This document shows, piece by piece, positions 1 through 64,000 of a stretch of 64,000 bases of DNA. The translations under genes and the position numbers were made by a program. Each line of letters opens with the position of its first letter. Within the stretch, counting starts at the first letter, position 1. Origin of the DNA: Croceibacter atlanticus HTCC2559 (GTDB lineage Bacteria > Bacteroidota > Bacteroidia > Flavobacteriales > Flavobacteriaceae); contig NC_014230.1 in assembly GCF_000196315.1 (NCBI RefSeq), positions 434,001 to 498,000 of the forward strand, given 5' to 3'. The notes under the pieces were generated by a model. That model was given only the letters and a program-made list of their open reading frames with translations, was not told where the DNA came from and ran no database searches.

Positions 1-3000
1 GTTGATCTAACTGTTCTTTACCTCCAATTAAATTGTCTTGAAAATTGTAATTATAAAAGATATCAAAACGAGTTTGTCTGCTTAAAAGGTAGGACAGCTT
101 GGGATCTATTGAAACGCCTTCAATATTAAAATTTCTACTTTCAAAATTTTGAGAAATACTTTCAGTGGTACTTAATTGATTTTCTATTGAAATTAACCAG
201 CTTTCTGCAAATTTGTGATTAAAATTTATTTGGTGGCTCTGCTGTATATTTTCTTGTAAACCAGTAGAGAGAAGGTTTTTAGCTTTAGTTGATACGTAAC
301 TATAGGATGTAGTATACTTTTGTTTACCTCTATTAAAAAAGATACTGTTTCTAAAGCTAAGATTGAGTGCTAATTCCTTTTCATCGTTATCATTAAAAGG
401 ATTAATATCAAAAGCCTCACCATCTCGGCGAATCTTCCTGTCTATTAAATAGGCTGTCTGATTGTAAAAATGAGACATAAACTTTTTAAACCCATTAGTT
501 TCTTTTTCCCAAGACCTCAAGTTTAAGGACAATGTCTGGCTAAACTTGTTTTGGTGTGTTCTTATAAAAACCTGATTTGGTAACAACACTCTTATAAACC
601 GTGCTTCATCTTGAAATTGGGCAATTTCAAATTCTTCCAATTCTTGAACACCGTTATTATTATAATCGTTCCAGGTATATTGCCCTTCACCTGTATCAAC
701 CTCAACATAAGTAAATTCCTGTTGTGGCAAAGTACCACTGTTGGTTTCAAACGTAGTGTTTAAAGAGATTTTCTTATTGGCTATAAACTGGCTATATACA
801 ATTCTGGAATTTAAAGAGACATCATCATTATCATCTTCAGTTTCATCTTCTAAAACTCTATAATTTGCAAAAACTGCTAATTTTGTATTACTAGTATTAA
901 TTAGCCTAGACTTTAAATAATAGTTGTTTGAGTTACTAACACGAGTTAGCTCATTACTTTGTACACTATCATTTACGCGATACCTATACCCTATTTCTGC
1001 AAACACATTTGTACTATCTCCAACACCAGTATACACTTCATAATTCATAAATCTTTGACTATCTCCCGTTAAAGAGTCTGTTGCCACTTGGCGCTGCTGA
1101 TTATTTTCTGCACTATATTTTGCTCCAATCCAAGACTTTTTGAACCCATATACTGCGTTAATATTTGCTCTTAGGAACTCTGAATCTATCTCTGAACCTT
1201 CACTATTTAAGTAACTTGAGTTTACAAAGGTTTTAAGCCTACCAAAAGTTAATGCCGAATTAAACACGTGTCTAGAACCACTAAAATTATCCTTATAATC
1301 TAACTGCTGAAAACTATAGTTAACAATACCTTGCTTTTGGTTAGACAACTCTAAACCTCCTATTACATAGGCTTGGCTTCCTATAGGTGTCTGTAAATTC
1401 CAATCGCGTTCAAATTCTATATTATAAATACGCTGTATACTTTGATATTCGTCTTGTATGTAGTTAAATGTTCCGAAGGCATCTAAATTCCAAAGCGAGT
1501 CATTGGTAACTATACGTTGTCTGAAATCAAATTTTGTTGCCACACCATCATTATCATCATCATCTATATCTGAAAAAAGATTTAAGTCATTTTTACTACC
1601 TGCAATCTCAAAATATAAATTTGTTTTTTCTGAAGGTTTATATCTCCCATTTACAACACCTATCTGCAATTTGGTAGGCGCCTCTAACTGTATAACAGGC
1701 GCAAAACTACCTTGAGGAACGCCATTTACTGGAGCTACATATTCATAAATTCTATTTATTGCAGAGGCATCACTTAAAATATAATCTCCGTTATTTGCGC
1801 CCACATTACTAAACTGTATTTGAAACAACTCATCTTCAGCATTTGTAGAGAACACATAAACTGGCTGGTTATTTATAGTTTCTAACCTGTACAACACTCG
1901 GTTTTCACTAAATTCAGAAGGTTGCACACTAGAGGTAAACATTTGGGACATATCATCTCCAGCATCTGCCAATATTGCTACTTGCTGCGCGTTAAGGTTT
2001 TGTTGTAGTGGTTGGTTTTTACTATCGTTTTCTGAATATACAAAAGCACCTATCTTTAAATTATCACTTTCATAATTTCCGCCACCAGTTGCTATAATCC
2101 TAGTATAATTACGCTCACTAAATTGGTACTGTACACTAATCCTCATTTCTGAAGTTATAGGATAGGTACTGTTAAACATTATTTCACCGGCATTATAGTC
2201 TATCACATAATCTTTATTCTCTCCACGTACCAACGGCACTCCATTTACATATACAGTTTCACTGCCAGAAACAATAAGTACAAAAAGCTCTCCGTTAGGA
2301 CCAGTAAGTTTATAAGGACCTTGATTTCCTTCTTGTCCTTGAAACTTACTTTCTGTAAAAACACCTCTAACCAACGCGCCTGCTGCAAATAAATTTGTAG
2401 AATTACCTTCAGGATTTAATGTTGCACCCAAAGATATTCCTTGTACTTTTTTTTCGAATGAAGCAAAAAACGATTCATTTTGAACAAGGTTTACATCACC
2501 TGCTCTAATGCTCCAATTATCACTAAATAGCTCAATAAAAACTTGATCAAATTCATCTAAATTTTGAGAATAGCCACCTTCCTGAAGCGGTATATTAGAG
2601 TCTTGTATAGAGGCTCTTAAGCCTACTCTAGGACTTATTTGTCCAGAAATCTGTAAATCTAATTGAGAGTCTAATACTGTATTTTGATTGTTACCAACTC
2701 GTATTCCTCTAGAAATACTTCCGCTTGTATTAAGGCCATCAAAAGGCGTGAATGTTTTTACACCCTTTTCTTGTTGATTAAGTTGGTATAATTTATTTAG
2801 ATCATCGTTATTTTCTACTATGATACTTTTATCTAGCTGAAAATATCGTTTGGTTAAGAAATCTGGATATGGTAAATATGATGCCTTTAGAGTATCATTT
2901 GCCGCAGTATTTAAAAACGTATTAGAAAATGTGATTTTAGCCAAGGAAAAATCAACATTATAAAATGCAGTATCTATGGGTTTTCCTGTTGTATCGAGTA

Positions 3001-3149
3001 ATTGAAACCTATTAGGGTTTATACTAACCGAGTCTATAAAAACACTGTCACGAACAACTAAAGTTTTAGTCTTCATACTACCAACAGTTTGTTGTGCAAC
3101 ACCAACTGTTACAACACAAAACAATAAAATGAAAGTTAGTATGCGCATC
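1..3149 (-). CDS. Large outer-membrane-type protein, 3' end beyond the window, apparent frameshift in the signal peptide
   Basis: The reverse strand is open from the left edge to about 3117 and encodes more than 1,000 residues. They are rich in alternating polar/aromatic stretches, as in a beta-barrel or beta-rich envelope protein. The first ATG in that frame (3076) would give no signal peptide. An ATG at 3149 starts MRILTFILLF, which after one deleted base continues into CVVTVGVAQQ, a textbook signal peptide. The break falls in an A5 run at 3118-3122, so this is either a real frameshift or a base-calling error. I do not recognise a named domain. The gene is divergent from xth across a 118-bp gap. 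Its function is unknown; outer-membrane location is inferred from the signal peptide and composition. Confidence 0.7.
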
Positions 3150-3239
3150 TTAAGTAAAACTACTGTTTTTGATAATTATTTTATGCAAAACACAATCATT
3201 TTAGTCGCTATTTATATGGGTTTCGTTAATTGTATCCCT

Positions 3240-3247
3240 TAAATTTG
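3240..3247 (+). promoter_or_regulatory. -7 promoter element for xth
   Basis: TAAATTTG matches the Bacteroidetes -7 consensus TAnnTTTG exactly and lies 20 bp before the xth start. No TTG stands at the usual -33 distance, so strength is uncertain. Confidence 0.4.
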
Positions 3248-3267
3248 AAGCTGCAAAAACAAATCTC

Positions 3268-4032
3268 ATGAAAATAGTATCCTATAACGTTAACGGTATA
3301 AGAGCAGCAATGCGAAAAGACTTGATAAGCTGGCTTTCTCAAACAGATGCAGATGTAGTCTGTTTACAGGAAATTAAAGCTAATCCAGATCAATTTGATG
3401 AAACAGAATTTCATGATATAGGTTACAAGTATTGTTATTGGTATCCTGCTCAAAAAAAAGGATATAGCGGCGTTGCTTTACTCTGCAAAACTAAACCCAA
3501 CCACGTTGAATATGGAACAGGTATAGCTACAATGGATTTTGAAGGTAGAAATATTAGAGCAGATTTTAATGATGTTTCTGTAATGAGCATGTACTTACCG
3601 TCTGGAACAAACTCTGCAAGATTAGACTTTAAGCTAAATTACATGGATGAATTTTTAGAATACTCTAAAAATTTAAGACACAGTATACCTAATCTTGTTG
3701 TTTGTGGAGATTATAATATTTGTCATAAACCAGAAGACATTCACGATCCTGTAAGATTAAAAAATGTATCTGGATTTTTACCTGTAGAAAGAGATTGGCT
3801 CACAAAATTTATTGACAGTGGTTTTATAGATTCTTTTAGAGTTTTTAATGACCAGCCAGAAAACTATACGTGGTGGAGCTACCGTGCAAATGCAAGAGCT
3901 AATAACAAAGGTTGGCGTTTAGATTATTTAATGGTTACACCTCCATTACAAGAAAAACTAAAACGTTCCGTTATTTTAAAAGATGCAGTGCATAGCGATC
4001 ATTGTCCTGTATTATTAGAATTAGATTTATAA
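3268..4032 (+). CDS. xth: Exodeoxyribonuclease III
   Basis: This is an AP endonuclease and 3'-5' exonuclease of base-excision repair, acting in the cytoplasm on abasic sites and blocked 3' ends. The 254-residue protein has the whole endonuclease/exonuclease/phosphatase fold with the ExoIII signature motifs: NVNGIR at residues 7-12, LQEIK with the metal-binding Glu near residue 35, the YLPSG motif near 109, CGDYNICH near 146, DYLMV near 219 and the catalytic SDHCPV at 243-248. Length and motifs are typical of the family, with nothing missing. The start has an upstream -7 element and MKIVSYN is the usual N-terminus. An OmpA lipoprotein gene follows after 27 bp and may be co-transcribed. Confidence 0.95.
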   Translation: MKIVSYNVNGIRAAMRKDLISWLSQTDADVVCLQEIKANPDQFDETEFHDIGYKYCYWYPAQKKGYSGVALLCKTKPNHVEYGTGIATMDFEGRNIRADFNDVSVMSMYLPSGTNSARLDFKLNYMDEFLEYSKNLRHSIPNLVVCGDYNICHKPEDIHDPVRLKNVSGFLPVERDWLTKFIDSGFIDSFRVFNDQPENYTWWSYRANARANNKGWRLDYLMVTPPLQEKLKRSVILKDAVHSDHCPVLLELDL

Positions 4033-4059
4033 TTACCCAAACCAAAAACCCTACAAAGT

Positions 4060-5025
4060 ATGAACACCATAAAATTAGCAACAGTTGCCCTTACAGGAAG
4101 TTTATTATTAACTTCTTGTGTTTCATCTAAAGTTTACAAAGATTTAGAAGGAAAATATGCAGATGTAAAACGAGAAAATAGAAGTTTAAAAGATGATTTA
4201 TCTAAGTTTAAAACTTCAAGCGAAGAGTTTGAAACTAGCTTAGATGTTATGACAGATAAATATGCTTCACTTAAAGCAGAACATGATCAATTAGAAAGTG
4301 ATTATAATGCTACTAAGCAATCTTATGAAAGCCTACAGAAATCTTATGATGCATTAGAGGCAAATAGTAGTAAAGCATTAGCTGAAAACTCTAAACAAAA
4401 TAGAGCACTTATAGCAGAACTTGAAGACAAAAAGAAAGCATTAGCCGAAGAACGCGCGACATTAGATAAGCTTAAAGCAGATTTAGAGACAAGATCTAAT
4501 AGAATTAACGAACTAGAAAGCGTTATTGCAGCCAAAGAAGCTAAGATGCAAGCTCTTAAAACAGCCGTCTCTTCTGCCTTAGGAGATTTTGAAGGAAAAG
4601 GGTTAACTGTTGAGCAACGTAATGGTAAAGTTTATGTTTCTATGGAAAATAAGCTGCTATTTAATTCTGGTAGTTGGGCTGTAGGTTCAGAAGGGCGTCG
4701 TGCTGTAAATCAACTTGGAGAAGTTTTGGCTTCAAATCCAGATATTGCTGTTCTTATTGAAGGTCATACAGACAATGTACCTTATGGTGGTAACGGCCCA
4801 TTACAAGACAACTGGGATCTTTCAACTAAAAGAGCAACATCAATAGTAAATATTTTAAGAGAGAACTCTCAAATAGATCCGCAAAACCTTACTGCTGCAG
4901 GACGTGGCGAGTATTTACCAATAGCGTCTAATGATAGCGCAACTGGCAAAGCTAAAAACAGACGTATAGAAGTTATCTTAACGCCTAAATTAGATGAAAT
5001 CTCTAAACTTCTTAACGATATATAA
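4060..5025 (+). CDS. OmpA-family lipoprotein with a long coiled coil
   Basis: This 321-residue protein begins with a lipoprotein signal (LLLTSC, lipidated Cys at about residue 20). A heptad-rich, charged coiled coil follows over about residues 25-165, and an OmpA C-terminal peptidoglycan-binding domain over about 190-310. That domain contains the diagnostic IEGHTDN motif and a TKRATSIVNIL helix. The likely role is to tether the outer membrane to peptidoglycan in the periplasm, with the coiled coil as a spacer. It lies 27 bp after xth and 40 bp before tas, all on the same strand. The family call is firm; the specific role is inferred. Confidence 0.9.
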   Translation: MNTIKLATVALTGSLLLTSCVSSKVYKDLEGKYADVKRENRSLKDDLSKFKTSSEEFETSLDVMTDKYASLKAEHDQLESDYNATKQSYESLQKSYDALEANSSKALAENSKQNRALIAELEDKKKALAEERATLDKLKADLETRSNRINELESVIAAKEAKMQALKTAVSSALGDFEGKGLTVEQRNGKVYVSMENKLLFNSGSWAVGSEGRRAVNQLGEVLASNPDIAVLIEGHTDNVPYGGNGPLQDNWDLSTKRATSIVNILRENSQIDPQNLTAAGRGEYLPIASNDSATGKAKNRRIEVILTPKLDEISKLLNDI

Positions 5026-5065
5026 ATCAGTTTAAAGAAGTTACTAACCTCACAACAGTCTAATT

Positions 5066-6103
5066 ATGGAATACAACAAAATACCAGGAACAGATATTAA
5101 AGTAAGTAAAATTTGTTTAGGATCTATGACTTGGGGCGAGCAAAACACAGAAGTAGAAGGACACCAGCAAATAGAATATGCACTAGAGCAAGGTGTTAAT
5201 TTTATAGATACTGCAGAAATGTATTCTGTTCCCGGAAAACCAGAGACACAAGGCTCTACAGAACGCATTATCAGTTCTTGGTTAGCAAAAACTGGTAAGA
5301 GAAAAGATATAGTATTAGCATCTAAAATTACAGGACCTAGCCCAACATTTAAACACATAAGGCAACCTTTAGATTTTAGTAAATCTTCAATAGAAGACGC
5401 TTTGCATAAAAGCCTTAAACGGTTAAATACAGATTATTTGGATATATACCAATTGCATTGGCCAGAACGACATACAAATTTTTTTGGACAGCGTGATTAT
5501 ACCCATAAACCGTCAGAAGCTTGGGAAGATAACTTTAATGAAGTTTTAAATACGCTGGAAGGTTATGTGAAAGATGGTAAGGTTAGACAAGTTGGTTTGA
5601 GTAATGAAACGCCTTACGGTGTTATGAGATGTGCCGAAGAAGCTAGAAAAGGCAACCTTAAGGTTGTTACAGTACAAAACCCATATAATCTTTTAAACCG
5701 AAAAGACGAGATAGGTTTGAGCGAAGTATTGCTAAGAGAACAAATTGGTCTATTACCATATTCTCCACTTGGGTTTGGGCAACTTACCGGGAAATACTTA
5801 GAAGGAAAAACGCCAGAGAATGGTAGAGTAACTTTATTTCCGCAGTACTCAAGATATCACAATCCTAATGCTTTTGAAGCTACACGTAGGTATAATGAAA
5901 TTGCTAAGTCGCATAATTTAAGCCTCACACAAATGTCTCTTGCATTTATAAGACAAAAGCCATTTGTAACATCTACAATTATAGGTGCAACAACATTAGA
6001 GCAGCTAAAAGAAAACATTGGAAGTTACAACGTCACTTTATCTGAAGAGATTATAAACGCTATTGATGAAGTACACAATGACATTCCTAATCCTGCACCT
6101 TAA
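5066..6103 (+). CDS. tas: Tas-type NADP(H)-dependent aldo/keto reductase
   Basis: This is a TIM-barrel aldo/keto reductase of 345 residues, the same length as the E. coli Tas protein. Several motifs match Tas rather than generic family members: GSTERII near residue 70, ASKITGP, the QLHWPERHTNFFG segment with the catalytic-site His, and IIGATTLEQL near the C-terminus for cofactor binding. The active-site Tyr is in FIDTAEMY. It reduces aldehydes or ketones with NADPH; the physiological substrate is not known. It converges on a metallophosphoesterase gene that ends 12 bp away. Confidence 0.88.
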   Translation: MEYNKIPGTDIKVSKICLGSMTWGEQNTEVEGHQQIEYALEQGVNFIDTAEMYSVPGKPETQGSTERIISSWLAKTGKRKDIVLASKITGPSPTFKHIRQPLDFSKSSIEDALHKSLKRLNTDYLDIYQLHWPERHTNFFGQRDYTHKPSEAWEDNFNEVLNTLEGYVKDGKVRQVGLSNETPYGVMRCAEEARKGNLKVVTVQNPYNLLNRKDEIGLSEVLLREQIGLLPYSPLGFGQLTGKYLEGKTPENGRVTLFPQYSRYHNPNAFEATRRYNEIAKSHNLSLTQMSLAFIRQKPFVTSTIIGATTLEQLKENIGSYNVTLSEEIINAIDEVHNDIPNPAP

Positions 6104-6115
6104 GTTTTTATTTAC

Positions 6116-7012
6116 TTAGGTTGTAATGTAATCTTTTAAAGGAGTAGGTCCTTCTAAGAGCACCCTTTCAATTTTAAGAAACCCTTCATTAGTCGTGGCA
6201 ATATCCCATTTTATAAGTGAGATGTTGCCACGTTCTATTTCTAAACCGGTAATGCTTCTCGGGTGCACACAGCTGCCATCATTAAAATAAGCAATATCTC
6301 CTGGCTCAGGAAATCTAGGTCTATGTGTATGGCCTGTAATAGTTAGCAGGTTGTTATTATTAACTATCCACTTTTTAGTACGCCGTTCCACTTTAATAAG
6401 TTCTTTATAATTCTTAGCAGGACTTGTAGGGTCAGCAATACCAACAATTTGTAGAGGTTTCCACAGAATCCTAACTAAAAACCTATTAATTCTCCAACCT
6501 ACATAGTTCATAAAATCTGCTTGATGGCCGTGTACACAAAATATTTCTTGTTTACTAATCTCGTGTGCTAACACTAATGCTTCAGGAAATTGAATACTTG
6601 GAAACAATGGTAAATCCTTTCCTGTACGGTGATCAAAATATGTGTATATATGTTTTTTAACATAAGATTGGTCACGCAGAACCATATCGTGATTTCCGTA
6701 GACAATATGTAATCTATTTTCAAGATAGAATGCTTTTAAAAGTTCAAAAACATTTTTGTGTGCTCTTAAAATAGTGTCAAACTCTATATTTTCCCATAGT
6801 TCTGTTCCATCTCCTAATTCACAATATGTAAAGCCTTCTTTGTAGTAATGCTTTAAAGCGTGAAAGTATACGTTTTTGTTATTGGCAAAATCGTCTGCAA
6901 AACTATTGTCTCCTCTATGGCAATCACTAAAAAAAACAAGCTTAGAGTCATCATTAAATGATATACGTTTGGCCTCTTTATATGCTCTAGAAAACCGTTT
7001 TTGTGAAGACAT
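6116..7012 (-). CDS. Calcineurin-like metallophosphoesterase
   Basis: The protein has the metal-binding motifs of the calcineurin-like phosphoesterase fold in order: FFSDCHRGDN near the N-terminus (D-x-H), ELGDG(T)E, YGNHD, VHGHQ and ITGHTHRP. The final GHTH block and the order of motifs show a complete dinuclear metal site. The fold is shared with UDP-2,3-diacylglucosamine hydrolases, but the sequence does not look like canonical LpxH, so the substrate is open. I chose the ATG at 7012 (MSSQKRF) over an upstream GTG at 7033, because the upstream extension adds only seven residues and runs into the divergent promoter region. No signal peptide; cytoplasmic. Confidence 0.85.
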   Translation of the reverse strand: MSSQKRFSRAYKEAKRISFNDDSKLVFFSDCHRGDNSFADDFANNKNVYFHALKHYYKEGFTYCELGDGTELWENIEFDTILRAHKNVFELLKAFYLENRLHIVYGNHDMVLRDQSYVKKHIYTYFDHRTGKDLPLFPSIQFPEALVLAHEISKQEIFCVHGHQADFMNYVGWRINRFLVRILWKPLQIVGIADPTSPAKNYKELIKVERRTKKWIVNNNNLLTITGHTHRPRFPEPGDIAYFNDGSCVHPRSITGLEIERGNISLIKWDIATTNEGFLKIERVLLEGPTPLKDYITT

Positions 7013-7127
7013 GTTTTTATTATAAATATACACAGAAAAAATACGTTCTATATTAAACTTGCATCTTCAACTTTTATATAATTTTGTTACAACCAACAAC
7101 CATTGTATTACCTATCTTTATAAAACC

Positions 7128-9386
7128 TTGAGATCAATTAAAATACATAGTACTGCTATCCTATTGCTTTGTTTAATCCTAAACTCTGCATACAGTTTTG
7201 GTCAGGATAATTTAGACGCTACAAAAGATATAAAAGTAGGCTTAGTACTTAGTGGTGGTGGCGCTAAAGGGTTAGCCCATATAGGTGCCTTAAAATTAAT
7301 TGAAGAGTCTGGTGTTAGGATAGATTATATTGGCGGCACAAGTATGGGTGCTATTATTGGTGGCCTTTATGCCTCCGGATATTCTGCCAACCAACTAGAT
7401 TCTATTTTTAAGAAAACCAATTTTAATACACTTATACAGGATAACCTTCCGCGAAGCGCTAAAACATTTTACGAAAAAGAAGACGCAGAGAAGTATGCTT
7501 TAACATTGCCTTTTGATGGCTTTAAAATCTCATTTCCATCAGGTTTAAGTAAAGGTCAGAATGTATATAACTACATGAATAAGCTTACAACTCATATTGG
7601 AGATTTAAATGATTTTAGCAAATTGCCTATTCCTTTTTTCTGTATGGCTACCAATATTGAAAATGGAAAACAAGTTTTATTAGAAGAAGGCTCATTACCG
7701 TTAGCTATTTCTGCTAGTGGAGCCATTCCCTCTATTTTTAGTCCTGTAGCAATTGAAGATCAAATATTAACAGATGGTGGTGTTAGCAACAATTACCCTA
7801 TTGAAGAACTGAAGAAGAAAGGTGTAGATGTTATTATTGGCATTAACGTACAGGATAGCTTAGTAGATCGTAAAAACTTAAGCTCTGCTTTCGAAATTCT
7901 TACGCAGGTAAATAATTTTAGGACCATACAAGATATGGAGAGTAAGCGTGAAAAAACAGACATTTACATAAGACCAGATATTACTAAGTACAACGTATTG
8001 TCTTTTGATGATGGCGACTCTATCATTAAAAACGGATACAAGGCTGCGCTTTTAAAATTTGAAGATTTAAAACGTGTCGCACTTAGACAAAAGCCTAAAA
8101 AAGCTTCAAAGGTAGATGTCAAATCTTCCGATGTTCTTTACATTAAAGATATTATTGTTACGGGAAACAAAAATTACCCAAGATCCTATATTCTTGGTAA
8201 GCTTAAAATTAGAGACTACACGTTAATTACCTATGAAGATTTTAACTATGGCATAAACAACCTTTCTGCAACAGGAAATTTTAATAGAGTAAACCATCAA
8301 CTAATTCCAGATGGAGATGGCTACAGGGTTAGTATAGATGTTATAGAAAGTAATGAAAAAATGCTCCTAAGATTAGGGCTTCATTATGATGATTTATACA
8401 GAACTGCAGGATTGCTAAACATAACTAGAAAACGTCTTTTATTTAAAAATGACATTACTTCTTTAGACTTTATCTTGGGAGACAATGTGCGTTATAATTT
8501 TGAATATTATATAGATAAAGGAAGGTATTGGAGTGTTGGCGTAAAGTCCAGATACAACTCATTTGAAAAGAATATAAACTTCTCTTTAATAAGAGAAAAC
8601 ACCAACATTCCTAACTTTGATGTTAACCAAATTGAAGTAAATTTTGAAGATCTTACCAATCAAATATATGGGCAAACTTTGTTTAGACAGCAGTTTCAAC
8701 TTGGGCTAGGCTTGGAACATAAATATCTTAGAATAGATTCTGAAACAATTGGATTAGATGAAAACACCCAATTACGCGGCATCATAATTGAAAACAGCCA
8801 TATCTTTAGCACTTTTGGAAACTTGAGGTTAGATACTTTCGACAATAAATACTATCCTACTAATGGTGTGTTCTTTGATGGTGATTTTCATCTGTATGCT
8901 TTTTCTAGCGACTTTAATAATGATTTTGAAGAGTTCTCTATAGCTAAAGGAAAAATTGCTTACGTATTTTCTCCACTACACAAATTCGCCTTTAAAATTG
9001 GCTCTGAAGCTGGTTTTAAAATTGGAAATTCTAATATGAATACTTTAGATTTCTTTTTAGGCGGCTATGGTAATAAACCTATTAATGGTATTGTCCCATT
9101 TTATGGTTATGATTTTATAAGCCTCTCTGGAGACAGCTATATAAAAGGAACGTTAGATTTAGATTTTGAAGTCTTTAATAAGAATCACATAATAGCTAGC
9201 GCCAATTTTGCAAATGTTGAAGATGGATTGTTTAAAAATGGAAATTGGTTAACTTCTCCAGATTTTAGTGGGTATGCACTTGGCTACGGTATCGAAACAC
9301 TTTTAGGACCTGTAGAGGTTAAATGGAGTTATTCTCCAGAGGTAGATGAAAGCCAATATTTCTTTGTAGTTGGGTTTCGCTTTTAA
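7128..9386 (+). CDS. Patatin-like phospholipase fused to an Omp85-type barrel
   Basis: A signal peptide is followed by a patatin domain (about residues 35-240 of this start). It has the oxyanion motif SGGGAKG, the nucleophile motif GTSMG and the catalytic Asp in TDGG. A POTRA-like segment follows (about 330-410), then a C-terminal Omp85/surface-antigen-type barrel ending in VVGFRF with a terminal Phe. This architecture is that of PlpD-like (type Vd) proteins, in which the barrel carries the lipase to the outer membrane or surface. No ATG exists before the patatin motif. The longest frame begins at TTG 7059; I prefer TTG 7128, which gives a compact signal peptide (RSIKIHS, then a hydrophobic core, ending near AYSFGQ). 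A -7-like TATCTTTA lies at 7113-7120. Confidence 0.85.
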   Translation: MRSIKIHSTAILLLCLILNSAYSFGQDNLDATKDIKVGLVLSGGGAKGLAHIGALKLIEESGVRIDYIGGTSMGAIIGGLYASGYSANQLDSIFKKTNFNTLIQDNLPRSAKTFYEKEDAEKYALTLPFDGFKISFPSGLSKGQNVYNYMNKLTTHIGDLNDFSKLPIPFFCMATNIENGKQVLLEEGSLPLAISASGAIPSIFSPVAIEDQILTDGGVSNNYPIEELKKKGVDVIIGINVQDSLVDRKNLSSAFEILTQVNNFRTIQDMESKREKTDIYIRPDITKYNVLSFDDGDSIIKNGYKAALLKFEDLKRVALRQKPKKASKVDVKSSDVLYIKDIIVTGNKNYPRSYILGKLKIRDYTLITYEDFNYGINNLSATGNFNRVNHQLIPDGDGYRVSIDVIESNEKMLLRLGLHYDDLYRTAGLLNITRKRLLFKNDITSLDFILGDNVRYNFEYYIDKGRYWSVGVKSRYNSFEKNINFSLIRENTNIPNFDVNQIEVNFEDLTNQIYGQTLFRQQFQLGLGLEHKYLRIDSETIGLDENTQLRGIIIENSHIFSTFGNLRLDTFDNKYYPTNGVFFDGDFHLYAFSSDFNNDFEEFSIAKGKIAYVFSPLHKFAFKIGSEAGFKIGNSNMNTLDFFLGGYGNKPINGIVPFYGYDFISLSGDSYIKGTLDLDFEVFNKNHIIASANFANVEDGLFKNGNWLTSPDFSGYALGYGIETLLGPVEVKWSYSPEVDESQYFFVVGFRF

Positions 9387-9709
9387 ATCTCTTTCATAGG
9401 ATCCCAAAATACATCTGAAAAATTTTGCACTTGGTTATCTATAATAATGTGACCTTCTTCTTCTAATAACTGCTGCATAAGATTTGTACCATTAAAATGA
9501 TGTTTGCCAGTTAGCACACCGTTTCTATTTAAAACTCTATGTGCTGGCACATCTTCTATATTTCCTGCATTATTCATAGCATAACCAACCATTCTTGCAC
9601 TTTTTGCAGCACCAATTGCCTTTGCAATAGCACCATAAGAGGTCACCTTGCCATAGGGTATTAACTTTGCAACGTCATAAACCCTATCAAAAAAACTAGG
9701 CTCCTTCAT
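9383..9709 (-). CDS. Alkyltransferase-like (ATL) DNA-binding protein, no catalytic Cys
   Basis: At 108 residues this is the stand-alone C-terminal DNA-binding domain of the O6-alkylguanine-DNA alkyltransferase family. The conserved helix-turn-helix YGKVTSYGAIAKAIG is present near residues 19-33, followed by RMVGYAMNN. The active-site motif that reads PCHRV in true methyltransferases is PAHRV here, so the alkyl-accepting Cys is absent. ATL proteins of this kind bind O6-alkylguanine and, in studied organisms, recruit nucleotide excision repair. It sits one base from the LysE-type gene on the same strand and converges on the patatin gene, overlapping its end by 4 bp. Confidence 0.88.
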   Translation of the reverse strand: MKEPSFFDRVYDVAKLIPYGKVTSYGAIAKAIGAAKSARMVGYAMNNAGNIEDVPAHRVLNRNGVLTGKHHFNGTNLMQQLLEEEGHIIIDNQVQNFSDVFWDPMKEI

Positions 9710-9710
9710 A

Positions 9711-10346
9711 TTACTCTATATGAAATGGATAATAAATTCTTATTAAAGCTATTACTACCAATATGGCCATAAGAGCAGCCATAAAATAATTGGAATATTT
9801 AGAAAACGTTTGGGTTTTAGACTCAATCTTAAGGAAGGATAAGACATAAAAGTACAGGGTTGTAAATGTACCTAATCCTGCTGCCAGCATAAATAAAAGA
9901 ATCTCCAGGTTACCATAATCTACAGTTCCTTTGGCATTAAATGCTGTACTAATAACACAAAAATATGGTATCGGGAAAATATTTAATGCAGACACTCCAA
10001 AGCCTTTAAAGAAACTGCGAGATCCTGCTTGTTTAGGCACCTTAAACTCTGGATGATGTTGTTTAGCCTTAACAAAAAAGTAAATGGCCATAATTCCAAA
10101 AATTACAAGACCTGTTCTTAATAAAATATTTCTAACAAATGGGTTGTCAAAAATATATTTAGCTAGCAGTATGGCAATTAAAGCTTGAAACAGTACAGTT
10201 ACAGATGCACCTAAGGCAGCAAACATTCCATTTTTACGGCCACGCTCTACACAAGTTTTAGCCACAGACATGTTTACCAAACCTGGAGGTATAACACCTA
10301 CGAGAGCAGCTATATATGTAATTATAAAAAGTTTGGTTAACGCCAA
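9711..10346 (-). CDS. LysE-family amino-acid/small-molecule exporter
   Basis: The 211-residue membrane protein has about six hydrophobic segments and the LysE-family N-terminal signature GVIPPGLVNM near residue 17, followed by a basic loop (ERGRKNG). Proteins of the family export amino acids such as lysine, homoserine or threonine; the substrate cannot be told from sequence. The start is TTG at 10346, since the first ATG lies inside the family's conserved first helix. It follows trmB by 5 bp and precedes the ATL gene by 1 bp, so the three are probably one transcript. Confidence 0.8.
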   Translation of the reverse strand: MALTKLFIITYIAALVGVIPPGLVNMSVAKTCVERGRKNGMFAALGASVTVLFQALIAILLAKYIFDNPFVRNILLRTGLVIFGIMAIYFFVKAKQHHPEFKVPKQAGSRSFFKGFGVSALNIFPIPYFCVISTAFNAKGTVDYGNLEILLFMLAAGLGTFTTLYFYVLSFLKIESKTQTFSKYSNYFMAALMAILVVIALIRIYYPFHIE

Positions 10347-10351
10347 GTGTA

Positions 10352-11023
10352 TTAGTTTATCCTAAATCGAATATAAGTTATAGGTTTTCCTTGTTCAAGA
10401 TACTGATTTTCATAGAAAGTCTGTATGCCAATCACATCTTCTGGAGAATATTCGTTTTTATAAACATTATGGTTAGCCTCTAAAACTTCATGTCCTTCAC
10501 CGTGCAGTAAGCCAAGTGTATAGCCATGCATAAATTCACTATCTGTTTTAAGATTAACTACACCTCCAGGTTTTAGTATTCTTTTATATTTCTGCAAAAA
10601 CTCTGTATTGGTCATACGGTGTTTTGTGCGCTTGTATTTAATTTGGGGATCTGGAAAAGTAATCCATATTTCATCTACTTCGTTAGCTGCAAAAATATCT
10701 TCTACCAATTCAATCTGGGTTCTTACAAAAGCCACATTAGGCATCTCATCCTCAATTGCAGTTTTTGCGCCACGCCAAAAACGAGCACCTTTAATATCTA
10801 TACCCACAAAATTTTTCTCTGGATATTTTTTAGCCAATCCCACACTATACTCTCCTTTACCACAACCTAACTCAACAATTACAGGATTGCTATTACCAAA
10901 AAACGAGGCCCAACTTCCTTTGTGTTTAAAGTTTCCAGAAACAACATCTTCTCGCGTTGGCTGAAACACATTTTCAAATGTTTCATTTTCTTTAAAACGC
11001 TTCAATTTATTTTTACTTCCCAC
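10352..11023 (-). CDS. trmB: tRNA (guanine-N7)-methyltransferase
   Basis: This enzyme makes m7G46 in the variable loop of tRNA using S-adenosylmethionine. The SAM-binding motif I VELGCGKGEYS, then NFVGIDIKGARFWRGA, the WITFPDP catalytic segment and a C-terminal TYIRFRI are all in the family order. I place the start at the GTG at 11023 (GSKNKLKRF), the N-terminus I expect for this family in Flavobacteriia. The longer frame begins at TTG 11041. It heads a minus-strand run with the LysE-type and ATL genes, and is divergent from the glycosyltransferase-like gene. Confidence 0.93.
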   Translation of the reverse strand: MGSKNKLKRFKENETFENVFQPTREDVVSGNFKHKGSWASFFGNSNPVIVELGCGKGEYSVGLAKKYPEKNFVGIDIKGARFWRGAKTAIEDEMPNVAFVRTQIELVEDIFAANEVDEIWITFPDPQIKYKRTKHRMTNTEFLQKYKRILKPGGVVNLKTDSEFMHGYTLGLLHGEGHEVLEANHNVYKNEYSPEDVIGIQTFYENQYLEQGKPITYIRFRIN

Positions 11024-11116
11024 AGATAATATTTTATGCAAAAGTAGAGATTTATAAAGCTTTAAGAATAAGTGTATATTTACTTTTTAAAAAAAGTTTT
11101 AAAGGCAACAGGTTTT

Positions 11117-12169
11117 ATGCTGAAGAAAAAAATTCTGGTGGCACCACTTAATTGGGGATTAGGACACGCCACACGTTGTATTCCTATCATTAATGCATTA
11201 ATTTCAGATGGCTTTGAGCCTGTTTTAGCTTCAGACGGTGCAGCCCTAGCTTTATTAAAAAAAGAATTCCCAAATTTAGCATTCCACGAGTTACCTTCTT
11301 ATAACATAACTTACTCTAAAAAAGGAGCATTATTTCAGTTTAAAATGTTGCTGGAAAGTCCTAAACTACTAAAGAGTATTTATGCTGAGCAAAAAGCTTT
11401 AAAAAAGATTTTAAAGACTGCTAATTTTCACGGTATTATATCTGATAACCGTATGGGAATTAGGAGTACTACTATACCTTCTGTATTTATCACGCATCAA
11501 CTAAATGTGTTGTCGGGCAGCACTACAAAATTCAGTTCTAAATTACACAGACGTTATATTAAAAAGTTTGATGAGTGTTGGGTTCCAGATTTAGAAGGTT
11601 CCCAAAATTTAAGTGGCAAGCTTGGGCACTTAAAAAACAGCACTCTACGCATTAAATATCTTGGGCCGTTAAGCAGATTTAATAAACAGCTATTACCCAA
11701 AACATACGATTTACTTGCTATGGTTTCTGGTCCAGAACCTCAACGCGAAATGCTAGAAGACATTTTTAAGGTGGAACTAAAACTTTTTAAAGGAAATGTG
11801 CTTCTTATAAAAGGAAAGATTGAAGACAAGCAGACTATCGAGAAAGACGGCAATTTGACCATTTACAATTATATGATGGGCAAAGAATTGGAAGATGCAT
11901 TTAACCAAAGTGACTTGGTTATTTCCAGATCTGGCTATACAACGCTTATGGATGTTGCTAAATTAGGTAAACCCGCATTCTTTATACCTACACCAGGCCA
12001 GTTTGAACAAAAGTACTTAGCTAAGCGTTTAAAGAAAATGAAACTAGCGCCTGCTTGCAAGCAGCATAAATTTAAGGTGGAGAAACTAAAACAAGTGGCT
12101 AATTACGATGGTTTAGGTCATCTCGGTAATCAATGGGTCAACTTCAGTGACTTCTTCAAGCTTTTCTAG
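11117..12169 (+). CDS. Glycosyltransferase-like protein (MurG/family 28 type)
   Basis: The protein of about 350 residues has the GT-B look of family 28 transferases. An N-terminal glycine-rich nucleotide-fold loop (PLNWGLGHATRC) starts within ten residues of the ATG. A C-terminal half follows with the donor-binding region SDLVISRSGYTTLMDVAKLGKPAFFIP and PGQFEQKYLAKRL, as in MurG-like enzymes that use a UDP-sugar. The acceptor is unknown. The longer frame begins at GTG 11072, but ATG 11117 (MLKKKILVAPL) gives the expected beta-strand start. Its 3' end overlaps the convergent histidine-kinase gene by 57 bp. Confidence 0.8.
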   Translation: MLKKKILVAPLNWGLGHATRCIPIINALISDGFEPVLASDGAALALLKKEFPNLAFHELPSYNITYSKKGALFQFKMLLESPKLLKSIYAEQKALKKILKTANFHGIISDNRMGIRSTTIPSVFITHQLNVLSGSTTKFSSKLHRRYIKKFDECWVPDLEGSQNLSGKLGHLKNSTLRIKYLGPLSRFNKQLLPKTYDLLAMVSGPEPQREMLEDIFKVELKLFKGNVLLIKGKIEDKQTIEKDGNLTIYNYMMGKELEDAFNQSDLVISRSGYTTLMDVAKLGKPAFFIPTPGQFEQKYLAKRLKKMKLAPACKQHKFKVEKLKQVANYDGLGHLGNQWVNFSDFFKLF

Positions 12170-13201
12170 TGTAAACGAAAACTCACTACCTACACCAAAC
12201 TCACTCTCTACATAAATCTTTTCTTCGTGAGCTTCAAGTATATGCTTAACTATAGAAAGTCCTAAGCCAGAACCTCCTTCTTTACGGTTTCCGCTTTTAT
12301 CTACTCTAAAGAAACGCTCAAATAAACGCGGTATATTTTCCTGCTTGATGCCTTCGCCATTATCTGTAACCCTAACTAAGATCTTATTGTTTATAAAATC
12401 TTCGACAGTTATTTCTGTAGTACCATCTTTCTCTCCATATTTAATAGAGTTCACTACAAGGTTGGTTAAGACCTGTTGTAACCGTTCCTTGTCTCCACAA
12501 ACCATAACATCTGTATTAGAATCGAAGTCATAGAGCAAGGTGATATTTTTTTTGGCAGCTTTCATTTCTAAAAGCTCATAAACGCTATGTATAAGTTCTG
12601 AAATTAAGAAGTTTTCTTTATCCAAATGAAGATCTCCAGCCTCAAGCTTGGTAATCATATCCAGATCTTTAACAATATAGATAAGCCTATCTACACCTTT
12701 CATTGCTCGATTAAGGTACTTTTTTCTTAAGGTTTTGTCTTTCATTGCACCATCTAACAAGGTGAGAATGTAACCTTGTACCGTAAATAATGGTGTTTTT
12801 AATTCGTGAGATACATTCCCTAAAAATTCTTTACGGTAAGATTCTCTAATCTTTAAAGCTTCAATCTCTAATTTTTTACCCTTTGCAAAGCGTTCCACTT
12901 CACTTTTAAGGGTTGCCATATCTGTAGTTACTTGGGTTCTTTGTAGTGTAGTAGCATCTAAAAGAGAAACACTATCATAAATACCCTTAACACGTTTATA
13001 AATGAATTTTTCAATACGCAACTGTATAACCATAAAGGAAAACAGATAGCAACTTCCTGCAAACGTTAGGATAAAAAATAATGAAATTGAGAAGTCGAAA
13101 AATGAGAATAGAAATATACTTACAAGTACCGTTAAGAATATTGTAATATAAAACGAGGTGTTAAATGCGAACTTAAAGGAACGCTTAAATTCTTTAGCCA
13201 T
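12113..13201 (-). CDS. PhoR-like sensor histidine kinase
   Basis: There are two N-terminal membrane helices (about residues 15-60) with almost no periplasmic loop, as in PhoR. A linker follows, then the dimerisation and phosphoacceptor motif FLGNVSHELKTPL (His at about 132), the N box region LTNLVVNSIKYG, the G1 motif VTDNGEGI, the F box RLFERFFRVD and the G2 motif GSGLGLSIVKHI. The enzyme is complete at 362 residues. It lies 3 bp after the response regulator gene. The order and domain make-up match PhoB-PhoR pairs, but other OmpR-family pairs look similar. Confidence 0.88.
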   Translation of the reverse strand: MAKEFKRSFKFAFNTSFYITIFLTVLVSIFLFSFFDFSISLFFILTFAGSCYLFSFMVIQLRIEKFIYKRVKGIYDSVSLLDATTLQRTQVTTDMATLKSEVERFAKGKKLEIEALKIRESYRKEFLGNVSHELKTPLFTVQGYILTLLDGAMKDKTLRKKYLNRAMKGVDRLIYIVKDLDMITKLEAGDLHLDKENFLISELIHSVYELLEMKAAKKNITLLYDFDSNTDVMVCGDKERLQQVLTNLVVNSIKYGEKDGTTEITVEDFINNKILVRVTDNGEGIKQENIPRLFERFFRVDKSGNRKEGGSGLGLSIVKHILEAHEEKIYVESEFGVGSEFSFTLEKLEEVTEVDPLITEMT

Positions 13202-13204
13202 TAA

Positions 13205-13885
13205 TTAAGATACAAACTTGTAGCCAACACCTTTAACAGTCTTAAAGCGCTTGTCGCCTAATTTCTCACGCAACTTACGAATGTGAACATCTATGGTACG
13301 GCCACCAACTACTACTTCATTACCCCAAACACGGTCTAATATATCTTCTCTTTTAAAGACTTTGCCAGGTTTAGATGCTAATAAAGATAATAATTCAAAC
13401 TCTTTTCTTGGCAAAAGAATCTCTTCTTTTCCTTTAAGGATTTTATATTCTTCTCTATTAATTATAAGATCACCAATTTTTACAACATTATCATTGGTAC
13501 TATCTTCTACAATACGTCTTAGCAAAGCATTTACTTTACTTACAAGGACTTTTGGTTTAATAGGTTTAGTAATATAATCATCTGCACCTGCATCAAAACC
13601 AGCTAGCATTGAGTAATCTTCTCCTCTTGCCGTAAAAAATGTAATTATAGTATCTAGGTCTGGTATTTTTCTAATTTGCTCACAAGCCTCAACACCATCC
13701 ATTTCTGGCATCATAACGTCTAAAATTATTAGCTGTGGCTTTCTTTTTTTTGCAAGTTTAACAGCCTCTTTACCATCTGATGCTGTAATGACATTGTAGC
13801 CTTCAGAAGAAAGGTTATATCCTACAATTTCTAGTATATCTGGCTCATCATCAACCAGTAAGATAGTAATATTCTTGTTGTCCAT
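13205..13885 (-). CDS. PhoB-like (OmpR-family) response regulator
   Basis: A receiver domain (residues 1-120) has acidic pocket residues DD at 12-13, phosphoacceptor Asp near 56 (IILDVMMPEMDG), and the conserved Lys in YITKPIKP. A winged-helix DNA-binding domain follows (about 130-226), with GRTIDVHIRKLREKLG and a terminal GVGYKFV. The length (226) is usual. It is the first gene of a two-gene unit with the kinase and is divergent from the TonB-receptor cluster at 14051, whose promoter carries repeats resembling PhoB-type boxes. Confidence 0.9.
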   Translation of the reverse strand: MDNKNITILLVDDEPDILEIVGYNLSSEGYNVITASDGKEAVKLAKKRKPQLIILDVMMPEMDGVEACEQIRKIPDLDTIITFFTARGEDYSMLAGFDAGADDYITKPIKPKVLVSKVNALLRRIVEDSTNDNVVKIGDLIINREEYKILKGKEEILLPRKEFELLSLLASKPGKVFKREDILDRVWGNEVVVGGRTIDVHIRKLREKLGDKRFKTVKGVGYKFVS

Positions 13886-13987
13886 AGGTAAGTTAGTTTC
13901 TGCAAAAGTAAATATAATCGATAAAACGGCTATGTTAAGTTATTGCGTGTTAAAATAACATTATGCTAACATACATAGCTAATAGAG

Positions 13988-14003
13988 TTAACTTCTGCTT
14001 AAC
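13988..14003 (+). promoter_or_regulatory. Pho-box-like direct repeats before the TonB-receptor gene
   Basis: Two TTAAC units start at 13988 and 13999, exactly 11 bp apart, the periodicity of OmpR/PhoB-family boxes. Their sequence is like the TTAACA repeats of Gram-positive PhoP boxes. They occupy the place of a missing -33 TTG, ahead of a -7-like TTTCTTTG at 14025-14032. Related TTAAG and TTAAA units occur upstream at 13935 and 13950. The role is inferred. Confidence 0.4.
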
Positions 14004-14050
14004 CTGAATCTTTAATCTTGATAGTTTCTTTGCACAAAATTATAAAAGTA

Positions 14051-16834
14051 ATGATTAGAGTTTTTCAGATCTTAATATTTGTCTTTTCTACAATCGTAGT
14101 AGCACAAGACGTAGGTTCGGTTGCAGGTAGCCTTTCAGACAAGGATAACAACAATGAACCATTGCCCTTTGCAAATGTTATTATTAAAGGTACAAGTAAA
14201 GGAACCACTACAGATTTTGATGGTAACTATTTGCTAGACAACATTGCAGTAGGAACCTATACTATCGAGTTTAGCTTTGTTGGATATGAAACATTAGAAG
14301 TTCCTAATGTTGTTATTGAAGCAGGAAAGGTAACAAATATTACTACTGCCTTAGGCGCTTCTGCTGCTGCACTCGATGAGGTAATTATTAAAACCACTGC
14401 TAGAAAGGAAAGTGAGGTCGCTTTATTATTAGATCAAAAGAAAGCTGTAACTATTAAACAGAGTATTGGCGCAGATGAACTTTCAAGAAAAGGTGTAAGT
14501 GATGCTGCAGCTGCTGTATCTAAAATTTCTGGTATTTCTAAACAACAAGGTGGTGGCAATGTTTATGTACGTGGTTTAGGAGATCGCTATTTAAACACAA
14601 CATACAATGGCCTTACAGTACCATCTAATGATATTGAAAAGAAGAATATAGATTTAGGTTTATTCTCTTCTGATGTTATTCAGAATATTGGTGTTAGTAA
14701 AACTCACGCAGCAAATTTCTATGGAGATTTTGCAGCTGGTAATGTTGATATCGTTTCTAAAGAATACACAGGAAAATTCTTTATAACTGCTGAAACTGGT
14801 AGCTCAATAAATACTAGAGCAGTTGATAAAAACTTTGTAAAAAGTGAAGGCACAAGCTTTTTTGGATATTATAACAGATATGACAACAACCCTTTTGCAG
14901 TAGTTGTTTCTCACGGTGTAGATCCAGAATCTGCTTCTGGACCAGTTGCTTTTACAGGCGCTATTACAACAGGAAATTCTTGGAATGTCGGGGAAGAGTC
15001 TAGATTAAGCGTTTTTGGTACAGTATCCTTTAGTAATGATTTTGAATACAGAAGAGGTACACAAGTAGACTTTACAACTGTAGAGAAAAAACGTTTCCCA
15101 GACAGTGAAGAGTTTGAATATAGCACAAACACAACTGCTATGGCAAATATTGGATATAAGATAAACAACAATCACAGATTAACCTTTAACTCATTGTTTA
15201 TTAATGATGCTACAGATGAAGTTGGTTATTTTGGTATTGGTGGAAATGGTACCAACAGAGATGCCATATTAAATACAGACAAAGGTTTTTACCAGATGAA
15301 CGTACAGTTTGATCAGGATATGGTTTTTGTAAATCAACTAACTGGTAAGAGCAGACTTAATGATAAATTAGAAGTAGAGTATGGTATTGGTTTTAATAAT
15401 GTACTAGCAAGACAACCAGACCGTAAACGTATTAGTGTAGAGCGTTATGATTTAGCATTAGATAATGATCCAAACACAAACCCTTTCTTTTACAGCAACA
15501 TAGCCTTTGACAATCAACGTTATTTTCAAGAAATTACAGATAATGAACTTAATGCACGTGTAAACCTAAATTACAAGCACTCAGAAGAGCTTACGTTTAA
15601 CTTTGGTTACAATGGAAGATCTAAAACTCGTGAGTTTGAAAATGTTAGATACGGTTACGACTTTATTAACGGTACCAGCACAGAAGTTCCAGACATAAAC
15701 AACTTAGACGCTGTATTTTCTCCAGAAAACATAGGTGAACTTTATGACATATTTGTTTTTAACGCAATAGATCCTTCTCAAGGTATTACAAATAGAAATA
15801 ATCCAGGTTTACCAGAAAACATTTACGAAGGAGAGCTTAACGTACAATCTGCTTATGTAGATGCTGAAATTAAATCTGGAGAAAAATGGACATTTGTACC
15901 TGGATTAAGGCTTGAGTATTTTGACCAACGTATAGATTACGATGTAATTAATGTTATTGCTACAGATCCAGGCTTTAGAGAAGCAGACGAGTTATTTATA
16001 CTACCTAGTTTAAATATTAAATATGCGTTAACTGAAGATCAAAACTTAAGATTCTCTGCAAGTAGAACTGTATCTACTCCAGAATTTAAGGAAGTAGCAC
16101 CTTTCGTATATGAAGATGTAACACAACGTATTGGTGGTAACCCAGATTTATTAACAGATCCTGCATTTTCAAGCATCCTTAACTTAGACCTTAAATACGA
16201 ATGGTTTTTTGGAAGATCTGAGTTGTTTTCTTTAGGAGCATTTGCAAAGCAAATAAACGACCCTGTAAACTTAGTTGTTGCTAATGATGCAACAGGTACA
16301 CAACGATTTGCAAGAACAGGAGACAAAGCAGAAGTTTTAGGTGCAGAAATAGAGATTCGTAAAAATCTTATGGTAGATGAGGATGAAAACAGCATATTCT
16401 CTACAGGTGCTAATGTTACAGTAATGCACACAAAACAAGATTTAAAGAGTTCTCAAGGATTTATTTCTACAACTTTTGATAGAGACTCAGATGAATTACA
16501 AGGAGCATCTCCATTACTAATAAATGCAGATGTTAGCTATAGCCCAACATTTGGTACATATAAGCCAGTAGCTAACCTTATTGTTTCTTATTTCTCAGAT
16601 CGTATTGATGCATTAGGATCTGGACAATTAGGAAATATCACAGAAAAAAGTGTAACTACTTTAGACTTTGTCTGGAAAAACCAAATAGGAGATCACTTAG
16701 AAATTAATGCCAGCGCAAAAAATCTTTTAGATCCAACCATCGAAAGAGTACGTGAAAATAATGGAGGCGATATTACTATCTCTAATTACAAAAGAGGAAT
16801 TAATGTCGGCCTGCAACTTAAATATAACTTTTAA
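14051..16834 (+). CDS. TonB-dependent outer-membrane receptor
   Basis: The protein has a signal peptide (MIRVFQILIFVFSTIVVAQ) and an N-terminal carboxypeptidase-regulatory-like domain (about residues 20-110, with FANVIIKGTSKGTTTDFDGNY). A plug domain follows with VYVRGLGDRY, then a 22-strand-type barrel ending in LQLKYNF with terminal Phe. It lacks SusC-specific features and is not followed by a SusD gene. The longest frame begins at TTG 14018, inside the promoter; ATG 14051 gives the clean signal peptide. It is followed by a surface lipoprotein gene 39 bp downstream and lies divergent from the PhoB-like gene, so phosphate or phosphorylated-compound uptake is a reasonable but unproven role. 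Confidence 0.9.
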   Translation: MIRVFQILIFVFSTIVVAQDVGSVAGSLSDKDNNNEPLPFANVIIKGTSKGTTTDFDGNYLLDNIAVGTYTIEFSFVGYETLEVPNVVIEAGKVTNITTALGASAAALDEVIIKTTARKESEVALLLDQKKAVTIKQSIGADELSRKGVSDAAAAVSKISGISKQQGGGNVYVRGLGDRYLNTTYNGLTVPSNDIEKKNIDLGLFSSDVIQNIGVSKTHAANFYGDFAAGNVDIVSKEYTGKFFITAETGSSINTRAVDKNFVKSEGTSFFGYYNRYDNNPFAVVVSHGVDPESASGPVAFTGAITTGNSWNVGEESRLSVFGTVSFSNDFEYRRGTQVDFTTVEKKRFPDSEEFEYSTNTTAMANIGYKINNNHRLTFNSLFINDATDEVGYFGIGGNGTNRDAILNTDKGFYQMNVQFDQDMVFVNQLTGKSRLNDKLEVEYGIGFNNVLARQPDRKRISVERYDLALDNDPNTNPFFYSNIAFDNQRYFQEITDNELNARVNLNYKHSEELTFNFGYNGRSKTREFENVRYGYDFINGTSTEVPDINNLDAVFSPENIGELYDIFVFNAIDPSQGITNRNNPGLPENIYEGELNVQSAYVDAEIKSGEKWTFVPGLRLEYFDQRIDYDVINVIATDPGFREADELFILPSLNIKYALTEDQNLRFSASRTVSTPEFKEVAPFVYEDVTQRIGGNPDLLTDPAFSSILNLDLKYEWFFGRSELFSLGAFAKQINDPVNLVVANDATGTQRFARTGDKAEVLGAEIEIRKNLMVDEDENSIFSTGANVTVMHTKQDLKSSQGFISTTFDRDSDELQGASPLLINADVSYSPTFGTYKPVANLIVSYFSDRIDALGSGQLGNITEKSVTTLDFVWKNQIGDHLEINASAKNLLDPTIERVRENNGGDITISNYKRGINVGLQLKYNF

Positions 16835-16873
16835 AATCAACTCTAAACCAATCAATCTTAAAATTTAAAAACA

Positions 16874-18046
16874 ATGAAAAAAAATCTTTTATTAACAGGA
16901 CTTACAGCAGTTGCAATGTTTTTTGCATCTTGCTCAGATGACGACACTTCTCAAATAAACATCACCAATGGTGGAGATGGTGGCAACGGAAACCAAGACA
17001 ACGTAATTGGAGGTACATTATCTGAAGATTTAACTCTAACGGCTAATGAAACATACACATTATCTTCTGCTCTTATTGTTCCAACAGGAAGAACATTAAC
17101 CATTAATGAAGGTGTAGTAGTTAAAGCAAATGCAGGATCAGATGTATATATTGCTGTACAACAAGGTGCTACAATTAACGCTTCAGGATCTGCTTCTAAC
17201 CCAATTGTATTAACATCAAATGTTGCAACTCCTAATGCAGGAGATTGGGGTGGACTTATCATTTTAGGTAGAGCACCAATTAACTCTGTAGCTGGTGGAG
17301 ACGCAACATCTACTTCAGAAATTGGAAACTTACCATATGGTGGTAGTATAGAAAATGACAACTCAGGTACTTTACGTTACGTACGTGTTGAGTATTCTGG
17401 TGGTAGTGCAGATGCTTCTTCAGAAAACAATGGCTTTTCTTTTTATGGTGTAGGCTCTGGTACAACTATTGAATACATTCAAGCTTTTGAAGGTAAAGAT
17501 GATGGTGTTGAGTTTTTCGGTGGTACTGTAAATGCAAGCTTCATATCTGTAGTTGGCGCACAAGACGACTCTGTAGACTGGACTGAAGGTTATACTGGTT
17601 CTTTAACTAACGTATACGTAAGACATGGTGTAGATCATGACAAAGGTATTGAAGGAGATGGCTTTAATACAGATATAGGAAATAATTCAGACTCTGGATT
17701 TTTCTCAGCTCCAAACATCACTAACATTACAATTGTAGGACGTGGATCATCTAACGAAAATGAAGCAATTCGTTTACGTGCAGGAACAAGAGCTTTATTC
17801 ACAAATGTAGAACTTTCAGGTTTTGCTGAAGCTTTTGATTTAGATGATGAAGATGGAGAAAACATTACTGGTTCTGGTGTAACAGCTAACGAAACAGGTG
17901 TAACAGATATTTTATTTACAGATGTTACTTTAAGATTAAAGAACGATACTGGAGCAGAATTTACAGAAGATGATTTCTTTTCTGGTATAGACAATGGTAC
18001 AGGTACAGATTACGATACTTGGAGTGCTGGTTGGGTAAGAAACTAA
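16874..18046 (+). CDS. Surface lipoprotein with predicted right-handed beta-helix
   Basis: This 390-residue lipoprotein has the lipobox FFASC at about residue 20, followed by SDDD. Such an acidic run is what Bacteroidetes surface-export signals need. The rest is made of short beta-strand turns rich in G, N, T and V (LTINEGVVVKANAG, GDWGGLIILG, GVEFFGGTVN, DSVDWTEGY), the pattern of a parallel beta-helix as in pectate-lyase-like folds. I see no catalytic motif I can name. It is co-transcribed with the TonB receptor and closed by a terminator, so it may be the substrate-binding partner of that receptor. Confidence 0.8.
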   Translation: MKKNLLLTGLTAVAMFFASCSDDDTSQINITNGGDGGNGNQDNVIGGTLSEDLTLTANETYTLSSALIVPTGRTLTINEGVVVKANAGSDVYIAVQQGATINASGSASNPIVLTSNVATPNAGDWGGLIILGRAPINSVAGGDATSTSEIGNLPYGGSIENDNSGTLRYVRVEYSGGSADASSENNGFSFYGVGSGTTIEYIQAFEGKDDGVEFFGGTVNASFISVVGAQDDSVDWTEGYTGSLTNVYVRHGVDHDKGIEGDGFNTDIGNNSDSGFFSAPNITNITIVGRGSSNENEAIRLRAGTRALFTNVELSGFAEAFDLDDEDGENITGSGVTANETGVTDILFTDVTLRLKNDTGAEFTEDDFFSGIDNGTGTDYDTWSAGWVRN

Positions 18047-18069
18047 GCTAGAACCATTTAATATAAACT

Positions 18070-18098
18070 AGCCTCTCCATGTGAGAGGCTTTTTTTTT
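18070..18098 (+). terminator. Rho-independent terminator
   Basis: Arms AGCCTCTC (18070-18077) and GAGAGGCT (18083-18090) form a perfect 8-bp stem with a 5-nt loop, followed by a run of T. It ends the TonB receptor-lipoprotein unit. Confidence 0.9.
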
Positions 18099-18173
18099 TA
18101 CCTATTACTACTATGTTATAATAACATTAAATAGTATTGATATTAATCATATTAACAAAACGTTTGGAATCTA

Positions 18174-18193
18174 ATTCGTATTTTCGTACGAAT
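18174..18193 (+). promoter_or_regulatory. Inverted repeat over a -7-like element
   Basis: ATTCGTA (18174-18180) and TACGAAT (18187-18193) form a perfect 7-bp inverted repeat with a 6-bp spacer. The -7-like TATTTTCG (18179-18186) is inside it. It sits 15 bp before the T9SS-protein start and could be an operator or a transcript-start hairpin. Confidence 0.4.
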
Positions 18194-18207
18194 AATAAAA
18201 TTTATCT

Positions 18208-20175
18208 ATGATGAAAAAAATTACTTTTTTACTTACCTTTTTATTTGCAAGCACGCTTATGCTTGCTCAAACAGTTGCTCTAGAAGAGAGCTTCGAGACA
18301 GATGGTAATGGTACACGTTATACTACCACTACACCAGAATTTACTGATGGTTTTAATGATTTTTTCCTTAGAACAGATGGTTCAGACATTAACTCATCTT
18401 ATGAGGTATCTGGAGCAGATGGTTCTTTTTTCTTTGCAGCTCACGATATAGATGGTGAAGGTGCAGCCCCAATACAATCATTAGATTTTACTGGTATAGA
18501 TATTTCAGGATTATCAAACCTTTCATTTGTAATGCTTGCAGCTGAAGATGATGATTCAGCTAACCAAGACTGGGATGCAGATGCATTGGTATTTGTAGAA
18601 GTTCAAGTAGATGGCGGTGGTTACACTAAAATTCTTCAATTTGCTTCTCAAGGTGGTACTAATACAGAACCAGGTTTAGATACAGATTTTGATGGTGTTG
18701 CAGATAGCACGCCTTTATCAAGTGCTTTTCAAACATTTAATGTTGATTTAGGTGTTACAGGAACTGTAGCAGATCTTAGAGTTACTTTCGCAAACTTAGA
18801 TGCTGGCGATGAAGATATCTCAATAGATCATTTAAGATTAATAGACAATTTTACAGTAACACCAACGGTTACTATTACTGCACCAACAGATGGTCAAGTA
18901 TTTGCAGATGGCACTACAAGTGTAGACCTAGAGTTTACAACAGCTAATGCTCCTGCAGGTAGTACTGTAAATGTAATTGTAGATGGCGTAACTACTCAAG
19001 ATGCAGCAAGCCCATTTGCTATTCCTACTTCAAACGGAGAAACTTACAATGTTACTGTTGAATTAAAAGATAGTGGTAATGCTACTTTAGACTCAAATGC
19101 AATTTCATTTAGCGTTGCTTTTCCTTGTGATTTATTCTTGGGAGATGCGACTACAAATTGTGATACACAAACTGCAGGAACAGATACATATACTACAAGC
19201 ATTCCTTTTACAAACGGCGGAACATCTACGTACACAATTAATACTGGTGGTGTAGGAGTTGTTGGTGGAGACGATCCATCTGCTGTTGCAGAAGGTACTA
19301 TAACAATTACACTTGTAGATGAAGGTACAGACTTTACTGTAAACATTTTAGGTGACACTGCAGATAGCGGTTGCGATCTTACAAGATTTATAAGTGCTCC
19401 TACTTGTGTAGCTACAGCAGCTTGTCCTGGTGAAGGTGCTATAATTATTACTGAAATCCTTCAGAATCCTGATGGAACAGATACAAATAAGGAATATTTT
19501 GAAGTTTACAATACAACTGCTACACCTATTGATATGATGGGTTGGATTATTTCAGATGCTGGATCAGATTCTTTTACTGTTGAAACTTCTGTAATAATTG
19601 CTCCTAACTCTTATGCTGTTTTTGCTAACGAAGGAGATGCTGCTCTTAATGGTGGTATTACTAACGTTGCTTACGAGTATGATGGTATGGCTTTAGCAAA
19701 TGGAGATGATGAAATTATTTTATCATGTTCTGGTACTGTAATAGACCAAGTATTTTACGATGGTGGTGCAGAATTCCCAGATCCAGATGGTGCAAGTATG
19801 GAGCTTGCTATCGATGCGTTAAATAGCACAGACAACGATCTAGGTTCTAATTGGGGTACTGCAACTTCAACATATGGAGATGGTACAGATATGGGAACGC
19901 CTGGCGCTCCAAATGATTTTGTATTAGCAACAGAGAACTTTAACAAGCAAACGTTTGTATTGTTCCCTAACCCAACTGCAAATGGTTCTGTAACAATAAA
20001 CACTACTAACTCTTCTGATGCGACTGTAGCAATTTACAGCATCCTTGGTAAGAAAGTAGTATCTCAAAAGCTTACAAACAACACATTAAATGTGTCTGCT
20101 TTACAATCTGGAATTTACTTAGTGAAAGTAACTCAAGATGGAGCAGTATCTACTCAAAAGCTTATCGTAAGATAA
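18208..20175 (+). CDS. T9SS-secreted protein with lamin-tail domain
   Basis: A signal peptide (to about residue 20, LMLAQ) leads a beta-sandwich-like region. An Ig-like segment follows near residues 215-300, then a lamin-tail domain (about 400-550: GAIIITEILQNP, KEYFEVYNTT, GWIISDAG). The C-terminal sorting domain of type IX secretion (about 580-655) has FVLFPNPT, VAIYSILGKKV, SALQSGIYLVKV and ends KLIVR. This predicts secretion across the outer membrane and attachment to the cell surface. Lamin-tail domains in bacterial secreted proteins often accompany nucleases or phosphatases; no catalytic domain is visible here. Its place behind the TonB receptor and lipoprotein suggests a role in the same uptake process. 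Confidence 0.85.
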   Translation: MMKKITFLLTFLFASTLMLAQTVALEESFETDGNGTRYTTTTPEFTDGFNDFFLRTDGSDINSSYEVSGADGSFFFAAHDIDGEGAAPIQSLDFTGIDISGLSNLSFVMLAAEDDDSANQDWDADALVFVEVQVDGGGYTKILQFASQGGTNTEPGLDTDFDGVADSTPLSSAFQTFNVDLGVTGTVADLRVTFANLDAGDEDISIDHLRLIDNFTVTPTVTITAPTDGQVFADGTTSVDLEFTTANAPAGSTVNVIVDGVTTQDAASPFAIPTSNGETYNVTVELKDSGNATLDSNAISFSVAFPCDLFLGDATTNCDTQTAGTDTYTTSIPFTNGGTSTYTINTGGVGVVGGDDPSAVAEGTITITLVDEGTDFTVNILGDTADSGCDLTRFISAPTCVATAACPGEGAIIITEILQNPDGTDTNKEYFEVYNTTATPIDMMGWIISDAGSDSFTVETSVIIAPNSYAVFANEGDAALNGGITNVAYEYDGMALANGDDEIILSCSGTVIDQVFYDGGAEFPDPDGASMELAIDALNSTDNDLGSNWGTATSTYGDGTDMGTPGAPNDFVLATENFNKQTFVLFPNPTANGSVTINTTNSSDATVAIYSILGKKVVSQKLTNNTLNVSALQSGIYLVKVTQDGAVSTQKLIVR

Positions 20176-20197
20176 TTTAGCTGAGTTTATAATATAT

Positions 20198-20230
20198 AAA
20201 GAGCCTTCAATAACTGAAGGCTCTTTTTTT
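20198..20230 (+). terminator. Rho-independent terminator
   Basis: AAAGAGCCTTCA (20198-20209) pairs perfectly with TGAAGGCTCTTT (20215-20226) across a 5-nt loop, then a T run. It ends the T9SS-protein transcript. Confidence 0.92.
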
Positions 20231-20270
20231 ATGTTTTAAAATTTAATTAAAATGACATCTTTAGGTTAGC

Positions 20271-20278
20271 TATCTTTG
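20271..20278 (+). promoter_or_regulatory. -7 element of the LuxE-like operon
   Basis: TATCTTTG is a perfect TAnnTTTG match ending only 4 bp before the ATG at 20283, which implies a leaderless or near-leaderless transcript. No clear -33 TTG. Confidence 0.5.
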
Positions 20279-20282
20279 TATA

Positions 20283-21260
20283 ATGCTAAGAGAAGACATC
20301 TTTAAAATAACTTCAGAATTAGAGTTTAACACACTTGCCTTACGTGTGTTTAAGTTTCAGTACGAAGCTAATGCAGTGTATCAAAAATTCTGTAAACTTC
20401 TAGATAAGCATCCTAGTAACGTAAACAGCCTACGTGATATTCCCTTTATTCCTATTGAATTTTTTAAGTCTCACGACATCCTATCGTCTAAAGAGCCTAT
20501 TGTAAAAACATTTACAAGTAGTGGCACAACAGGTTCTCAAACAAGTAAGCATTTCATTACAGATTTAACTATCTATGAAGACAGCTTTAATATAGCATTC
20601 CAAGAATTTTACGGAAACCCAGAAGACTATGCAATTTTAGCATTGCTGCCGTCCTATCTTGAACGCGATGGTTCGTCTTTAATCTATATGGCAAATAATT
20701 TAATAGCAGATTCTAAACATCCTAAAAGTGGATTTTATCTTCATAATTTGGAAGACCTTGCGCAAACACTAAAAGCGCTTGATGCTAGCGGACAAAAAAC
20801 ATTATTAATAGGTGTTTCTTTTGCGTTATTAGATTTGGTTGACGCTTATTCATTTCAACTTGAAAACACTATTGTTATGGAAACTGGAGGAATGAAAGGA
20901 CGCCGAAAAGAAATGATTCGTGAAGAACTGCACGAAATTTTAAGTAAAGGATTTGGAGTTAACCATATTCATAGTGAATATGGAATGACAGAGTTATTAA
21001 GCCAGGCATACTCAAACGGCCAAGGTGTTTTTAACTGTCCTAAGCATATGAAAATTTTAATTCGAGATCCAGAAGATGCCTTAACATATTTAAATAAAGG
21101 AAAAACTGGAGGTATAAATGTTATAGATCTTGCCAATTTAAACTCTTGTTCGTTTATAGCAACTCAAGATTTAGGCAAACAGATATCTGAAACAGATTTC
21201 GAAATCTTAGGGCGTTTTGATCATAGTGATGTTCGTGGTTGTAACTTAATGGTGTTATAA
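20283..21260 (+). CDS. LuxE-like acyl-protein synthetase/acyl transferase
   Basis: The 325-residue protein has the signature of the LuxE branch of the adenylate-forming superfamily. FTSSGTTGSQTSKHF near residue 79 is the Ser/Thr/Gly-rich ATP-binding loop. GMKGRRKEMIREELHEIL follows near 200, then HSEYGMTELLSQAY near 227 and a C-terminal IATQDLGK...GRFDHSDVRGC. LuxE activates fatty acid as acyl-AMP and carries it on a Cys. There is no luxCDAB here, so the substrate is unknown and bioluminescence is not implied. Its stop overlaps the next start by one base, so it is translationally coupled to two membrane-protein genes. Confidence 0.85.
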   Translation: MLREDIFKITSELEFNTLALRVFKFQYEANAVYQKFCKLLDKHPSNVNSLRDIPFIPIEFFKSHDILSSKEPIVKTFTSSGTTGSQTSKHFITDLTIYEDSFNIAFQEFYGNPEDYAILALLPSYLERDGSSLIYMANNLIADSKHPKSGFYLHNLEDLAQTLKALDASGQKTLLIGVSFALLDLVDAYSFQLENTIVMETGGMKGRRKEMIREELHEILSKGFGVNHIHSEYGMTELLSQAYSNGQGVFNCPKHMKILIRDPEDALTYLNKGKTGGINVIDLANLNSCSFIATQDLGKQISETDFEILGRFDHSDVRGCNLMVL

Positions 21261-22294
21261 TGGCAGAGCAAAATAACAACCTAGGCTATGGCTGTTTATC
21301 ATTTTGCATTAGTGTAATTGTTGCTGCAGTATTTACAGCTATTATTTATGCTAATATTAAATACAACATACTTCTTATCTTTATAGGAACGCTTTTTATT
21401 GCCAATAGAGTTACACCTTTGTTGTTTAGGAAGACAGCATCTACCTCAACATTTAAAACAGGAAAAACGGCTGGTTTTATAATCCTCGGAATTATATCTG
21501 CAGGTCTTTTTTACCTATATAATAGTACTAGCAAAGATCGTAACATTATAGACACTGTTGAGAATACTATTGACACCCGATTCTTAAAAACAGGAACAGA
21601 TTCTGTTAAGGTTTTTACACATAATCGTACTTGGCGTGATTATTATGGCGCCTCCTACTCTAGTGAATTTATGGTAAGAGAACAAGATTACCATAGACTT
21701 AAAAACCAAACTGACAATTTTAAATATACAGGTCAAGCAACATTTTGGGGAGATTTATATACTTTGGTTTCAACCAATGACGACTCAAGTTTAGATTTGG
21801 TTTATAATGCATTTGAAAGTTTAAAGACCTCAGAAAACTTAAATGCGAAGCAATTTGCAGATATGGTTGTCACTATGGTACAAGATATGCCATATGCTCT
21901 AGTACTTGAAGGCGCCTGTTTAGCTCCAGAATTTTATGAGGAAGATTTTGCTGAGTTGTTACGAGAATGCCCATCGTGTTGCATTGGAAACAAAAGATTT
22001 GGGTTACAAAACCCTGTTTCCTATCTGGCTAACTTAAAGGGAGATTGTGATACTCGTACTGTCTTAATTTACACTATACTTTCTCACTTTGGGTATGATA
22101 TAGCCATCCTGAATAGCGACTATTATATGCACTCTATACTAGGTATAAATTTACCAACCAGCGGACAGTATAAAACCTATCGAGGTAAAAAATACTATGT
22201 GTGGGAAACCACTTCTCAAAACTTTACAATGGGTACACTGCCTCAAAATTTTAAAGATCTTAATAAATGGTACATTGTACTTACTAACAACTAA
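21260..22294 (+). CDS. Membrane protein with transglutaminase-like C-terminal domain
   Basis: Three hydrophobic helices occupy about residues 10-85, followed by a soluble domain. Its core has LANLKGDCDTRTVLIYTIL (about 254-272) and YYMHSILGINLP (about 286-297), with a Cys and a His spaced as in the transglutaminase/protease-like fold; an Asp/Trp region follows (YVWETTSQ). Many such bacterial proteins are peptidases or inactive scaffolds. It is the middle gene of the LuxE-like operon (1-bp overlap upstream, 3-bp gap downstream). The fold call rests on motif reading only. Confidence 0.6.
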   Translation: MAEQNNNLGYGCLSFCISVIVAAVFTAIIYANIKYNILLIFIGTLFIANRVTPLLFRKTASTSTFKTGKTAGFIILGIISAGLFYLYNSTSKDRNIIDTVENTIDTRFLKTGTDSVKVFTHNRTWRDYYGASYSSEFMVREQDYHRLKNQTDNFKYTGQATFWGDLYTLVSTNDDSSLDLVYNAFESLKTSENLNAKQFADMVVTMVQDMPYALVLEGACLAPEFYEEDFAELLRECPSCCIGNKRFGLQNPVSYLANLKGDCDTRTVLIYTILSHFGYDIAILNSDYYMHSILGINLPTSGQYKTYRGKKYYVWETTSQNFTMGTLPQNFKDLNKWYIVLTNN

Positions 22295-22297
22295 CTT

Positions 22298-22813
22298 ATG
22301 AACTCACATCTTCTTGGTCTTGCTATTTTAGAAATTGTTATTGCAGTTATTATTTCTGTAATTATAATTTATGCCTCTTACTCTATATTAAAACGTTTGT
22401 TTTTTAGGGGTACAGATTTAAAGCAAAACAATATGGCATTTATTGTGTTTACAAGTGGTATCATCTTATCTGTTGGTATTATCTTGAGTGAAATTATACC
22501 AAGCATCACCAATGTTATAAGGCTTTCTATGAGTACCAATCAAAGTATAACCATAACAGATATACTTCTCTATTCTGGCTTATATCTTATTATTGGGTTT
22601 GTATTTGCAGTAATAATTAATTTCTCTGTGTTTGTACTCTTCTCAACATTAACAAAGGGAATTAATGAATTTAAAGATATACAGCAGAACAATATTGGCA
22701 CTAGTATCTTGGTAGTTGCCATACTCATTGCCATCACCTTAATCTTAAAAGATAGTATCTCTCTACTAATTAGTGCACTTATACCCTATCCAGAAACCAC
22801 CAACTTTCTTTAA
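22298..22813 (+). CDS. DUF350-like four-helix membrane protein
   Basis: The 171-residue protein is almost all membrane: four or five helices arranged as two similar halves. Each half carries an NN-containing loop before a helix (KQNNMAFIVFTSGIIL near residue 43; QQNNIGTSILVVAILIA near 131). This duplicated pattern is that of the DUF350 family, whose function is unknown. It is the last gene of the LuxE-like operon. I see no terminator hairpin after it. Confidence 0.6.
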   Translation: MNSHLLGLAILEIVIAVIISVIIIYASYSILKRLFFRGTDLKQNNMAFIVFTSGIILSVGIILSEIIPSITNVIRLSMSTNQSITITDILLYSGLYLIIGFVFAVIINFSVFVLFSTLTKGINEFKDIQQNNIGTSILVVAILIAITLILKDSISLLISALIPYPETTNFL

Positions 22814-22904
22814 GTTTTGTTAAACTTACTGTTAATAAGCACTTTAAATGTTAGGTAGATGGTTAGTAGTGGACTAAACGCACTAATAACCTAACTATAC
22901 TATT

Positions 22905-23357
22905 ATGAAAAAGATTGCATTATTAGCATTTACCACATTATTACTTGTGGCGTGTGCATCGCAGAATATTGGACCAAATGTAAATGGCAATGGCTATATG
23001 GCAGATGGTTATGATGTTACAGAATATTTTAACGACAATGCTACAGAAGGCTTTGATCGTTACTCAACAACATATAATGGCGCCAAATATAAATTTGTAA
23101 ACCAAAATAATTTGGACAAGTTTAAAGCTAATCCTGAGAAGTACGAGCCGCAATATAACGGGTATTGTGCTTATGCAGTAGGTGCACAAAACAAGAAAAT
23201 TAGCATAAACCCAGAATCTTATGAAATTAGAGATGGTAAACTATACTTGTTTTATGACAATATCTTTGCCGACACTAAAAAGAAATGGGACGAAGAAGGT
23301 CCAGAACAATTACAGAGCAAAGCAGATGAGAATTGGAAGACCTTAAAAAATAATTAA
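22905..23357 (+). CDS. YHS-domain lipoprotein
   Basis: This 150-residue lipoprotein (lipobox LLVACA, Cys at about 17) carries a YHS-type domain: MADGYDVTEYF, a Tyr-rich strand, KFKANPEKYEPQYNGYCAYAV and a FYDNIF segment. YHS domains are small modules thought to bind metals or act in metal-linked electron processes. The usual Cys is present in GYCAYAV. The protein is probably periplasmic or on the outer membrane. The 11-bp sequence TGGTTAGTAGT lies on both sides of the gene (22860-22870 and 23390-23400), and a bidirectional terminator follows. Confidence 0.8.
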   Translation: MKKIALLAFTTLLLVACASQNIGPNVNGNGYMADGYDVTEYFNDNATEGFDRYSTTYNGAKYKFVNQNNLDKFKANPEKYEPQYNGYCAYAVGAQNKKISINPESYEIRDGKLYLFYDNIFADTKKKWDEEGPEQLQSKADENWKTLKNN

Positions 23358-23400
23358 CGTACTCGTGGTTCATAAGCCATTTGAGTGATTGGTTAGTAGT

Positions 23401-23437
23401 ACACCGTTAAACACTAGTTTAGCGGTGTTTTGTTTTT
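23401..23437. terminator. Bidirectional terminator between convergent genes
   Basis: ACACCGTTAAAC (23401-23412) pairs with GTTTAGCGGTGT (23417-23428) with one G-T pair and a 4-nt loop, followed by T-rich sequence. It lies between the convergent YHS and GyrI-like genes. Confidence 0.85.
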
Positions 23438-23935
23438 TTACTCTTTTAACTGAATGGGTATCCATAATTCTTCTTGAGAGCTAGGATCATTTGGGTTGTA
23501 GGTACTATCCATCTTCGCAAAATGTGGTCTATTAGATAGTTTATATTTTGAAGCAGGAAGCCATTTTGAATATATAAATTGGTAGGCTTTATATACGTCG
23601 CTAGCTAACCCTGTATAGGTGAAAACTGCATAATCTCCTTGCACCATTAGCATATCCATAGTTTCAGGGATACTTTGAGATGAGTGGACTGCAACTGCTG
23701 CCCATTTTTGAAATTCTGCTTCTGGATTATAACTCTTAAAATAGTCTACTGAAGGATAAACCTCAGCCGAATATAAGATAGCATCACCCCTATTTAATAT
23801 GGATTTATGTTTCGGCATAAACCTTTGCCAAAGCTGTTGTGTGGTGTTTGCCGCAATACTCATTGTGTTGTGCATACCAACTAACACTGTAGGTTTTAAA
23901 GTTTCAATTCTTGGTGTCATTGTATTAATCTTCAA
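23438..23935 (-). CDS. GyrI-like small-molecule-binding domain protein
   Basis: The 165-residue protein resembles the stand-alone GyrI-like/AraC effector-binding domain: an N-terminal PRIETLKPTVLVGMHNTMS strand, a LWQRFMP helix, the central YSAEVYPSVDYF strand, GDYAVFTYTG and a C-terminal WLPAS...ELWIPI. Members bind small hydrophobic molecules, and E. coli SbmC/GyrI binds DNA gyrase. No DNA-binding domain is attached. If the ATG at 23935 is used the gene overlaps the pentapeptide-repeat gene by 11 bp; an ATG at 23920 (MTPRIE) would leave a 4-bp gap. Either way the two are co-transcribed. Confidence 0.75.
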   Translation of the reverse strand: MKINTMTPRIETLKPTVLVGMHNTMSIAANTTQQLWQRFMPKHKSILNRGDAILYSAEVYPSVDYFKSYNPEAEFQKWAAVAVHSSQSIPETMDMLMVQGDYAVFTYTGLASDVYKAYQFIYSKWLPASKYKLSNRPHFAKMDSTYNPNDPSSQEELWIPIQLKE

Positions 23936-24500
23936 CTGTTATTTGGTACGCTTCTAACAATCCTAAAACTTCTGGATAATTAAATTTCGCCTTAGTAATT
24001 CGGTTCTTTTCTGGGTTTATAGTGTAGTTTGTGGCGCCTTTAAAATTGGCGTGTTCTAAGTTGGTACCATCAAACACTGCTAATTGAAAATTACAATTTG
24101 TAAGGGTTATTCCTTTTAAAGAAGCTTCAGAGAAATCTGCTTGCTGAAAATTACAGCCTTCAAAAGAACTTGAATTTAAATTTACCTTGTAAAATGAAGC
24201 GTGATTTAATTGGCAATCTTTTACGATTATTGAAAACCCAAACGTATCTGCTTTATCAAATTGTAATCCTAACATCTTACATTCAAAGAATGCTACATCT
24301 TGAAATCCGGTTTCATAAATATTAGCAGAGCTTAAGTTACAGGCTTCAAATTCACAATCTATAAACTTAACCTGAGAAAGGTTAACATTTGCAAAATTGC
24401 AATTCTTAAACGTGCAAGACTCGTAATCTCCCACAGCAAATGCTTCAACAGTAAAATCTTTTTGAGATAGTTCTTGGTCTGCTATAAATTGATGCTCCAT
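23925..24500 (-). CDS. Qnr-like pentapeptide-repeat protein
   Basis: The 191-residue protein is nearly all pentapeptide repeats with F, L, C or M at the centre position (SCTFKNCNFANVNLSQVKF and onward to ANFKG), giving a right-handed quadrilateral beta-helix that mimics DNA. A break around KMLGLQFDKADTFG divides two repeat blocks, as in Qnr proteins. The C-terminal KAKFNYPEVLGLLEAYQI is like the dimerising tail. Qnr and MfpA proteins protect gyrase and topoisomerase IV from quinolones; whether this one does is unknown. Co-directional and overlapping with a GyrI-like gene, which may also touch gyrase. Confidence 0.82.
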   Translation of the reverse strand: MEHQFIADQELSQKDFTVEAFAVGDYESCTFKNCNFANVNLSQVKFIDCEFEACNLSSANIYETGFQDVAFFECKMLGLQFDKADTFGFSIIVKDCQLNHASFYKVNLNSSSFEGCNFQQADFSEASLKGITLTNCNFQLAVFDGTNLEHANFKGATNYTINPEKNRITKAKFNYPEVLGLLEAYQITVED

Positions 24501-24526
24501 AGTATTTGACTTAAGATAGATTACGG

Positions 24527-25498
24527 CTAATGTTTTAACGGTCGTTTTTTAATCATACCACCTTTAATATCCTTAATACTATTCATTACAATAAAAGCAC
24601 TTGGCTCAATTCGCTCTATTTCAGAATTTAGATTATTAAGCTCCAACCTTGTAATTACCGTATAAATAATATCGTGATCTTTACTTAAACCATCTTGTAT
24701 AAAACCACCTTTACCCTTGTAGATGGTAACACCTCTACCCAGTTTTTCAATAATCATTTTTTTTATGCGGTCGCTTTGAGAGGCAATAATGGTAACACCT
24801 ATATATTCTTCTATACCTTCAATAATAAAGTCTAAGGTTTTAGAAGCAGCAATGTAGGTGATCATAGAGTACAAGGCAATTTCAATAGAAAGAAAATAAG
24901 CAGCTACAGAGAAAATTAAAACGTTAATTATGATTATAACATCACCAATGGTTACTGCAAACTTTCTGCTTAAGTAAATGGCTAAAACTTCGGTGCCATC
25001 TATCACCGCGCCACCACGTATGGCAAGACCTATTCCTGCACCTAAGAAAAAACCACCAAAGACAGCTACAAGCAAATCATCATTAGTGACATTAGGAAAT
25101 GGTACTACCGCCACACATATTGCTAATCCTGCAATGGCAAAGGCTGTTTTTATGGCAAAGCTTTTTCCCATAATCTTATAGCCTAAGATTACAAAAGGCA
25201 GGTTTACTAAAATAATAAGTGCGTAAAGTGGCACGACTGTTAGTGCAGCTAATAGTAGTGAGATACCAGTGGCGCCACCATCTATAAAATCATTAGTAAG
25301 TAAAAATCCTTTAAAGCCAAATGATGCTGAAAAAATACCAGCAACAATTAAAATGAAGTTTTTAAAAAAGCGTTTGCTAAGTCTTATAAATTCTCGGTAG
25401 CGTTTGGCAATTTCATAATCTGAATAATAATCGCCGTGATCTTCATCTTTAAATGTGCGCGTAGCTTTAATTATGACCTTTATAAAAAACGAATGCAT
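24527..25498 (-). CDS. YitT-family membrane protein
   Basis: After an N-terminal charged segment of about 45 residues there are five to six membrane helices with the YitT features GFLLTNDFIDGGATGISLLL and GAVIDGTEVLAIYLSRKF. A C-terminal cytosolic DUF2179-type domain (about 235-310) has GVTIIASQ, GRGVTIYKGKGG and VITRLELNNL. The function of this family is unknown; the C-terminal domain is thought to sense a ligand. It is separated from the pentapeptide-repeat gene by 26 bp on the same strand. The call is by family only. Confidence 0.85.
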   Translation of the reverse strand: MHSFFIKVIIKATRTFKDEDHGDYYSDYEIAKRYREFIRLSKRFFKNFILIVAGIFSASFGFKGFLLTNDFIDGGATGISLLLAALTVVPLYALIILVNLPFVILGYKIMGKSFAIKTAFAIAGLAICVAVVPFPNVTNDDLLVAVFGGFFLGAGIGLAIRGGAVIDGTEVLAIYLSRKFAVTIGDVIIIINVLIFSVAAYFLSIEIALYSMITYIAASKTLDFIIEGIEEYIGVTIIASQSDRIKKMIIEKLGRGVTIYKGKGGFIQDGLSKDHDIIYTVITRLELNNLNSEIERIEPSAFIVMNSIKDIKGGMIKKRPLKH

Positions 25499-25560
25499 GA
25501 ATAGGTTAGTTTAAGGCTAAAGATAAGGTGTTTAAAAACGATGGCTACAGAAAAGCAAAC

Positions 25561-26007
25561 TTATCGCTTTTCTGCATATTTAAATTTTTCAAACTTTTCA
25601 GGAAATGCATTGGTAACCGTTAATTTGTTTGATGTCACGGTAGGTTTAATTTCAATCACCTTTGTCTCTGCATCTACAATAACATCATGAAGACTGCTCA
25701 TTTTTACCATATCTATATGTACTGCCTTAAAGAGACGTTTGCCATCTTTTAAGTTTATAATTACATATTCACTAGGGCGAATTTGACCTAAAGGCTTTTC
25801 ATCTATCCAAATATTAAGTCGCGCAGTATTGTCTATCTTATGTAAGAAATTTGCGCCATTATATACCATAATGGTTCCGTTTCCTAGACTGTCTAATGAA
25901 ACCTCTTCTAGGTTTGTTTTCACAAAGTTAAACTGAGATGGTATTGGTTTAAGTGCACAAGATGATAATGCTACACAAGCAAGTATAAGTAAGATGGCTT
26001 TTTTCAT
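25561..26007 (-). CDS. Small lipoprotein, function unknown
   Basis: The signal peptide ends in a lipobox (ALSSCA, Cys at about residue 17). The remaining roughly 130 residues look beta-rich: NGTIMVYNGANFL, NIWIDEKPLGQIRPSEYVIINLKDG, then KVIEIKPTVTSNKLTV. The pattern resembles the DUF2846-like lipoproteins, but I cannot assign it. Separate promoter likely; 62 bp before the YitT gene on the same strand. Confidence 0.65.
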   Translation of the reverse strand: MKKAILLILACVALSSCALKPIPSQFNFVKTNLEEVSLDSLGNGTIMVYNGANFLHKIDNTARLNIWIDEKPLGQIRPSEYVIINLKDGKRLFKAVHIDMVKMSSLHDVIVDAETKVIEIKPTVTSNKLTVTNAFPEKFEKFKYAEKR

Positions 26008-26107
26008 AGGTAGTAATTAATAGTATGCGATATATAAATGGTCTTTCAAATATATCTAATCTATTGTTTTAGATAGAAATTGACTTCCGTTTTTATTCTG
26101 AAATATT

Positions 26108-26548
26108 TTAAATTGTTTTTCGTAGTCCAATACGGCTGCTACCATCTGAATACCACTGTTCTAATTCTGCAAATTGTGAATACTCGTGTCTGTTATAAAA
26201 TCTAACCGAAGCTGCTCCAGATGTCCATAACCAAATTTTAGTAACACCAATTGCTTTGCAGTGTGCTTCAAGTTCTTTTAAAAGTGATGCGCCTATGCCT
26301 AAATTTCGAAATTCTTTCTCTACAAACAAATCTGTTAAGTGAAACCAACCTGAAAATACGTCGCCGTTTTTATGTGCTAATCCTATAGCGCAGCCAATAA
26401 GATAATCTTCTTGTATTGCTACAAAATGTATGGGTTCTGTTTTCTCTAACGCTACATGCTCTTCTCGCATTAATGTATCAAACCCTAAATTTACTTGATT
26501 GCTTTCCTTAGGTGTTAATGCTCTATTTACAATTGTTATAGCTTTCAT
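26108..26548 (-). CDS. GNAT-family N-acetyltransferase
   Basis: The 146-residue single-domain acetyltransferase has motif A in VEKEFRNLGIGASLLKELEAH (residues about 75-95; R/Q-x-x-G-x-G/A acetyl-CoA loop). A conserved IGVTKIWLWTSGAASVRFYNRHEYSQF follows, with the late Tyr typical of the fold. It transfers an acetyl group from acetyl-CoA to an amine; the substrate is unknown. The neighbours give no clue. Confidence 0.85.
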   Translation of the reverse strand: MKAITIVNRALTPKESNQVNLGFDTLMREEHVALEKTEPIHFVAIQEDYLIGCAIGLAHKNGDVFSGWFHLTDLFVEKEFRNLGIGASLLKELEAHCKAIGVTKIWLWTSGAASVRFYNRHEYSQFAELEQWYSDGSSRIGLRKTI

Positions 26549-26582
26549 AAGGTGCTAAGGGTTTTAAAACAACATATAGATT

Positions 26583-27623
26583 TTAATCTTTTGACTTCAG
26601 AATTTTTAAAATTCGACTATACATAATCTCAGATAAGTTCCAATTGTAGCCATTAAAATTTACGGTGTTAGTAAACTGAATAACAACCGTATTAATATCT
26701 TGGTGGTATTCTGCTATGGTTTGGTATCCTGGTATAAGGCCAGTATGATTAAATTTATAAAGGGATGTGTATATCTCTTGTTCCTTAGCATCAGAAAATG
26801 CAGAGCCATCGTTTAACGCTCTTATAAACTTGCCTAAATCTTGTGCAGTAGCAAGCATAGACCCAATATAATCTGTCTTAAGATCTTCCTCATAACCTAC
26901 ATAATAGCCACTCATAACGTCTTCGATATTCACATCATTTAAAGAAGTGTACGTATTGTTTAATTGCAACGGATTTAAAATTTCTAGTTGTATATATTGT
27001 AAATGGCTATATCCTAAAACACGATCCATTACACGACCAAGCAATAAGTAATTGGTATTACTGTACTCATAATCCTGATCTGGCTTAAAATTGGCTGGCG
27101 TATTTAAGACAAGCTCGAGGATCTTCTGTTCACTACTTGGTGGATTTGCCCAAAAATTAGGCACATCTGTATAGTTGGGAATACCGCTTCTATGGGTAAC
27201 CATCATTTTTAGGGTTATGTCTTTAGCATTATCTATACTTCCTTCTAATTCTGGCAGGTAATGGGATAGCGTTTTATGTATTGAAAGTTTACCGCTACGC
27301 TCTAATTTGGCTATGGAAAGTGCTACATAAAGTTTACTTACACTTGCTATTTTAAATAAGGCTTGAGGATCTGCTGGTGTTTGTAATGCTCTATTCTTAT
27401 ATCCTGAAGTGTAAAACTCTGGTTCCTTATCTTGACCCTTATCTACATATACTACAATACCATCAAACCCATAATCTTTAGCGTTGTTTACTTGTTCCTG
27501 TATAGTATTTGGTAAAGGTGTTATCCAAGCTGTAACTATTGGCCACGGCACAAAATACAATGAGATAGCTGTTCCCACAAACAGTAGCATTCTAATAATT
27601 TGTTTTGGGGTTGGTGATTTCAT
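26583..27623 (-). CDS. Serine hydrolase of the class C beta-lactamase/penicillin-binding fold
   Basis: The 346-residue protein has an N-terminal membrane anchor or signal segment (about 8-30) and a beta-lactamase-type catalytic domain. The SxxK motif is FKIASVSKLYVA near residue 92 and the YxN motif is YSNTNYLLLGRV near 187. A C-terminal HTGLIPGYQTI occupies the place of the KTG-like block. Proteins of this group are D,D-peptidases or esterases. The extended FKIASVSK pattern is that of the beta-lactamase-family serine hydrolases rather than true AmpC. A role in the cell envelope is likely; the substrate is unknown. Confidence 0.85.
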   Translation of the reverse strand: MKSPTPKQIIRMLLFVGTAISLYFVPWPIVTAWITPLPNTIQEQVNNAKDYGFDGIVVYVDKGQDKEPEFYTSGYKNRALQTPADPQALFKIASVSKLYVALSIAKLERSGKLSIHKTLSHYLPELEGSIDNAKDITLKMMVTHRSGIPNYTDVPNFWANPPSSEQKILELVLNTPANFKPDQDYEYSNTNYLLLGRVMDRVLGYSHLQYIQLEILNPLQLNNTYTSLNDVNIEDVMSGYYVGYEEDLKTDYIGSMLATAQDLGKFIRALNDGSAFSDAKEQEIYTSLYKFNHTGLIPGYQTIAEYHQDINTVVIQFTNTVNFNGYNWNLSEIMYSRILKILKSKD

Positions 27624-27696
27624 GAGGTTGGTACTAGGGCTTTAAGTTACTGTGTTAAATTAGCGTTTATTTTCAGTTTAAAACTAACGTTATCAA

Positions 27697-27728
27697 TTCC
27701 GAGTGGATTCGGACGTAGTCGAATCCGC
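27697..27728 (+). repeat. Dispersed repeat, copy 1 (32 bp)
   Basis: This copy contains GGATTCG (27705-27711), an 8-bp spacer and CGAATCC (27720-27726). The core GACGTAGTCGAATCCGC is identical in a second copy at 28534-28565 in the same orientation. Both lie in spacers of the cassette-like region. Confidence 0.75.
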
Positions 27729-27770
27729 TGTAAATGTGATTATTAATATTATCGTTTTGTGTTTCATCAA

Positions 27771-27911
27771 ATGTTGTACAGCCTTTATGTATAAGAATAG
27801 TGCTTTTTTAAGCACCTAATTTAGCAAAGACAAACCGAAAAGAAAATTTGAGAGAATTTTCAAAAATAGACTTGCACTAGCAATTAATTTTATAAGGTGT
27901 TGTAGCTAGTT
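27771..27911. repeat. Hairpin-rich spacer element 1
   Basis: It begins GTTGTACAGCC...GTATAAGAATAGTGC and ends GCACTAGCAATT...TTTTATAAGGTGTTGTAGC, so AGTGC/GCACT and the flanks form inverted repeats. It abuts the stop of the minus-strand gene at 27916. Its start resembles the element at 29161 (GTTGTGTATAAGAACAGT) and its end resembles the ends at 28576 and 29341. Confidence 0.5.
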
Positions 27912-27915
27912 ATTA

Positions 27916-28359
27916 TTACAGATTCGTACTTAAAACTTTACCTTCTTTTTTAGCTTTAGAGTCCTTCGCAATTCCAATTAACATTCCAATTAACATCCCG
28001 AAAATTAATCCATATGAAACATTTTTGAAAGCTGCTCCAAACGCAACTCCAAAACTCATACCAAGGCTCATTCCGATTGCAGTATAATAACCTTTTGAAA
28101 TCAGAGATAATTTTTCTTTTAAATACCCTACAAATAGGTTCAGCTTTTGCTTGAAGTGTTTTTTTCTGTTATCAGAGTTCTCATTAAAATTTAGAGAATC
28201 AAGTTTTTCTTCTATTGATTTTAACTGTTCTTCTGAAAGATCTCTATTATTCAAATCAGTAAAAATTGAAATAAAATTCTTATAAATTTTGATTTCAGTT
28301 TTATTATCTGATTCTATTATTAAATTTTTGAAAAATGCAGATGCTTCATCTAATTTCAT
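27916..28359 (-). CDS. Hypothetical protein with glycine-rich membrane hairpin
   Basis: I do not recognise this 147-residue protein. Residues 1-80 are charged and probably helical, with EEQLKSIEEKL coiled-coil character. Residues about 85-135 form two hydrophobic, glycine-rich segments (GMSLGMSFGVAFGAAF and GLIFGMLIGMLIGI) with GxxxG spacing like glycine-zipper membrane hairpins. A basic tail (KDSKAKKEGK) follows. No signal peptide. It stands alone between two hairpin-rich spacers in the same orientation as the next gene, which suggests a one-gene cassette. A membrane-acting effector is possible but unsupported. Confidence 0.65.
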   Translation of the reverse strand: MKLDEASAFFKNLIIESDNKTEIKIYKNFISIFTDLNNRDLSEEQLKSIEEKLDSLNFNENSDNRKKHFKQKLNLFVGYLKEKLSLISKGYYTAIGMSLGMSFGVAFGAAFKNVSYGLIFGMLIGMLIGIAKDSKAKKEGKVLSTNL

Positions 28360-28473
28360 AAGTATTTAAATTTAATATTTAGGATATACTCTATTATATG
28401 AGTCTGCTTTTTAACTAATGTGTTACAATATGACTCTTGAGAACTAATTTTTATCAAATTGGTTACGGTCTAA

Positions 28474-28590
28474 TATAACCGTCAGTTAAGGATTTATATG
28501 CGTTAATTTTCTGTTTGGCACAGAAGTTAGCACTTCCAAGCAGATTCAGACGTAGTCGAATCCGCCGAAATAGGGGTTATACATTGTTGT
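28474..28590. repeat. Hairpin-rich spacer element 2
   Basis: It starts with TATAACCGT (28474-28482), the right arm of ACGGT...ACCGT. It contains the second copy of the 32-bp repeat and ends GTTATACATTGTTGT (28576-28590), 14 bp from the stop of the minus-strand gene at 28605. Start and end resemble those of the element at 29161-29357. Confidence 0.45.
28534..28565 (+). repeat. Dispersed repeat, copy 2 (32 bp)
   Basis: Same orientation as the copy at 27697-27728. The 24-bp core differs at two positions, both in the left arm of the inverted repeat, so the perfect stem of copy 1 is weakened here. Confidence 0.75.
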
Positions 28591-28604
28591 ATGGGGTTTA
28601 TATA

Positions 28605-29138
28605 TTAAAATCTGTTTATCATTAGTATTATGAAGGAAATCAATAATGTATTTTCAGAAAAGTCTTTCAAAGAGTTTTTATTCAGTATTTCTGATTTTAA
28701 TTTGTTAGCAAAAATGATATTCCCATTATCTAAATCGACTTCCTCAGCGACTAAGTCATTCACATTCAATCCGTGAGCGATTAGATTCCTAGTTTTTAAA
28801 GTCTCAGATAGATTTAGGTCTAAGAAATTAGTTAATTCCTTAGCTGTTGATATATTTCTATTTTTAGTAATTGAAGAATTGGATTCTAAATATAACTTAA
28901 TTTTAGTTTGATATTTTTCTGTTTTCAATACTTGTTTAAAAAGGCTTATTTTCTTTCCAAAAGCTATTGGCAAAATGAATTCTTCAAGATATAAATTTAA
29001 GACTTCTTCATTTTCGCATATTGGTTTAAAAGTCGAGTAGATAATTTTAGTTAAAATATCTTCAAGTTTCAAACTTAGAGCAATAATTTGCCCTCTTACC
29101 CTAATTTCATCATTCATTTTTGTATTTAATTCATCCAT
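28605..29138 (-). CDS. HEPN-like protein with Rx4H motif
   Basis: The 177-residue all-helical protein starts with a helix like those of HEPN-domain proteins (IRVRGQIIALSLKLEDILTKII). It has ETLKTRNLIAHGLNV near residues 112-126, where Arg117 and His122 make the Rx4H catalytic signature of HEPN RNases. No partner (MNT nucleotidyltransferase or antitoxin) is adjacent. HEPN proteins of this size are often toxins, abortive-infection effectors or ribonucleases, though non-catalytic members exist. It sits alone between two hairpin-rich spacers. The family call rests on the motif and helical pattern only. Confidence 0.55.
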   Translation of the reverse strand: MDELNTKMNDEIRVRGQIIALSLKLEDILTKIIYSTFKPICENEEVLNLYLEEFILPIAFGKKISLFKQVLKTEKYQTKIKLYLESNSSITKNRNISTAKELTNFLDLNLSETLKTRNLIAHGLNVNDLVAEEVDLDNGNIIFANKLKSEILNKNSLKDFSENTLLISFIILMINRF

Positions 29139-29160
29139 AGAGTCAGTTACTCAAATTGCA

Positions 29161-29357
29161 TTATAACGGTTGTGTATAAGAACAGTAGGGCTGATTTGCA
29201 CGCTATCCATTCGGTTAAACACGAGCCGAATTTTTAAATTTTTCTTATTATTTTTCCTTTGTCAATAAGCCAAATTTAAAAATTTGGCGACCTTGCAAAT
29301 GCGCCCGAACTTCTGTGTTAGCAAGTACTCGCGCTATTTTTTATATACATTGTTAGC
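29161..29357. repeat. Nested-hairpin element with imperfect terminal inverted repeats
   Basis: The left end TTATAACGGTTGTGTATAAG (29161-29180) and right end TTATATACATTGTTAGC (29341-29357) are imperfect inverted repeats. Inside, GGGCtgATTTGCA (29188-29200) pairs with TGCAAATgcGCCC (29294-29306). Further in, a 17-bp arm at 29225-29241 pairs with 29272-29288 (one mismatch) around a 30-nt loop. The roughly 197-bp element carries no gene and fills the spacer between the HEPN-like and WG-repeat genes. It resembles a MITE or a very long recombination site. Confidence 0.65.
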
Positions 29358-29382
29358 AAATGTTATTTCCTTTGGTAATGAA

Positions 29383-32300
29383 TCATTCTACTTTTTCGCC
29401 AAATTTATTTATGTAGAAATAATCATTTTTTTTAGGTTTTTTAAGGCTTACTTTAGCTTTACCATTTTTAAATGGCTCAACCATTATGTATTTTAAAGGA
29501 ATGACGATTTCAGCATTCTCATTTATATACCCACATTTGCCATTATCGCAGATTCTTGCCAAACCTTCTGTAAATGCAAATACTGCTTGATATTCTATAG
29601 GTATAACAATTTTACCGTTAGTATCTATAAACCCCATTTTTTTATTAAGCGTTACTATAGCGATACCTTCAGAATGCATCTCTGCAAAATCATATATCGG
29701 GTCTATCACAGAATCACCTTGTAAATTCATATAGCCATATTTACCTTTCACCTCACTAAAAACAGCGAGACCATCACTAAAAGGTGTTAGCCAAGGGTAT
29801 TTTACTGGAATTATATTTTCACCTTTCCAATTGAAAAAACCTCTATTGTTACTATTTTGATTATTGTGTTGAACTAGAAAACCATCATCTGTTTTCCATA
29901 CTTGGATATATATTTCTTTTAAAGAATTCTCAAGTTCATCTATAGATTTTAAATCTTTAAGCTCTTCAATTTCAAGTACCTCATTTTCTTTTCTTTTAAA
30001 TAATATCTCGTCATCATTATCAATTTCTTCACCTAATAGGTTTAGATATATGCTTTGATCATACTCATCTTTAGCTAGTGCTAACCCATCCTTGAACGAT
30101 TCAATCCGCTTGTATTCTTTATTTGTTAATACTTTACCTGTATCATCTATAATTACATATTTACTTGTGTAGTCACTGCTACCACCAATATTTGCAATAG
30201 CAACATTATTTATAAACTTAGGTTCATTGCCAAAGGTTATTTTGCTAGTTTTCTCTCCTTTGCTGTCAATAATAAACCATCTCAGACCACTTGCGAATTT
30301 CTCATTTGCCACTATAGCATAACCTTTATTGTTGAATGGTCTTGCTATATCAAAACCTTCATTGAATAAATATTCTCCATTAGTGTCAATGTATTTATAT
30401 TTATCATTACCACCACCCATAAAAGTTGAAGTTTTAGATTTTTTTACTACAGCACTTTTATTTATAAAAGATACTCCTTTATCAAATTTTCCAGAAATCT
30501 TTACATTGCCTTTTCTATCAATGTAAAAGCTATTTTTATCACTTTCTGGGACATAATCTTGAGTTCTCTTTTTCCCATCTTTGAGTTTTGTTGCAAAAGC
30601 CAATCCTTCTGAAAATGAACTGACGTCTATATATTCAAAAGGGATTACTGTTTCTCCATTTTTATTTATAAAACCTGCTAAGTATGTTTCTACATCTACA
30701 ACAAACGCCATACCTTCATCAAAAGTTCTAGCATTTTTGTATTTTAAAGGTATAATCGTTTCTCCTTTGATATTAATAAAACCATAGCGTTCATCTTTAC
30801 TTACAAGAGCAAGTCCTTCAAAAAAGTCTGTTACGGTATCATATTTTGAGGTATTTAGAATAGTTTTTCCTTGTTTATTAATAAAAAATGTTTCATTACG
30901 TTTTGGCACATATACTAATTTAACATTTTCACGTTCTGCCCAGTTATAATTCGAATTACTTGCTTGAATTATCGTTTTTTTAACAATATCACTCCCATAT
31001 TTAGCTTTCTGTTCTTCAAATATACGTTCTTGTTCTAAAAACTTTTTATATTCCTTTAGTGTTGAATCATAAGCAGTACCATAAGCAACATTTTTATTAT
31101 CTAAGGCAATAACTTTTTTAAGTATTGCAAGTTTTTCAATTAGTTCAATATTTTTAAGTTGAGATTTTTCATAAAGCCATTTAGGATTATTAGGCTTTTT
31201 TTGAAGAGCCAACTCTAAAAAATACGGTGCTTTTTGTTTTATACTTTCATTACTACTGTTAGATTTACGACTAAACGTATTATAATAGGTTTCACCAGAG
31301 ATATTTTTACTATTATTTTTAAAACTTCTATTCCCAGGGTCTTTGCAATAATTGCCTCCTCTAATAATTTCATCAGCATCTTTCATCATACACGCTGCAA
31401 ACTCATATTGTTTTAAATAAAATTCTTCAGCATCTTCAGAAAGTGCAAGTGTTGCAGCTTTAAGTGCATTTTGTCTTATTGGGAGGTATTTTTCCTTTAA
31501 TTTCTCAGCTATTTTTGAAAGTTCTCGTTCCTTCTGCCTTTCAAGATTTTGTCTTGCATTACGTTCTTCTTTTTCCAGTTTTCTTCTTGCCAAAACTGTA
31601 GCTGTTGTTGTTAATAATTCTCCTACAGCAGCCTGTGTTTCATTCTTTGCAGCTGCAAGTACTCGGGTTCTAGCTGTGGCAAGATCTTTGTCTAGGTCTC
31701 TAGCTTTTTTATTAAAAACATCTTCTAGCTGTTTTTGTTTCTGCCTAGCTTCTTTAATAATACCAGTTACACTTGTAGATTTTATTTGAGAAAAACTTGA
31801 TATTTGATTTATATAATCTTGCTCTTTTGCCCAATTATTAGACATTTCGGTAAATTGAGTAGTTAAGGTATTACCTAATTTTTCTAATGCAGCATCATAT
31901 TTTACAGTAGCGGCTTTTTGATTATCAATAAAATCTTGAGCATCATTAGGTTGATTGTTTTTATTAGAGGTTACGTCGTTGCTTTTTTGAGTGTAAGAAT
32001 CTCTTTGTTCATTGTTTTGCGAATTTTCATTATTACCTAATTGATTTTCGTATTGTTTTTTTTGAGATCTAAGCGTTCTTAACTCGTTATCTATAAAATA
32101 TTGCGGATGATTAACAGGATTCTTTATTACAAGATCTATCTGCTGATCAATATATTCTATAGCTAATTTATAATTGCCAGAAGATGCGGCATTTTCTCTT
32201 TGACCTCTTAGGTTTTTTAAGTCTGAATTGTATTTATCACCAATACGTTTTTCTTCCTTAACTTGATTTTGATAATTAATTTCTCTATCACACATACATT

Positions 32301-32454
32301 TTACGTAATCTGTTTGTGTTTCAAAATCACACCACGAAATTGCATTGTCACCAGCAGCATAATTTTCACCGTTTTTTAGTAATGAATTGCAGTCTTGAGA
32401 GTATGCTGAAAAATTTAAAAGAACCAGAAATACTATGAGTATATTTATTTTCAT
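29383..32454 (-). CDS. Secreted WG-repeat protein
   Basis: This 1,023-residue protein has a signal peptide (MKINILIVFLVLLNFSAYSQ). A polar, coiled-coil-prone region follows (about 30-330: QRENAASSG, ARQKQKQLEDVF, RQNLERQKERELSKI), then a helical part to about 490. At least eight WG repeats come last (about 500-1015), each built as F-x-E/D-G-L-A ... GFIN..GE-x-VIP..Y. WG repeats form a beta-propeller-like binding surface; partners are generally unknown. No C-terminal T9SS sorting domain is visible, so the protein is probably periplasmic or membrane-associated. It is alone, upstream of the cassette-like stretch. Confidence 0.85.
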   Translation of the reverse strand: MKINILIVFLVLLNFSAYSQDCNSLLKNGENYAAGDNAISWCDFETQTDYVKCMCDREINYQNQVKEEKRIGDKYNSDLKNLRGQRENAASSGNYKLAIEYIDQQIDLVIKNPVNHPQYFIDNELRTLRSQKKQYENQLGNNENSQNNEQRDSYTQKSNDVTSNKNNQPNDAQDFIDNQKAATVKYDAALEKLGNTLTTQFTEMSNNWAKEQDYINQISSFSQIKSTSVTGIIKEARQKQKQLEDVFNKKARDLDKDLATARTRVLAAAKNETQAAVGELLTTTATVLARRKLEKEERNARQNLERQKERELSKIAEKLKEKYLPIRQNALKAATLALSEDAEEFYLKQYEFAACMMKDADEIIRGGNYCKDPGNRSFKNNSKNISGETYYNTFSRKSNSSNESIKQKAPYFLELALQKKPNNPKWLYEKSQLKNIELIEKLAILKKVIALDNKNVAYGTAYDSTLKEYKKFLEQERIFEEQKAKYGSDIVKKTIIQASNSNYNWAERENVKLVYVPKRNETFFINKQGKTILNTSKYDTVTDFFEGLALVSKDERYGFINIKGETIIPLKYKNARTFDEGMAFVVDVETYLAGFINKNGETVIPFEYIDVSSFSEGLAFATKLKDGKKRTQDYVPESDKNSFYIDRKGNVKISGKFDKGVSFINKSAVVKKSKTSTFMGGGNDKYKYIDTNGEYLFNEGFDIARPFNNKGYAIVANEKFASGLRWFIIDSKGEKTSKITFGNEPKFINNVAIANIGGSSDYTSKYVIIDDTGKVLTNKEYKRIESFKDGLALAKDEYDQSIYLNLLGEEIDNDDEILFKRKENEVLEIEELKDLKSIDELENSLKEIYIQVWKTDDGFLVQHNNQNSNNRGFFNWKGENIIPVKYPWLTPFSDGLAVFSEVKGKYGYMNLQGDSVIDPIYDFAEMHSEGIAIVTLNKKMGFIDTNGKIVIPIEYQAVFAFTEGLARICDNGKCGYINENAEIVIPLKYIMVEPFKNGKAKVSLKKPKKNDYFYINKFGEKVE

Positions 32455-32781
32455 TTTAAATGTTTAAGGATTCAAAATTAAAATTATTATGAATTCAGGT
32501 CAATACCTCATATTGGGTATTTTCTTAATATTTGCTAACTAGTTTATAAGCGTAACTCCAAACTTAATCAATAAAACACATTAAAAAACTTATAATTTTT
32601 AAATTAACATAATAAATTGATTTATAATTATTTAAACGTTTACAAGCGACAACAAGCACTTACAATCGTTTACAAATATTTACTTACCGATTAATACAAG
32701 AACGCTACTACATCTTTGCTTCGGCAGTCAATACAACTAATCTGTCATTATCTCAATTGTTTAATTTAAAAACTAATTATT
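32455..32781. other. 327-bp intergenic region before ssb
   Basis: AT-rich sequence between divergent genes with no convincing ORF or RNA gene. It holds the phased repeats at 32639-32688 and a small hairpin AATACC/GGGTATT near 32500. A -7-like CATCTTTG (about 32713) probably serves ssb. Confidence 0.6.
32639..32688 (+). repeat. Five degenerate 10-bp tandem repeats
   Basis: Units begin at 32639, 32649, 32659, 32669 and 32679: TTTACAAGCG, ACAACAAGCA, CTTACAATCG, TTTACAAATA, TTTACTTACC. The spacing is exactly 10 bp, close to one helical turn, which suits cooperative protein binding on one face. They lie about 95-140 bp before the ssb start. Confidence 0.6.
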
Positions 32782-33114
32782 ATGCAAACGCTAAGAAACA
32801 ACGTACAATTGATCGGGAATTTGGGACAAGACCCAGAAATTATCAACTTAGAGTCAGGTAAAAAACTGGCTAAATTTTCAATCGCCACAAACGAATCTTA
32901 TAAAGACAAAAATGGAGAAAAGGTAGAACAAACCTATTGGCACAATATTGTAGCTTGGGGCAAAACCGCAGAGATTGTAGAAAACTACGTGTGTAAAGGA
33001 AAAGAAGTGGCCATAACGGGAAAGCTTACCAACCGTTCTTGGGACGATAAAGATGGCAACAAACGCTACACCACAGAAGTGGTTTGCAGTGAGCTTCTAA
33101 TGATGTCTAAATAA
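32782..33114 (+). CDS. ssb: Single-stranded DNA-binding protein, short form
   Basis: At 110 residues this is a bare OB fold: LRNNVQLIGNLGQDPE, KLAKFSIATNESYKD, TYWHNIVAWGKTAEIV and VAITGKLTNRSW, all in SSB order. The usual Gly-rich linker and the acidic C-terminal tail that recruits RecQ, RecO and other partners are absent; it stops at SELLMMSK. Bacteroidota often have more than one SSB, and this looks like an accessory copy. recQ follows on the same strand after 133 bp, but probably with its own promoter. Confidence 0.9.
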   Translation: MQTLRNNVQLIGNLGQDPEIINLESGKKLAKFSIATNESYKDKNGEKVEQTYWHNIVAWGKTAEIVENYVCKGKEVAITGKLTNRSWDDKDGNKRYTTEVVCSELLMMSK

Positions 33115-33247
33115 TTTTAAAGCCAGAAAACAATAGCGAAGAAAACAACATATATATTACATATATTTTTCTTCGCTTTTCGTTTTTCACTCATCCCTAA
33201 TTCTTACCTTAACGGCGCAATGTATACTATAGAAAGCTCACTTTTAA

Positions 33248-35344
33248 ATGACATCTACTACTTCATCTATCACCCAACTATTAAAAACTCATTTTGGTTA
33301 TGACAGCTTTAAGCCCAACCAAGAAGCCATTATAAACGATGTGCTTTCGGGGAAAGACACCTTAGCTATTATGCCTACTGGTGGTGGAAAATCGTTGTGC
33401 TACCAATTGCCTGCATTAGCCAAAGAAGGAACTGCTTTGGTTATTTCGCCATTAATTGCTCTTATGAAAGATCAGGTAGATGCATTGCGAGCCAATGGTA
33501 TAACTGCTGCTTATTACAACAGTAGCCAACCAGAAGAAGAGCAGCAACACGTGTTGCAACAACTTACAAAAGGTGAGTTGTCTTTATTTTATGTTGCACC
33601 AGAAAGCTTACCAAACTTACGCCACACCATTAGTACAATTACTCTAAATCTAATTGCGGTAGATGAGGCGCATTGTATTTCTGCTTGGGGACATGATTTT
33701 AGACCAGCCTACACTAAACTTGGGAGTTTAAAACAGGAGTTTCCGCAAATTCCCATAATTGCTCTTACAGCAACTGCCGATAAGGCAACACAAGATGATA
33801 TTAGCAAACAGCTTAATATCTCTCACGCTAAAAAGCACTTGGCCTCTTTTGATAGGCAAAATTTATTTTTAGATGTAAGACCAGGTCAAAGCCGCATTAA
33901 ACAAATTCTTAAATTTTTAGGTCCTCGAGGTGCCCAAAGCGGTATTATTTATTGCCTGAGCAGAAAGAGTACAGAAAAGCTTGCCCAAAAACTAAAACAA
34001 GCTGGCTATAAGGCTAAAGCTTATCACGCAGGTTTATCTCCAGAAGACCGTGCAAACATACAAGAAGATTTTGTAAATGACACCACACCCATTATTGTGG
34101 CAACCATTGCCTTTGGTATGGGAATAGATAAAAGTAATGTGCGTTGGGTTATACATTATAATATGCCTAAGAATATAGAAGGCTATTATCAAGAAATTGG
34201 TCGTGCAGGACGAGATGGCTTAAAAGCACACACCTTACTGTTTTACAGTTATGCAGATGTGATACAATTACGCAGATTTACCGAAGGCACAGCTACAGAA
34301 GAGTTTCAGTTGGCAAAATTAGAGCGTATGCAACATTACGCTGAAGCATTAAGTTGCCGCAGAAAAGCCTTGCTTAATTATTTTGGAGAACATCTTACTA
34401 AAGATTGTGGGTATTGTGATGTTTGTCAAAATCCGCCTAAATATGTAGATGGAACAGTTATAGCGCAAAAGGTTTGCTCTGCAGTGGCACGCGTTAAAGA
34501 ACAAGAAGGTGTCACTATGATTGTTGATGTGTTACGTGGTGCCAAAAATGCACAAGTATTTGATAAAGGATACCAGCATATAAAGACCTATGGTGCTATA
34601 AACAATGTTTCCTGGAACGATTTACAGCAATACATTATTCAATTAATAAATCTTGGTGTGTTGGAGGTTTACTTTCACGAAAATGGAAGATTAGTGCTTA
34701 CACCTTTAGCAAAGGCAATTTTATTTGAAGGGCAGAACATTCAACTAGCACATACCGAAGATGTGAAAGCTTTAAAAGATGCAAAAACTACTAAAGTAAC
34801 TAAGAATGACAGCCTATTTGAGCAATTGCGAAACAAGCGTTCTGCTATAGCTGCTGAAAAAAATGTGCCTGCCTATATTATTTTTAGTGATGCCAGCTTA
34901 AAAGATATGATTAAGAAGCAACCTACCACAATTAAAGCTTTTGCAGATATTAGTGGTGTTGGTAAAGCTAAGTTAGAGAGCTATGCAGAACCGTTTATTG
35001 ATGTTATTAAAACATATAAAGCACAACAAAAACCTAAGGTAGACACGTACCAACAAACGCTTCAATTATATACGCAAGGAATGCCTGTTGAAGATATTAG
35101 CAAAGAGCGTGATTTGTCTTTAAACACTATTTACAGCCACTTACTAAAGCTTCATTTAGAAGATAAACTTTCATTAAACTTAAATGAATTTGTAACAGAT
35201 GAAGAACTTTCTAAAGTTAAGACTGCAAGTAAAACATTAAACCATCCTGAAGGTTTAAAACCCTACTACCTTCATTTTGAAGAAACCATACCGTATTGGA
35301 AACTTAAGTTTGCACTAACTATGTTAGAAGATCAGGAAAAGTAA
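33248..35344 (+). CDS. recQ: ATP-dependent DNA helicase RecQ
   Basis: The 698-residue helicase is of superfamily 2. The Walker A motif is MPTGGGKSLCYQLPAL (near residue 40), the DEAH box is AVDEAHCISAWGHDFRP, and motif VI is QEIGRAGRDG near 316. The zinc-binding Cys set is around CRRKALLNYFGE...CGYCDVC (370-396), followed by a winged helix and an HRDC domain near 540-590 (IFSDASLKDMIKKQP). The C-terminal extension of about 90 residues looks like the helix-turn-helix end of the longer RecQ type. It unwinds DNA 3'-5' in recombination and fork repair. It overlaps the convergent LytTR gene by 13 bp. Confidence 0.95.
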   Translation: MTSTTSSITQLLKTHFGYDSFKPNQEAIINDVLSGKDTLAIMPTGGGKSLCYQLPALAKEGTALVISPLIALMKDQVDALRANGITAAYYNSSQPEEEQQHVLQQLTKGELSLFYVAPESLPNLRHTISTITLNLIAVDEAHCISAWGHDFRPAYTKLGSLKQEFPQIPIIALTATADKATQDDISKQLNISHAKKHLASFDRQNLFLDVRPGQSRIKQILKFLGPRGAQSGIIYCLSRKSTEKLAQKLKQAGYKAKAYHAGLSPEDRANIQEDFVNDTTPIIVATIAFGMGIDKSNVRWVIHYNMPKNIEGYYQEIGRAGRDGLKAHTLLFYSYADVIQLRRFTEGTATEEFQLAKLERMQHYAEALSCRRKALLNYFGEHLTKDCGYCDVCQNPPKYVDGTVIAQKVCSAVARVKEQEGVTMIVDVLRGAKNAQVFDKGYQHIKTYGAINNVSWNDLQQYIIQLINLGVLEVYFHENGRLVLTPLAKAILFEGQNIQLAHTEDVKALKDAKTTKVTKNDSLFEQLRNKRSAIAAEKNVPAYIIFSDASLKDMIKKQPTTIKAFADISGVGKAKLESYAEPFIDVIKTYKAQQKPKVDTYQQTLQLYTQGMPVEDISKERDLSLNTIYSHLLKLHLEDKLSLNLNEFVTDEELSKVKTASKTLNHPEGLKPYYLHFEETIPYWKLKFALTMLEDQEK

Positions 35345-36063
35345 TTTAAAAGATCTGCTTTCTTAGATGCAGAAACAGAAAGTACTTTGCCGTTTTTTAA
35401 CTCTACTTGGCCACCTTTTCCCTTTATATATTTGGTAATAGCATTTACATTAACAAGATAGGATTTGTGTATTCTGGCAAAACCAGAATCTGTTAGCGCA
35501 TCCTCAAAATACTTAAGAGTTTTGCTCACCACTTTTTTAGTGTCTTCTAAATAAATGGTAGTGTAGTTGTTATCTGCTTCGCAGTATAAAATGTTATTAA
35601 CCTGTAAGACCTCAAAACCCTCTTGTGTAGGAATGGTTATTTTACCATCTACAGCTTTTATATTTGCAGAAAGCACTTTATCCTTTAACTGTGATTCTTT
35701 GGTTTTTATAGCCACCACATAATCTACAGCTTTTATAAGCTCATCTATATTTATTGGTTTTAAAAGATAGTACGAAGCGTGAGCATTTAAGGCGTCTTTT
35801 GCATAATGATCATAAGCGGTAACAAAAACTGTTTCAAATGTGCGATCGCCTACTTTTTCAAGAAGGTCGAACGCATTACCATACGGCATTTCAACGTCTA
35901 GAAACACAAGATCTAATTGATGATTTCTTATAAGCTCAAGACCTTCATCTACACCACTTGCTTCACCTACCAAATTAATATTGGGACAATATTTAGTAAT
36001 GTAATTTCTAAGAATATCACGGCTTCTTGCCTCATCTTCAACTAAAATGGCATCTAAGATCAT
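35332..36063 (-). CDS. LytTR-family response regulator
   Basis: A receiver domain (about 1-120: LVEDEARSRDIL, the phosphoacceptor Asp in DLVFLDVEMP, and the YLLKPI Lys region) is followed by a LytTR DNA-binding domain (about 145-240: NILYCEADNNYTTIYL, FARIHKSYLVNVNAI). LytTR domains bind direct repeats upstream of target genes. The start ATG overlaps the stop of the kinase gene by one base (TAATG), so kinase and regulator are translationally coupled, in the order kinase then regulator. Confidence 0.92.
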   Translation of the reverse strand: MILDAILVEDEARSRDILRNYITKYCPNINLVGEASGVDEGLELIRNHQLDLVFLDVEMPYGNAFDLLEKVGDRTFETVFVTAYDHYAKDALNAHASYYLLKPINIDELIKAVDYVVAIKTKESQLKDKVLSANIKAVDGKITIPTQEGFEVLQVNNILYCEADNNYTTIYLEDTKKVVSKTLKYFEDALTDSGFARIHKSYLVNVNAITKYIKGKGGQVELKNGKVLSVSASKKADLLNYFS

Positions 36064-38252
36064 TAGTGTTTCTTTAAGGTTACAGCAACACGAGTTCCTG
36101 TGTGGTTAGTTTGGTCTTTATCTGAAATGGCAATTGCAATAGTGTCACTATACATATCGTTTAAAATTGAAATACGACGTTGTATATTACTCATGCCTTG
36201 AGACTTTTGTTTTTTCTGATTGTCTGTTTTAATAGCTTTAGATTGAGCTCTGCCAATACCATCATCTTCAATTATAATAACTACTGTATGCTCATCTTTT
36301 AATTGAAAATGCACCAACAAATTACCTTTATCTTCCTTATACCTCAAGCCGTGCCACACTGCATTTTCTACATAAGGCTGTAATAACATAGGCGGAATTT
36401 TAAATTGATTTGTAGGTATTGCATCATCTACCAAAATATCATAATCAAACTTATCCTGAAACCTAAAGTGCTCTAACTTGGTATACTTTTGAAGCAGCTC
36501 TATCTCTTTTGATAATGGTATAAAATCTTCCTCACTGTTTTCTAAAACAGCTCTCATAAGCCCAGAAAACTCGGATAGATATCTGTTAGCGGCACGCTCA
36601 TCATTAGTTGCTATAAAGCTGTTTACAGAGTTGAGTGCGTTAAATATAAAGTGCGGATTCATTTGTGAGCGCAGCGACTTTAAAGCCAACAAGTTATTTG
36701 CAAATTTTTGTTGCTTGTTATTCCGGTACATTAAATATGCTGCAACCAATAGTGCCAACGCCAATGCAATTAAAACACCAATAATCCATTTTTGCCTTCT
36801 GTTGCTTTGGTTTACTAAGCTTTGATTTTCCACTGCTAATTGGTAACGCGACTCATTTAGCGCTCTGTCTTTTTCTAAGCTTTCTATTCGAGTTTGTTTT
36901 AGTGTGAGATCTCTACTAAACCGTGCTGCCTGAGAAATTTCCTGTTCTTTCTGAACGTATAGTTGATCTACAACAACTTCATAATCCTTAAACGTTTCTT
37001 CGGCTTTAGTTATATCTCCCTTTGCTCTATAAAGCTCTCCTAATTTTCTTGTTGCATCCTTTTGTACCACCAAATCATTGTTTGTCTTGGCTTCTTTTAT
37101 ACTCTTTTGTAAATACGGTATGGCATCTTCAATATTTTCCTGTGCAGCGTAGGCGTTTGCAATTTTATAGTTTTGTTTTTGTGGCGTTAATGCACTCTCG
37201 TTATCAATTTCCTGTTCTTTCTCCACAGCATCTTCAGACAATACCTCAATATCTTTTAAGGCCTCTTGGCGTAATTGTATTTCTTCTCTATAAGATCTAT
37301 TCTTACTGTAAAAGTCTGCTACCTTAGTTTTTTCTTCTGCAGCACGTTTACGTGTTTCCTTATTAGCAAGGTTTAAAGAATTTTCATAATAATCTTCTGC
37401 AGGCTTAGTAGCTCCTTTAGCATCATAAGCCTCCGCGATTTTGGAATTTAAGTCTGTAACTTTTGGTGTAAACAAATGCTTTTCTGCCAAGGTAAGCGCT
37501 TGTTGATATTGGGTAATAGCTTTATTTAAATCACCAGTATTTTTATAGGTATCTCCCAAACCTTCTAATCGTAAAACTTCATTATAATTAGAAAGCGATT
37601 TATTTTTTAGCTCATTATAAAGAGATATACTTTCTTGGTAGTTTTTATTTAATGTATAAGCTTTTGCCAATTTTAGCTGCCGTTGTGTAGAAACATTATC
37701 TCGTATAGCAAACTTGTAATTGCTTACTGCTAAATCATGCTGTTTCCAATACGTGTAAATATCACCCAGCAACTCATAAGCCTTTGCTTTTTGAAGTTTA
37801 GATAACGTTTGTTCTTGATCTGTTGCCAAGGCCTTAGCAACATACTCGATACTTATTTTTGCATCTTTTTTTAGTACATTTTTGGCAGAGTCTAAATACT
37901 GCTGAAAACGTTCTTGAGTAACTTGTTTATTTCGCTTTACAGCTTTAGGTTTTGTTTTGTTTGGTGCGACTGTGAGTTTAATATTGTCGTTTCTACCAAT
38001 GGTATGATACACCGTTTCAAAATCTTCGTGTCTAATTACAAGCTCTTCTCCTATTCTTGCCTGTAACCTAAATTCGCCAGCCGCATTTGTAGTCGTATAA
38101 GCGCCTCCAACAACCTCAACATTAGCGTTGGAAAAAGGATTGTAGGTACCTTCTTCTAAAACTGTACCTCTCACAATAGTTTGTTCTCCAATTTGAGCAA
38201 CACAACAAGGCACTGAACAGATGAAAAATAAGATAATAAAAATGTGTTTCAT
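36063..38252 (-). CDS. LytS-type histidine kinase with carboxypeptidase-regulatory and TPR domains
   Basis: The 729-residue protein has a signal peptide ending near CCVAQ and a carboxypeptidase-regulatory-like beta domain (about 22-95). TPR repeats follow (about 130-430: AYELLGDIYTYWKQHDLAVSNYKFAI and others), then a membrane helix near 497-515. The cytoplasmic kinase core has the His motif RSQMNPHFIFNALNSVNSF, and the ATPase part has PPMLLQPYVENAVWHGL and IEDDGIGR. This is the arrangement of LytS/YpdA-like kinases. The TPRs would face the periplasm and sense an unknown signal. Confidence 0.9.
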   Translation of the reverse strand: MKHIFIILFFICSVPCCVAQIGEQTIVRGTVLEEGTYNPFSNANVEVVGGAYTTTNAAGEFRLQARIGEELVIRHEDFETVYHTIGRNDNIKLTVAPNKTKPKAVKRNKQVTQERFQQYLDSAKNVLKKDAKISIEYVAKALATDQEQTLSKLQKAKAYELLGDIYTYWKQHDLAVSNYKFAIRDNVSTQRQLKLAKAYTLNKNYQESISLYNELKNKSLSNYNEVLRLEGLGDTYKNTGDLNKAITQYQQALTLAEKHLFTPKVTDLNSKIAEAYDAKGATKPAEDYYENSLNLANKETRKRAAEEKTKVADFYSKNRSYREEIQLRQEALKDIEVLSEDAVEKEQEIDNESALTPQKQNYKIANAYAAQENIEDAIPYLQKSIKEAKTNNDLVVQKDATRKLGELYRAKGDITKAEETFKDYEVVVDQLYVQKEQEISQAARFSRDLTLKQTRIESLEKDRALNESRYQLAVENQSLVNQSNRRQKWIIGVLIALALALLVAAYLMYRNNKQQKFANNLLALKSLRSQMNPHFIFNALNSVNSFIATNDERAANRYLSEFSGLMRAVLENSEEDFIPLSKEIELLQKYTKLEHFRFQDKFDYDILVDDAIPTNQFKIPPMLLQPYVENAVWHGLRYKEDKGNLLVHFQLKDEHTVVIIIEDDGIGRAQSKAIKTDNQKKQKSQGMSNIQRRISILNDMYSDTIAIAISDKDQTNHTGTRVAVTLKKH

Positions 38253-38465
38253 AAGTACTTTTGAAAGGTTAAACCTACTACAATAAAACGGTTCAAAAAA
38301 ATGCAGATGTGCTGTAAATACTCAATTTAATACGTTTTTGCTCTCATTTTGAATAGCTGAATCATTCATATGGACTATTCACTCAATAGTATGTACCAGT
38401 TACTCATTACCAATTTTTATTGCACTGCTGTACAAGTACTTTTATGATGTTCAATTAAAAAAAAG

Positions 38466-39641
38466 ATGATGAAAATTAATGCCCTACCAATTATTGTAAG
38501 TTGTTTAAGTCTTATTGGCTGCGTAAATGCAAATTCAAAACCTGAAACTCTCTTAGCAGATGCTCCAGAAGTTACTCACCAATTACACACACCTGCGACT
38601 AACGAGACTCCAAAAATACAGGTTGCATTATTGTTAGATACCAGTAATAGTATGGACGGATTAATAGACCAAGCAAGAGCTCAACTTTGGGATATTGTAA
38701 ATGAGTTATCCTTAGCTAAATGTTATGGAAAAGCACCAACCTTAAGTATTGCTTTGTATGAGTATGGAAATAGTAACCTTTCTAAATATGACGGCTATAC
38801 TCGCAAAATTTTAGAGTTCACACAAGATTTAGATGATGTCTCAAAAGCATTATTTTCTTTAACTACTAATGGCGGCAATGAATATTGTGGTACAGTTGTA
38901 CAAACTGCAGTAAACAATTTAGAATGGGAAAACGAAGACGAAACCTTAAAGCTTATTTTTATAGCAGGAAATGAACCGTATACGCAAGGACAAATAAACT
39001 ATGTTGATGCCTCACAAAATGCTAAAGAACATGACATTACCGTAAATACTATGTTCTGCGGAAGCTACAATCATGGCGTTTCTTCTTATTGGCGAGATGG
39101 TGCTCTACTTACTGGAGGCGATTATATGGCAATAGATCATAATAAGGCCATAGTACACGTTGCCTCTCCATACGATGATGCTATTTTAAAATTAAACACA
39201 AAATTGAATAACACCTATATACCGTATGGCGCAAAAGGCCTAGAAAAAGCTGAAGTACAAATATCTCAAGATGATAATGCTATGAGTTATAATGAGAGTA
39301 GCGCAATTAAAAGAGCAGTTAGTAAAAGCTCTCATCTTTACACAAATAAAAGTTGGGATCTTGTAGATGCTGTAAATGAAAATGAAGTAACCCTTTCAAA
39401 ATTAAATACTGCCCAACTACCTAAAGCGTTGGCAGGAAAATCTACAGCAGAGATTGAAGCCTACATTGTATTAAAAACTAAAGAGCGTAAGCAATTACAA
39501 GAAAAAATACAGCAATTAAACACCAAACGAAAAAATTACATAGCCAAAGAAACTACAACATTAAATAAGGCTAACAACCTACAGAGCGCGATGTTAGCGG
39601 CTATTAAGAAACAAGCTGAAGCCAAACATTTTTACTGGTAA
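38466..39641 (+). CDS. von Willebrand factor A lipoprotein
   Basis: The protein is 391 residues, with a lipobox LIGCVN (Cys at about residue 19-20). A vWA domain runs over about residues 50-250. Its metal-ion-dependent adhesion site begins LLLDTSNSMDGL (DxSxS), with the later Thr in TNGGNEYCG and Asp/Gly positions in IFIAGNEPYTQG. A C-terminal coiled-coil-like part (about 320-391: KERKQLQEKIQQLNTKRKNYI) follows. The protein probably sits at the periplasmic face or cell surface and mediates protein contacts through a metal ion. Divergent from the LytS-type kinase gene (213 bp apart), which might control it. Confidence 0.85.
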   Translation: MMKINALPIIVSCLSLIGCVNANSKPETLLADAPEVTHQLHTPATNETPKIQVALLLDTSNSMDGLIDQARAQLWDIVNELSLAKCYGKAPTLSIALYEYGNSNLSKYDGYTRKILEFTQDLDDVSKALFSLTTNGGNEYCGTVVQTAVNNLEWENEDETLKLIFIAGNEPYTQGQINYVDASQNAKEHDITVNTMFCGSYNHGVSSYWRDGALLTGGDYMAIDHNKAIVHVASPYDDAILKLNTKLNNTYIPYGAKGLEKAEVQISQDDNAMSYNESSAIKRAVSKSSHLYTNKSWDLVDAVNENEVTLSKLNTAQLPKALAGKSTAEIEAYIVLKTKERKQLQEKIQQLNTKRKNYIAKETTTLNKANNLQSAMLAAIKKQAEAKHFYW

Positions 39642-39743
39642 ATCACTAACTCTCAACTGCCTGTATTTTAATTTTATTAAAGAATATAAAGACCTGTATT
39701 AAATTATTACCTAACTTTAAGTGTTAACTAAACCACTTATATT

Positions 39744-40208
39744 ATGGGAATTTCAAATTACATGGGTCGTAGAGCTAAACCTACAAAAGGTAGCAAAGAG
39801 CAAATTACGGTGTCTGATTATATGAGTAGAAAACTCGTCACCTTCACACCAAGCCAAAACGTGATGGAGGTGATACAGACACTCGTAAAGCACAAAATTT
39901 CTGGTGGTCCAGTAGTAAATGACCAAAATGAACTTGTTGGTATTATTTCTGAAGGTGACTGTATAAAACAGATTAGTGATAGTAGATACCACAATTTACC
40001 AATGGATGATGCTACAGTTGAAAAACACATGGTAAGAGATGTAGAAACTATAGATGGTAATATGAATATTTTTGATGCAGCCAACCAATTCTTAAGCGCT
40101 AAAAGGAGACGTTTTCCTATTGTTGAAGAAGGGAAGCTTGTAGGATTAATTAGTCAAAAAGATATTTTAAAAGCTGCTTTAAATTTAAAGCAACAAAACT
40201 GGAAGTAA
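39744..40208 (+). CDS. Tandem CBS-domain protein
   Basis: The 154-residue cytoplasmic protein has two CBS motifs (about 25-85 and 90-150: VSDYMSRKLVTFTP, ISGGPVVNDQNELVGIISEGDC, HMVRDVETIDGN, RRFPIVEEGKLVGLISQKDIL). CBS pairs bind adenosyl nucleotides such as AMP, ATP or SAM and act as energy sensors. There is no fused enzyme or channel. The basic N-terminus (MGRRAKPTKGSKEQ) is notable but of unknown use. Converges on the GIDE-like gene 1 bp away. Confidence 0.88.
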   Translation: MGISNYMGRRAKPTKGSKEQITVSDYMSRKLVTFTPSQNVMEVIQTLVKHKISGGPVVNDQNELVGIISEGDCIKQISDSRYHNLPMDDATVEKHMVRDVETIDGNMNIFDAANQFLSAKRRRFPIVEEGKLVGLISQKDILKAALNLKQQNWK

Positions 40209-40209
40209 A

Positions 40210-40887
40210 TTAAAGTTTGTCTTTAAATGCTTCAGGATCATCTGTAATGATAAGTTTGTCGTCTTGTGTTCCTTCTAGCTCTAATATGCTAGAATAGTTG
40301 TAACCTTCGATAGGCGTGTTTAATTTTTTCCATTTTGCTGTAGCAAGTACAGCAATGCGCTCTCCTATTTCAATAGATGATTCTTTGTATTCTAAGTTTT
40401 TATTGAAACCAAATAGTGTTGTTGCTCCTATATTTCTTGTCCTAATAAAATGTCTTAAGCGTGGTGAAGCGTCATTTAAAAATCCGGTAGAATGACTTAT
40501 ATCTTGTACTACATAACTTGTTACAGTCTTTAAGTTAGTTTGCGGTTTTATTACTGCAAAAGCGCCATTTGCTTCAATCATAAAGTTTTTTACACGTTCT
40601 TCTTTAAAGATGGTTCGGCTTCCGTTATTTCCATTCTTTTCTTTAACTTCAACATAATAATAAACACACTTTCTTTTACTTAATGGTGCAGTTAGTACAT
40701 CTGTACCTGCTTTTACTTTTCCAAAAACCTTCACTTTTTGATTATGCCTAACACTAACTAAAGATGTGCTTTTCACTTTGGTTAATTGCCTTAATACAAC
40801 ATTACGTTTTGAAAAATAGTAACTGCATATTATAATTATAAATGCAAAAGCAAAACCTGCAATTAATAGAATAGTTTCTGTATCCAT
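40210..40887 (-). CDS. GIDE-like membrane-anchored protein
   Basis: One N-terminal membrane helix (residues about 5-25) precedes a cytoplasmic or periplasmic domain of about 190 residues. It has VKVFGKVKAGTDVLTAPLSKRKCVYYYVEVKE, then NFMIEANGAFAVIKP, and IEIGERIAVLATAKWKK. This resembles the GIDE domain that precedes the RING in the human mitochondrial E3 ligase MUL1. Bacterial GIDE proteins have no RING and are of unknown function. Runs co-directionally with the zinc-ribbon gene, 5 bp away. Confidence 0.6.
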   Translation of the reverse strand: MDTETILLIAGFAFAFIIIICSYYFSKRNVVLRQLTKVKSTSLVSVRHNQKVKVFGKVKAGTDVLTAPLSKRKCVYYYVEVKEKNGNNGSRTIFKEERVKNFMIEANGAFAVIKPQTNLKTVTSYVVQDISHSTGFLNDASPRLRHFIRTRNIGATTLFGFNKNLEYKESSIEIGERIAVLATAKWKKLNTPIEGYNYSSILELEGTQDDKLIITDDPEAFKDKL

Positions 40888-40892
40888 ATTAG

Positions 40893-41246
40893 TTAGTGTC
40901 GCTTTACTAGTGCGAAGAAATCATTATCTAGTTCTAGATAGCCTTGATCATAAACAAAGTAATACACCTTGCCTGCTTTGGTTGTATATGTGCTTGTAAA
41001 ATAATTAAAGTCAAAATCTTTGGCAAGTAGTTTAGTACGCGTAGTCTTGGTTTTATCTTTGGGGTTAAATGCTTCTAAAATTCGGTAGTTTTTACGAAGT
41101 CTGTTATTAATATTTCTAATAAGATTTTTACTGTCCTTATTAATATTGTTATTGTAAGCGTTACGACAACCGTCATGGCAGAACTTTTTATCTACTCGAC
41201 CCATTAACTTTGTACCACACTCTAAACAAACTCGTTTTGCAATCAT
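40893..41246 (-). CDS. Small zinc-ribbon protein, function unknown
   Basis: The 117-residue protein opens with CLECGTKLMGRVDKKFCHDGC, a Cys set (CxxC...CxxxC) that can bind one zinc ion. A basic helix (RNINNRLRKNYRILEAF) follows and then a beta-rich C-terminus (YFTSTYTTKAGKVYYFVYDQGYLEL). I do not recognise the family beyond a DUF2116-like ribbon. It is upstream of the GIDE-like gene and they are likely co-transcribed. A nucleic-acid contact is possible from the basic helix but not shown. Confidence 0.65.
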   Translation of the reverse strand: MIAKRVCLECGTKLMGRVDKKFCHDGCRNAYNNNINKDSKNLIRNINNRLRKNYRILEAFNPKDKTKTTRTKLLAKDFDFNYFTSTYTTKAGKVYYFVYDQGYLELDNDFFALVKRH

Positions 41247-41284
41247 GTTATAAATATAGCAAAATTGATTTCAGAAAAAAGCTT

Positions 41285-41318
41285 AAAAAAACGCAGCTCA
41301 TAAGAGTCTGCGTTTTTT
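41285..41318 (-). terminator. Terminator after the aspS unit
   Basis: AAAAAAACGCAG (41285-41296) pairs with CTGCGTTTTTT (41308-41318) with an 11-nt loop. It lies just after the stop at 41321 on the minus strand and ends in a U-run in that direction. Confidence 0.85.
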
Positions 41319-41320
41319 AA

Positions 41321-41596
41321 TTATTTAGAGTTGTTGGGATTTCGTTTGTTCTTCTCCTTGTCTTTATTAAATTCTTTCATTCGTTTAAAGGCTTCATCTG
41401 TTAGCATATAATCTCTAACATTTTTCCCTTTCCAACGGTAATATATAAAACAAGGTATAAGAATGAACATGCCTAACAAACAAGCTGTTCCTATAAGTTT
41501 ATGACCCAAGGCAACATCTTCTGTATCTAATTTCCAAAAACCAAGGCAAAGTAATATTGCACAACTAAAAAATAAGATGACAATAAACTTTTTCAT
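41321..41596 (-). CDS. Small two-helix membrane protein
   Basis: The 91-residue protein has two hydrophobic helices (about 4-22 and 33-55) and a highly charged tail from about 60 to 91 (KRMKEFNKDKEKNKRNPNN). Its start is 2 bp after the aspS stop, so the two genes are co-transcribed. No family recognised. The basic tail would lie in the cytoplasm by the positive-inside rule. Confidence 0.65.
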   Translation of the reverse strand: MKKFIVILFFSCAILLCLGFWKLDTEDVALGHKLIGTACLLGMFILIPCFIYYRWKGKNVRDYMLTDEAFKRMKEFNKDKEKNKRNPNNSK

Positions 41597-41598
41597 AA

Positions 41599-43347
41599 TT
41601 ACAGGTTAAGCTTAAGATGAAGCTCCTTAAGTTGCTCTTCATCTATTTTTGCAGGAGCATCTATCATAACATCTCTACCAGCATTGTTTTTAGGGAATGC
41701 TATAAAATCTCTAATAGTTTCTTGTCCACCTAATATAGCTACCAATCTATCAAGTCCAAATGCTAGTCCGCCGTGAGGTGGCGCACCGTATTGAAAAGCA
41801 TCCATTAAGAATCCAAATTGAGCTTTTGCTTCTTCTGGAGTAAAGCCTAAATAATCGAACATTAAAGCTTGAGTTTTGCTATCGTGTATACGTATAGAAC
41901 CTCCACCTATTTCATTACCATTTAAGACAAGATCGTATGCGTTTGCTTTCACTTCTCCAGGATTAGTTTCCAAAAGCTCTAATTGTCCAGGTTTTGGTGA
42001 CGTAAATGGATGGTGCATAGCGTGATAACGCTTTGTATCTTCATCCCATTCTAATAATGGAAAATCTATTACCCAAAGTGGAGCAAATTCGTCTGACTTT
42101 CTTAGTTCTAAACGCTCTGCCATTTCCATACGCAATGCACTAAGTTGTGTTCTTACTTTATGTGTATCTCCAGAAAGCACGCAAATTAAATCGCCTGGTT
42201 TAGCACCAGTGACTTCTGCCCATTTTGCTAGATCTTCTTGGTCATAAAATTTATCTACCGAAGACTTATAGGATCCATCTTCATTACATTTTACATACAC
42301 CATTCCTAAAGCACCTACTTGAGGTCTTTTAACCCAATTTACTAAGGCGTCTATTTCTTTACGAGTATATGATGCTGCTCCAGGTACTGCTATACCTACT
42401 ACAAGTTCTGCAGAGTTAAATACACCAAAGTCTTTATGTTGTGCAACTTCGTTTAGTTCACCAAACTCCATCCCAAACCTAATATCTGGCTTATCATTAC
42501 CATAACGTTTCATTGCGTCATCATAGGTCATTCTAGGAAACTCGGTTACCTCTACTCCTTTAAGTTCTTTAAGTAAATGTGTAGTTAAACCTTCAAAAGT
42601 ATTTAAGATATCTTCTTGATCTATAAACGCCATTTCACAATCTATCTGTGTAAATTCTGGCTGTCTATCTGCTCTTAAGTCCTCATCTCTAAAGCATTTT
42701 ACAATTTGAAAGTATTTATCCATACCACCAACCATAAGCAATTGCTTAAAAGTTTGAGGAGATTGTGGCAAGGCATAAAATTGCCCTTCATTCATTCTGC
42801 TAGGCACAACAAAATCTCTTGCACCTTCTGGTGTAGATTTTATTAAGTATGGAGTTTCGGTTTCAATAAACCCTAAATCTGATAAATAGTTTCTTACTGC
42901 AATAGTAACCTTGTGCCTAAATATTAAATTCTCTCTAACTGGAGTTCTTCTTATATCTAAGTAACGGTATTTCATTCTTAAATCTTCACCGCCATCCGTA
43001 TCATCTTCAATAGTAAAAGGAGGTGTTTTTGCAGCATTAAGAACAGTAAGTTCTTCAACGAGCACTTCAATATCACCAGTTGGGATATTCTTGTTTTTAG
43101 ATTCACGCTCAATTACCTTTCCTTTTGCTTGTATAACAAACTCGCGACCAAGTTCTTGGGCACGATTTAATATCTCTAAAGACGTACGCTCCTCATCAAA
43201 TACTAATTGAGTTATACCATAACGATCTCTAAGATCTACCCATACCACAAAACCTTTATCTCTTACTTTTTGCACCCATCCAGAAAGAGTGACTTGATTA
43301 CCAATGTGATCTGAGTTTAACTCACCACAAGAATGTGATCTATACAT
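41599..43347 (-). CDS. aspS: Aspartyl-tRNA synthetase
   Basis: This class II synthetase of 582 residues attaches aspartate to tRNA-Asp. The N-terminal OB fold binds the anticodon ([28 protein letters not shown]). Motif 2 is [20 protein letters not shown], and motif 3 is [17 protein letters not shown] near the C-terminus. The insertion domain of the bacterial type is present (about 285-420). The length is typical of bacterial-type AspRS. I cannot tell from sequence alone whether it is discriminating. Its promoter would lie in the 43348-43540 gap. Confidence 0.95.
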
Positions 43348-43539
43348 AACTTAAATTTAAGAGTGCAAATTTAAGAACTTGTATAGATTTAAACACTGTA
43401 AAAGAATAGGAATTACGAGAAATGATAATCTCTTTAAACTGCAGCTAGATTTTACAATTTAACAAAAATATTGCATATTTTAATAGTTGTTTCTCACTAA
43501 TTGCACTTACACCTTGTTTTTAGAACAATGAACGTTTCT

Positions 43540-43561
43540 ATTTGTTAAATATTTAACAAAT
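43540..43561. promoter_or_regulatory. Perfect 22-bp palindrome over the susC promoter
   Basis: Positions 43540-43561 are a perfect palindrome with half-site ATTTGTTAAAT. It contains the -33 TTG (43542-43544) of the promoter next to it, so a protein bound here would block RNA polymerase. Probably an operator. Confidence 0.65.
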
Positions 43562-43573
43562 GCATTATATTCG
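43542..43573 (+). promoter_or_regulatory. Promoter of the SusC/SusD genes
   Basis: TTG (43542-43544), 21 bp, then TATATTCG (43566-43573), one mismatch to TAnnTTTG. Transcription would start near 43580, after the ATG at 43577, so the ATG at 43622 is the better start. Confidence 0.55.
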
Positions 43574-43621
43574 CTTATGTATTTTCTACATTCGTCACAT
43601 ATTAATCAAATCCAATTCATT

Positions 43622-46555
43622 ATGAAACACTTGTATTTTAGCAAAAAATTGATTTTGCTTGTACTGCTTATCTTTCCTTTAGCTATGGTCGCACAGACGG
43701 TTACGGGAAAAATAACTAAAGCAGGATCAGGAGAAACCGTTCCTTTTGTAAACGTTATCGAAAAAGGAACAAACAATGGCGCAGTGAGCGACATTGATGG
43801 TAATTATACTATAGAACTAAGAGCTACACCTGCAACTCTGGTTTTTTCTTCATTAGGGTTTACCACCCAAGAGATTTCTGTCTCATCTGCAGGAACTGTT
43901 AATGCTTCATTAGAAGAGTCTGCTGCTGCACTTGATGAGGTTGTAGTTACAGGACTAGGAACATCTGTAAAACGTAAAAACCTTGCCAATGCAGTTTCTA
44001 CAGTATCTGCCGAGGAACTTGTGGGAACTACTGGACAAACTAGTGTAGATGGTGCACTTTATGGTAAAGTTACAGGTGTAAATATTACATCTTCTTCTGG
44101 TGCGCCAGGTGGAGGTTTCGCACTACGTTTACGTGGTATTTCTTCAATTAACGGTAACAACCAACCACTTATTATTGTAGATGGTGTATATATAAACAAT
44201 GTTGAGATTCCTTCTGGATTACGTTTTGCATCTGGTGCAAATCGTGGAAACGAGGAAAACTCTTCAAACCGTCTTGCAGATATCGATCCAAACGATATTG
44301 AAGATATCGAAATACTTAAAGGGTCTTCTGCAGCTGCTATTTATGGACAACGTGGTAATGCCGGTGTAATTATTATTACAACTAAAAGAGGTAAGACTGG
44401 AAAAACAAAAATTAACTTTAAGCAAGATGTTGGTATTACAAGAATTGCTAATCCTTTAGGTTTAAGACCTTGGACAAGACAATCTGTAGTAGATACTTTT
44501 GGTGAAGATGAAGCTCTAAAATACGATGCTACACTTGCAGCAAATGGTTCTTTATACGATTATGAAGATATTATTTATGGTGAGACTGGTATAATTACAG
44601 AAACAGCATTAAGTGCTACAGGAGGTAATGAAAAAACAAGCTTTTACGTTGGTGGGTCTTACAGAGATGAAGAAGGTATTATAAAGCGTACTGGTTTTGA
44701 TCGTTTTTCTATTAGAACTAACGTAGATCACAAACTTTCTGATGTTTTCGACTTTACATCTACTACAAACTATGTAAGAAGTAACTCTTCACGTAGTTTT
44801 ACAGGTAATGAAAATGAAGGTGGTTTATCTTATGGGTACACTTTAGCATTTACAAGACCTTGGAACAACCTTTTCCCAGATGAAAATGGAAACTATCCTA
44901 ACAACCCTAACTATCCTGGTAACCCATTAGACACAAGAGATAGAGCTACAAACGAAGACCAAAATGATAGAATTATACAAGGTCTTACTTTAAACACTAA
45001 GTTATATACGGACGATGTAAACCGTGTAAAATTAGTATTAAGTGGTGGTTTAGATTATTTAGCTAACCAAACTTATGTTTACGTTCCAGAAGATCACCAA
45101 GGACAAATTGCTAGTGGTCAACTTGGTTTTGTTGCACAAGGTAAAAACAACTTTACGCAAATTAACACTCAAGCTATTGCGATATGGAATCACGATGCTA
45201 TGGAAGGAGACTTAGGTTTAACTACACAATTAGGTACAACATACTTACAACAACAATCTAACCTTGTAAATAGTATTGGTTCTCAATTAGCTGCTGGACA
45301 AACAAATGTATCTCAATCTGTAAACCAAAGTATTATTCAGTTTGTTTCAGACGAAAGAGATTTTGGATATTTTGGACAAGTTGAAGGTAACTATAAAGAC
45401 CAAGTAATTGCTACCTTAGGGTATAGATTAGATAAGTCTTCTAGAAATGGTGACCCAAATAAATTTTATGGATTCCCAAAAGCTTCTGTTGCTGTTAACT
45501 TAAATAACTTTGACTTTTGGAACATAGATTCTATCAACCAGTTTAAGCTTAGAGCTGCTTATGGTGAAACAGGTGCGCCTGCAGGATTTGGAGCTACTTT
45601 TACAAGTTTAGGATCTAGTAACATTGGAGGAAACTCTGGACAGTCTTTAGGAGGCTTAAGAGGAGATCCAGATGTTGAGCCAGAAACAGCTTCAGAATTT
45701 GAAATAGGTTTTGATATGGGCTTCTTAAACAACCGTATTAACTTAGAGGCAACGTATTACAACAAGAATGTAGATGATCTTATTCTTTCTAGATCACTTC
45801 CTGCATCTTCTGGTTTTACAACAGAAACTACAAACTTAGCAGACCTTATGAATGAAGGTATAGAATTAGCTGTAAGATCTGATGTTGTAGATACTGAAAA
45901 CTTTAAATGGAATACAGGTGTTCAATTTTACCTTAACCGTTCTGAAGTAACACGCTTAGATGTTCCTGCATTTGCTCAGCCAGGTGCTGGTTTTGGTACT
46001 GGTTTAGGTACTTTTTATATTGAAGAAGGACAACCTGTAACACAACTTGTTGGTCGTGTAGATGGTGAGCTATTACAAGTAGGTAACGTAGAGCCAGATT
46101 TCCAAATGGCATTTAATAACAGCTTAACGTTATTTAATAATGTAGATGTATCTTTCCTATTACAATGGAAAAAAGGTGGTGAAAACCTTAACCTTTCTAG
46201 ATTCCTTACAGATTTAGGACAAACATCTCCAGATTTAGAAACTCCAGAAGGACAAGACAGATTAGGGCAACCTGCAAACGCATTACGTTTTGTTGAGCCT
46301 GCTGGTTACGTAAGATTAAGAGAAGCTGCTGTGTATTACAGACTGCCAAGTGCAACTGTAAACAACATATTTGGCGAAACAGTAGATACCGTAAAATTTG
46401 GTTTATCTGCGAGAAACATCTTTACAATTACAGATTACTCTAGTTACGACCCAGAAGTTTCTGTAAATGGTGGTGCTGGCCTATCAAGTGGTATTGAGGT
46501 AACTCCTTTCCCAAGTTCACGTCAATTTTACTTCCACTTTAACGTATCATTTTAA
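43622..46555 (+). CDS. SusC/RagA-type TonB-dependent receptor
   Basis: The 977-residue product has a signal peptide (MKHLYFSKKLILLVLLIFPLAM, cut near VAQ). A carboxypeptidase-regulatory-like domain follows (about 22-95), then the SusC marker region LDEVVVTGLGTSVKRKN, the plug with ALYGKVTGVNITSSSGAPGG and LRGISSINGNNQPLIIVDGV, and DIEDIEILKGSSAAAIYGQRG. A C-terminal barrel ends in HFNVSF (terminal Phe). With SusD it forms an outer-membrane importer for oligosaccharides, peptides or other large nutrients. The substrate is unknown, as no glycoside hydrolase or peptidase is nearby. ATG 43577 is the longest start but sits at the likely transcription start. Confidence 0.93.
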   Translation: MKHLYFSKKLILLVLLIFPLAMVAQTVTGKITKAGSGETVPFVNVIEKGTNNGAVSDIDGNYTIELRATPATLVFSSLGFTTQEISVSSAGTVNASLEESAAALDEVVVTGLGTSVKRKNLANAVSTVSAEELVGTTGQTSVDGALYGKVTGVNITSSSGAPGGGFALRLRGISSINGNNQPLIIVDGVYINNVEIPSGLRFASGANRGNEENSSNRLADIDPNDIEDIEILKGSSAAAIYGQRGNAGVIIITTKRGKTGKTKINFKQDVGITRIANPLGLRPWTRQSVVDTFGEDEALKYDATLAANGSLYDYEDIIYGETGIITETALSATGGNEKTSFYVGGSYRDEEGIIKRTGFDRFSIRTNVDHKLSDVFDFTSTTNYVRSNSSRSFTGNENEGGLSYGYTLAFTRPWNNLFPDENGNYPNNPNYPGNPLDTRDRATNEDQNDRIIQGLTLNTKLYTDDVNRVKLVLSGGLDYLANQTYVYVPEDHQGQIASGQLGFVAQGKNNFTQINTQAIAIWNHDAMEGDLGLTTQLGTTYLQQQSNLVNSIGSQLAAGQTNVSQSVNQSIIQFVSDERDFGYFGQVEGNYKDQVIATLGYRLDKSSRNGDPNKFYGFPKASVAVNLNNFDFWNIDSINQFKLRAAYGETGAPAGFGATFTSLGSSNIGGNSGQSLGGLRGDPDVEPETASEFEIGFDMGFLNNRINLEATYYNKNVDDLILSRSLPASSGFTTETTNLADLMNEGIELAVRSDVVDTENFKWNTGVQFYLNRSEVTRLDVPAFAQPGAGFGTGLGTFYIEEGQPVTQLVGRVDGELLQVGNVEPDFQMAFNNSLTLFNNVDVSFLLQWKKGGENLNLSRFLTDLGQTSPDLETPEGQDRLGQPANALRFVEPAGYVRLREAAVYYRLPSATVNNIFGETVDTVKFGLSARNIFTITDYSSYDPEVSVNGGAGLSSGIEVTPFPSSRQFYFHFNVSF

Positions 46556-46567
46556 TAAAAAGTAATT

Positions 46568-47911
46568 ATGAAAAATATTTTTAAGAAAATTTCAATCATA
46601 GGAACAGTTGCTCTAGCGGCAATGACCTTTGGTTCTTGTGAGTTCGACGAAGTCGTTGATCCTAACGCCCCAAGTTTAGGTGGTGTACAAGAAAATGCAA
46701 CAATAGGACAACTAAACGAATTAGTTGTTGGTATAGAGTCTACTACTCGTAATGGCCTTGGTGTAGAAACTACAGCAAGCGGAACTATGGCTAGAGAATT
46801 GTATCTTTTTGATGCAGATCCTCGTAACACAGGAGATTTATTAGGAAAAAACGGAATTGGTTTAGATAACAATTCATTTTATAGTGTTTCTCAATGGAAT
46901 GGTAACTACCGTGCTATAAAAAACACTAACATCCTACTAAATGCTATTGACAACACTGAGTCTATAGATGACACAGAACGTAATGGTTATGCTGGTTTTG
47001 CAAAAACAATTCAAGCATACGAGCTTATACAAATACTTAAGTCTTACGGAATGGCAAGAACTGATGTTGCAGATGAATTAAACTTAGGTCCTATTTTAGA
47101 TTTTAATGCTGCAATAGCAGATGTTAGAGCTTTATTAGAAGAAGCTAACACTAATTTATCTAATGCCGGTACAAGTTTTATTTTCCCTTTAGCTGGTTTT
47201 AGCACTAGTGTTTCTGATTTTCAGGAATTTAATAGAGGTGTAGCTGCTTTAGCTGCTGTATATGCTGGCGACGGTAACGGCGCACTAACAGCACTTGCAA
47301 GTTCTTCTTTAAACCTAGATGCAACAACTTTAGAGGAGCTAAATGCAGGACCAAAGCATGTGTTTTCTCAACAAGCTAATGACCAAACTAATCCTGTTTT
47401 TAGAGGTCCATCTACTCCGGAAAACCCAAATAATGGTGACCAAATAGTTGTACACCCAAGCTTTATTGCAGATGCAACGCCTGGTGATGCAAGAGTAGAA
47501 CGTAAGACTGCTTTAAGACCAGATCCATCTACTCAGGATGAGTTAACTGGAGATTTTGAAACACGTTTATACGCTACAAATGTTTCTCCTATAGATATCT
47601 TAAGAAACGAAGAGCTTATTTTACTATATGCTGAAGCAAGTATCTTAGCTGGAAGTCCTGGTGATGCAGTAACTGCACTAAACGTAGTTAGAAATGTGTC
47701 TGGTAATATTGGTGATTATACTGGACCAACTACTACAGATGCTTTAACTGAAGAATTACTAAGACAACGTCGTTATTCACTTTGGAGTGAAAACCACAGA
47801 ATGTTTGACTTAAGACGTTACAACATGTCTGATATGCTACCAATAGACCGAGCTGGAGACCAAATATTTAATGTATTTGATATTCCATTATCTGAAAATA
47901 CAGGAGCATAA
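46568..47911 (+). CDS. SusD/RagB-type surface lipoprotein
   Basis: The 447-residue lipoprotein (lipobox TFGSC, Cys at about 23) is paired with SusC 12 bp downstream of it. It has SusD-like features: an N-terminal FDEVVDPNAPS segment, four TPR-like helices (RNGYAGFAKTIQAYELIQIL), and the C-terminal RNEELILLYAEASIL, ALNVVRNVSG and LLRQRRYSLWSENHRMFDLRRYN blocks. It is the lid that captures nutrient above the SusC barrel. The length is on the short side of the family. A terminator follows. Confidence 0.93.
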   Translation: MKNIFKKISIIGTVALAAMTFGSCEFDEVVDPNAPSLGGVQENATIGQLNELVVGIESTTRNGLGVETTASGTMARELYLFDADPRNTGDLLGKNGIGLDNNSFYSVSQWNGNYRAIKNTNILLNAIDNTESIDDTERNGYAGFAKTIQAYELIQILKSYGMARTDVADELNLGPILDFNAAIADVRALLEEANTNLSNAGTSFIFPLAGFSTSVSDFQEFNRGVAALAAVYAGDGNGALTALASSSLNLDATTLEELNAGPKHVFSQQANDQTNPVFRGPSTPENPNNGDQIVVHPSFIADATPGDARVERKTALRPDPSTQDELTGDFETRLYATNVSPIDILRNEELILLYAEASILAGSPGDAVTALNVVRNVSGNIGDYTGPTTTDALTEELLRQRRYSLWSENHRMFDLRRYNMSDMLPIDRAGDQIFNVFDIPLSENTGA

Positions 47912-47935
47912 ATCATTAATTCATAGAATTATATT

Positions 47936-47967
47936 AAAACCACTTCTACCCAGAAGTGGTTTTTTTA
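47936..47967 (+). terminator. Terminator after susD
   Basis: AAAACCACTTCT (47936-47947) pairs with AGAAGTGGTTTT (47952-47963) across a 4-nt loop, then a T run. Confidence 0.92.
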
Positions 47968-48028
47968 TATTTAATCATTTCATAATCAGTGTTTTAAAGC
48001 TTTAATGTTACTTTAATGTTACCAAAAC

Positions 48029-48060
48029 TTGTTTTTTATGTAAAATATATGTTATCTTTG
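48029..48060 (+). promoter_or_regulatory. Canonical Bacteroidetes promoter
   Basis: TTG (48029-48031), 21 bp, then TATCTTTG (48053-48060), a perfect TAnnTTTG. It serves the MORN-like gene starting at 48086. Confidence 0.75.
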
Positions 48061-48085
48061 TTATGTAATAATAAATAATTTGGTT

Positions 48086-48442
48086 ATGAAGAAGCTATTA
48101 ATGATGACAGCACTAGTGTTTACAGGCGCACTATTTGCACAAGATGTAAAGCCTGAGTTTGAAGAACAAGGAGATTTAATTAAAGGAACTTTTTTTTATG
48201 AAGATGGAGCAGTTAAACAAAAAGGCACGTATAAAGATGGTAAACTTCACGGAAAGTGGGTTGCCTATGATAAGACTGGTGCGAAGACCGCGGTTGCGCA
48301 ATATGCCAATGGTGAAAAAACTGGCAAATGGTTTTTTTGGAATAATGGAAATTTAACAGAAGTAGATTATACTAACAATACTATTGCTGAGGTAACAACT
48401 TGGGACAACTCTAAAACACTAGTTGTAAGAGATCGCCCATAA
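48086..48442 (+). CDS. Secreted MORN-like repeat protein
   Basis: The 118-residue protein has a signal peptide (MKKLLMMTALVFTGALFAQ) followed by three short repeats of the MORN-like type used by the toxin-antitoxin YwqK/membrane-binding family: GTFFYEDGAVKQKGTYKDGKLHGKW, YDKTGAKTAVAQYANGEKTGKW, and WNNGNLTEVDYTNN. It is likely periplasmic, function unknown. The longest frame begins at TTG 48080, but the ATG at 48086 follows the promoter properly. Confidence 0.8.
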   Translation: MKKLLMMTALVFTGALFAQDVKPEFEEQGDLIKGTFFYEDGAVKQKGTYKDGKLHGKWVAYDKTGAKTAVAQYANGEKTGKWFFWNNGNLTEVDYTNNTIAEVTTWDNSKTLVVRDRP

Positions 48443-48465
48443 CCAAAATATTAAATAAAATTATT

Positions 48466-48500
48466 AAGCCTTTAGATATTCTCTAAAGGCTTTTTCTTTT
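48466..48500 (+). terminator. Terminator of the MORN-like gene
   Basis: AAGCCTTTAGA (48466-48476) pairs with TCTAAAGGCTT (48482-48492) across a 5-nt loop, then T-rich sequence. Confidence 0.9.
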
Positions 48501-48513
48501 TACATAAGTATAA

Positions 48514-48539
48514 AAAAGGCCTGCATTTGCAGGCCTTTT
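48514..48539. terminator. Bidirectional terminator at the end of the efflux operon
   Basis: AAAAGGCCTGCA (48514-48525) and TGCAGGCCTTTT (48528-48539) form a perfect 12-bp stem with a 2-nt loop. It closes the minus-strand efflux operon and can also act on the plus strand. Confidence 0.85.
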
Positions 48540-48557
48540 CATTATTAGAAATTAATT

Positions 48558-51500
48558 TTATTGATGTATATCGTGAAGCTTTTCTTTATTAAAACGCTTT
48601 CTAAACCTAAGCTTATTTCTATGTACTAGATAAAATAATACTGGTACTATAATTAGTGTTAAGAAGGTAGCAACAATAAGTCCATATATTACAGATTTTG
48701 CCAATGGACCCCAGAATATAACGTTATCTCCACCCATATATACATCAGGATTTAGACTACCAAATAAGCCAAAGAAATCTATATTTAAACCAATAGCTAA
48801 TGGAATTAAACCTAATACAGTAGTTATTGCTGTTAATAGTACAGGTCTTAATCTTGCACGACCAGCTTCAATAATTATATCTGTCATTTCTTCTCTAGGT
48901 AATAAATCTCCATCACTCATACCTAATTTTACCATGCGCCTATCTATAAGAATCTGGATATAATCTAATAATACTACGCCATTATTTACAACAATTCCTG
49001 CTAATGAAATTATCCCCATCATAGTCATCATTATTACGAAAGATGCTCCAGTTATAATTATACCGCCAAACACTCCTATTAAACTTAGGAATATAGCAAT
49101 CATAATTATTGTTGGTTTTGAAATTGATCCAAATTGGAATACAAGGATTAACATAATTAATCCCAGTCCAGAAAAGAACGCACTCATTAAAAATGCCATT
49201 TGTTTATTTTGTTCTTCTATCTGCCCTGTATAATCAATTTTAATTTCTTGTGGCAAATCCTGAAACTCTTTCATCTTCTCCTGTATTTGCGCAACAATAG
49301 CTGCAGCATCTGTATAACCAGGTTCTAATGCAGAGTAAACTGTAACCACACGTTCTGCATCTCTGTGTTTAATCGCACTAAAAGATGATGTGTTTTTTTG
49401 TTTAGCAACTGCAGAAATTGGAATTTCCTTAATTTGCCCTGTTGCAGGATCTCTAAATGTTATATTTTGATTGAATAAAGCACTAGTATTATATCTATTA
49501 TCTTCATTAAACCTCACATAGATATCATAATCTTCTCCATCCTTTTTATAAACACCAGCTTTATCTCCAAAAATAGAACGTCTTAACTGGTTACCAACTT
49601 GTCCTGTTGTAACACCAAGCTCTCCTGCTTTCTCTCTATCTACTACAACTTGCATAGCAGGCTTGCTTCGGTTTACATCTATCTTAAGCTCTGCTATACC
49701 TTCTATATTTGAAGCATTAATGAAATTCTTCATTTGTTCTGCCACTAAGATTAGCTCATCGTAATCTGGTCCTTCTAGCTCAATGTTAATTGGGTAACCT
49801 GCAGGTGGTCCATTTGAGTCTTTTTCAACAGAAATAGCAACACCAGGATATACACCTTCTAATGTATCCTGAACCTTCTGTCTTAAGACTTCAGAATCTT
49901 TACCTTTTCTAAACTTATACTCTCGCATAGTTGCAGTAATTTTTGCCCTATGTGGCATTTCTGCACTATTACCACCATCTGTTTGAGGGTTACCTGCTCC
50001 TTCTCCAACTTGAGATACAGCAGACTCTACCATATAATTTCTGCCGTCTTCCATATACATGTCATCTTGCAGTACTGCATATACACGCTCTTCAATATCC
50101 TTAGCTATCTCATTAGTTTTTTTGATATCTGTTCCTTCAGGATATTCTATATATACTATAATTTGGTTAGGCTTATTATCAGGAAAGAACTCAATACTTG
50201 TTCTACCACTTCCTACAGATATTCCAAATAGTATAAATACAATAAACAACAAGCCAAAAGTACCTGCAGCAAATGCCCAAGCTCTACGCCCTTTTAAGGC
50301 GTACTGTAAAAACCTCTTGTATCTATTTTCTAAAGCTACTAAGGTTTTACGTTGAAAGTTTATAGCCCAACCTTTAATAAAGAACTTATATAACCAAAGC
50401 AAGATAATAGTCACAATCATTAATGTACCTAAACCTCTTACTGGACCTCCAACAAAAAATACAAGCAATCCTAACGGCAACCCAATAAACGTAATTCTTC
50501 TTAGTGATTTCTTTGAGATTATCTTTTCATCTGTACTCATAAACTGAGACACTAACATGGAGTTCATGAAAATTGCCACAAATAAAGACGAGCCTAGTAC
50601 TATAGATAAAGTAATAGGGAAATATTTCATGAACTCTCCCATAACGCCTGGCCACATTCCTAACGGAACAAATGCTGCAACAGTAGTTAATGTAGAAATG
50701 ATAATTGGCACAGCAATTTCTCCAATACCTTTTTTAGCAGCTTCAATACGGCTCATACCTTCTTCATCCATAAGACGGTATACGTTTTCTACTACCACAA
50801 TACCATTATCTACCATCATACCTAGCCCCATAATTAATGCGAAAAGAATCATGGTATTCATAGTATATCCTAATAGCTGAAGGATAAAGAATGCAATAAA
50901 CATAGACATAGGAATTGCAAACCCAACAAAAAGTGCATTTCTAAACCCTAGGAAAAACATTAATACTGTAACTACTAGTATAATACCAAAGATGATATTG
51001 TTTACAAGGTCATCTACTTGGTTAATTGTTTTCTCAGATTGATCATTAGCTAATGTCACCTTTAAATCTGGTGGAAATACATTTGCTTTTGTCTCTTCAA
51101 CAATAACTTTAATTTGGTCTACAGCTTCGACCATATTTTTTCCAGAGCGTTTTTTAACGTCTAGCATAACTACACTCTCTCCAAACTCTCTAGCATAGGT
51201 GGTATTATCTTCTTCCTTAAACGTTACATTAGCTATGTTTTTAAGGTAAACTGCTCCATTTTGAGATTTTACAACAAAATTATTAAGTTGTTCTGGAGAC
51301 TGTATTTCACCTAAAACTCTAATAGTACGGCGCTGTCCACTTTTTATTAGGTTACCAGCACTAATGGTCATATTACCACCACGAATAGCGTTTAATATAT
51401 CATCAAAACTAACTTGGGCAGCCATCATTTTATAAATATCTACAGCTACCTCAACCTCTTTCTCTTGAGCACCTCTAATGTCTACTTGCTTAATTTGCGG

Positions 51501-52055
51501 CAAGTCTTCAATTTCATCTTCTAAGTATTCTGCATATTCCTTAAGTTGCTCTACCTGATAATCACCTTCAATATTAATATTAAGGATTGGTGTTTCTTCA
51601 GCTATATTTAAATCGAAAACATTAGGCTCTACTTTAGCATCATTAAACGTTGGCCAGTCTTCACTTGCTTTTTCTGCATCTACCTCATCCTTTACCTTAG
51701 TTTTAGCTTGCTCAACAGTAATCTCTTCATCAAACTCTACAGTAATTATAGCATAATCTTCTTGAGCTGTTGAAATGATTTCGACAACATTACTCACGTT
51801 TTTTAATCTATCCTCTAAAGGATCCACAATGAGACGCTCTATGTCTTCTGCTGTATTTCCTGGATAAGGCGTGCTTATGTATACTTTGGTTTCTTCAATT
51901 TCTGGAAAACTTTCTCTAGGAAGCGTAAAGTATGCTGAAACACCTAGAGCAAGAAAAATGGCAATCATTACCCAGATGGTAGTTTTACTGTCTATTGCCC
52001 AAGACGACATGCCAAACTCCTTATCGGCATTTTTTTGTGCTTTATTACTGCTCAT
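48558..52055 (-). CDS. RND efflux pump, inner-membrane permease
   Basis: This 1,165-residue AcrB/CzcA-superfamily transporter has the duplicated RND layout: membrane helix 1 near residue 30, a large periplasmic loop (about 55-345), the first helix block (355-500), a second loop, and the second helix block from about 975. The TM4 motif is GLGMMVDNGIVVVENVYR, so the second Asp of the proton-relay pair DD found in AcrB is Asn. It is longer than the usual 1,040 residues; extra hydrophobic sequence (about 535-590) sits between the halves. It uses proton flow to expel drugs or other toxins with the MFP and TolC genes upstream. Confidence 0.93.
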   Translation of the reverse strand: MSSNKAQKNADKEFGMSSWAIDSKTTIWVMIAIFLALGVSAYFTLPRESFPEIEETKVYISTPYPGNTAEDIERLIVDPLEDRLKNVSNVVEIISTAQEDYAIITVEFDEEITVEQAKTKVKDEVDAEKASEDWPTFNDAKVEPNVFDLNIAEETPILNINIEGDYQVEQLKEYAEYLEDEIEDLPQIKQVDIRGAQEKEVEVAVDIYKMMAAQVSFDDILNAIRGGNMTISAGNLIKSGQRRTIRVLGEIQSPEQLNNFVVKSQNGAVYLKNIANVTFKEEDNTTYAREFGESVVMLDVKKRSGKNMVEAVDQIKVIVEETKANVFPPDLKVTLANDQSEKTINQVDDLVNNIIFGIILVVTVLMFFLGFRNALFVGFAIPMSMFIAFFILQLLGYTMNTMILFALIMGLGMMVDNGIVVVENVYRLMDEEGMSRIEAAKKGIGEIAVPIIISTLTTVAAFVPLGMWPGVMGEFMKYFPITLSIVLGSSLFVAIFMNSMLVSQFMSTDEKIISKKSLRRITFIGLPLGLLVFFVGGPVRGLGTLMIVTIILLWLYKFFIKGWAINFQRKTLVALENRYKRFLQYALKGRRAWAFAAGTFGLLFIVFILFGISVGSGRTSIEFFPDNKPNQIIVYIEYPEGTDIKKTNEIAKDIEERVYAVLQDDMYMEDGRNYMVESAVSQVGEGAGNPQTDGGNSAEMPHRAKITATMREYKFRKGKDSEVLRQKVQDTLEGVYPGVAISVEKDSNGPPAGYPINIELEGPDYDELILVAEQMKNFINASNIEGIAELKIDVNRSKPAMQVVVDREKAGELGVTTGQVGNQLRRSIFGDKAGVYKKDGEDYDIYVRFNEDNRYNTSALFNQNITFRDPATGQIKEIPISAVAKQKNTSSFSAIKHRDAERVVTVYSALEPGYTDAAAIVAQIQEKMKEFQDLPQEIKIDYTGQIEEQNKQMAFLMSAFFSGLGLIMLILVFQFGSISKPTIIMIAIFLSLIGVFGGIIITGASFVIMMTMMGIISLAGIVVNNGVVLLDYIQILIDRRMVKLGMSDGDLLPREEMTDIIIEAGRARLRPVLLTAITTVLGLIPLAIGLNIDFFGLFGSLNPDVYMGGDNVIFWGPLAKSVIYGLIVATFLTLIIVPVLFYLVHRNKLRFRKRFNKEKLHDIHQ

Positions 52056-52125
52056 ATTATAGTATTATTTGGTTGGTTTTGTAAAGGCCTATAGTAAATT
52101 CTGCTAAGAGCTTTAAAAACAATCC

Positions 52126-53283
52126 TTAATTTTTTATTTGTAACTCTTGGCCTTCTTTTACTGTACGAGCACCTTCTTTAATAACAAAGTCTCCGTTACT
52201 TAATCCTGAAAGCACCTCGATATTTTGCCCTTGGGAACGTCCTGTCTCAATAATTTGACGTTTTGCGACTGGTGTATCTTCTCCTTCAGCTATATAAACA
52301 TATTGCTCACCATCTGCATTTTCAGAAATAACGCTTAGTGGTATAAGTAGTGCTTTTTCTGAAGTGTAATCATTAATCTTTAATCGTGCAGTTAGGTTTG
52401 GTTTTATAGACTTGTCTTTATTTGGCACAGCCACTTCTATTCTAAACGTTCTGTTACTGGGACTTATGTAATTACTTGCTTGTCTTACCTTAGAGTCTAC
52501 TGTTTTATTAAGAATAGGGAAGTTTATTGTTACCGGTGTGTTTTCTGATACAGATGTTAAGTAATCTTCAGGGATTTCTGCTTCTATATACATGTCTTCT
52601 AAACTTACCAAACGCATTATTTGGGTTTGTCCAGATGCTACTACGGTACCTTGCTCTGCTATTACATCTTCAATAGTTCCAGAAAATGGTGCTCTTATAG
52701 TTGTTTTACCTACTTGGCTTCTCATCTGTGCAACAGAGTTTTGTTGTCCTTCATATTGAGCTTTAGCTTGTAGGTATTCAATTTCACTACCTATATTTTG
52801 CTCCCAAAGTCTTTGGCGGCGTTCAAAAGTTGTTTTAGCTAGAGCTAACTGTGTTTCCATTTGTGCAAGCTGCTGGGAAATACCTCCATCATCTATTTTT
52901 GCAAGTAGCTGTCCTTTGTTTACACGCTGTCCTTCTTTTACATAAATACGCTCTAAAAGGCCATTGTATTCTGGAGATATTACAATATTCTGCTTAGTTT
53001 CCACACTACCTTGAAGCTCTAAATAGTGGTTAAATAAAGTATCTTTTACAACGATAGTAGATACTAAAGGCAAATTCTTGTTGCCGCTTTTTAACTCTAG
53101 AACTGAGTCGATTTTCTTAACTTGCATAGCAGCAGTACGCTGCTCTTCATTTAAAGCACTTCTCTTCTCTTTAAGCGCCTCTATATTACCTTCTGCAATA
53201 AGGCTATCTACAGATTCATTTTTATTACCACCACAAGAGACGATGATAAGGCTTAATACGATTAATTTTAATATAGATCTCAT
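52126..53283 (-). CDS. RND efflux periplasmic adaptor (membrane fusion protein), lipoprotein
   Basis: The 385-residue adaptor has a lipobox (IIVSCGG) after the start MRSILKL. A biotinyl-lipoyl-like domain has NIVISPEYNGLLERIYVKEGQRVNKGQLLAKI, followed by an alpha-hairpin (about 140-190 of this start), a second half-motif TTIRAPFSGTIEDVIAEQGT, a beta-barrel and a membrane-proximal domain with GLSNGDFVIKEGA. It links the inner-membrane RND pump to the TolC-like channel. The longest frame begins at TTG 53331; ATG 53283 fits a lipoprotein signal. Confidence 0.92.
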   Translation of the reverse strand: MRSILKLIVLSLIIVSCGGNKNESVDSLIAEGNIEALKEKRSALNEEQRTAAMQVKKIDSVLELKSGNKNLPLVSTIVVKDTLFNHYLELQGSVETKQNIVISPEYNGLLERIYVKEGQRVNKGQLLAKIDDGGISQQLAQMETQLALAKTTFERRQRLWEQNIGSEIEYLQAKAQYEGQQNSVAQMRSQVGKTTIRAPFSGTIEDVIAEQGTVVASGQTQIMRLVSLEDMYIEAEIPEDYLTSVSENTPVTINFPILNKTVDSKVRQASNYISPSNRTFRIEVAVPNKDKSIKPNLTARLKINDYTSEKALLIPLSVISENADGEQYVYIAEGEDTPVAKRQIIETGRSQGQNIEVLSGLSNGDFVIKEGARTVKEGQELQIKN

Positions 53284-53331
53284 AGTTTTCTGTTGATTCG
53301 TTTTCTGTATGTCTTTTTCTAAATATTGCAA

Positions 53332-54702
53332 TTACTTGCTTTCTTGATATGGCACTCTTAGCTGTGGTGTATTTAGTACCGTTTCTAACTCTGCTTTAGT
53401 AGTAATTACATTTACCATACTTTGCAAGAGTTCTTGTTGGGCGTTATAAAGTTGTGTTTGTGCTTGACGTAGATCAAAGCTTGTAGAAATACCTTCTCTA
53501 AATTTTATCTGGTTTTTGTTTTCTATTCGCTCTGCCAACTCAAGATTTTTTTGAGCGGTTTGGTAACTTTCTATAGCAAACTGATAGTCACTACGAGCTG
53601 TATCTGTGTCTAACTGAATTTGCTGAATTGTTTGCTCTAAATCTGTTTGAGCCTGATCTAAAGCAATTGCTGCTCTTTGTGTTCTAGCACTTCGTTTTAA
53701 AGAGCTAAAGATTGGGACATTTATAGACACCCCAAATATTGAAGACTGAAACCATCTGGTATCACTATCAAAAAATACAAAATCGTCGTCTTGAGTTTGT
53801 GTACCGTAATTTACAAATGCATTTACGCTTGGTAATGCCTTACTTTTTTCAAGTTTTAACTCTAACTCTCTTTGCTTGGTTAGGTTGTCTGCAATTTTAT
53901 AATCTACATTTTCCTCTACAGCCAGTTCTTGCTCAGAAATCTCTAAACTCACATTTTCGAGTGTAAGTTGCTCAAGACCATCTTTAAATACAACAGGTGC
54001 ACTTACAGGAATACCCAATGCTAAATTGAACATTTGCTTTGCAATATCTGCCTGTCGTTTGGTATTGCTCAATTGGTTCTCTAATTGCAATTTTGTGATC
54101 TGTAATTGCTCTGCATCTTCCTCTTCTGCAAAGCCTTCTTCATACAATGCTTGTGTTTCAGAGAGATTGTCTGTAATAGCATCTATGTTTTTTTCTACTA
54201 TGCTTACACTTTCTTCTGTTAGCAACACACCACCATAAGCGTTAATTACACCTTTTCTTACTTCTAACCGTGTTTTCTCATTTGCATTTTCAGAAAATTC
54301 AAGAAATGCAGTTGAGGCTTTAAGGGCTACCAAATAAGAACCATCAAAAATTACTTGGCTTAACGTCGCTGTTAAGTTTGCAGATTGTTTGGCACCAAAG
54401 GTTACCGGTGTAAAGGTTCCTGGTTCTCCTCCAGAAAACTCTGCAGGAATAAATGTTACAGGTTGCTTTAATTGATTTTGATAATCTACCGAGCCATTAA
54501 TTTGTGGCAAACCGTCTGCTGTAGTTTCCCATTTTTGCTTTAAAGCTTTGGCGACATCTCGTCTTGCATTAATTGCAGTATAGCTGCTATCCAATGCATA
54601 ATTTACAGCTTCCTCTAAAGAAAAACTGTAGGATTTAGGGGCTTCTTGTGAAAATGCCACACTACTCACAAAGAGCAGGAGCATTACTATTCTATAAGTC
54701 AT
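53332..54702 (-). CDS. TolC-family outer-membrane efflux channel
   Basis: The roughly 456-residue protein has a signal peptide (MTYRIVMLLLFVSSVAFSQ). Two outer-membrane-efflux domains follow with long helices and the typical motifs SLEEAVNYALDSSY and KFREGISTSFDLRQAQTQLYNAQQELL. It forms the outer-membrane exit of the tripartite pump. The longest frame starts at TTG 54720, but ATG 54702 gives the signal peptide. The ATG overlaps the end of tetR by 11 bp, which couples the two. Confidence 0.92.
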   Translation of the reverse strand: MTYRIVMLLLFVSSVAFSQEAPKSYSFSLEEAVNYALDSSYTAINARRDVAKALKQKWETTADGLPQINGSVDYQNQLKQPVTFIPAEFSGGEPGTFTPVTFGAKQSANLTATLSQVIFDGSYLVALKASTAFLEFSENANEKTRLEVRKGVINAYGGVLLTEESVSIVEKNIDAITDNLSETQALYEEGFAEEEDAEQLQITKLQLENQLSNTKRQADIAKQMFNLALGIPVSAPVVFKDGLEQLTLENVSLEISEQELAVEENVDYKIADNLTKQRELELKLEKSKALPSVNAFVNYGTQTQDDDFVFFDSDTRWFQSSIFGVSINVPIFSSLKRSARTQRAAIALDQAQTDLEQTIQQIQLDTDTARSDYQFAIESYQTAQKNLELAERIENKNQIKFREGISTSFDLRQAQTQLYNAQQELLQSMVNVITTKAELETVLNTPQLRVPYQESK

Positions 54703-55306
54703 TAGGTGTATAGTTTTCAATTGTTTCTGTTAGTTTTTTTAATCCTTTTTGGGTTACAATTCCTCTTAGGTGGTATTCTAAATATTTTTCCATAAGGGTA
54801 ATCATGGGGAATTGATCTGCTGGAAACATATCATTATCCTTTATACCTACCATACCAAGAAAGTAAATTCGTGAAGCAAACTCTACATCTAAATTTTCAC
54901 GGTAAAGACCCATCTCTAAGCCTTTATTTAGATTTTCGACAACACAATCCTGCATATAGTCATATTGCTTAGATCTCATTTCTGCATAAACTGCCGGATA
55001 ATATTTCTGAAGCTGAAATTGCGCAGAAGAGTTTTGATTCTTCATATGCTTCATTACATATTGCTTAATGGAGTACAACTCCACAATAGGGTTTTGATTT
55101 TCTTTCCTTACACCATCTATACCACTACAAATTCTTAGGAACAATATTTCTGTACTTGCTTTAACTAATACACTCTTGTTTTTAAAATGGGTATAAATGG
55201 TTTTTTTTGATATGCCCATTTCTGTAGCAATATCATCCATAGTTACACTCTTAAACCCTAGGTCTAAGAATAGCTCTGTTGCTTTATTTAAAATTGTCTC
55301 TCTCAT
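54692..55306 (-). CDS. TetR-family regulator of the efflux operon
   Basis: The 204-residue regulator has a helix-turn-helix near residues 18-50 (VTMDDIATEMGISKKTIYTHFKNK) and an all-helical ligand-binding domain. It is the first gene of the operon tetR-tolC-MFP-RND and most likely represses it until a pump substrate binds. The start is ATG 55306 (MRETILNKA), since the longer frame begins at TTG 55327 without a domain. The operator is probably in 55307-55452, shared with the divergent polyprenyl synthetase gene. Confidence 0.9.
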   Translation of the reverse strand: MRETILNKATELFLDLGFKSVTMDDIATEMGISKKTIYTHFKNKSVLVKASTEILFLRICSGIDGVRKENQNPIVELYSIKQYVMKHMKNQNSSAQFQLQKYYPAVYAEMRSKQYDYMQDCVVENLNKGLEMGLYRENLDVEFASRIYFLGMVGIKDNDMFPADQFPMITLMEKYLEYHLRGIVTQKGLKKLTETIENYTPNDL

Positions 55307-55427
55307 ATTGAAGCTGCAAATGTACAACAGGAAACTTAAAAAACAAAAATAGTTTCCAAAGTTTATGTTATTGTATTGTTAAGTAATCTTTTGCAATTGT
55401 CATCCTTTTAAATCGTCCTTAATGCAG

Positions 55428-55435
55428 TATTTTTG
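55428..55435 (+). promoter_or_regulatory. -7 element of the polyprenyl synthetase gene
   Basis: TATTTTTG is a perfect TAnnTTTG, 17 bp before the ATG at 55453. No TTG at the usual distance. Confidence 0.45.
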
Positions 55436-55452
55436 ACAAAATTTTTATTTCG

Positions 55453-56427
55453 ATGCAGGAAATTTCAAGCTACCGCGAAGCATTCATTGCTCATATGAAC
55501 TCAAAAGTTTCAGTTAAAGAACCTGAAAATTTATACGAGCCTATTTCTTATATACTTAACCTTGGCGGAAAACGATTACGCCCTATTCTTGTGCTTATGG
55601 CTACAGAAATTTTTGGTGAAGATTATACAAAAGGACTCGATGCTGCTTTAGCTGTGGAAGTTTTTCATAACTTTTCCTTAGTTCATGATGATATAATGGA
55701 TGACGCACCACTGCGAAGAGGCAAAGATACTGTGCACGAAAAATGGGATTTAAATACAGGTATCCTTTCTGGAGATGCTATGCTCATAAATGCTTATCAG
55801 CTTTTTGAAAATTACGACGGCTCAACCTTTAAAGAGCTTGCTAAACTGTTTACAAAAACTGCCATTGAAGTTTGCGAAGGACAACAGTATGACATTGACT
55901 TTGAAACAAGAGATGATGTTACAATACCAGAGTACCTTAAAATGATTGAATTTAAAACTGCTGTTTTAGTGGGTGCTGCATTACAAATGGGAGCAATTGT
56001 GGCAAACGCAGAAGACTCTTGCAAAGATAAAATATATGAGTTTGGCTGTTTGCTTGGCTTGGCTTTTCAATTACAGGACGATTATTTAGATGCCTTTGGC
56101 GACCCAAAAACATTTGGAAAGCAGGTTGGTGGTGATATTATAGAAAACAAAAAAACATTCCTTTATTTAAAGGCTATTGAAAACTCTACTAAAGAAGATG
56201 CTAAACAACTTGAGCACCTTTACTCTTTAAGCCCAAAGCGACCTGAAAACAAAATAGAAACTGTAAAAACAATTTTTGAAAATAGTGGCGCATCTGAACT
56301 TACAAGACAAGAAATTGAGAAATACACAAAAAAAGCTTTTGAGTGCCTAGACCATATTAGCATTTCAGAAGACAAAAAGAAAGGTCTTATTGAGTTTGGA
56401 AACATCCTTATGAACAGAACTGTGTAA
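55453..56427 (+). CDS. Polyprenyl (octaprenyl-type) diphosphate synthase
   Basis: This trans-prenyltransferase of 324 residues has both aspartate-rich motifs: the first in LVHDDIMDDAPLRRG near residue 78 (DDxxD) and the second in LQDDYLDAFGD near 213. The GGKRLRPILVLMA (IPP binding) is at the N-terminus. It extends farnesyl diphosphate with isopentenyl units; Flavobacteriia use such an enzyme for the menaquinone side chain. The exact chain length cannot be read with certainty. The stop overlaps the next start by one base, so a small gene is coupled to it. Confidence 0.9.
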   Translation: MQEISSYREAFIAHMNSKVSVKEPENLYEPISYILNLGGKRLRPILVLMATEIFGEDYTKGLDAALAVEVFHNFSLVHDDIMDDAPLRRGKDTVHEKWDLNTGILSGDAMLINAYQLFENYDGSTFKELAKLFTKTAIEVCEGQQYDIDFETRDDVTIPEYLKMIEFKTAVLVGAALQMGAIVANAEDSCKDKIYEFGCLLGLAFQLQDDYLDAFGDPKTFGKQVGGDIIENKKTFLYLKAIENSTKEDAKQLEHLYSLSPKRPENKIETVKTIFENSGASELTRQEIEKYTKKAFECLDHISISEDKKKGLIEFGNILMNRTV

Positions 56428-56789
56428 TGCAAAAACCCGAAGCTTTATCTTCAGCTGTTAATCTATTTGAAGAAGCTACCTCTCTTAATCTTTTTAAGAA
56501 TCTAGTGGTTCAAGTTGAGAAAGATTTTAATTTGGCAAGTGTAGACTTAGAAATTGATACTATTGAAAGCACAACACCAAACTCTCTTTTAGATGGTATA
56601 GAGTCTAAAATATACTATTTATTACAGTATGACACTTCTACATATATAAATTTACTTTATATCATAGATGTACCAGAACACTCTATAAAGTATTTAAAAG
56701 CTGAAAATTTAGAACAGTTCTCAAAAGATATTTCGTTCTTAATATTGAAACGTTGCTGGATGAAAGTATGGTATAAAGCCAACTACTAA
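56427..56789 (+). CDS. Small conserved-looking protein coupled to the polyprenyl synthetase gene
   Basis: This 120-residue acidic/amphipathic protein is not recognised. Its first base is the last base of the upstream stop (TAATG), which shows translational coupling. The sequence has an N-terminal helix (AVNLFEEATSLNLFKNLVVQVEKDF), a beta stretch (LASVDLEIDTIES) and a C-terminal helix rich in Leu and Lys (LEQFSKDISFLILKRCWMKVWYK). There is no signal peptide or membrane helix. Its role may concern isoprenoid metabolism, by context only. Confidence 0.65.
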   Translation: MQKPEALSSAVNLFEEATSLNLFKNLVVQVEKDFNLASVDLEIDTIESTTPNSLLDGIESKIYYLLQYDTSTYINLLYIIDVPEHSIKYLKAENLEQFSKDISFLILKRCWMKVWYKANY

Positions 56790-57241
56790 TTGGTTTGCTT
56801 TAAAAGTGTGTAATTAAACGCCTCTGTAACATCTTTACCTTGTACAACTACAAACAGTTCACTGTCTGAAACTTTTTTATAGATAATCTTCTTAGGAAAA
56901 TCGTGATTTGGATTTTCAAAAGAATACGTGTTCTCATCAATCTGATTTAAAACAAAATCAATTGCCTTTCCTGCATTTTGGTTTGGTACCATTGCAGAAT
57001 AAACAATATCTTTCTTAACCTTTCGTATAGCTAAACGTTCAGCTATTTTCTTAGAGCCATTCTCTTTAACTGTATAAGCTTCTCCTATTAAAATATTAGC
57101 ATCAGACGGCTTCCAGGTTTCATAAACTTCCTTATCAGAAACTTTCCACTCACCTTCCATAAAAGAAAGACTTATCTCCTGTGATGCCAAATGATTTGAA
57201 ACAAACAAAGACACTAGAATAATTAAATATTTCATAATCAT
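56786..57241 (-). CDS. Secreted DUF6265-like protein
   Basis: The 151-residue protein starts with a signal peptide (MIMKYLIILVSLFVSNHLASQ) and continues with a lipocalin-like beta domain: FMEGEWKVSDKEVYETWKPSDANILIGEAY, KIAERLAIRKVKKDIVYSAMVPNQN and YSFENPNHDFPKKIIYKKVSDSELFVVVQG. This matches the DUF6265 type of periplasmic beta-barrel proteins of unknown function. The first Met or the third residue could be used. It overlaps the end of the 56427 gene by 4 bp and follows the barrel-protein gene by 3 bp. Confidence 0.72.
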   Translation of the reverse strand: MIMKYLIILVSLFVSNHLASQEISLSFMEGEWKVSDKEVYETWKPSDANILIGEAYTVKENGSKKIAERLAIRKVKKDIVYSAMVPNQNAGKAIDFVLNQIDENTYSFENPNHDFPKKIIYKKVSDSELFVVVQGKDVTEAFNYTLLKQTN

Positions 57242-57244
57242 TAA

Positions 57245-57772
57245 TTAAAAATACACGCTAATAAAAGGTACAAGAGCACTGCTATAAATACTATCATCTT
57301 CATCAAACAGCACATCATATTTTACACCAGCAGTTAAATTACCTGTGGTATACCCTATTCCTAAAAACAATGCTGGATAGGTATAATTTCTTTCAAAGGT
57401 AGAACCGTCTAATTCACGTTTAAAATTTACATACAATTGCTCAAATTCAGAAGATAGCCTTAGGTTGGATATTGGTCTAAAAAACGCCAATGCACTTCCT
57501 CCTATTGTATAAGCTCTCGCATCATCAAAAGATGTATAGCTACCACTTAAACCAGTACCTACAGACCAATAATTATTAATATCATAAATAACAGAAGGTG
57601 CCAGATTTGCGGTAAAAAAGCCATCTCCAAATCCTAATCCAAGACTTCCTCCTATTCTCAAATTGTTTGTAAAACCAGATCCACTCTGTGCATGTGTTGC
57701 ACAAGAAATGACCAAAAGCACAATTAGTAGCTTAAATTTTGAAGAAAAGAAAGTGTTAATAATGAGTTTCAT
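57245..57772 (-). CDS. Small outer-membrane beta-barrel protein
   Basis: The 175-residue protein has a signal peptide (KLLIVLLVISCATHAQ) and alternating strands with aromatic residues: LRIGGSLGLGFGDGFFTANLAPSVIYD, YWSVGTGLSGSYTSFDD, LSSEFEQLYVNFKR, FLGIGYTTGNLTAGVKYDVLF, with terminal ISVYF. This is the pattern of an eight-stranded barrel. Start ATG 57772; a longer start at 57799 adds nine residues. Likely an outer-membrane structural or porin-like protein. Its two-gene unit is divergent from sucA. Confidence 0.75.
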   Translation of the reverse strand: MKLIINTFFSSKFKLLIVLLVISCATHAQSGSGFTNNLRIGGSLGLGFGDGFFTANLAPSVIYDINNYWSVGTGLSGSYTSFDDARAYTIGGSALAFFRPISNLRLSSEFEQLYVNFKRELDGSTFERNYTYPALFLGIGYTTGNLTAGVKYDVLFDEDDSIYSSALVPFISVYF

Positions 57773-57838
57773 AGCGTTAAGCTTTATTAAATAGTTCATA
57801 AATATAGCAATTCAAAAGTCTATTATCCTGAATTGTTG

Positions 57839-57846
57839 TATTTTTG
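57839..57846 (+). promoter_or_regulatory. -7 element of sucA
   Basis: TATTTTTG is a perfect TAnnTTTG, 36 bp before the sucA ATG at 57883. Confidence 0.5.
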
Positions 57847-57882
57847 CTTAGTTTTTAAAACAAAATCGAGAGTACTCCTTTT

Positions 57883-60645
57883 ATGGATCAATTTTCATTT
57901 CTCAACGCGGCACATACATCTTATTTTGCCGACCTTTACGACCAGTACCTAAAATATCCAGATAGCGTAGAGCCAAGCTGGCGCGCTTTCTTTCAAGGTT
58001 TTGACCTAGGATTAGAAGAACGTGGCGATATAGAAGCAACTCAGGCTAACACTAGCAACTCTAAATCTGCATCTCAAGCACCAGATGCTGTTTTAAAAGA
58101 GTTTCAAGTTATACGTCTAATTGATGGCTATAGAGCAAGAGGACATCTTTTCACTAAGACAAATCCTGTTAGGGAAAGACGTAAGTACGTCCCAACACTA
58201 GATATTTCAAACTTTGGACTTTCTGAGCAAGACTTAGACCTTAAATTTAATGCTGGTAATATTATTGGCATTGGCGAAGCTTCTTTGCGAGACATTATTA
58301 CACATCTAGAACGCATTTATTGCGAAGCTATTGGTGTAGAATATATGTACGTAAGAAAACCCGAAGAAATACAGTGGATACAGGACAAGTTAAATATTAA
58401 CGACAACCACCCAGAGTTTTCTAACGATCAAAAAAAGCACATTCTTAAAAAATTGAATGAAGCTGTATCGTTTGAATCATTCTTACACAGAAAATATGTT
58501 GGCCAGAAAAGATTTTCATTAGAAGGTAATGAAAGTTTAATTCCTGCCTTAGATGCATTAATTGAAAATGCCGCAGAGCAAGGTGTTGAAGATTTTGTTA
58601 TGGGAATGGCGCATAGAGGTCGCCTTAGCACGCTTACCAACATTTTTGGAAAGAGCGCAAAAGACATCTTTAGTGAGTTTGATGGTAAAGATTACGAACA
58701 GGAAGTTTTTGATGGTGATGTTAAATATCACCTTGGATGGACAGCCTGCAGAAAAACCGACAGTGGTAAAGAAATAAATTTAAATATAGCACCAAACCCT
58801 TCACACCTAGAAACAGTAGGTGCAGTTGTTGAAGGTATAACACGTGCAAAACAAGATCGCCATCACAAAGACGATTTTAGCAAAGTATTACCTATTGTAG
58901 TTCACGGTGATGCCGCAATTGCAGGACAAGGTATTGTTTATGAAATAGTACAAATGTCTCAGCTAGATGGCTATAAAACTAATGGTACAATTCATATTGT
59001 TGTAAACAATCAAATTGGGTTTACCACTAACTACCTAGATGGCCGCTCATCAACTTATTGTACAGATGTTGCTAAAGTAACATTGTCTCCTGTACTTCAC
59101 GTTAATGCAGACGATGCAGAAGCTGTGGTGCACGCCATGTTATTTGCGCTAGATTTTAGAATGAGGTTTAAACGCGATGTGTTTATAGATCTTTTAGGTT
59201 ATAGAAAATATGGCCATAACGAAGGAGATGAACCACGCTTTACACAACCTAAGTTATACAAAGCCATCTCTAAACACAAAAACCCTTTAGAAATTTATGC
59301 TGAAAAGCTAAAATCTCAAGGCGTTATAGATGATAGCTATGTAACAAAACTTGAACAAGATTATAAAAATAAATTAGAGGAAAATCTTGAGGATTCTCGT
59401 AAAGAGGACAAAACAGAAATTACCGCTATAATGAAAGATGAGTGGGAAGGCTTTAATTATGCTCAAGAAGATGAGATGATGACGCCGGTTGATACCACTT
59501 ATGATTTAGAAAAACTTACTGAAATTGCTGAGGTAATTACAGAACTTCCTAAGGATAAAAAATTCCTAAGAAAGATTGCTAAGCTAATAGAGGCTCGTAA
59601 AACCATGTATTTTGAGGACAACAAACTCGATTGGGCAATGGGAGAGCTTTTAGCTTACGGAACGCTTTTAAAAGAAGGTTATGACGTGAGGATGACAGGT
59701 CAAGATGTTGAGCGTGGTACATTCTCTCACCGTCATGCAGTTGTGAAAGTTGAAGAGAGTGAAGAAGAAATTTTATTGCTCAACAACTTAAAAGGTGATC
59801 AAGGTGACTTCTACATATACAATTCTTTGTTGTCTGAATATGCTGTTGTAGGTTTTGATTACGGTTACGCCATGGCAAGCCCAAAAACATTAACTATCTG
59901 GGAAGCACAATTTGGAGATTTCTCAAATGGTGCTCAAATAATGTTAGACCAATACATTTCTGCTGCAGAAGACAAGTGGAAACTACAAAATGGTCTTGTA
60001 ATGTTATTACCACACGGTTATGAAGGCCAAGGTGCAGAACACTCATCGGCTAGAATGGAGCGTTACTTACAATTATGTGCTAAAGACAATATGTATGTTG
60101 CAGATTGTACAACGCCAGCAAACCTTTATCATTTGTTTAGAAGACAAATGAAAACAGATTTTAGAAAGCCTTTAATTGTATTTACACCTAAAAGTTTATT
60201 ACGTCACCCCAAAGTAGTGTCTACTAAAGAAGAAATTGCAAATGGAGCATTCCAAATGACAATTGATGATGTTGAGGCAGACGCTAAAAAAGTTAAAACA
60301 TTAGTATTTTGCACCGGTAAATTCTTTTATGATCTTACTGCAGAACGCGATGATAATAAAAGAGATGACATTGCATTTGTAAGAGTAGAACAGCTTTTCC
60401 CACTTCCCGTAGAGGAGATGAGAAATGCTATGAAAAAATACAGCAATGCAAAAGATGTTGTTTGGGCTCAAGAAGAACCAAGAAACATGGGAGCTTATAG
60501 CCACATCTTAATGCACTTAGATGAAGCAAAATCATTTAGAGTATGCAGCAGAAGACCTTATGGTGCACCTGCAGCAGGAAGTTCAGTAAGGTTTAAGAAA
60601 CGTCATGCTAAGGTTATAGAAGATGTTTTTACAAGACCTGAATAA
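57883..60645 (+). CDS. sucA: 2-oxoglutarate dehydrogenase E1 component
   Basis: This is the thiamine diphosphate-dependent decarboxylase of the 2-oxoglutarate dehydrogenase complex in the TCA cycle. The 920 residues are typical. The N-terminal FLNAAHTSYFADLYDQYLKYPDSVEPSWRAFF segment binds E2. The TPP-binding core includes EDFVMGMAHRGRL, the GDAAIAGQGIVYE loop and VNNQIGFTT. The C-terminal part has PHGYEGQGAEHSSARMERYLQLCA and RRPYGAPAAGSSVRFKKRH. sucB follows on the same strand after 61 bp. The E3 gene (lpd) is not in this window. Confidence 0.95.
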   Translation: MDQFSFLNAAHTSYFADLYDQYLKYPDSVEPSWRAFFQGFDLGLEERGDIEATQANTSNSKSASQAPDAVLKEFQVIRLIDGYRARGHLFTKTNPVRERRKYVPTLDISNFGLSEQDLDLKFNAGNIIGIGEASLRDIITHLERIYCEAIGVEYMYVRKPEEIQWIQDKLNINDNHPEFSNDQKKHILKKLNEAVSFESFLHRKYVGQKRFSLEGNESLIPALDALIENAAEQGVEDFVMGMAHRGRLSTLTNIFGKSAKDIFSEFDGKDYEQEVFDGDVKYHLGWTACRKTDSGKEINLNIAPNPSHLETVGAVVEGITRAKQDRHHKDDFSKVLPIVVHGDAAIAGQGIVYEIVQMSQLDGYKTNGTIHIVVNNQIGFTTNYLDGRSSTYCTDVAKVTLSPVLHVNADDAEAVVHAMLFALDFRMRFKRDVFIDLLGYRKYGHNEGDEPRFTQPKLYKAISKHKNPLEIYAEKLKSQGVIDDSYVTKLEQDYKNKLEENLEDSRKEDKTEITAIMKDEWEGFNYAQEDEMMTPVDTTYDLEKLTEIAEVITELPKDKKFLRKIAKLIEARKTMYFEDNKLDWAMGELLAYGTLLKEGYDVRMTGQDVERGTFSHRHAVVKVEESEEEILLLNNLKGDQGDFYIYNSLLSEYAVVGFDYGYAMASPKTLTIWEAQFGDFSNGAQIMLDQYISAAEDKWKLQNGLVMLLPHGYEGQGAEHSSARMERYLQLCAKDNMYVADCTTPANLYHLFRRQMKTDFRKPLIVFTPKSLLRHPKVVSTKEEIANGAFQMTIDDVEADAKKVKTLVFCTGKFFYDLTAERDDNKRDDIAFVRVEQLFPLPVEEMRNAMKKYSNAKDVVWAQEEPRNMGAYSHILMHLDEAKSFRVCSRRPYGAPAAGSSVRFKKRHAKVIEDVFTRPE

Positions 60646-60706
60646 TTCCGAAGAAAATTAATAAGAACAACACTAGACAATCAATAAAGATTAAAATAAA
60701 CACATT

Positions 60707-61999
60707 ATGGCTTTAGAAATGAAAGTGCCTTCACCAGGCGAATCCATAACCGAAGTTGAAATCGCACAGTGGCTTGTTGAAGATGGCGACTATGTTGAGA
60801 AAGACCAAGCAATTGCAGAAGTAGATAGTGACAAAGCAACACTAGAACTTCCTGCTGAAGCAAGCGGTATTATTACACTTAAAGCAGAAGAAGGTGATGC
60901 TGTCGAGGTTGGTGCAGTTGTATGCTTGATAGATACAGATGCAAAAAAACCTGGTGGTGATGACAAGGCTGCTAGTGGTGATGAAGGTAGCGGAGACGAT
61001 GCCGAAAAAGACCTTAAAGAACAAAATAAAAAAACTGAGGATACTAATGAAAAAGGTGATGCTCTTAAGCAAACACCTTCTAAACCTAGTACTCAAGACC
61101 AGAAACAAGATAATAAGAACTACGCAACTGGATCTCCTAGTCCTGCCGCTAAGAAAATCTTAGATGAAAAAGGAATGGACTCTAAAGATGTTAGTGGCTC
61201 TGGAAGAGACGGCCGCATAACTAAAGATGATGCTGTAAAGGCAAAACCGTCTATGGGTTCTCCTGGAAATGGAAAAAGAGGTGAAAGCCGCACTAAATTA
61301 TCTATGCTTCGTCGTAAAGTAGCAGAGCGTTTAGTTTCTGCTAAAAATGAGACAGCAATGCTTACTACTTTTAATGAAGTAGATATGTCTCCAATCTTTA
61401 GCTTGAGAAAACAATATAAAGAAGAGTTTAAAGCAAAACACGGCGTAAGTCTTGGCTTTATGTCATTCTTTACACTTGCTTGTGTTCGTGCATTAGAAAT
61501 GTATCCTGCTGTAAATTCTATGATTGAAGGTAAGGAAATGATTACCTATGATTATAAGGATATATCTATTGCAGTATCTGGACCAAAAGGCTTAATGGTA
61601 CCTGTAATGAGAAACACAGAAAATTTAAGCTTTAGAGGCGTAGAAGATGAAGTAAAGCGTCTGGCTTTAAAAGCAAGAGATGGTAAAATTACTGTAGATG
61701 AAATGACAGGTGGTACTTTTACAATCTCAAACGGAGGCGTATTTGGAAGTATGTTAAGTACTCCTATAATTAATCCTCCACAATCTGCAATTTTAGGAAT
61801 GCACAACATTGTTGAGCGTCCAGTTGCTATTGATGGGCACGTTGAAATTAGACCTATAATGTATGTGGCATTATCTTATGACCACAGAATTATTGATGGA
61901 AAAGAATCTGTAGGTTTCCTTGTTGCTGTTAAAGAGGCATTAGAAAATCCAGAAGAATTATTAATGGATAATGACGTTAAACGCGCTTTAGAATTATAA
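60707..61999 (+). CDS. sucB: 2-oxoglutarate dehydrogenase E2 component (dihydrolipoyl succinyltransferase)
   Basis: The 430-residue E2 subunit begins with a lipoyl domain (residues 2-75) with the lipoylated Lys at about 43 in [11 protein letters not shown] long Asp/Lys-rich linker (about 85-135) follows, then the E1/E3-binding domain (about 138-178: [24 protein letters not shown]). The catalytic domain runs to the end, with its HxxxDG motif in [15 protein letters not shown]. It transfers the succinyl group to CoA. The linker is unusually charged but in the range of the family. A lipoprotein gene follows after 3 bp. Confidence 0.95.
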
Positions 62000-62002
62000 C
62001 CT

Positions 62003-62422
62003 ATGAAACATTTATTTAAAATAGCATTAGCTTGCTTACTAATAGTTACAACTACTGCTTGTTCAAGTGATGACTCTAATGACGAGGTTGCAGGCTCTGG
62101 ATCAGTTTCTTTTAATGTACAAACTACATCTTCAAGAAACGCTACTGTAATCTCAAGAATTAATGAGTTTACAACAACAGAAGAAAATGCTACATTTCCT
62201 TATAACTTGTCTTATGATGATGTACCATTTCCTGCAAATACTGTTATTCAATTAACGTATACAGATTTTGATGATACAGAGGTAGACCCTAATGGCGAAG
62301 AGAACAACAATCCTTTTGAGGTTGCCTTAACTATTAGCGTAGATGGCAATGTGGTTAAGATGACTTCATTTACGGTAACACCAGATGATACAACAGACCC
62401 ATCAATATCTTTTAGTTTATAA
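62003..62422 (+). CDS. Small lipoprotein after sucB, function unknown
   Basis: The 139-residue protein has a lipobox ending TTACSSDDSNDE; acidic residues after the lipidated Cys favour export to the cell surface. The rest is predicted beta-rich (GSVSFNVQTTSS, TVIQLTYTDF, FEVALTISVDGNVVKM). Not recognised. Its start is 3 bp after the sucB stop and a terminator follows, so it is part of the suc transcript, although the function need not be linked. Confidence 0.65.
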   Translation: MKHLFKIALACLLIVTTTACSSDDSNDEVAGSGSVSFNVQTTSSRNATVISRINEFTTTEENATFPYNLSYDDVPFPANTVIQLTYTDFDDTEVDPNGEENNNPFEVALTISVDGNVVKMTSFTVTPDDTTDPSISFSL

Positions 62423-62449
62423 TACTAAAAATTGATTTATAAAATTTAG

Positions 62450-62484
62450 AAAAGCCTTCAATTATATTGAAGGCTTTTTTTTAT
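62450..62484 (+). terminator. Terminator of the suc transcript
   Basis: AAAAGCCTTCAA (62450-62461) pairs with TTGAAGGCTTTT (62467-62478) across a 5-nt loop, then a T run. Confidence 0.92.
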
Positions 62485-62520
62485 ATATTGTAGTCTACAA
62501 ATTTGCACAAACCGCTTTAC

Positions 62521-62736
62521 ATGGAACTCTTAAAACCTGAATTTTCCTTTATTTTACCTCTAATAATGCTAATAGTCTTAGGCATTTATATTTATTCTTT
62601 AGTAGATATTTTAAGACATGAATTTAGAGGAAATAATAAAATTGTGTGGATAATTGTAGTACTAATGTTACCTATATTAGGAGTTTTTCTATACTTCTTA
62701 TTAGGAAAGAAACAACAATCAGCTAGGGTTTTGTAA
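62521..62736 (+). CDS. Small PLDc_N-type membrane protein
   Basis: The 71-residue protein has two membrane helices (about 8-26 and 41-60) and the pattern of PLDc_N proteins: YSLVDILRHEFRGNNKIVWIIVVLMLPILGVFLYFLLGKK. These resemble the N-terminal membrane anchor of cardiolipin synthases; function unknown. The longest frame begins at TTG 62503, while ATG 62521 gives a natural start. It converges on the ABM-domain gene with a 14-bp overlap. Confidence 0.75.
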   Translation: MELLKPEFSFILPLIMLIVLGIYIYSLVDILRHEFRGNNKIVWIIVVLMLPILGVFLYFLLGKKQQSARVL

Positions 62737-63019
62737 AGCTATACTCTCGTTCAATTTTACAAATACGCACTTTGTACCAATCATACCAAAGTGATTTGCC
62801 TGCTTGTTGAGCTAAAAGATGTTCACTTTGTAGTTTCCATTCTTTAATATGATTAAGGCTTTCCCAATAACTTACCGTAATGCCTATACCATCTTTAGCA
62901 CTTTCAATACCTAAAAACCCAGGTTGTAGTTTTGCGAGTTCTTCAATTTTATTGGCCATACTAGCGTAGCCTTTTGTATTTGAAGATTGCTTGGAAGTAA
63001 ATATTACCGCGTAAGACAT
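62723..63019 (-). CDS. ABM-domain (antibiotic biosynthesis monooxygenase-like) protein
   Basis: The 98-residue protein has the ferredoxin-like ABM fold: MSYAVIFTSKQSSNTKGYASMANKIEELAKLQPGFLGIES, then VSYWESLNHIKEWKLQSEHLLAQQ, and WYDWYKVRICKIER. Members are small monooxygenases or heme-degrading enzymes, or stress proteins of unknown role. It stands 6 bp after the DtxR/MntR regulator gene and is probably co-transcribed, so a metal- or heme-linked role is possible but unproven. Confidence 0.75.
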   Translation of the reverse strand: MSYAVIFTSKQSSNTKGYASMANKIEELAKLQPGFLGIESAKDGIGITVSYWESLNHIKEWKLQSEHLLAQQAGKSLWYDWYKVRICKIEREYSFTKP

Positions 63020-63025
63020 AAGTGT

Positions 63026-63715
63026 TTAATTTGATAGAATTTCAACAAATACATTATCCGCAAATTTTTGAGACACGGTTTCAATACTGTCATTAAATTC
63101 AATTTTCACAGAATTATCAAAACTACGTTTTTCTATAACTTTTATCTCGCTTGATAAAGCTAACCCTATTTCAGAAACATACCTTAAAAACTCTACAGAG
63201 CCATCATTTACAGAGATTAATTTACAAATGGTTCCGCTGTCTAATGAGGCAAGCGTAACTTTCTCGAACGTCCTATAATTACCTTCTGCATCAGGAATAA
63301 CTTCACCGTGTGGATCTTTCTTGGGAAAATCCATAAACCTGTCTAACTCATTTATAAGTTTAGGAGATTTTACATGTTCTAGCTGTTCTGCCACGTCATG
63401 AACCTCATCCCAAGTGAAATTTAAATATTTACTTAAAAATGTTTCCCAGAGTCTATGTTTTCTTATTAACCCTACGGCAATATCCCTACCAGAATCTGTA
63501 AGCTGCAACTTGGCATAACGCTCGCTTTTAAGTAGTTTTTTTAATTTTAACTTCTTCACCATATTATTTACAGAGGCTGGCGAAATATTAAGATAATCTG
63601 CCAATTTATTGTTTCCAACCTTTTCATTATCAGAATCTAACATAAGTTGAAAAATAGCTTTTAAGTAGTCTTCTTCACTTTTGGTTAATTCTATCGAATT
63701 TAATTTGTTAGTCAT
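63026..63715 (-). CDS. DtxR/MntR-family metal-dependent repressor
   Basis: The 229-residue regulator has the N-terminal winged helix (TKSEEDYLKAIFQL, NKLADYLNISPASVNNMVKKL) and the metal-binding dimerisation domain (RKHRLWETFLSKYLNFTWDEVHDVAEQLEH) with its conserved His and Glu residues. A C-terminal FeoA-like SH3 segment starts near residue 150 (LASLDSGTICKLISVND). This is the long form seen in Bacteroidetes. It senses Fe(II) or Mn(II) and represses its targets. It is divergent from an outer-membrane protein gene. Confidence 0.9.
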   Translation of the reverse strand: MTNKLNSIELTKSEEDYLKAIFQLMLDSDNEKVGNNKLADYLNISPASVNNMVKKLKLKKLLKSERYAKLQLTDSGRDIAVGLIRKHRLWETFLSKYLNFTWDEVHDVAEQLEHVKSPKLINELDRFMDFPKKDPHGEVIPDAEGNYRTFEKVTLASLDSGTICKLISVNDGSVEFLRYVSEIGLALSSEIKVIEKRSFDNSVKIEFNDSIETVSQKFADNVFVEILSN

Positions 63716-63727
63716 ACCTAACTTTTA

Positions 63728-63735
63728 TAGTTTTG
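63728..63735 (+). promoter_or_regulatory. -7 element of the outer-membrane protein gene
   Basis: TAGTTTTG is a perfect TAnnTTTG, with TTG at 63707-63709 18 bp earlier. Half-sites TTTTG and CAAAA flank the region after it. The divergent DtxR/MntR gene is 46 bp from the start at 63762. Confidence 0.5.
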
Positions 63736-63761
63736 CGAATGTAAAATACAAAATTACTCAA

Positions 63762-64000
63762 ATGAAACATATTACATCTATTAAAATAATAGTATTGTTA
63801 AGTGTAATACTTACAACGCTAAATATGAGCGCACAAGAAACACAGGATCCTGGCGCGATGGTTACAGACAGACCAGACCAAACCGAGTCTCCAGCACTAG
63901 TTACAAAAGGATATATACAAGTTGAAACTGGAGCTTTTTTCACACAAGACGAAGATGAAGGTTTTAAAACAGAAGCTATTGGCTACAATACTACACTAGT
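63762..64000 (+). CDS. Outer-membrane transporter-type protein, cut by the right edge
   Basis: The visible 79 residues begin with a signal peptide (MKHITSIKIIVLLSVILTTLNMSAQ) and continue VTDRPDQTESPALVTKGYIQVETGAFF. This TDRPDxTESP-KGYIQVETG pattern is that of a barrel family annotated as transporter or phenol-degradation MetA-like in Bacteroidetes, of unproven substrate. The remainder lies beyond the window. Divergent from a metal-dependent repressor, so metal regulation is possible. Confidence 0.75.
   Translation, partial: MKHITSIKIIVLLSVILTTLNMSAQETQDPGAMVTDRPDQTESPALVTKGYIQVETGAFFTQDEDEGFKTEAIGYNTTL

Follow-up and report, generated by a model that had tools for sequence, protein, structure and literature searches.

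The 197-base hairpin at positions 29161–29357 of the window looks, judged from its sequence, like an integron-type attC that terminates a movable gene cassette (by window we mean the whole stretch of 64,000 nucleotides analysed, 434001–498000 of the window's genome, G000, a single contig of 2.95 Mb). We put at roughly 0.88 the probability that it is an attC-like recombination site, closing at its predicted 3′ end a movable cassette (most hold one gene) in an integron-like system of the Bacteroidota. The initial annotation had offered three guesses, a MITE, a folded recombination site and a structured RNA. The second is the one that held, as the element appears to be the attC-like site ending the first cassette of a small minus-strand array; the other two fared badly, for the reasons given below together with the evidence on cassette movement and on strand-specific folding.

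The hairpin, its copies and the array in the window

Nested inverted arms had been claimed for the element and they are present, the reported 17-bp arm lying within longer inner arms (29225–29249 and 29264–29288; 25 nt, 88% complementary). The sequence also folds as proposed: as single-stranded DNA, the segment 29141–29377 reaches −29.7 kcal/mol compared with −20.2 ± 3.6 in shuffled sequences (z −2.65), with only 1 of 200 shuffles folding equally well. It is free of genes, as had been stated, in that no ORF of at least 80 aa overlaps it. The “terminal inverted repeats” are there too, and we read them as two outer recombinase-box regions, in the sense orientation CTAACAATGTATATAA ... TTATACACAACCGTT. 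What the description as a nested hairpin missed is the extension of the outer stem into the flank, which becomes visible beside the start of the same cassette at 32539; the cassette array, its attI and the recombinase were all invisible to the initial annotation, which had no means to see them.

The element has many copies. By blastn it is found at 12 places in the genome, and five other places are 81–88% identical to it over nearly its entire length; a covariance model (R1, 126 positions) finds 28 sites in G000 at E 0.01, including the element itself (29165–29354, minus strand, 49.7 bits, E 4.1e-7). R1 was built from 28 short sites, 7 from G000, 18 from genome G014 and 3 from genome G010, and those sites match it by construction. 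It superseded a simple search for left and right motifs, which missed many sites and left many cassettes seemingly mismatched; the cassette match rate rose with the covariance model. The arms covary, with 60 cells changed on both sides compared with 17.7 ± 2.9 in shuffles and 94.4% of cells paired in the arms versus 23–47% with the partner slid, values to be read with the structure having been derived from the same alignment; one of the five covariation measures, the number of further pair types, is not unusual (15 versus 12.9 in shuffles). A single copy with no covariation in relatives, the outcome named at the outset as speaking against the hairpin element, is thus not what was found.

Genes and copies of the element alternate along one strand. 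Sixteen sites make up the largest array of G000 (78–104 kb), and two arrays of G014 hold 55 and 50, with a median spacing of 0.8–1.2 kb. At E 0.001 and with stricter filters, R1 finds sites in 173 of 199 genomes of the same family and, across the phylum, in 83 of the 296 sampled; one genus of the family (g142), present with 11 genomes in the phylum sample, gave no site match. The family is very likely the Flavobacteriaceae, since another of its genomes (G159) has a recombinase identical to the one in Algibacter onchidii. A lone site of G000 (117866–117990) lies about 0.8 kb from a 428-aa frame that weakly matches the recombinase described below (E 5.6e-4; region 116487–117990).

The array in the window lies on the minus strand and is headed by an attI-like dock at 32527–32550, with an inferred crossover at GTT (G = 32539; sense CTTATAAACTA↓GTTAGCAAATATT, the arrow marking the crossover). 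The dock has the motif TATAAACTA↓GTT in common with the site directly 3′ of the recombinase gene at 78 kb in G000. Its key (the GTT plus six bases that form the reverse complement of a cassette's own end), GTTAGCAAA, is the reverse complement of the element's left end at 29354. Taken to begin at the first GTT, that of attI, and to stop one base short of the following GTT, cassette 1 spans 29168–32539 on the minus strand, and its start, GTTAGCAAATATT, differs from the reverse complement of its end, GTTAGCAAATGTT, solely at position 11, the standard mismatch. It carries a minus-strand gene for a WG-repeat protein of 1023 aa (29383–32454; PF14903 WG_beta_rep, E 1.1e-71, 8 stretches) and ends in the attC-like site with the long hairpin (29165–29354, minus).

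Two more cassettes follow on the same strand. The gene of cassette 2 encodes 177 aa (28605–29138) and has no Pfam match at E 0.01; its attC-like site at 28464–28588 (74.8 bits, E 4e-12, one of the 28 sites used to build R1) is probably decayed, terminating in GTA and matching the key at 3 of 6 bases. Cassette 3 has a gene of 147 aa (27916–28359), with no Pfam family above its cut-off, and a site at 27780–27901 (60.2 bits, E 3.2e-9) that is probably decayed as well, matching the key at 1 of 6 bases. A partial R1 match at 27646–27733, minus strand (30.1 bits, E 0.0033, model positions 19–106), is a possible fourth attC-like remnant. Because cassettes 2 and 3 fail the boundary test, the later part of the array looks decayed. 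The array has its attI and no integrase gene nearby, and a tRNA search of the window found none.

Cassette boundaries, probable movement and proposed strand choice

The first bases of an integron cassette pair with those just ahead of its own attC, since the two form a single site in the circle. The key expected on this basis is present in 112 of 129 cassettes, compared with a mean of 3.7 and a maximum of 11 for 2000 shuffled starts, and its six bases fall outside the model R1 that located the sites. This test used 136 of 154 R1 matches, those left out including L048, L049, L050, the window match at 27646, L045 4952 (plus strand) and L012 5123. Among the public records that the recombinase retrieved (best 80 of 575 relatives, many of them MAGs; 75 of 82 R1 matches used, gaps above 4.5 kb skipped), the key is found in 40 of 46 cassettes, with a mean of 1.4 and a maximum of 7 in shuffles. 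Counted by array, it is found in 51 of 54 and 45 of 49 cassettes in G014, 4 of 5 in G010, 12 of 15 in the 78-kb array of G000, 0 of 1 in its 2176-kb array (5 of 6 bases), 0 of 3 in its 1420-kb array and 0 of 2 in the window. The three later cassettes of the 1420-kb array match at 3, 4 and 2 of the six key bases, and given these failed keys, together with those of cassettes 2 and 3 in the window, the small arrays may be old and inactive.

The outer pairing extends past the six bases to about position 14. Position 11 is mismatched in 112 of 112 key-positive cassettes and is A versus G in 104 of the 119 cassettes with at least five matches, giving an A.C mismatch on the top strand where the bottom strand has G.T. 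Most cassette genes point the same way: the longest ORF is in sense orientation in 113 of the 129 cassettes and antisense in 2, and 14 have no ORF of 60 aa.

Nine sets of near-identical cassettes in G014, yielding 92 pairs, delimit the unit that appears to move. Identity drops at C↓GTT on both sides, near-identical cassettes being found beside differing neighbours, so that identity stops at the predicted crossover and the moved unit, judged by these copies, is the gene together with the element, from GTT to GTT, rather than the element alone. This speaks against a MITE or transposon end spread by a transposase. Such an origin would account for imperfect terminal inverted repeats, the absence of a gene and the many copies, but the arrays run one way, neighbouring copies mostly being separated by a single gene, and it is the two ends of a cassette that match by complement; a full six-base match across one element is seen in just 8 of 129 cases. 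We regard such an origin as extremely improbable.

Some cassettes and sites depart from the general pattern. A 557-bp cassette of G014 without an ORF of 60 aa occurs in 13 copies over both arrays, 96–100% identical and sometimes in tandem, and may carry an RNA or a promoter. Two cassettes of G000 (L010 2484 and 10377) have the same first 40 bases (GTTGTCCACAATAACC...), different genes and a key match of 3/6 each, as if they had recombined internally or lacked a site. In G014, at L043 4542–7182 and L045 11878–14419, and also at site L048 2364–2489, GTCAGWCTG replaces the GTT after the site. Directly behind it in both G014 arrays that have this sequence is a transposase gene, in opposite orientations, which we take to be IS1182-like, and the insertion sequence seems to aim at the attC crossover. 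A cassette within an array of G014 (L043 15495–16772) seems to encode a related second recombinase, with 36–40% identity to the array's own.

Cargo was scanned in 99 of the 104 distinct sense cassette proteins, the other five crossing a locus edge. Among the families listed, the matches are to C5, type I and type IIG methyltransferases, HamB, HerA, AriA/AriAB and mads components, and further to ResIII, MmeI and immunity proteins.

The two strands of a site differ in how well they fold. When 111 distinct sites are folded in circular form with DNA energies, 107 of them are more stable as the bottom strand, the means being −28.1 kcal/mol for that strand and −23.7 kcal/mol for the top strand, and the outer arms contain 4.3 G.T pairs on the bottom strand versus 0.29 on the top. 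The gene-sense strand folds worse because its A.C mismatches are G.T wobbles on the other strand, which suggests that the strand is chosen through wobble pairs. The same asymmetry tells against a structured RNA at gene 3′ ends, be it a terminator, a riboswitch or a small RNA. The position of the element directly after stop codons (median 9 nt) and its covarying arms would suit an RNA of this kind, but the gene-sense strand is the worse folder, the outer stem needs the cassette start joined to the cassette end, as happens in no linear transcript, and the window contains 0 Rfam matches at gathering scores. We consider an RNA very unlikely, and continue with the attC-like recombination site.

The attI-like docks and their probable recombinase

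Directly after the recombinase gene, the attI motif reads TATAAACnA↓GTT. With at most one mismatch it is found at 14 of 31 loci, and variants can be recognised by eye in others. When the key of the first site is traced back, it leads to a cassette start in 21 of 22 public recombinase loci; 15 of these starts lie no more than 160 nt from the stop, and the other six, further off, are probably behind a cassette whose site R1 missed. In G000, five arrays are headed by such a dock. Tracing keys gave attI-like starts in the window and in the arrays at 78, 1420 and 2176 kb, and the fifth, at 1534 kb, came from a pattern search, which misses the window attI. Three of the seven pattern matches (76.7, 716 and 2643 kb) have no key within 1.5 kb and no R1 match in the retrieved stretch and were deemed chance, and the backwards control of the search gave one match.

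Among the five docked arrays of G000, a recombinase match is found only at 78 kb, so that one integrase probably serves several docks. In G014, two docks share about 100 nearly identical bases and the recombinase adjoins only one of them. Within 140 nt after the recombinase gene, a TAnnTTTG (−7) box is present at 12 of 31 loci (Markov mean 3.2, maximum 8), and a spaced Bacteroidetes −33/−7 promoter at 0 of 31; cassettes may be expressed from a promoter near attI.

We propose that recombination, with folding in vivo, would proceed as follows. In a cassette circle, or in a cassette leaving its array, the bottom strand of the site would fold into a long hairpin in which the cassette's first 9–14 bases pair with the bases directly before the site, G.T wobbles favouring this fold while the other strand has A.C mismatches. 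The tyrosine recombinase would recognise the hairpin and, cutting at the invariant GTT, join it there to attI (TATAAACnA↓GTT) or to another attC, and new cassettes would enter behind the fixed site in one orientation. The recombinase encoded at 77.0–78.1 kb, which heads the genome's largest array, probably acts in trans on the array in the window.

The recombinase and the sites occur together. Relatives of the recombinase at E 1e-30 are present in 130 of 199 genomes of the family, and sites are found in 126 of these 130 versus 47 of the 69 genomes without it (Fisher p 2.7e-8, same 199 genomes). Near the recombinase genes, 82 of 82 R1 matches are on the recombinase strand, with 78 lying downstream of the gene and 4 ahead of it (best 80 of 575 relatives, two of them yielding no ORF); 16 of the 39 recombinase loci with at least 1.5 kb downstream have no R1 match there. 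In view of these two sets of exceptions (47/69 and 16/39), the link is not universal at these thresholds. Sites in genomes without a recombinase match might indicate that some other enzyme (Y1, a serine recombinase or XerCD) moves them and that the neighbouring recombinase is incidental, and the genome does encode further tyrosine recombinases, none of them near the window array. Against this stand the co-occurrence of recombinase and sites and the location of the recombinase gene directly upstream of a same-strand attI-like site in many genera and on a plasmid, and we give the idea of another enzyme very little credence.

The plasmid (NZ_CP041688.1, Chryseobacterium sp. SNU WT5; L176 12001–24843) has the recombinase, an attI-like site and four sites below E 0.001. 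The NCBI name of its member is “site-specific tyrosine recombinase/integron integrase”. Within its array, genes for an IS110 transposase and for the reverse transcriptase of a group II intron lie on the opposite strand, reminiscent of class 1 integrons with their attC-targeting insertion sequences and introns.

The recombinase that heads the 78-kb array, on the array's strand (genome 77000–78127), is a tyrosine recombinase of 375 aa matching PF00589. The closest NCBIfam model is XerA_Arch (NF040815), at 202 bits with a cut-off of 220. The integron integrase model TIGR02249 reaches 192 bits (E 1.2e-56) with a cut-off of 265, and its positions 181–239 are unmatched, so that the IntI-specific domain is not found. 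TIGR02249 has no match above cut-off in G000, and at E 0.001 it gives weak matches in 14 of 14 control genomes, none above cut-off. In the predicted model of the protein (pLDDT 85, pTM 0.51), the closest fold is XerA (5hxy; Z 23.0, rmsd 12.8, 245 aligned); IntI4 (2a3v; Z 21.2, rmsd 6.2, 254 aligned) is among the best solved structures.

An extra N-terminal domain of about 75–95 residues is present in most of the 26 members aligned. In Pfam (10 members) its best match, at 0.0011, is below cut-off and to a family of unknown function, and by sequence the best match in the PDB is at E 0.68. Foldseek places SMARCAL1 HARP first at E 0.15, with none at 0.001, and fold comparison gives archaeal XPB at Z 5.6–5.8 (rmsd 2.0–2.4, 55–57 aligned), tied with aIF1 at 5.9–6.0. 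A HARP/XPB-like fold, which was first guessed from the sequence pattern, is only a lead.

The match to TIGR02249 and the likeness to IntI4, together with a layout of recombinase, attI, GTT crossover, attC, one-gene cassettes and a better-folding bottom strand, would be expected if the array were a canonical integron of the IntI family whose recombinase merely looks different, for example after a later loss of the insertion. The tree lends this some support, in that the free tree places 16 of 51 Bacteroidota recombinases together with IntI and relatives from outside the Bacteroidota, closer to IntI than the remaining 35. Opposed to it, in addition to the score below the family cut-off and the unmatched model positions, are the spacing from KGxKxR to HxLRH, which is 64–69 residues in 51 of 51 Bacteroidota relatives versus 106 in each of the 25 IntI rows measured (of 26), and the position of the 26 canonical IntI rows, which form one clade with an SH-aLRT of 100 and 0 of the 51 inside. 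We consider a disguised canonical integron unlikely.

The tree itself is a quick maximum-likelihood tree of 84 rows with SH-aLRT values only, drawn from a subset of the fetched recombinases, with the short row L133 left out and four rows of odd composition. Constraining the 51 to one clade gives a tree 2.5 log units better than the free tree (p-AU 0.55, not rejected). The root is unsure because the outgroup consists of two long-branched Xer rows, and we make no claim as to the older state of the insertion. Insertion-less relatives from an archaeal MAG (L171), Halonatronum (L173), Nitrospirae (L135), WOR-3 (L141) and Desulfurellales (L168) fall on or near the branch towards IntI, and no R1 match is found near them. 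Canonical IntI above cut-off is present in 105 of 395 genomes of the phylum, with 0 in this family and one in this class (G247); in other parts of the phylum canonical integrases are common.

Relation to known integrons and meaning for the Flavobacteriaceae

Canonical integrons, such as those of class 1 and the Vibrio superintegron, resemble the system in a recombinase gene beside attI, a crossover at an invariant GTT, attC sites whose outer and inner boxes are complementary, a cassette start that pairs with its own site, one-way and mostly single-gene cassettes, a better-folding bottom strand and the occurrence of arrays free of an integrase. An attI beside the integrase with the first cassette there is what we find at recombinase loci (21 of 22 public loci; G000 and G014), and inverted boxes, a GTT core and a complementary start characterise the sites, cassette 1 of the window fitting this description and cassettes 2 and 3 not. 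One-gene cassettes in the same orientation are the rule (113 sense of 129). In canonical integrons the integrase is usually divergent from the cassettes, whereas the recombinase here is on the cassettes' strand. It also differs in being without the IntI-specific insertion, outside the IntI clade and mostly with an extra N-terminal domain. Further differences are an outer pairing that reaches about 14 nt and includes an almost invariable A.C/G.T position, and the presence of several attI-headed arrays in one genome with one such recombinase.

Xer recombinases, which resolve chromosomes at dif, are the other obvious comparison. Archaeal XerA and bacterial XerC/XerD share with the recombinase the closest NCBIfam model, the closest fold and the lack of the insertion; unlike them, it sits at the head of cassette arrays, and G000 encodes two more Xer-like proteins, each of about 300 aa. 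With CALINs, the attC clusters lacking integrases, the array in the window shares its sites without a recombinase, but it keeps an attI-like head of its own, as do three other recombinase-free arrays of G000.

In the literature, the additional domain around patch III serves as the criterion for an integron integrase in passages of PMC2426708 and PMC9668308. A passage of PMC8618304 counts Bacteroidota among the phyla with integrons, and one in the IntegronFinder 2.0 paper (PMC9024848) names a single complete integron in Bacteroidetes proper, in Salinibacter ruber. A literature search, whose coverage was without preprints and with few subscription papers, returned no title on these arrays or on integrons of Flavobacteriaceae.

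As far as its sequences tell, the system is one that works like an integron, with most of the layout present, and is not a canonical one, the defining domain being absent and the recombinases lying outside the defining clade. On balance, and with considerable reserve, we favour the view that it may be a second, independent or ancestral, kind of integron in Bacteroidota, with a Xer-like, insertion-less recombinase bearing an N-terminal domain, strand-specific hairpins made by wobble pairs and one recombinase serving several scattered attI-headed arrays.

If this is true, the domain held essential for integron recombination would not be essential to the principle, and most Flavobacteriaceae would have a largely unrecognised gene-capture system, partly stocked with anti-phage genes. 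Surveys requiring the IntI-specific domain, as described in passages of PMC2426708 and PMC9668308, would miss these loci. Two questions become testable: whether the IntI insertion is needed for recombining folded DNA, and whether integrons had a single origin or multiple ones. With sites in 173 of 199 genomes of the family, capture of the integron kind would be widespread among a large group of environmental bacteria, and could explain islands of one-way small genes and defence genes.
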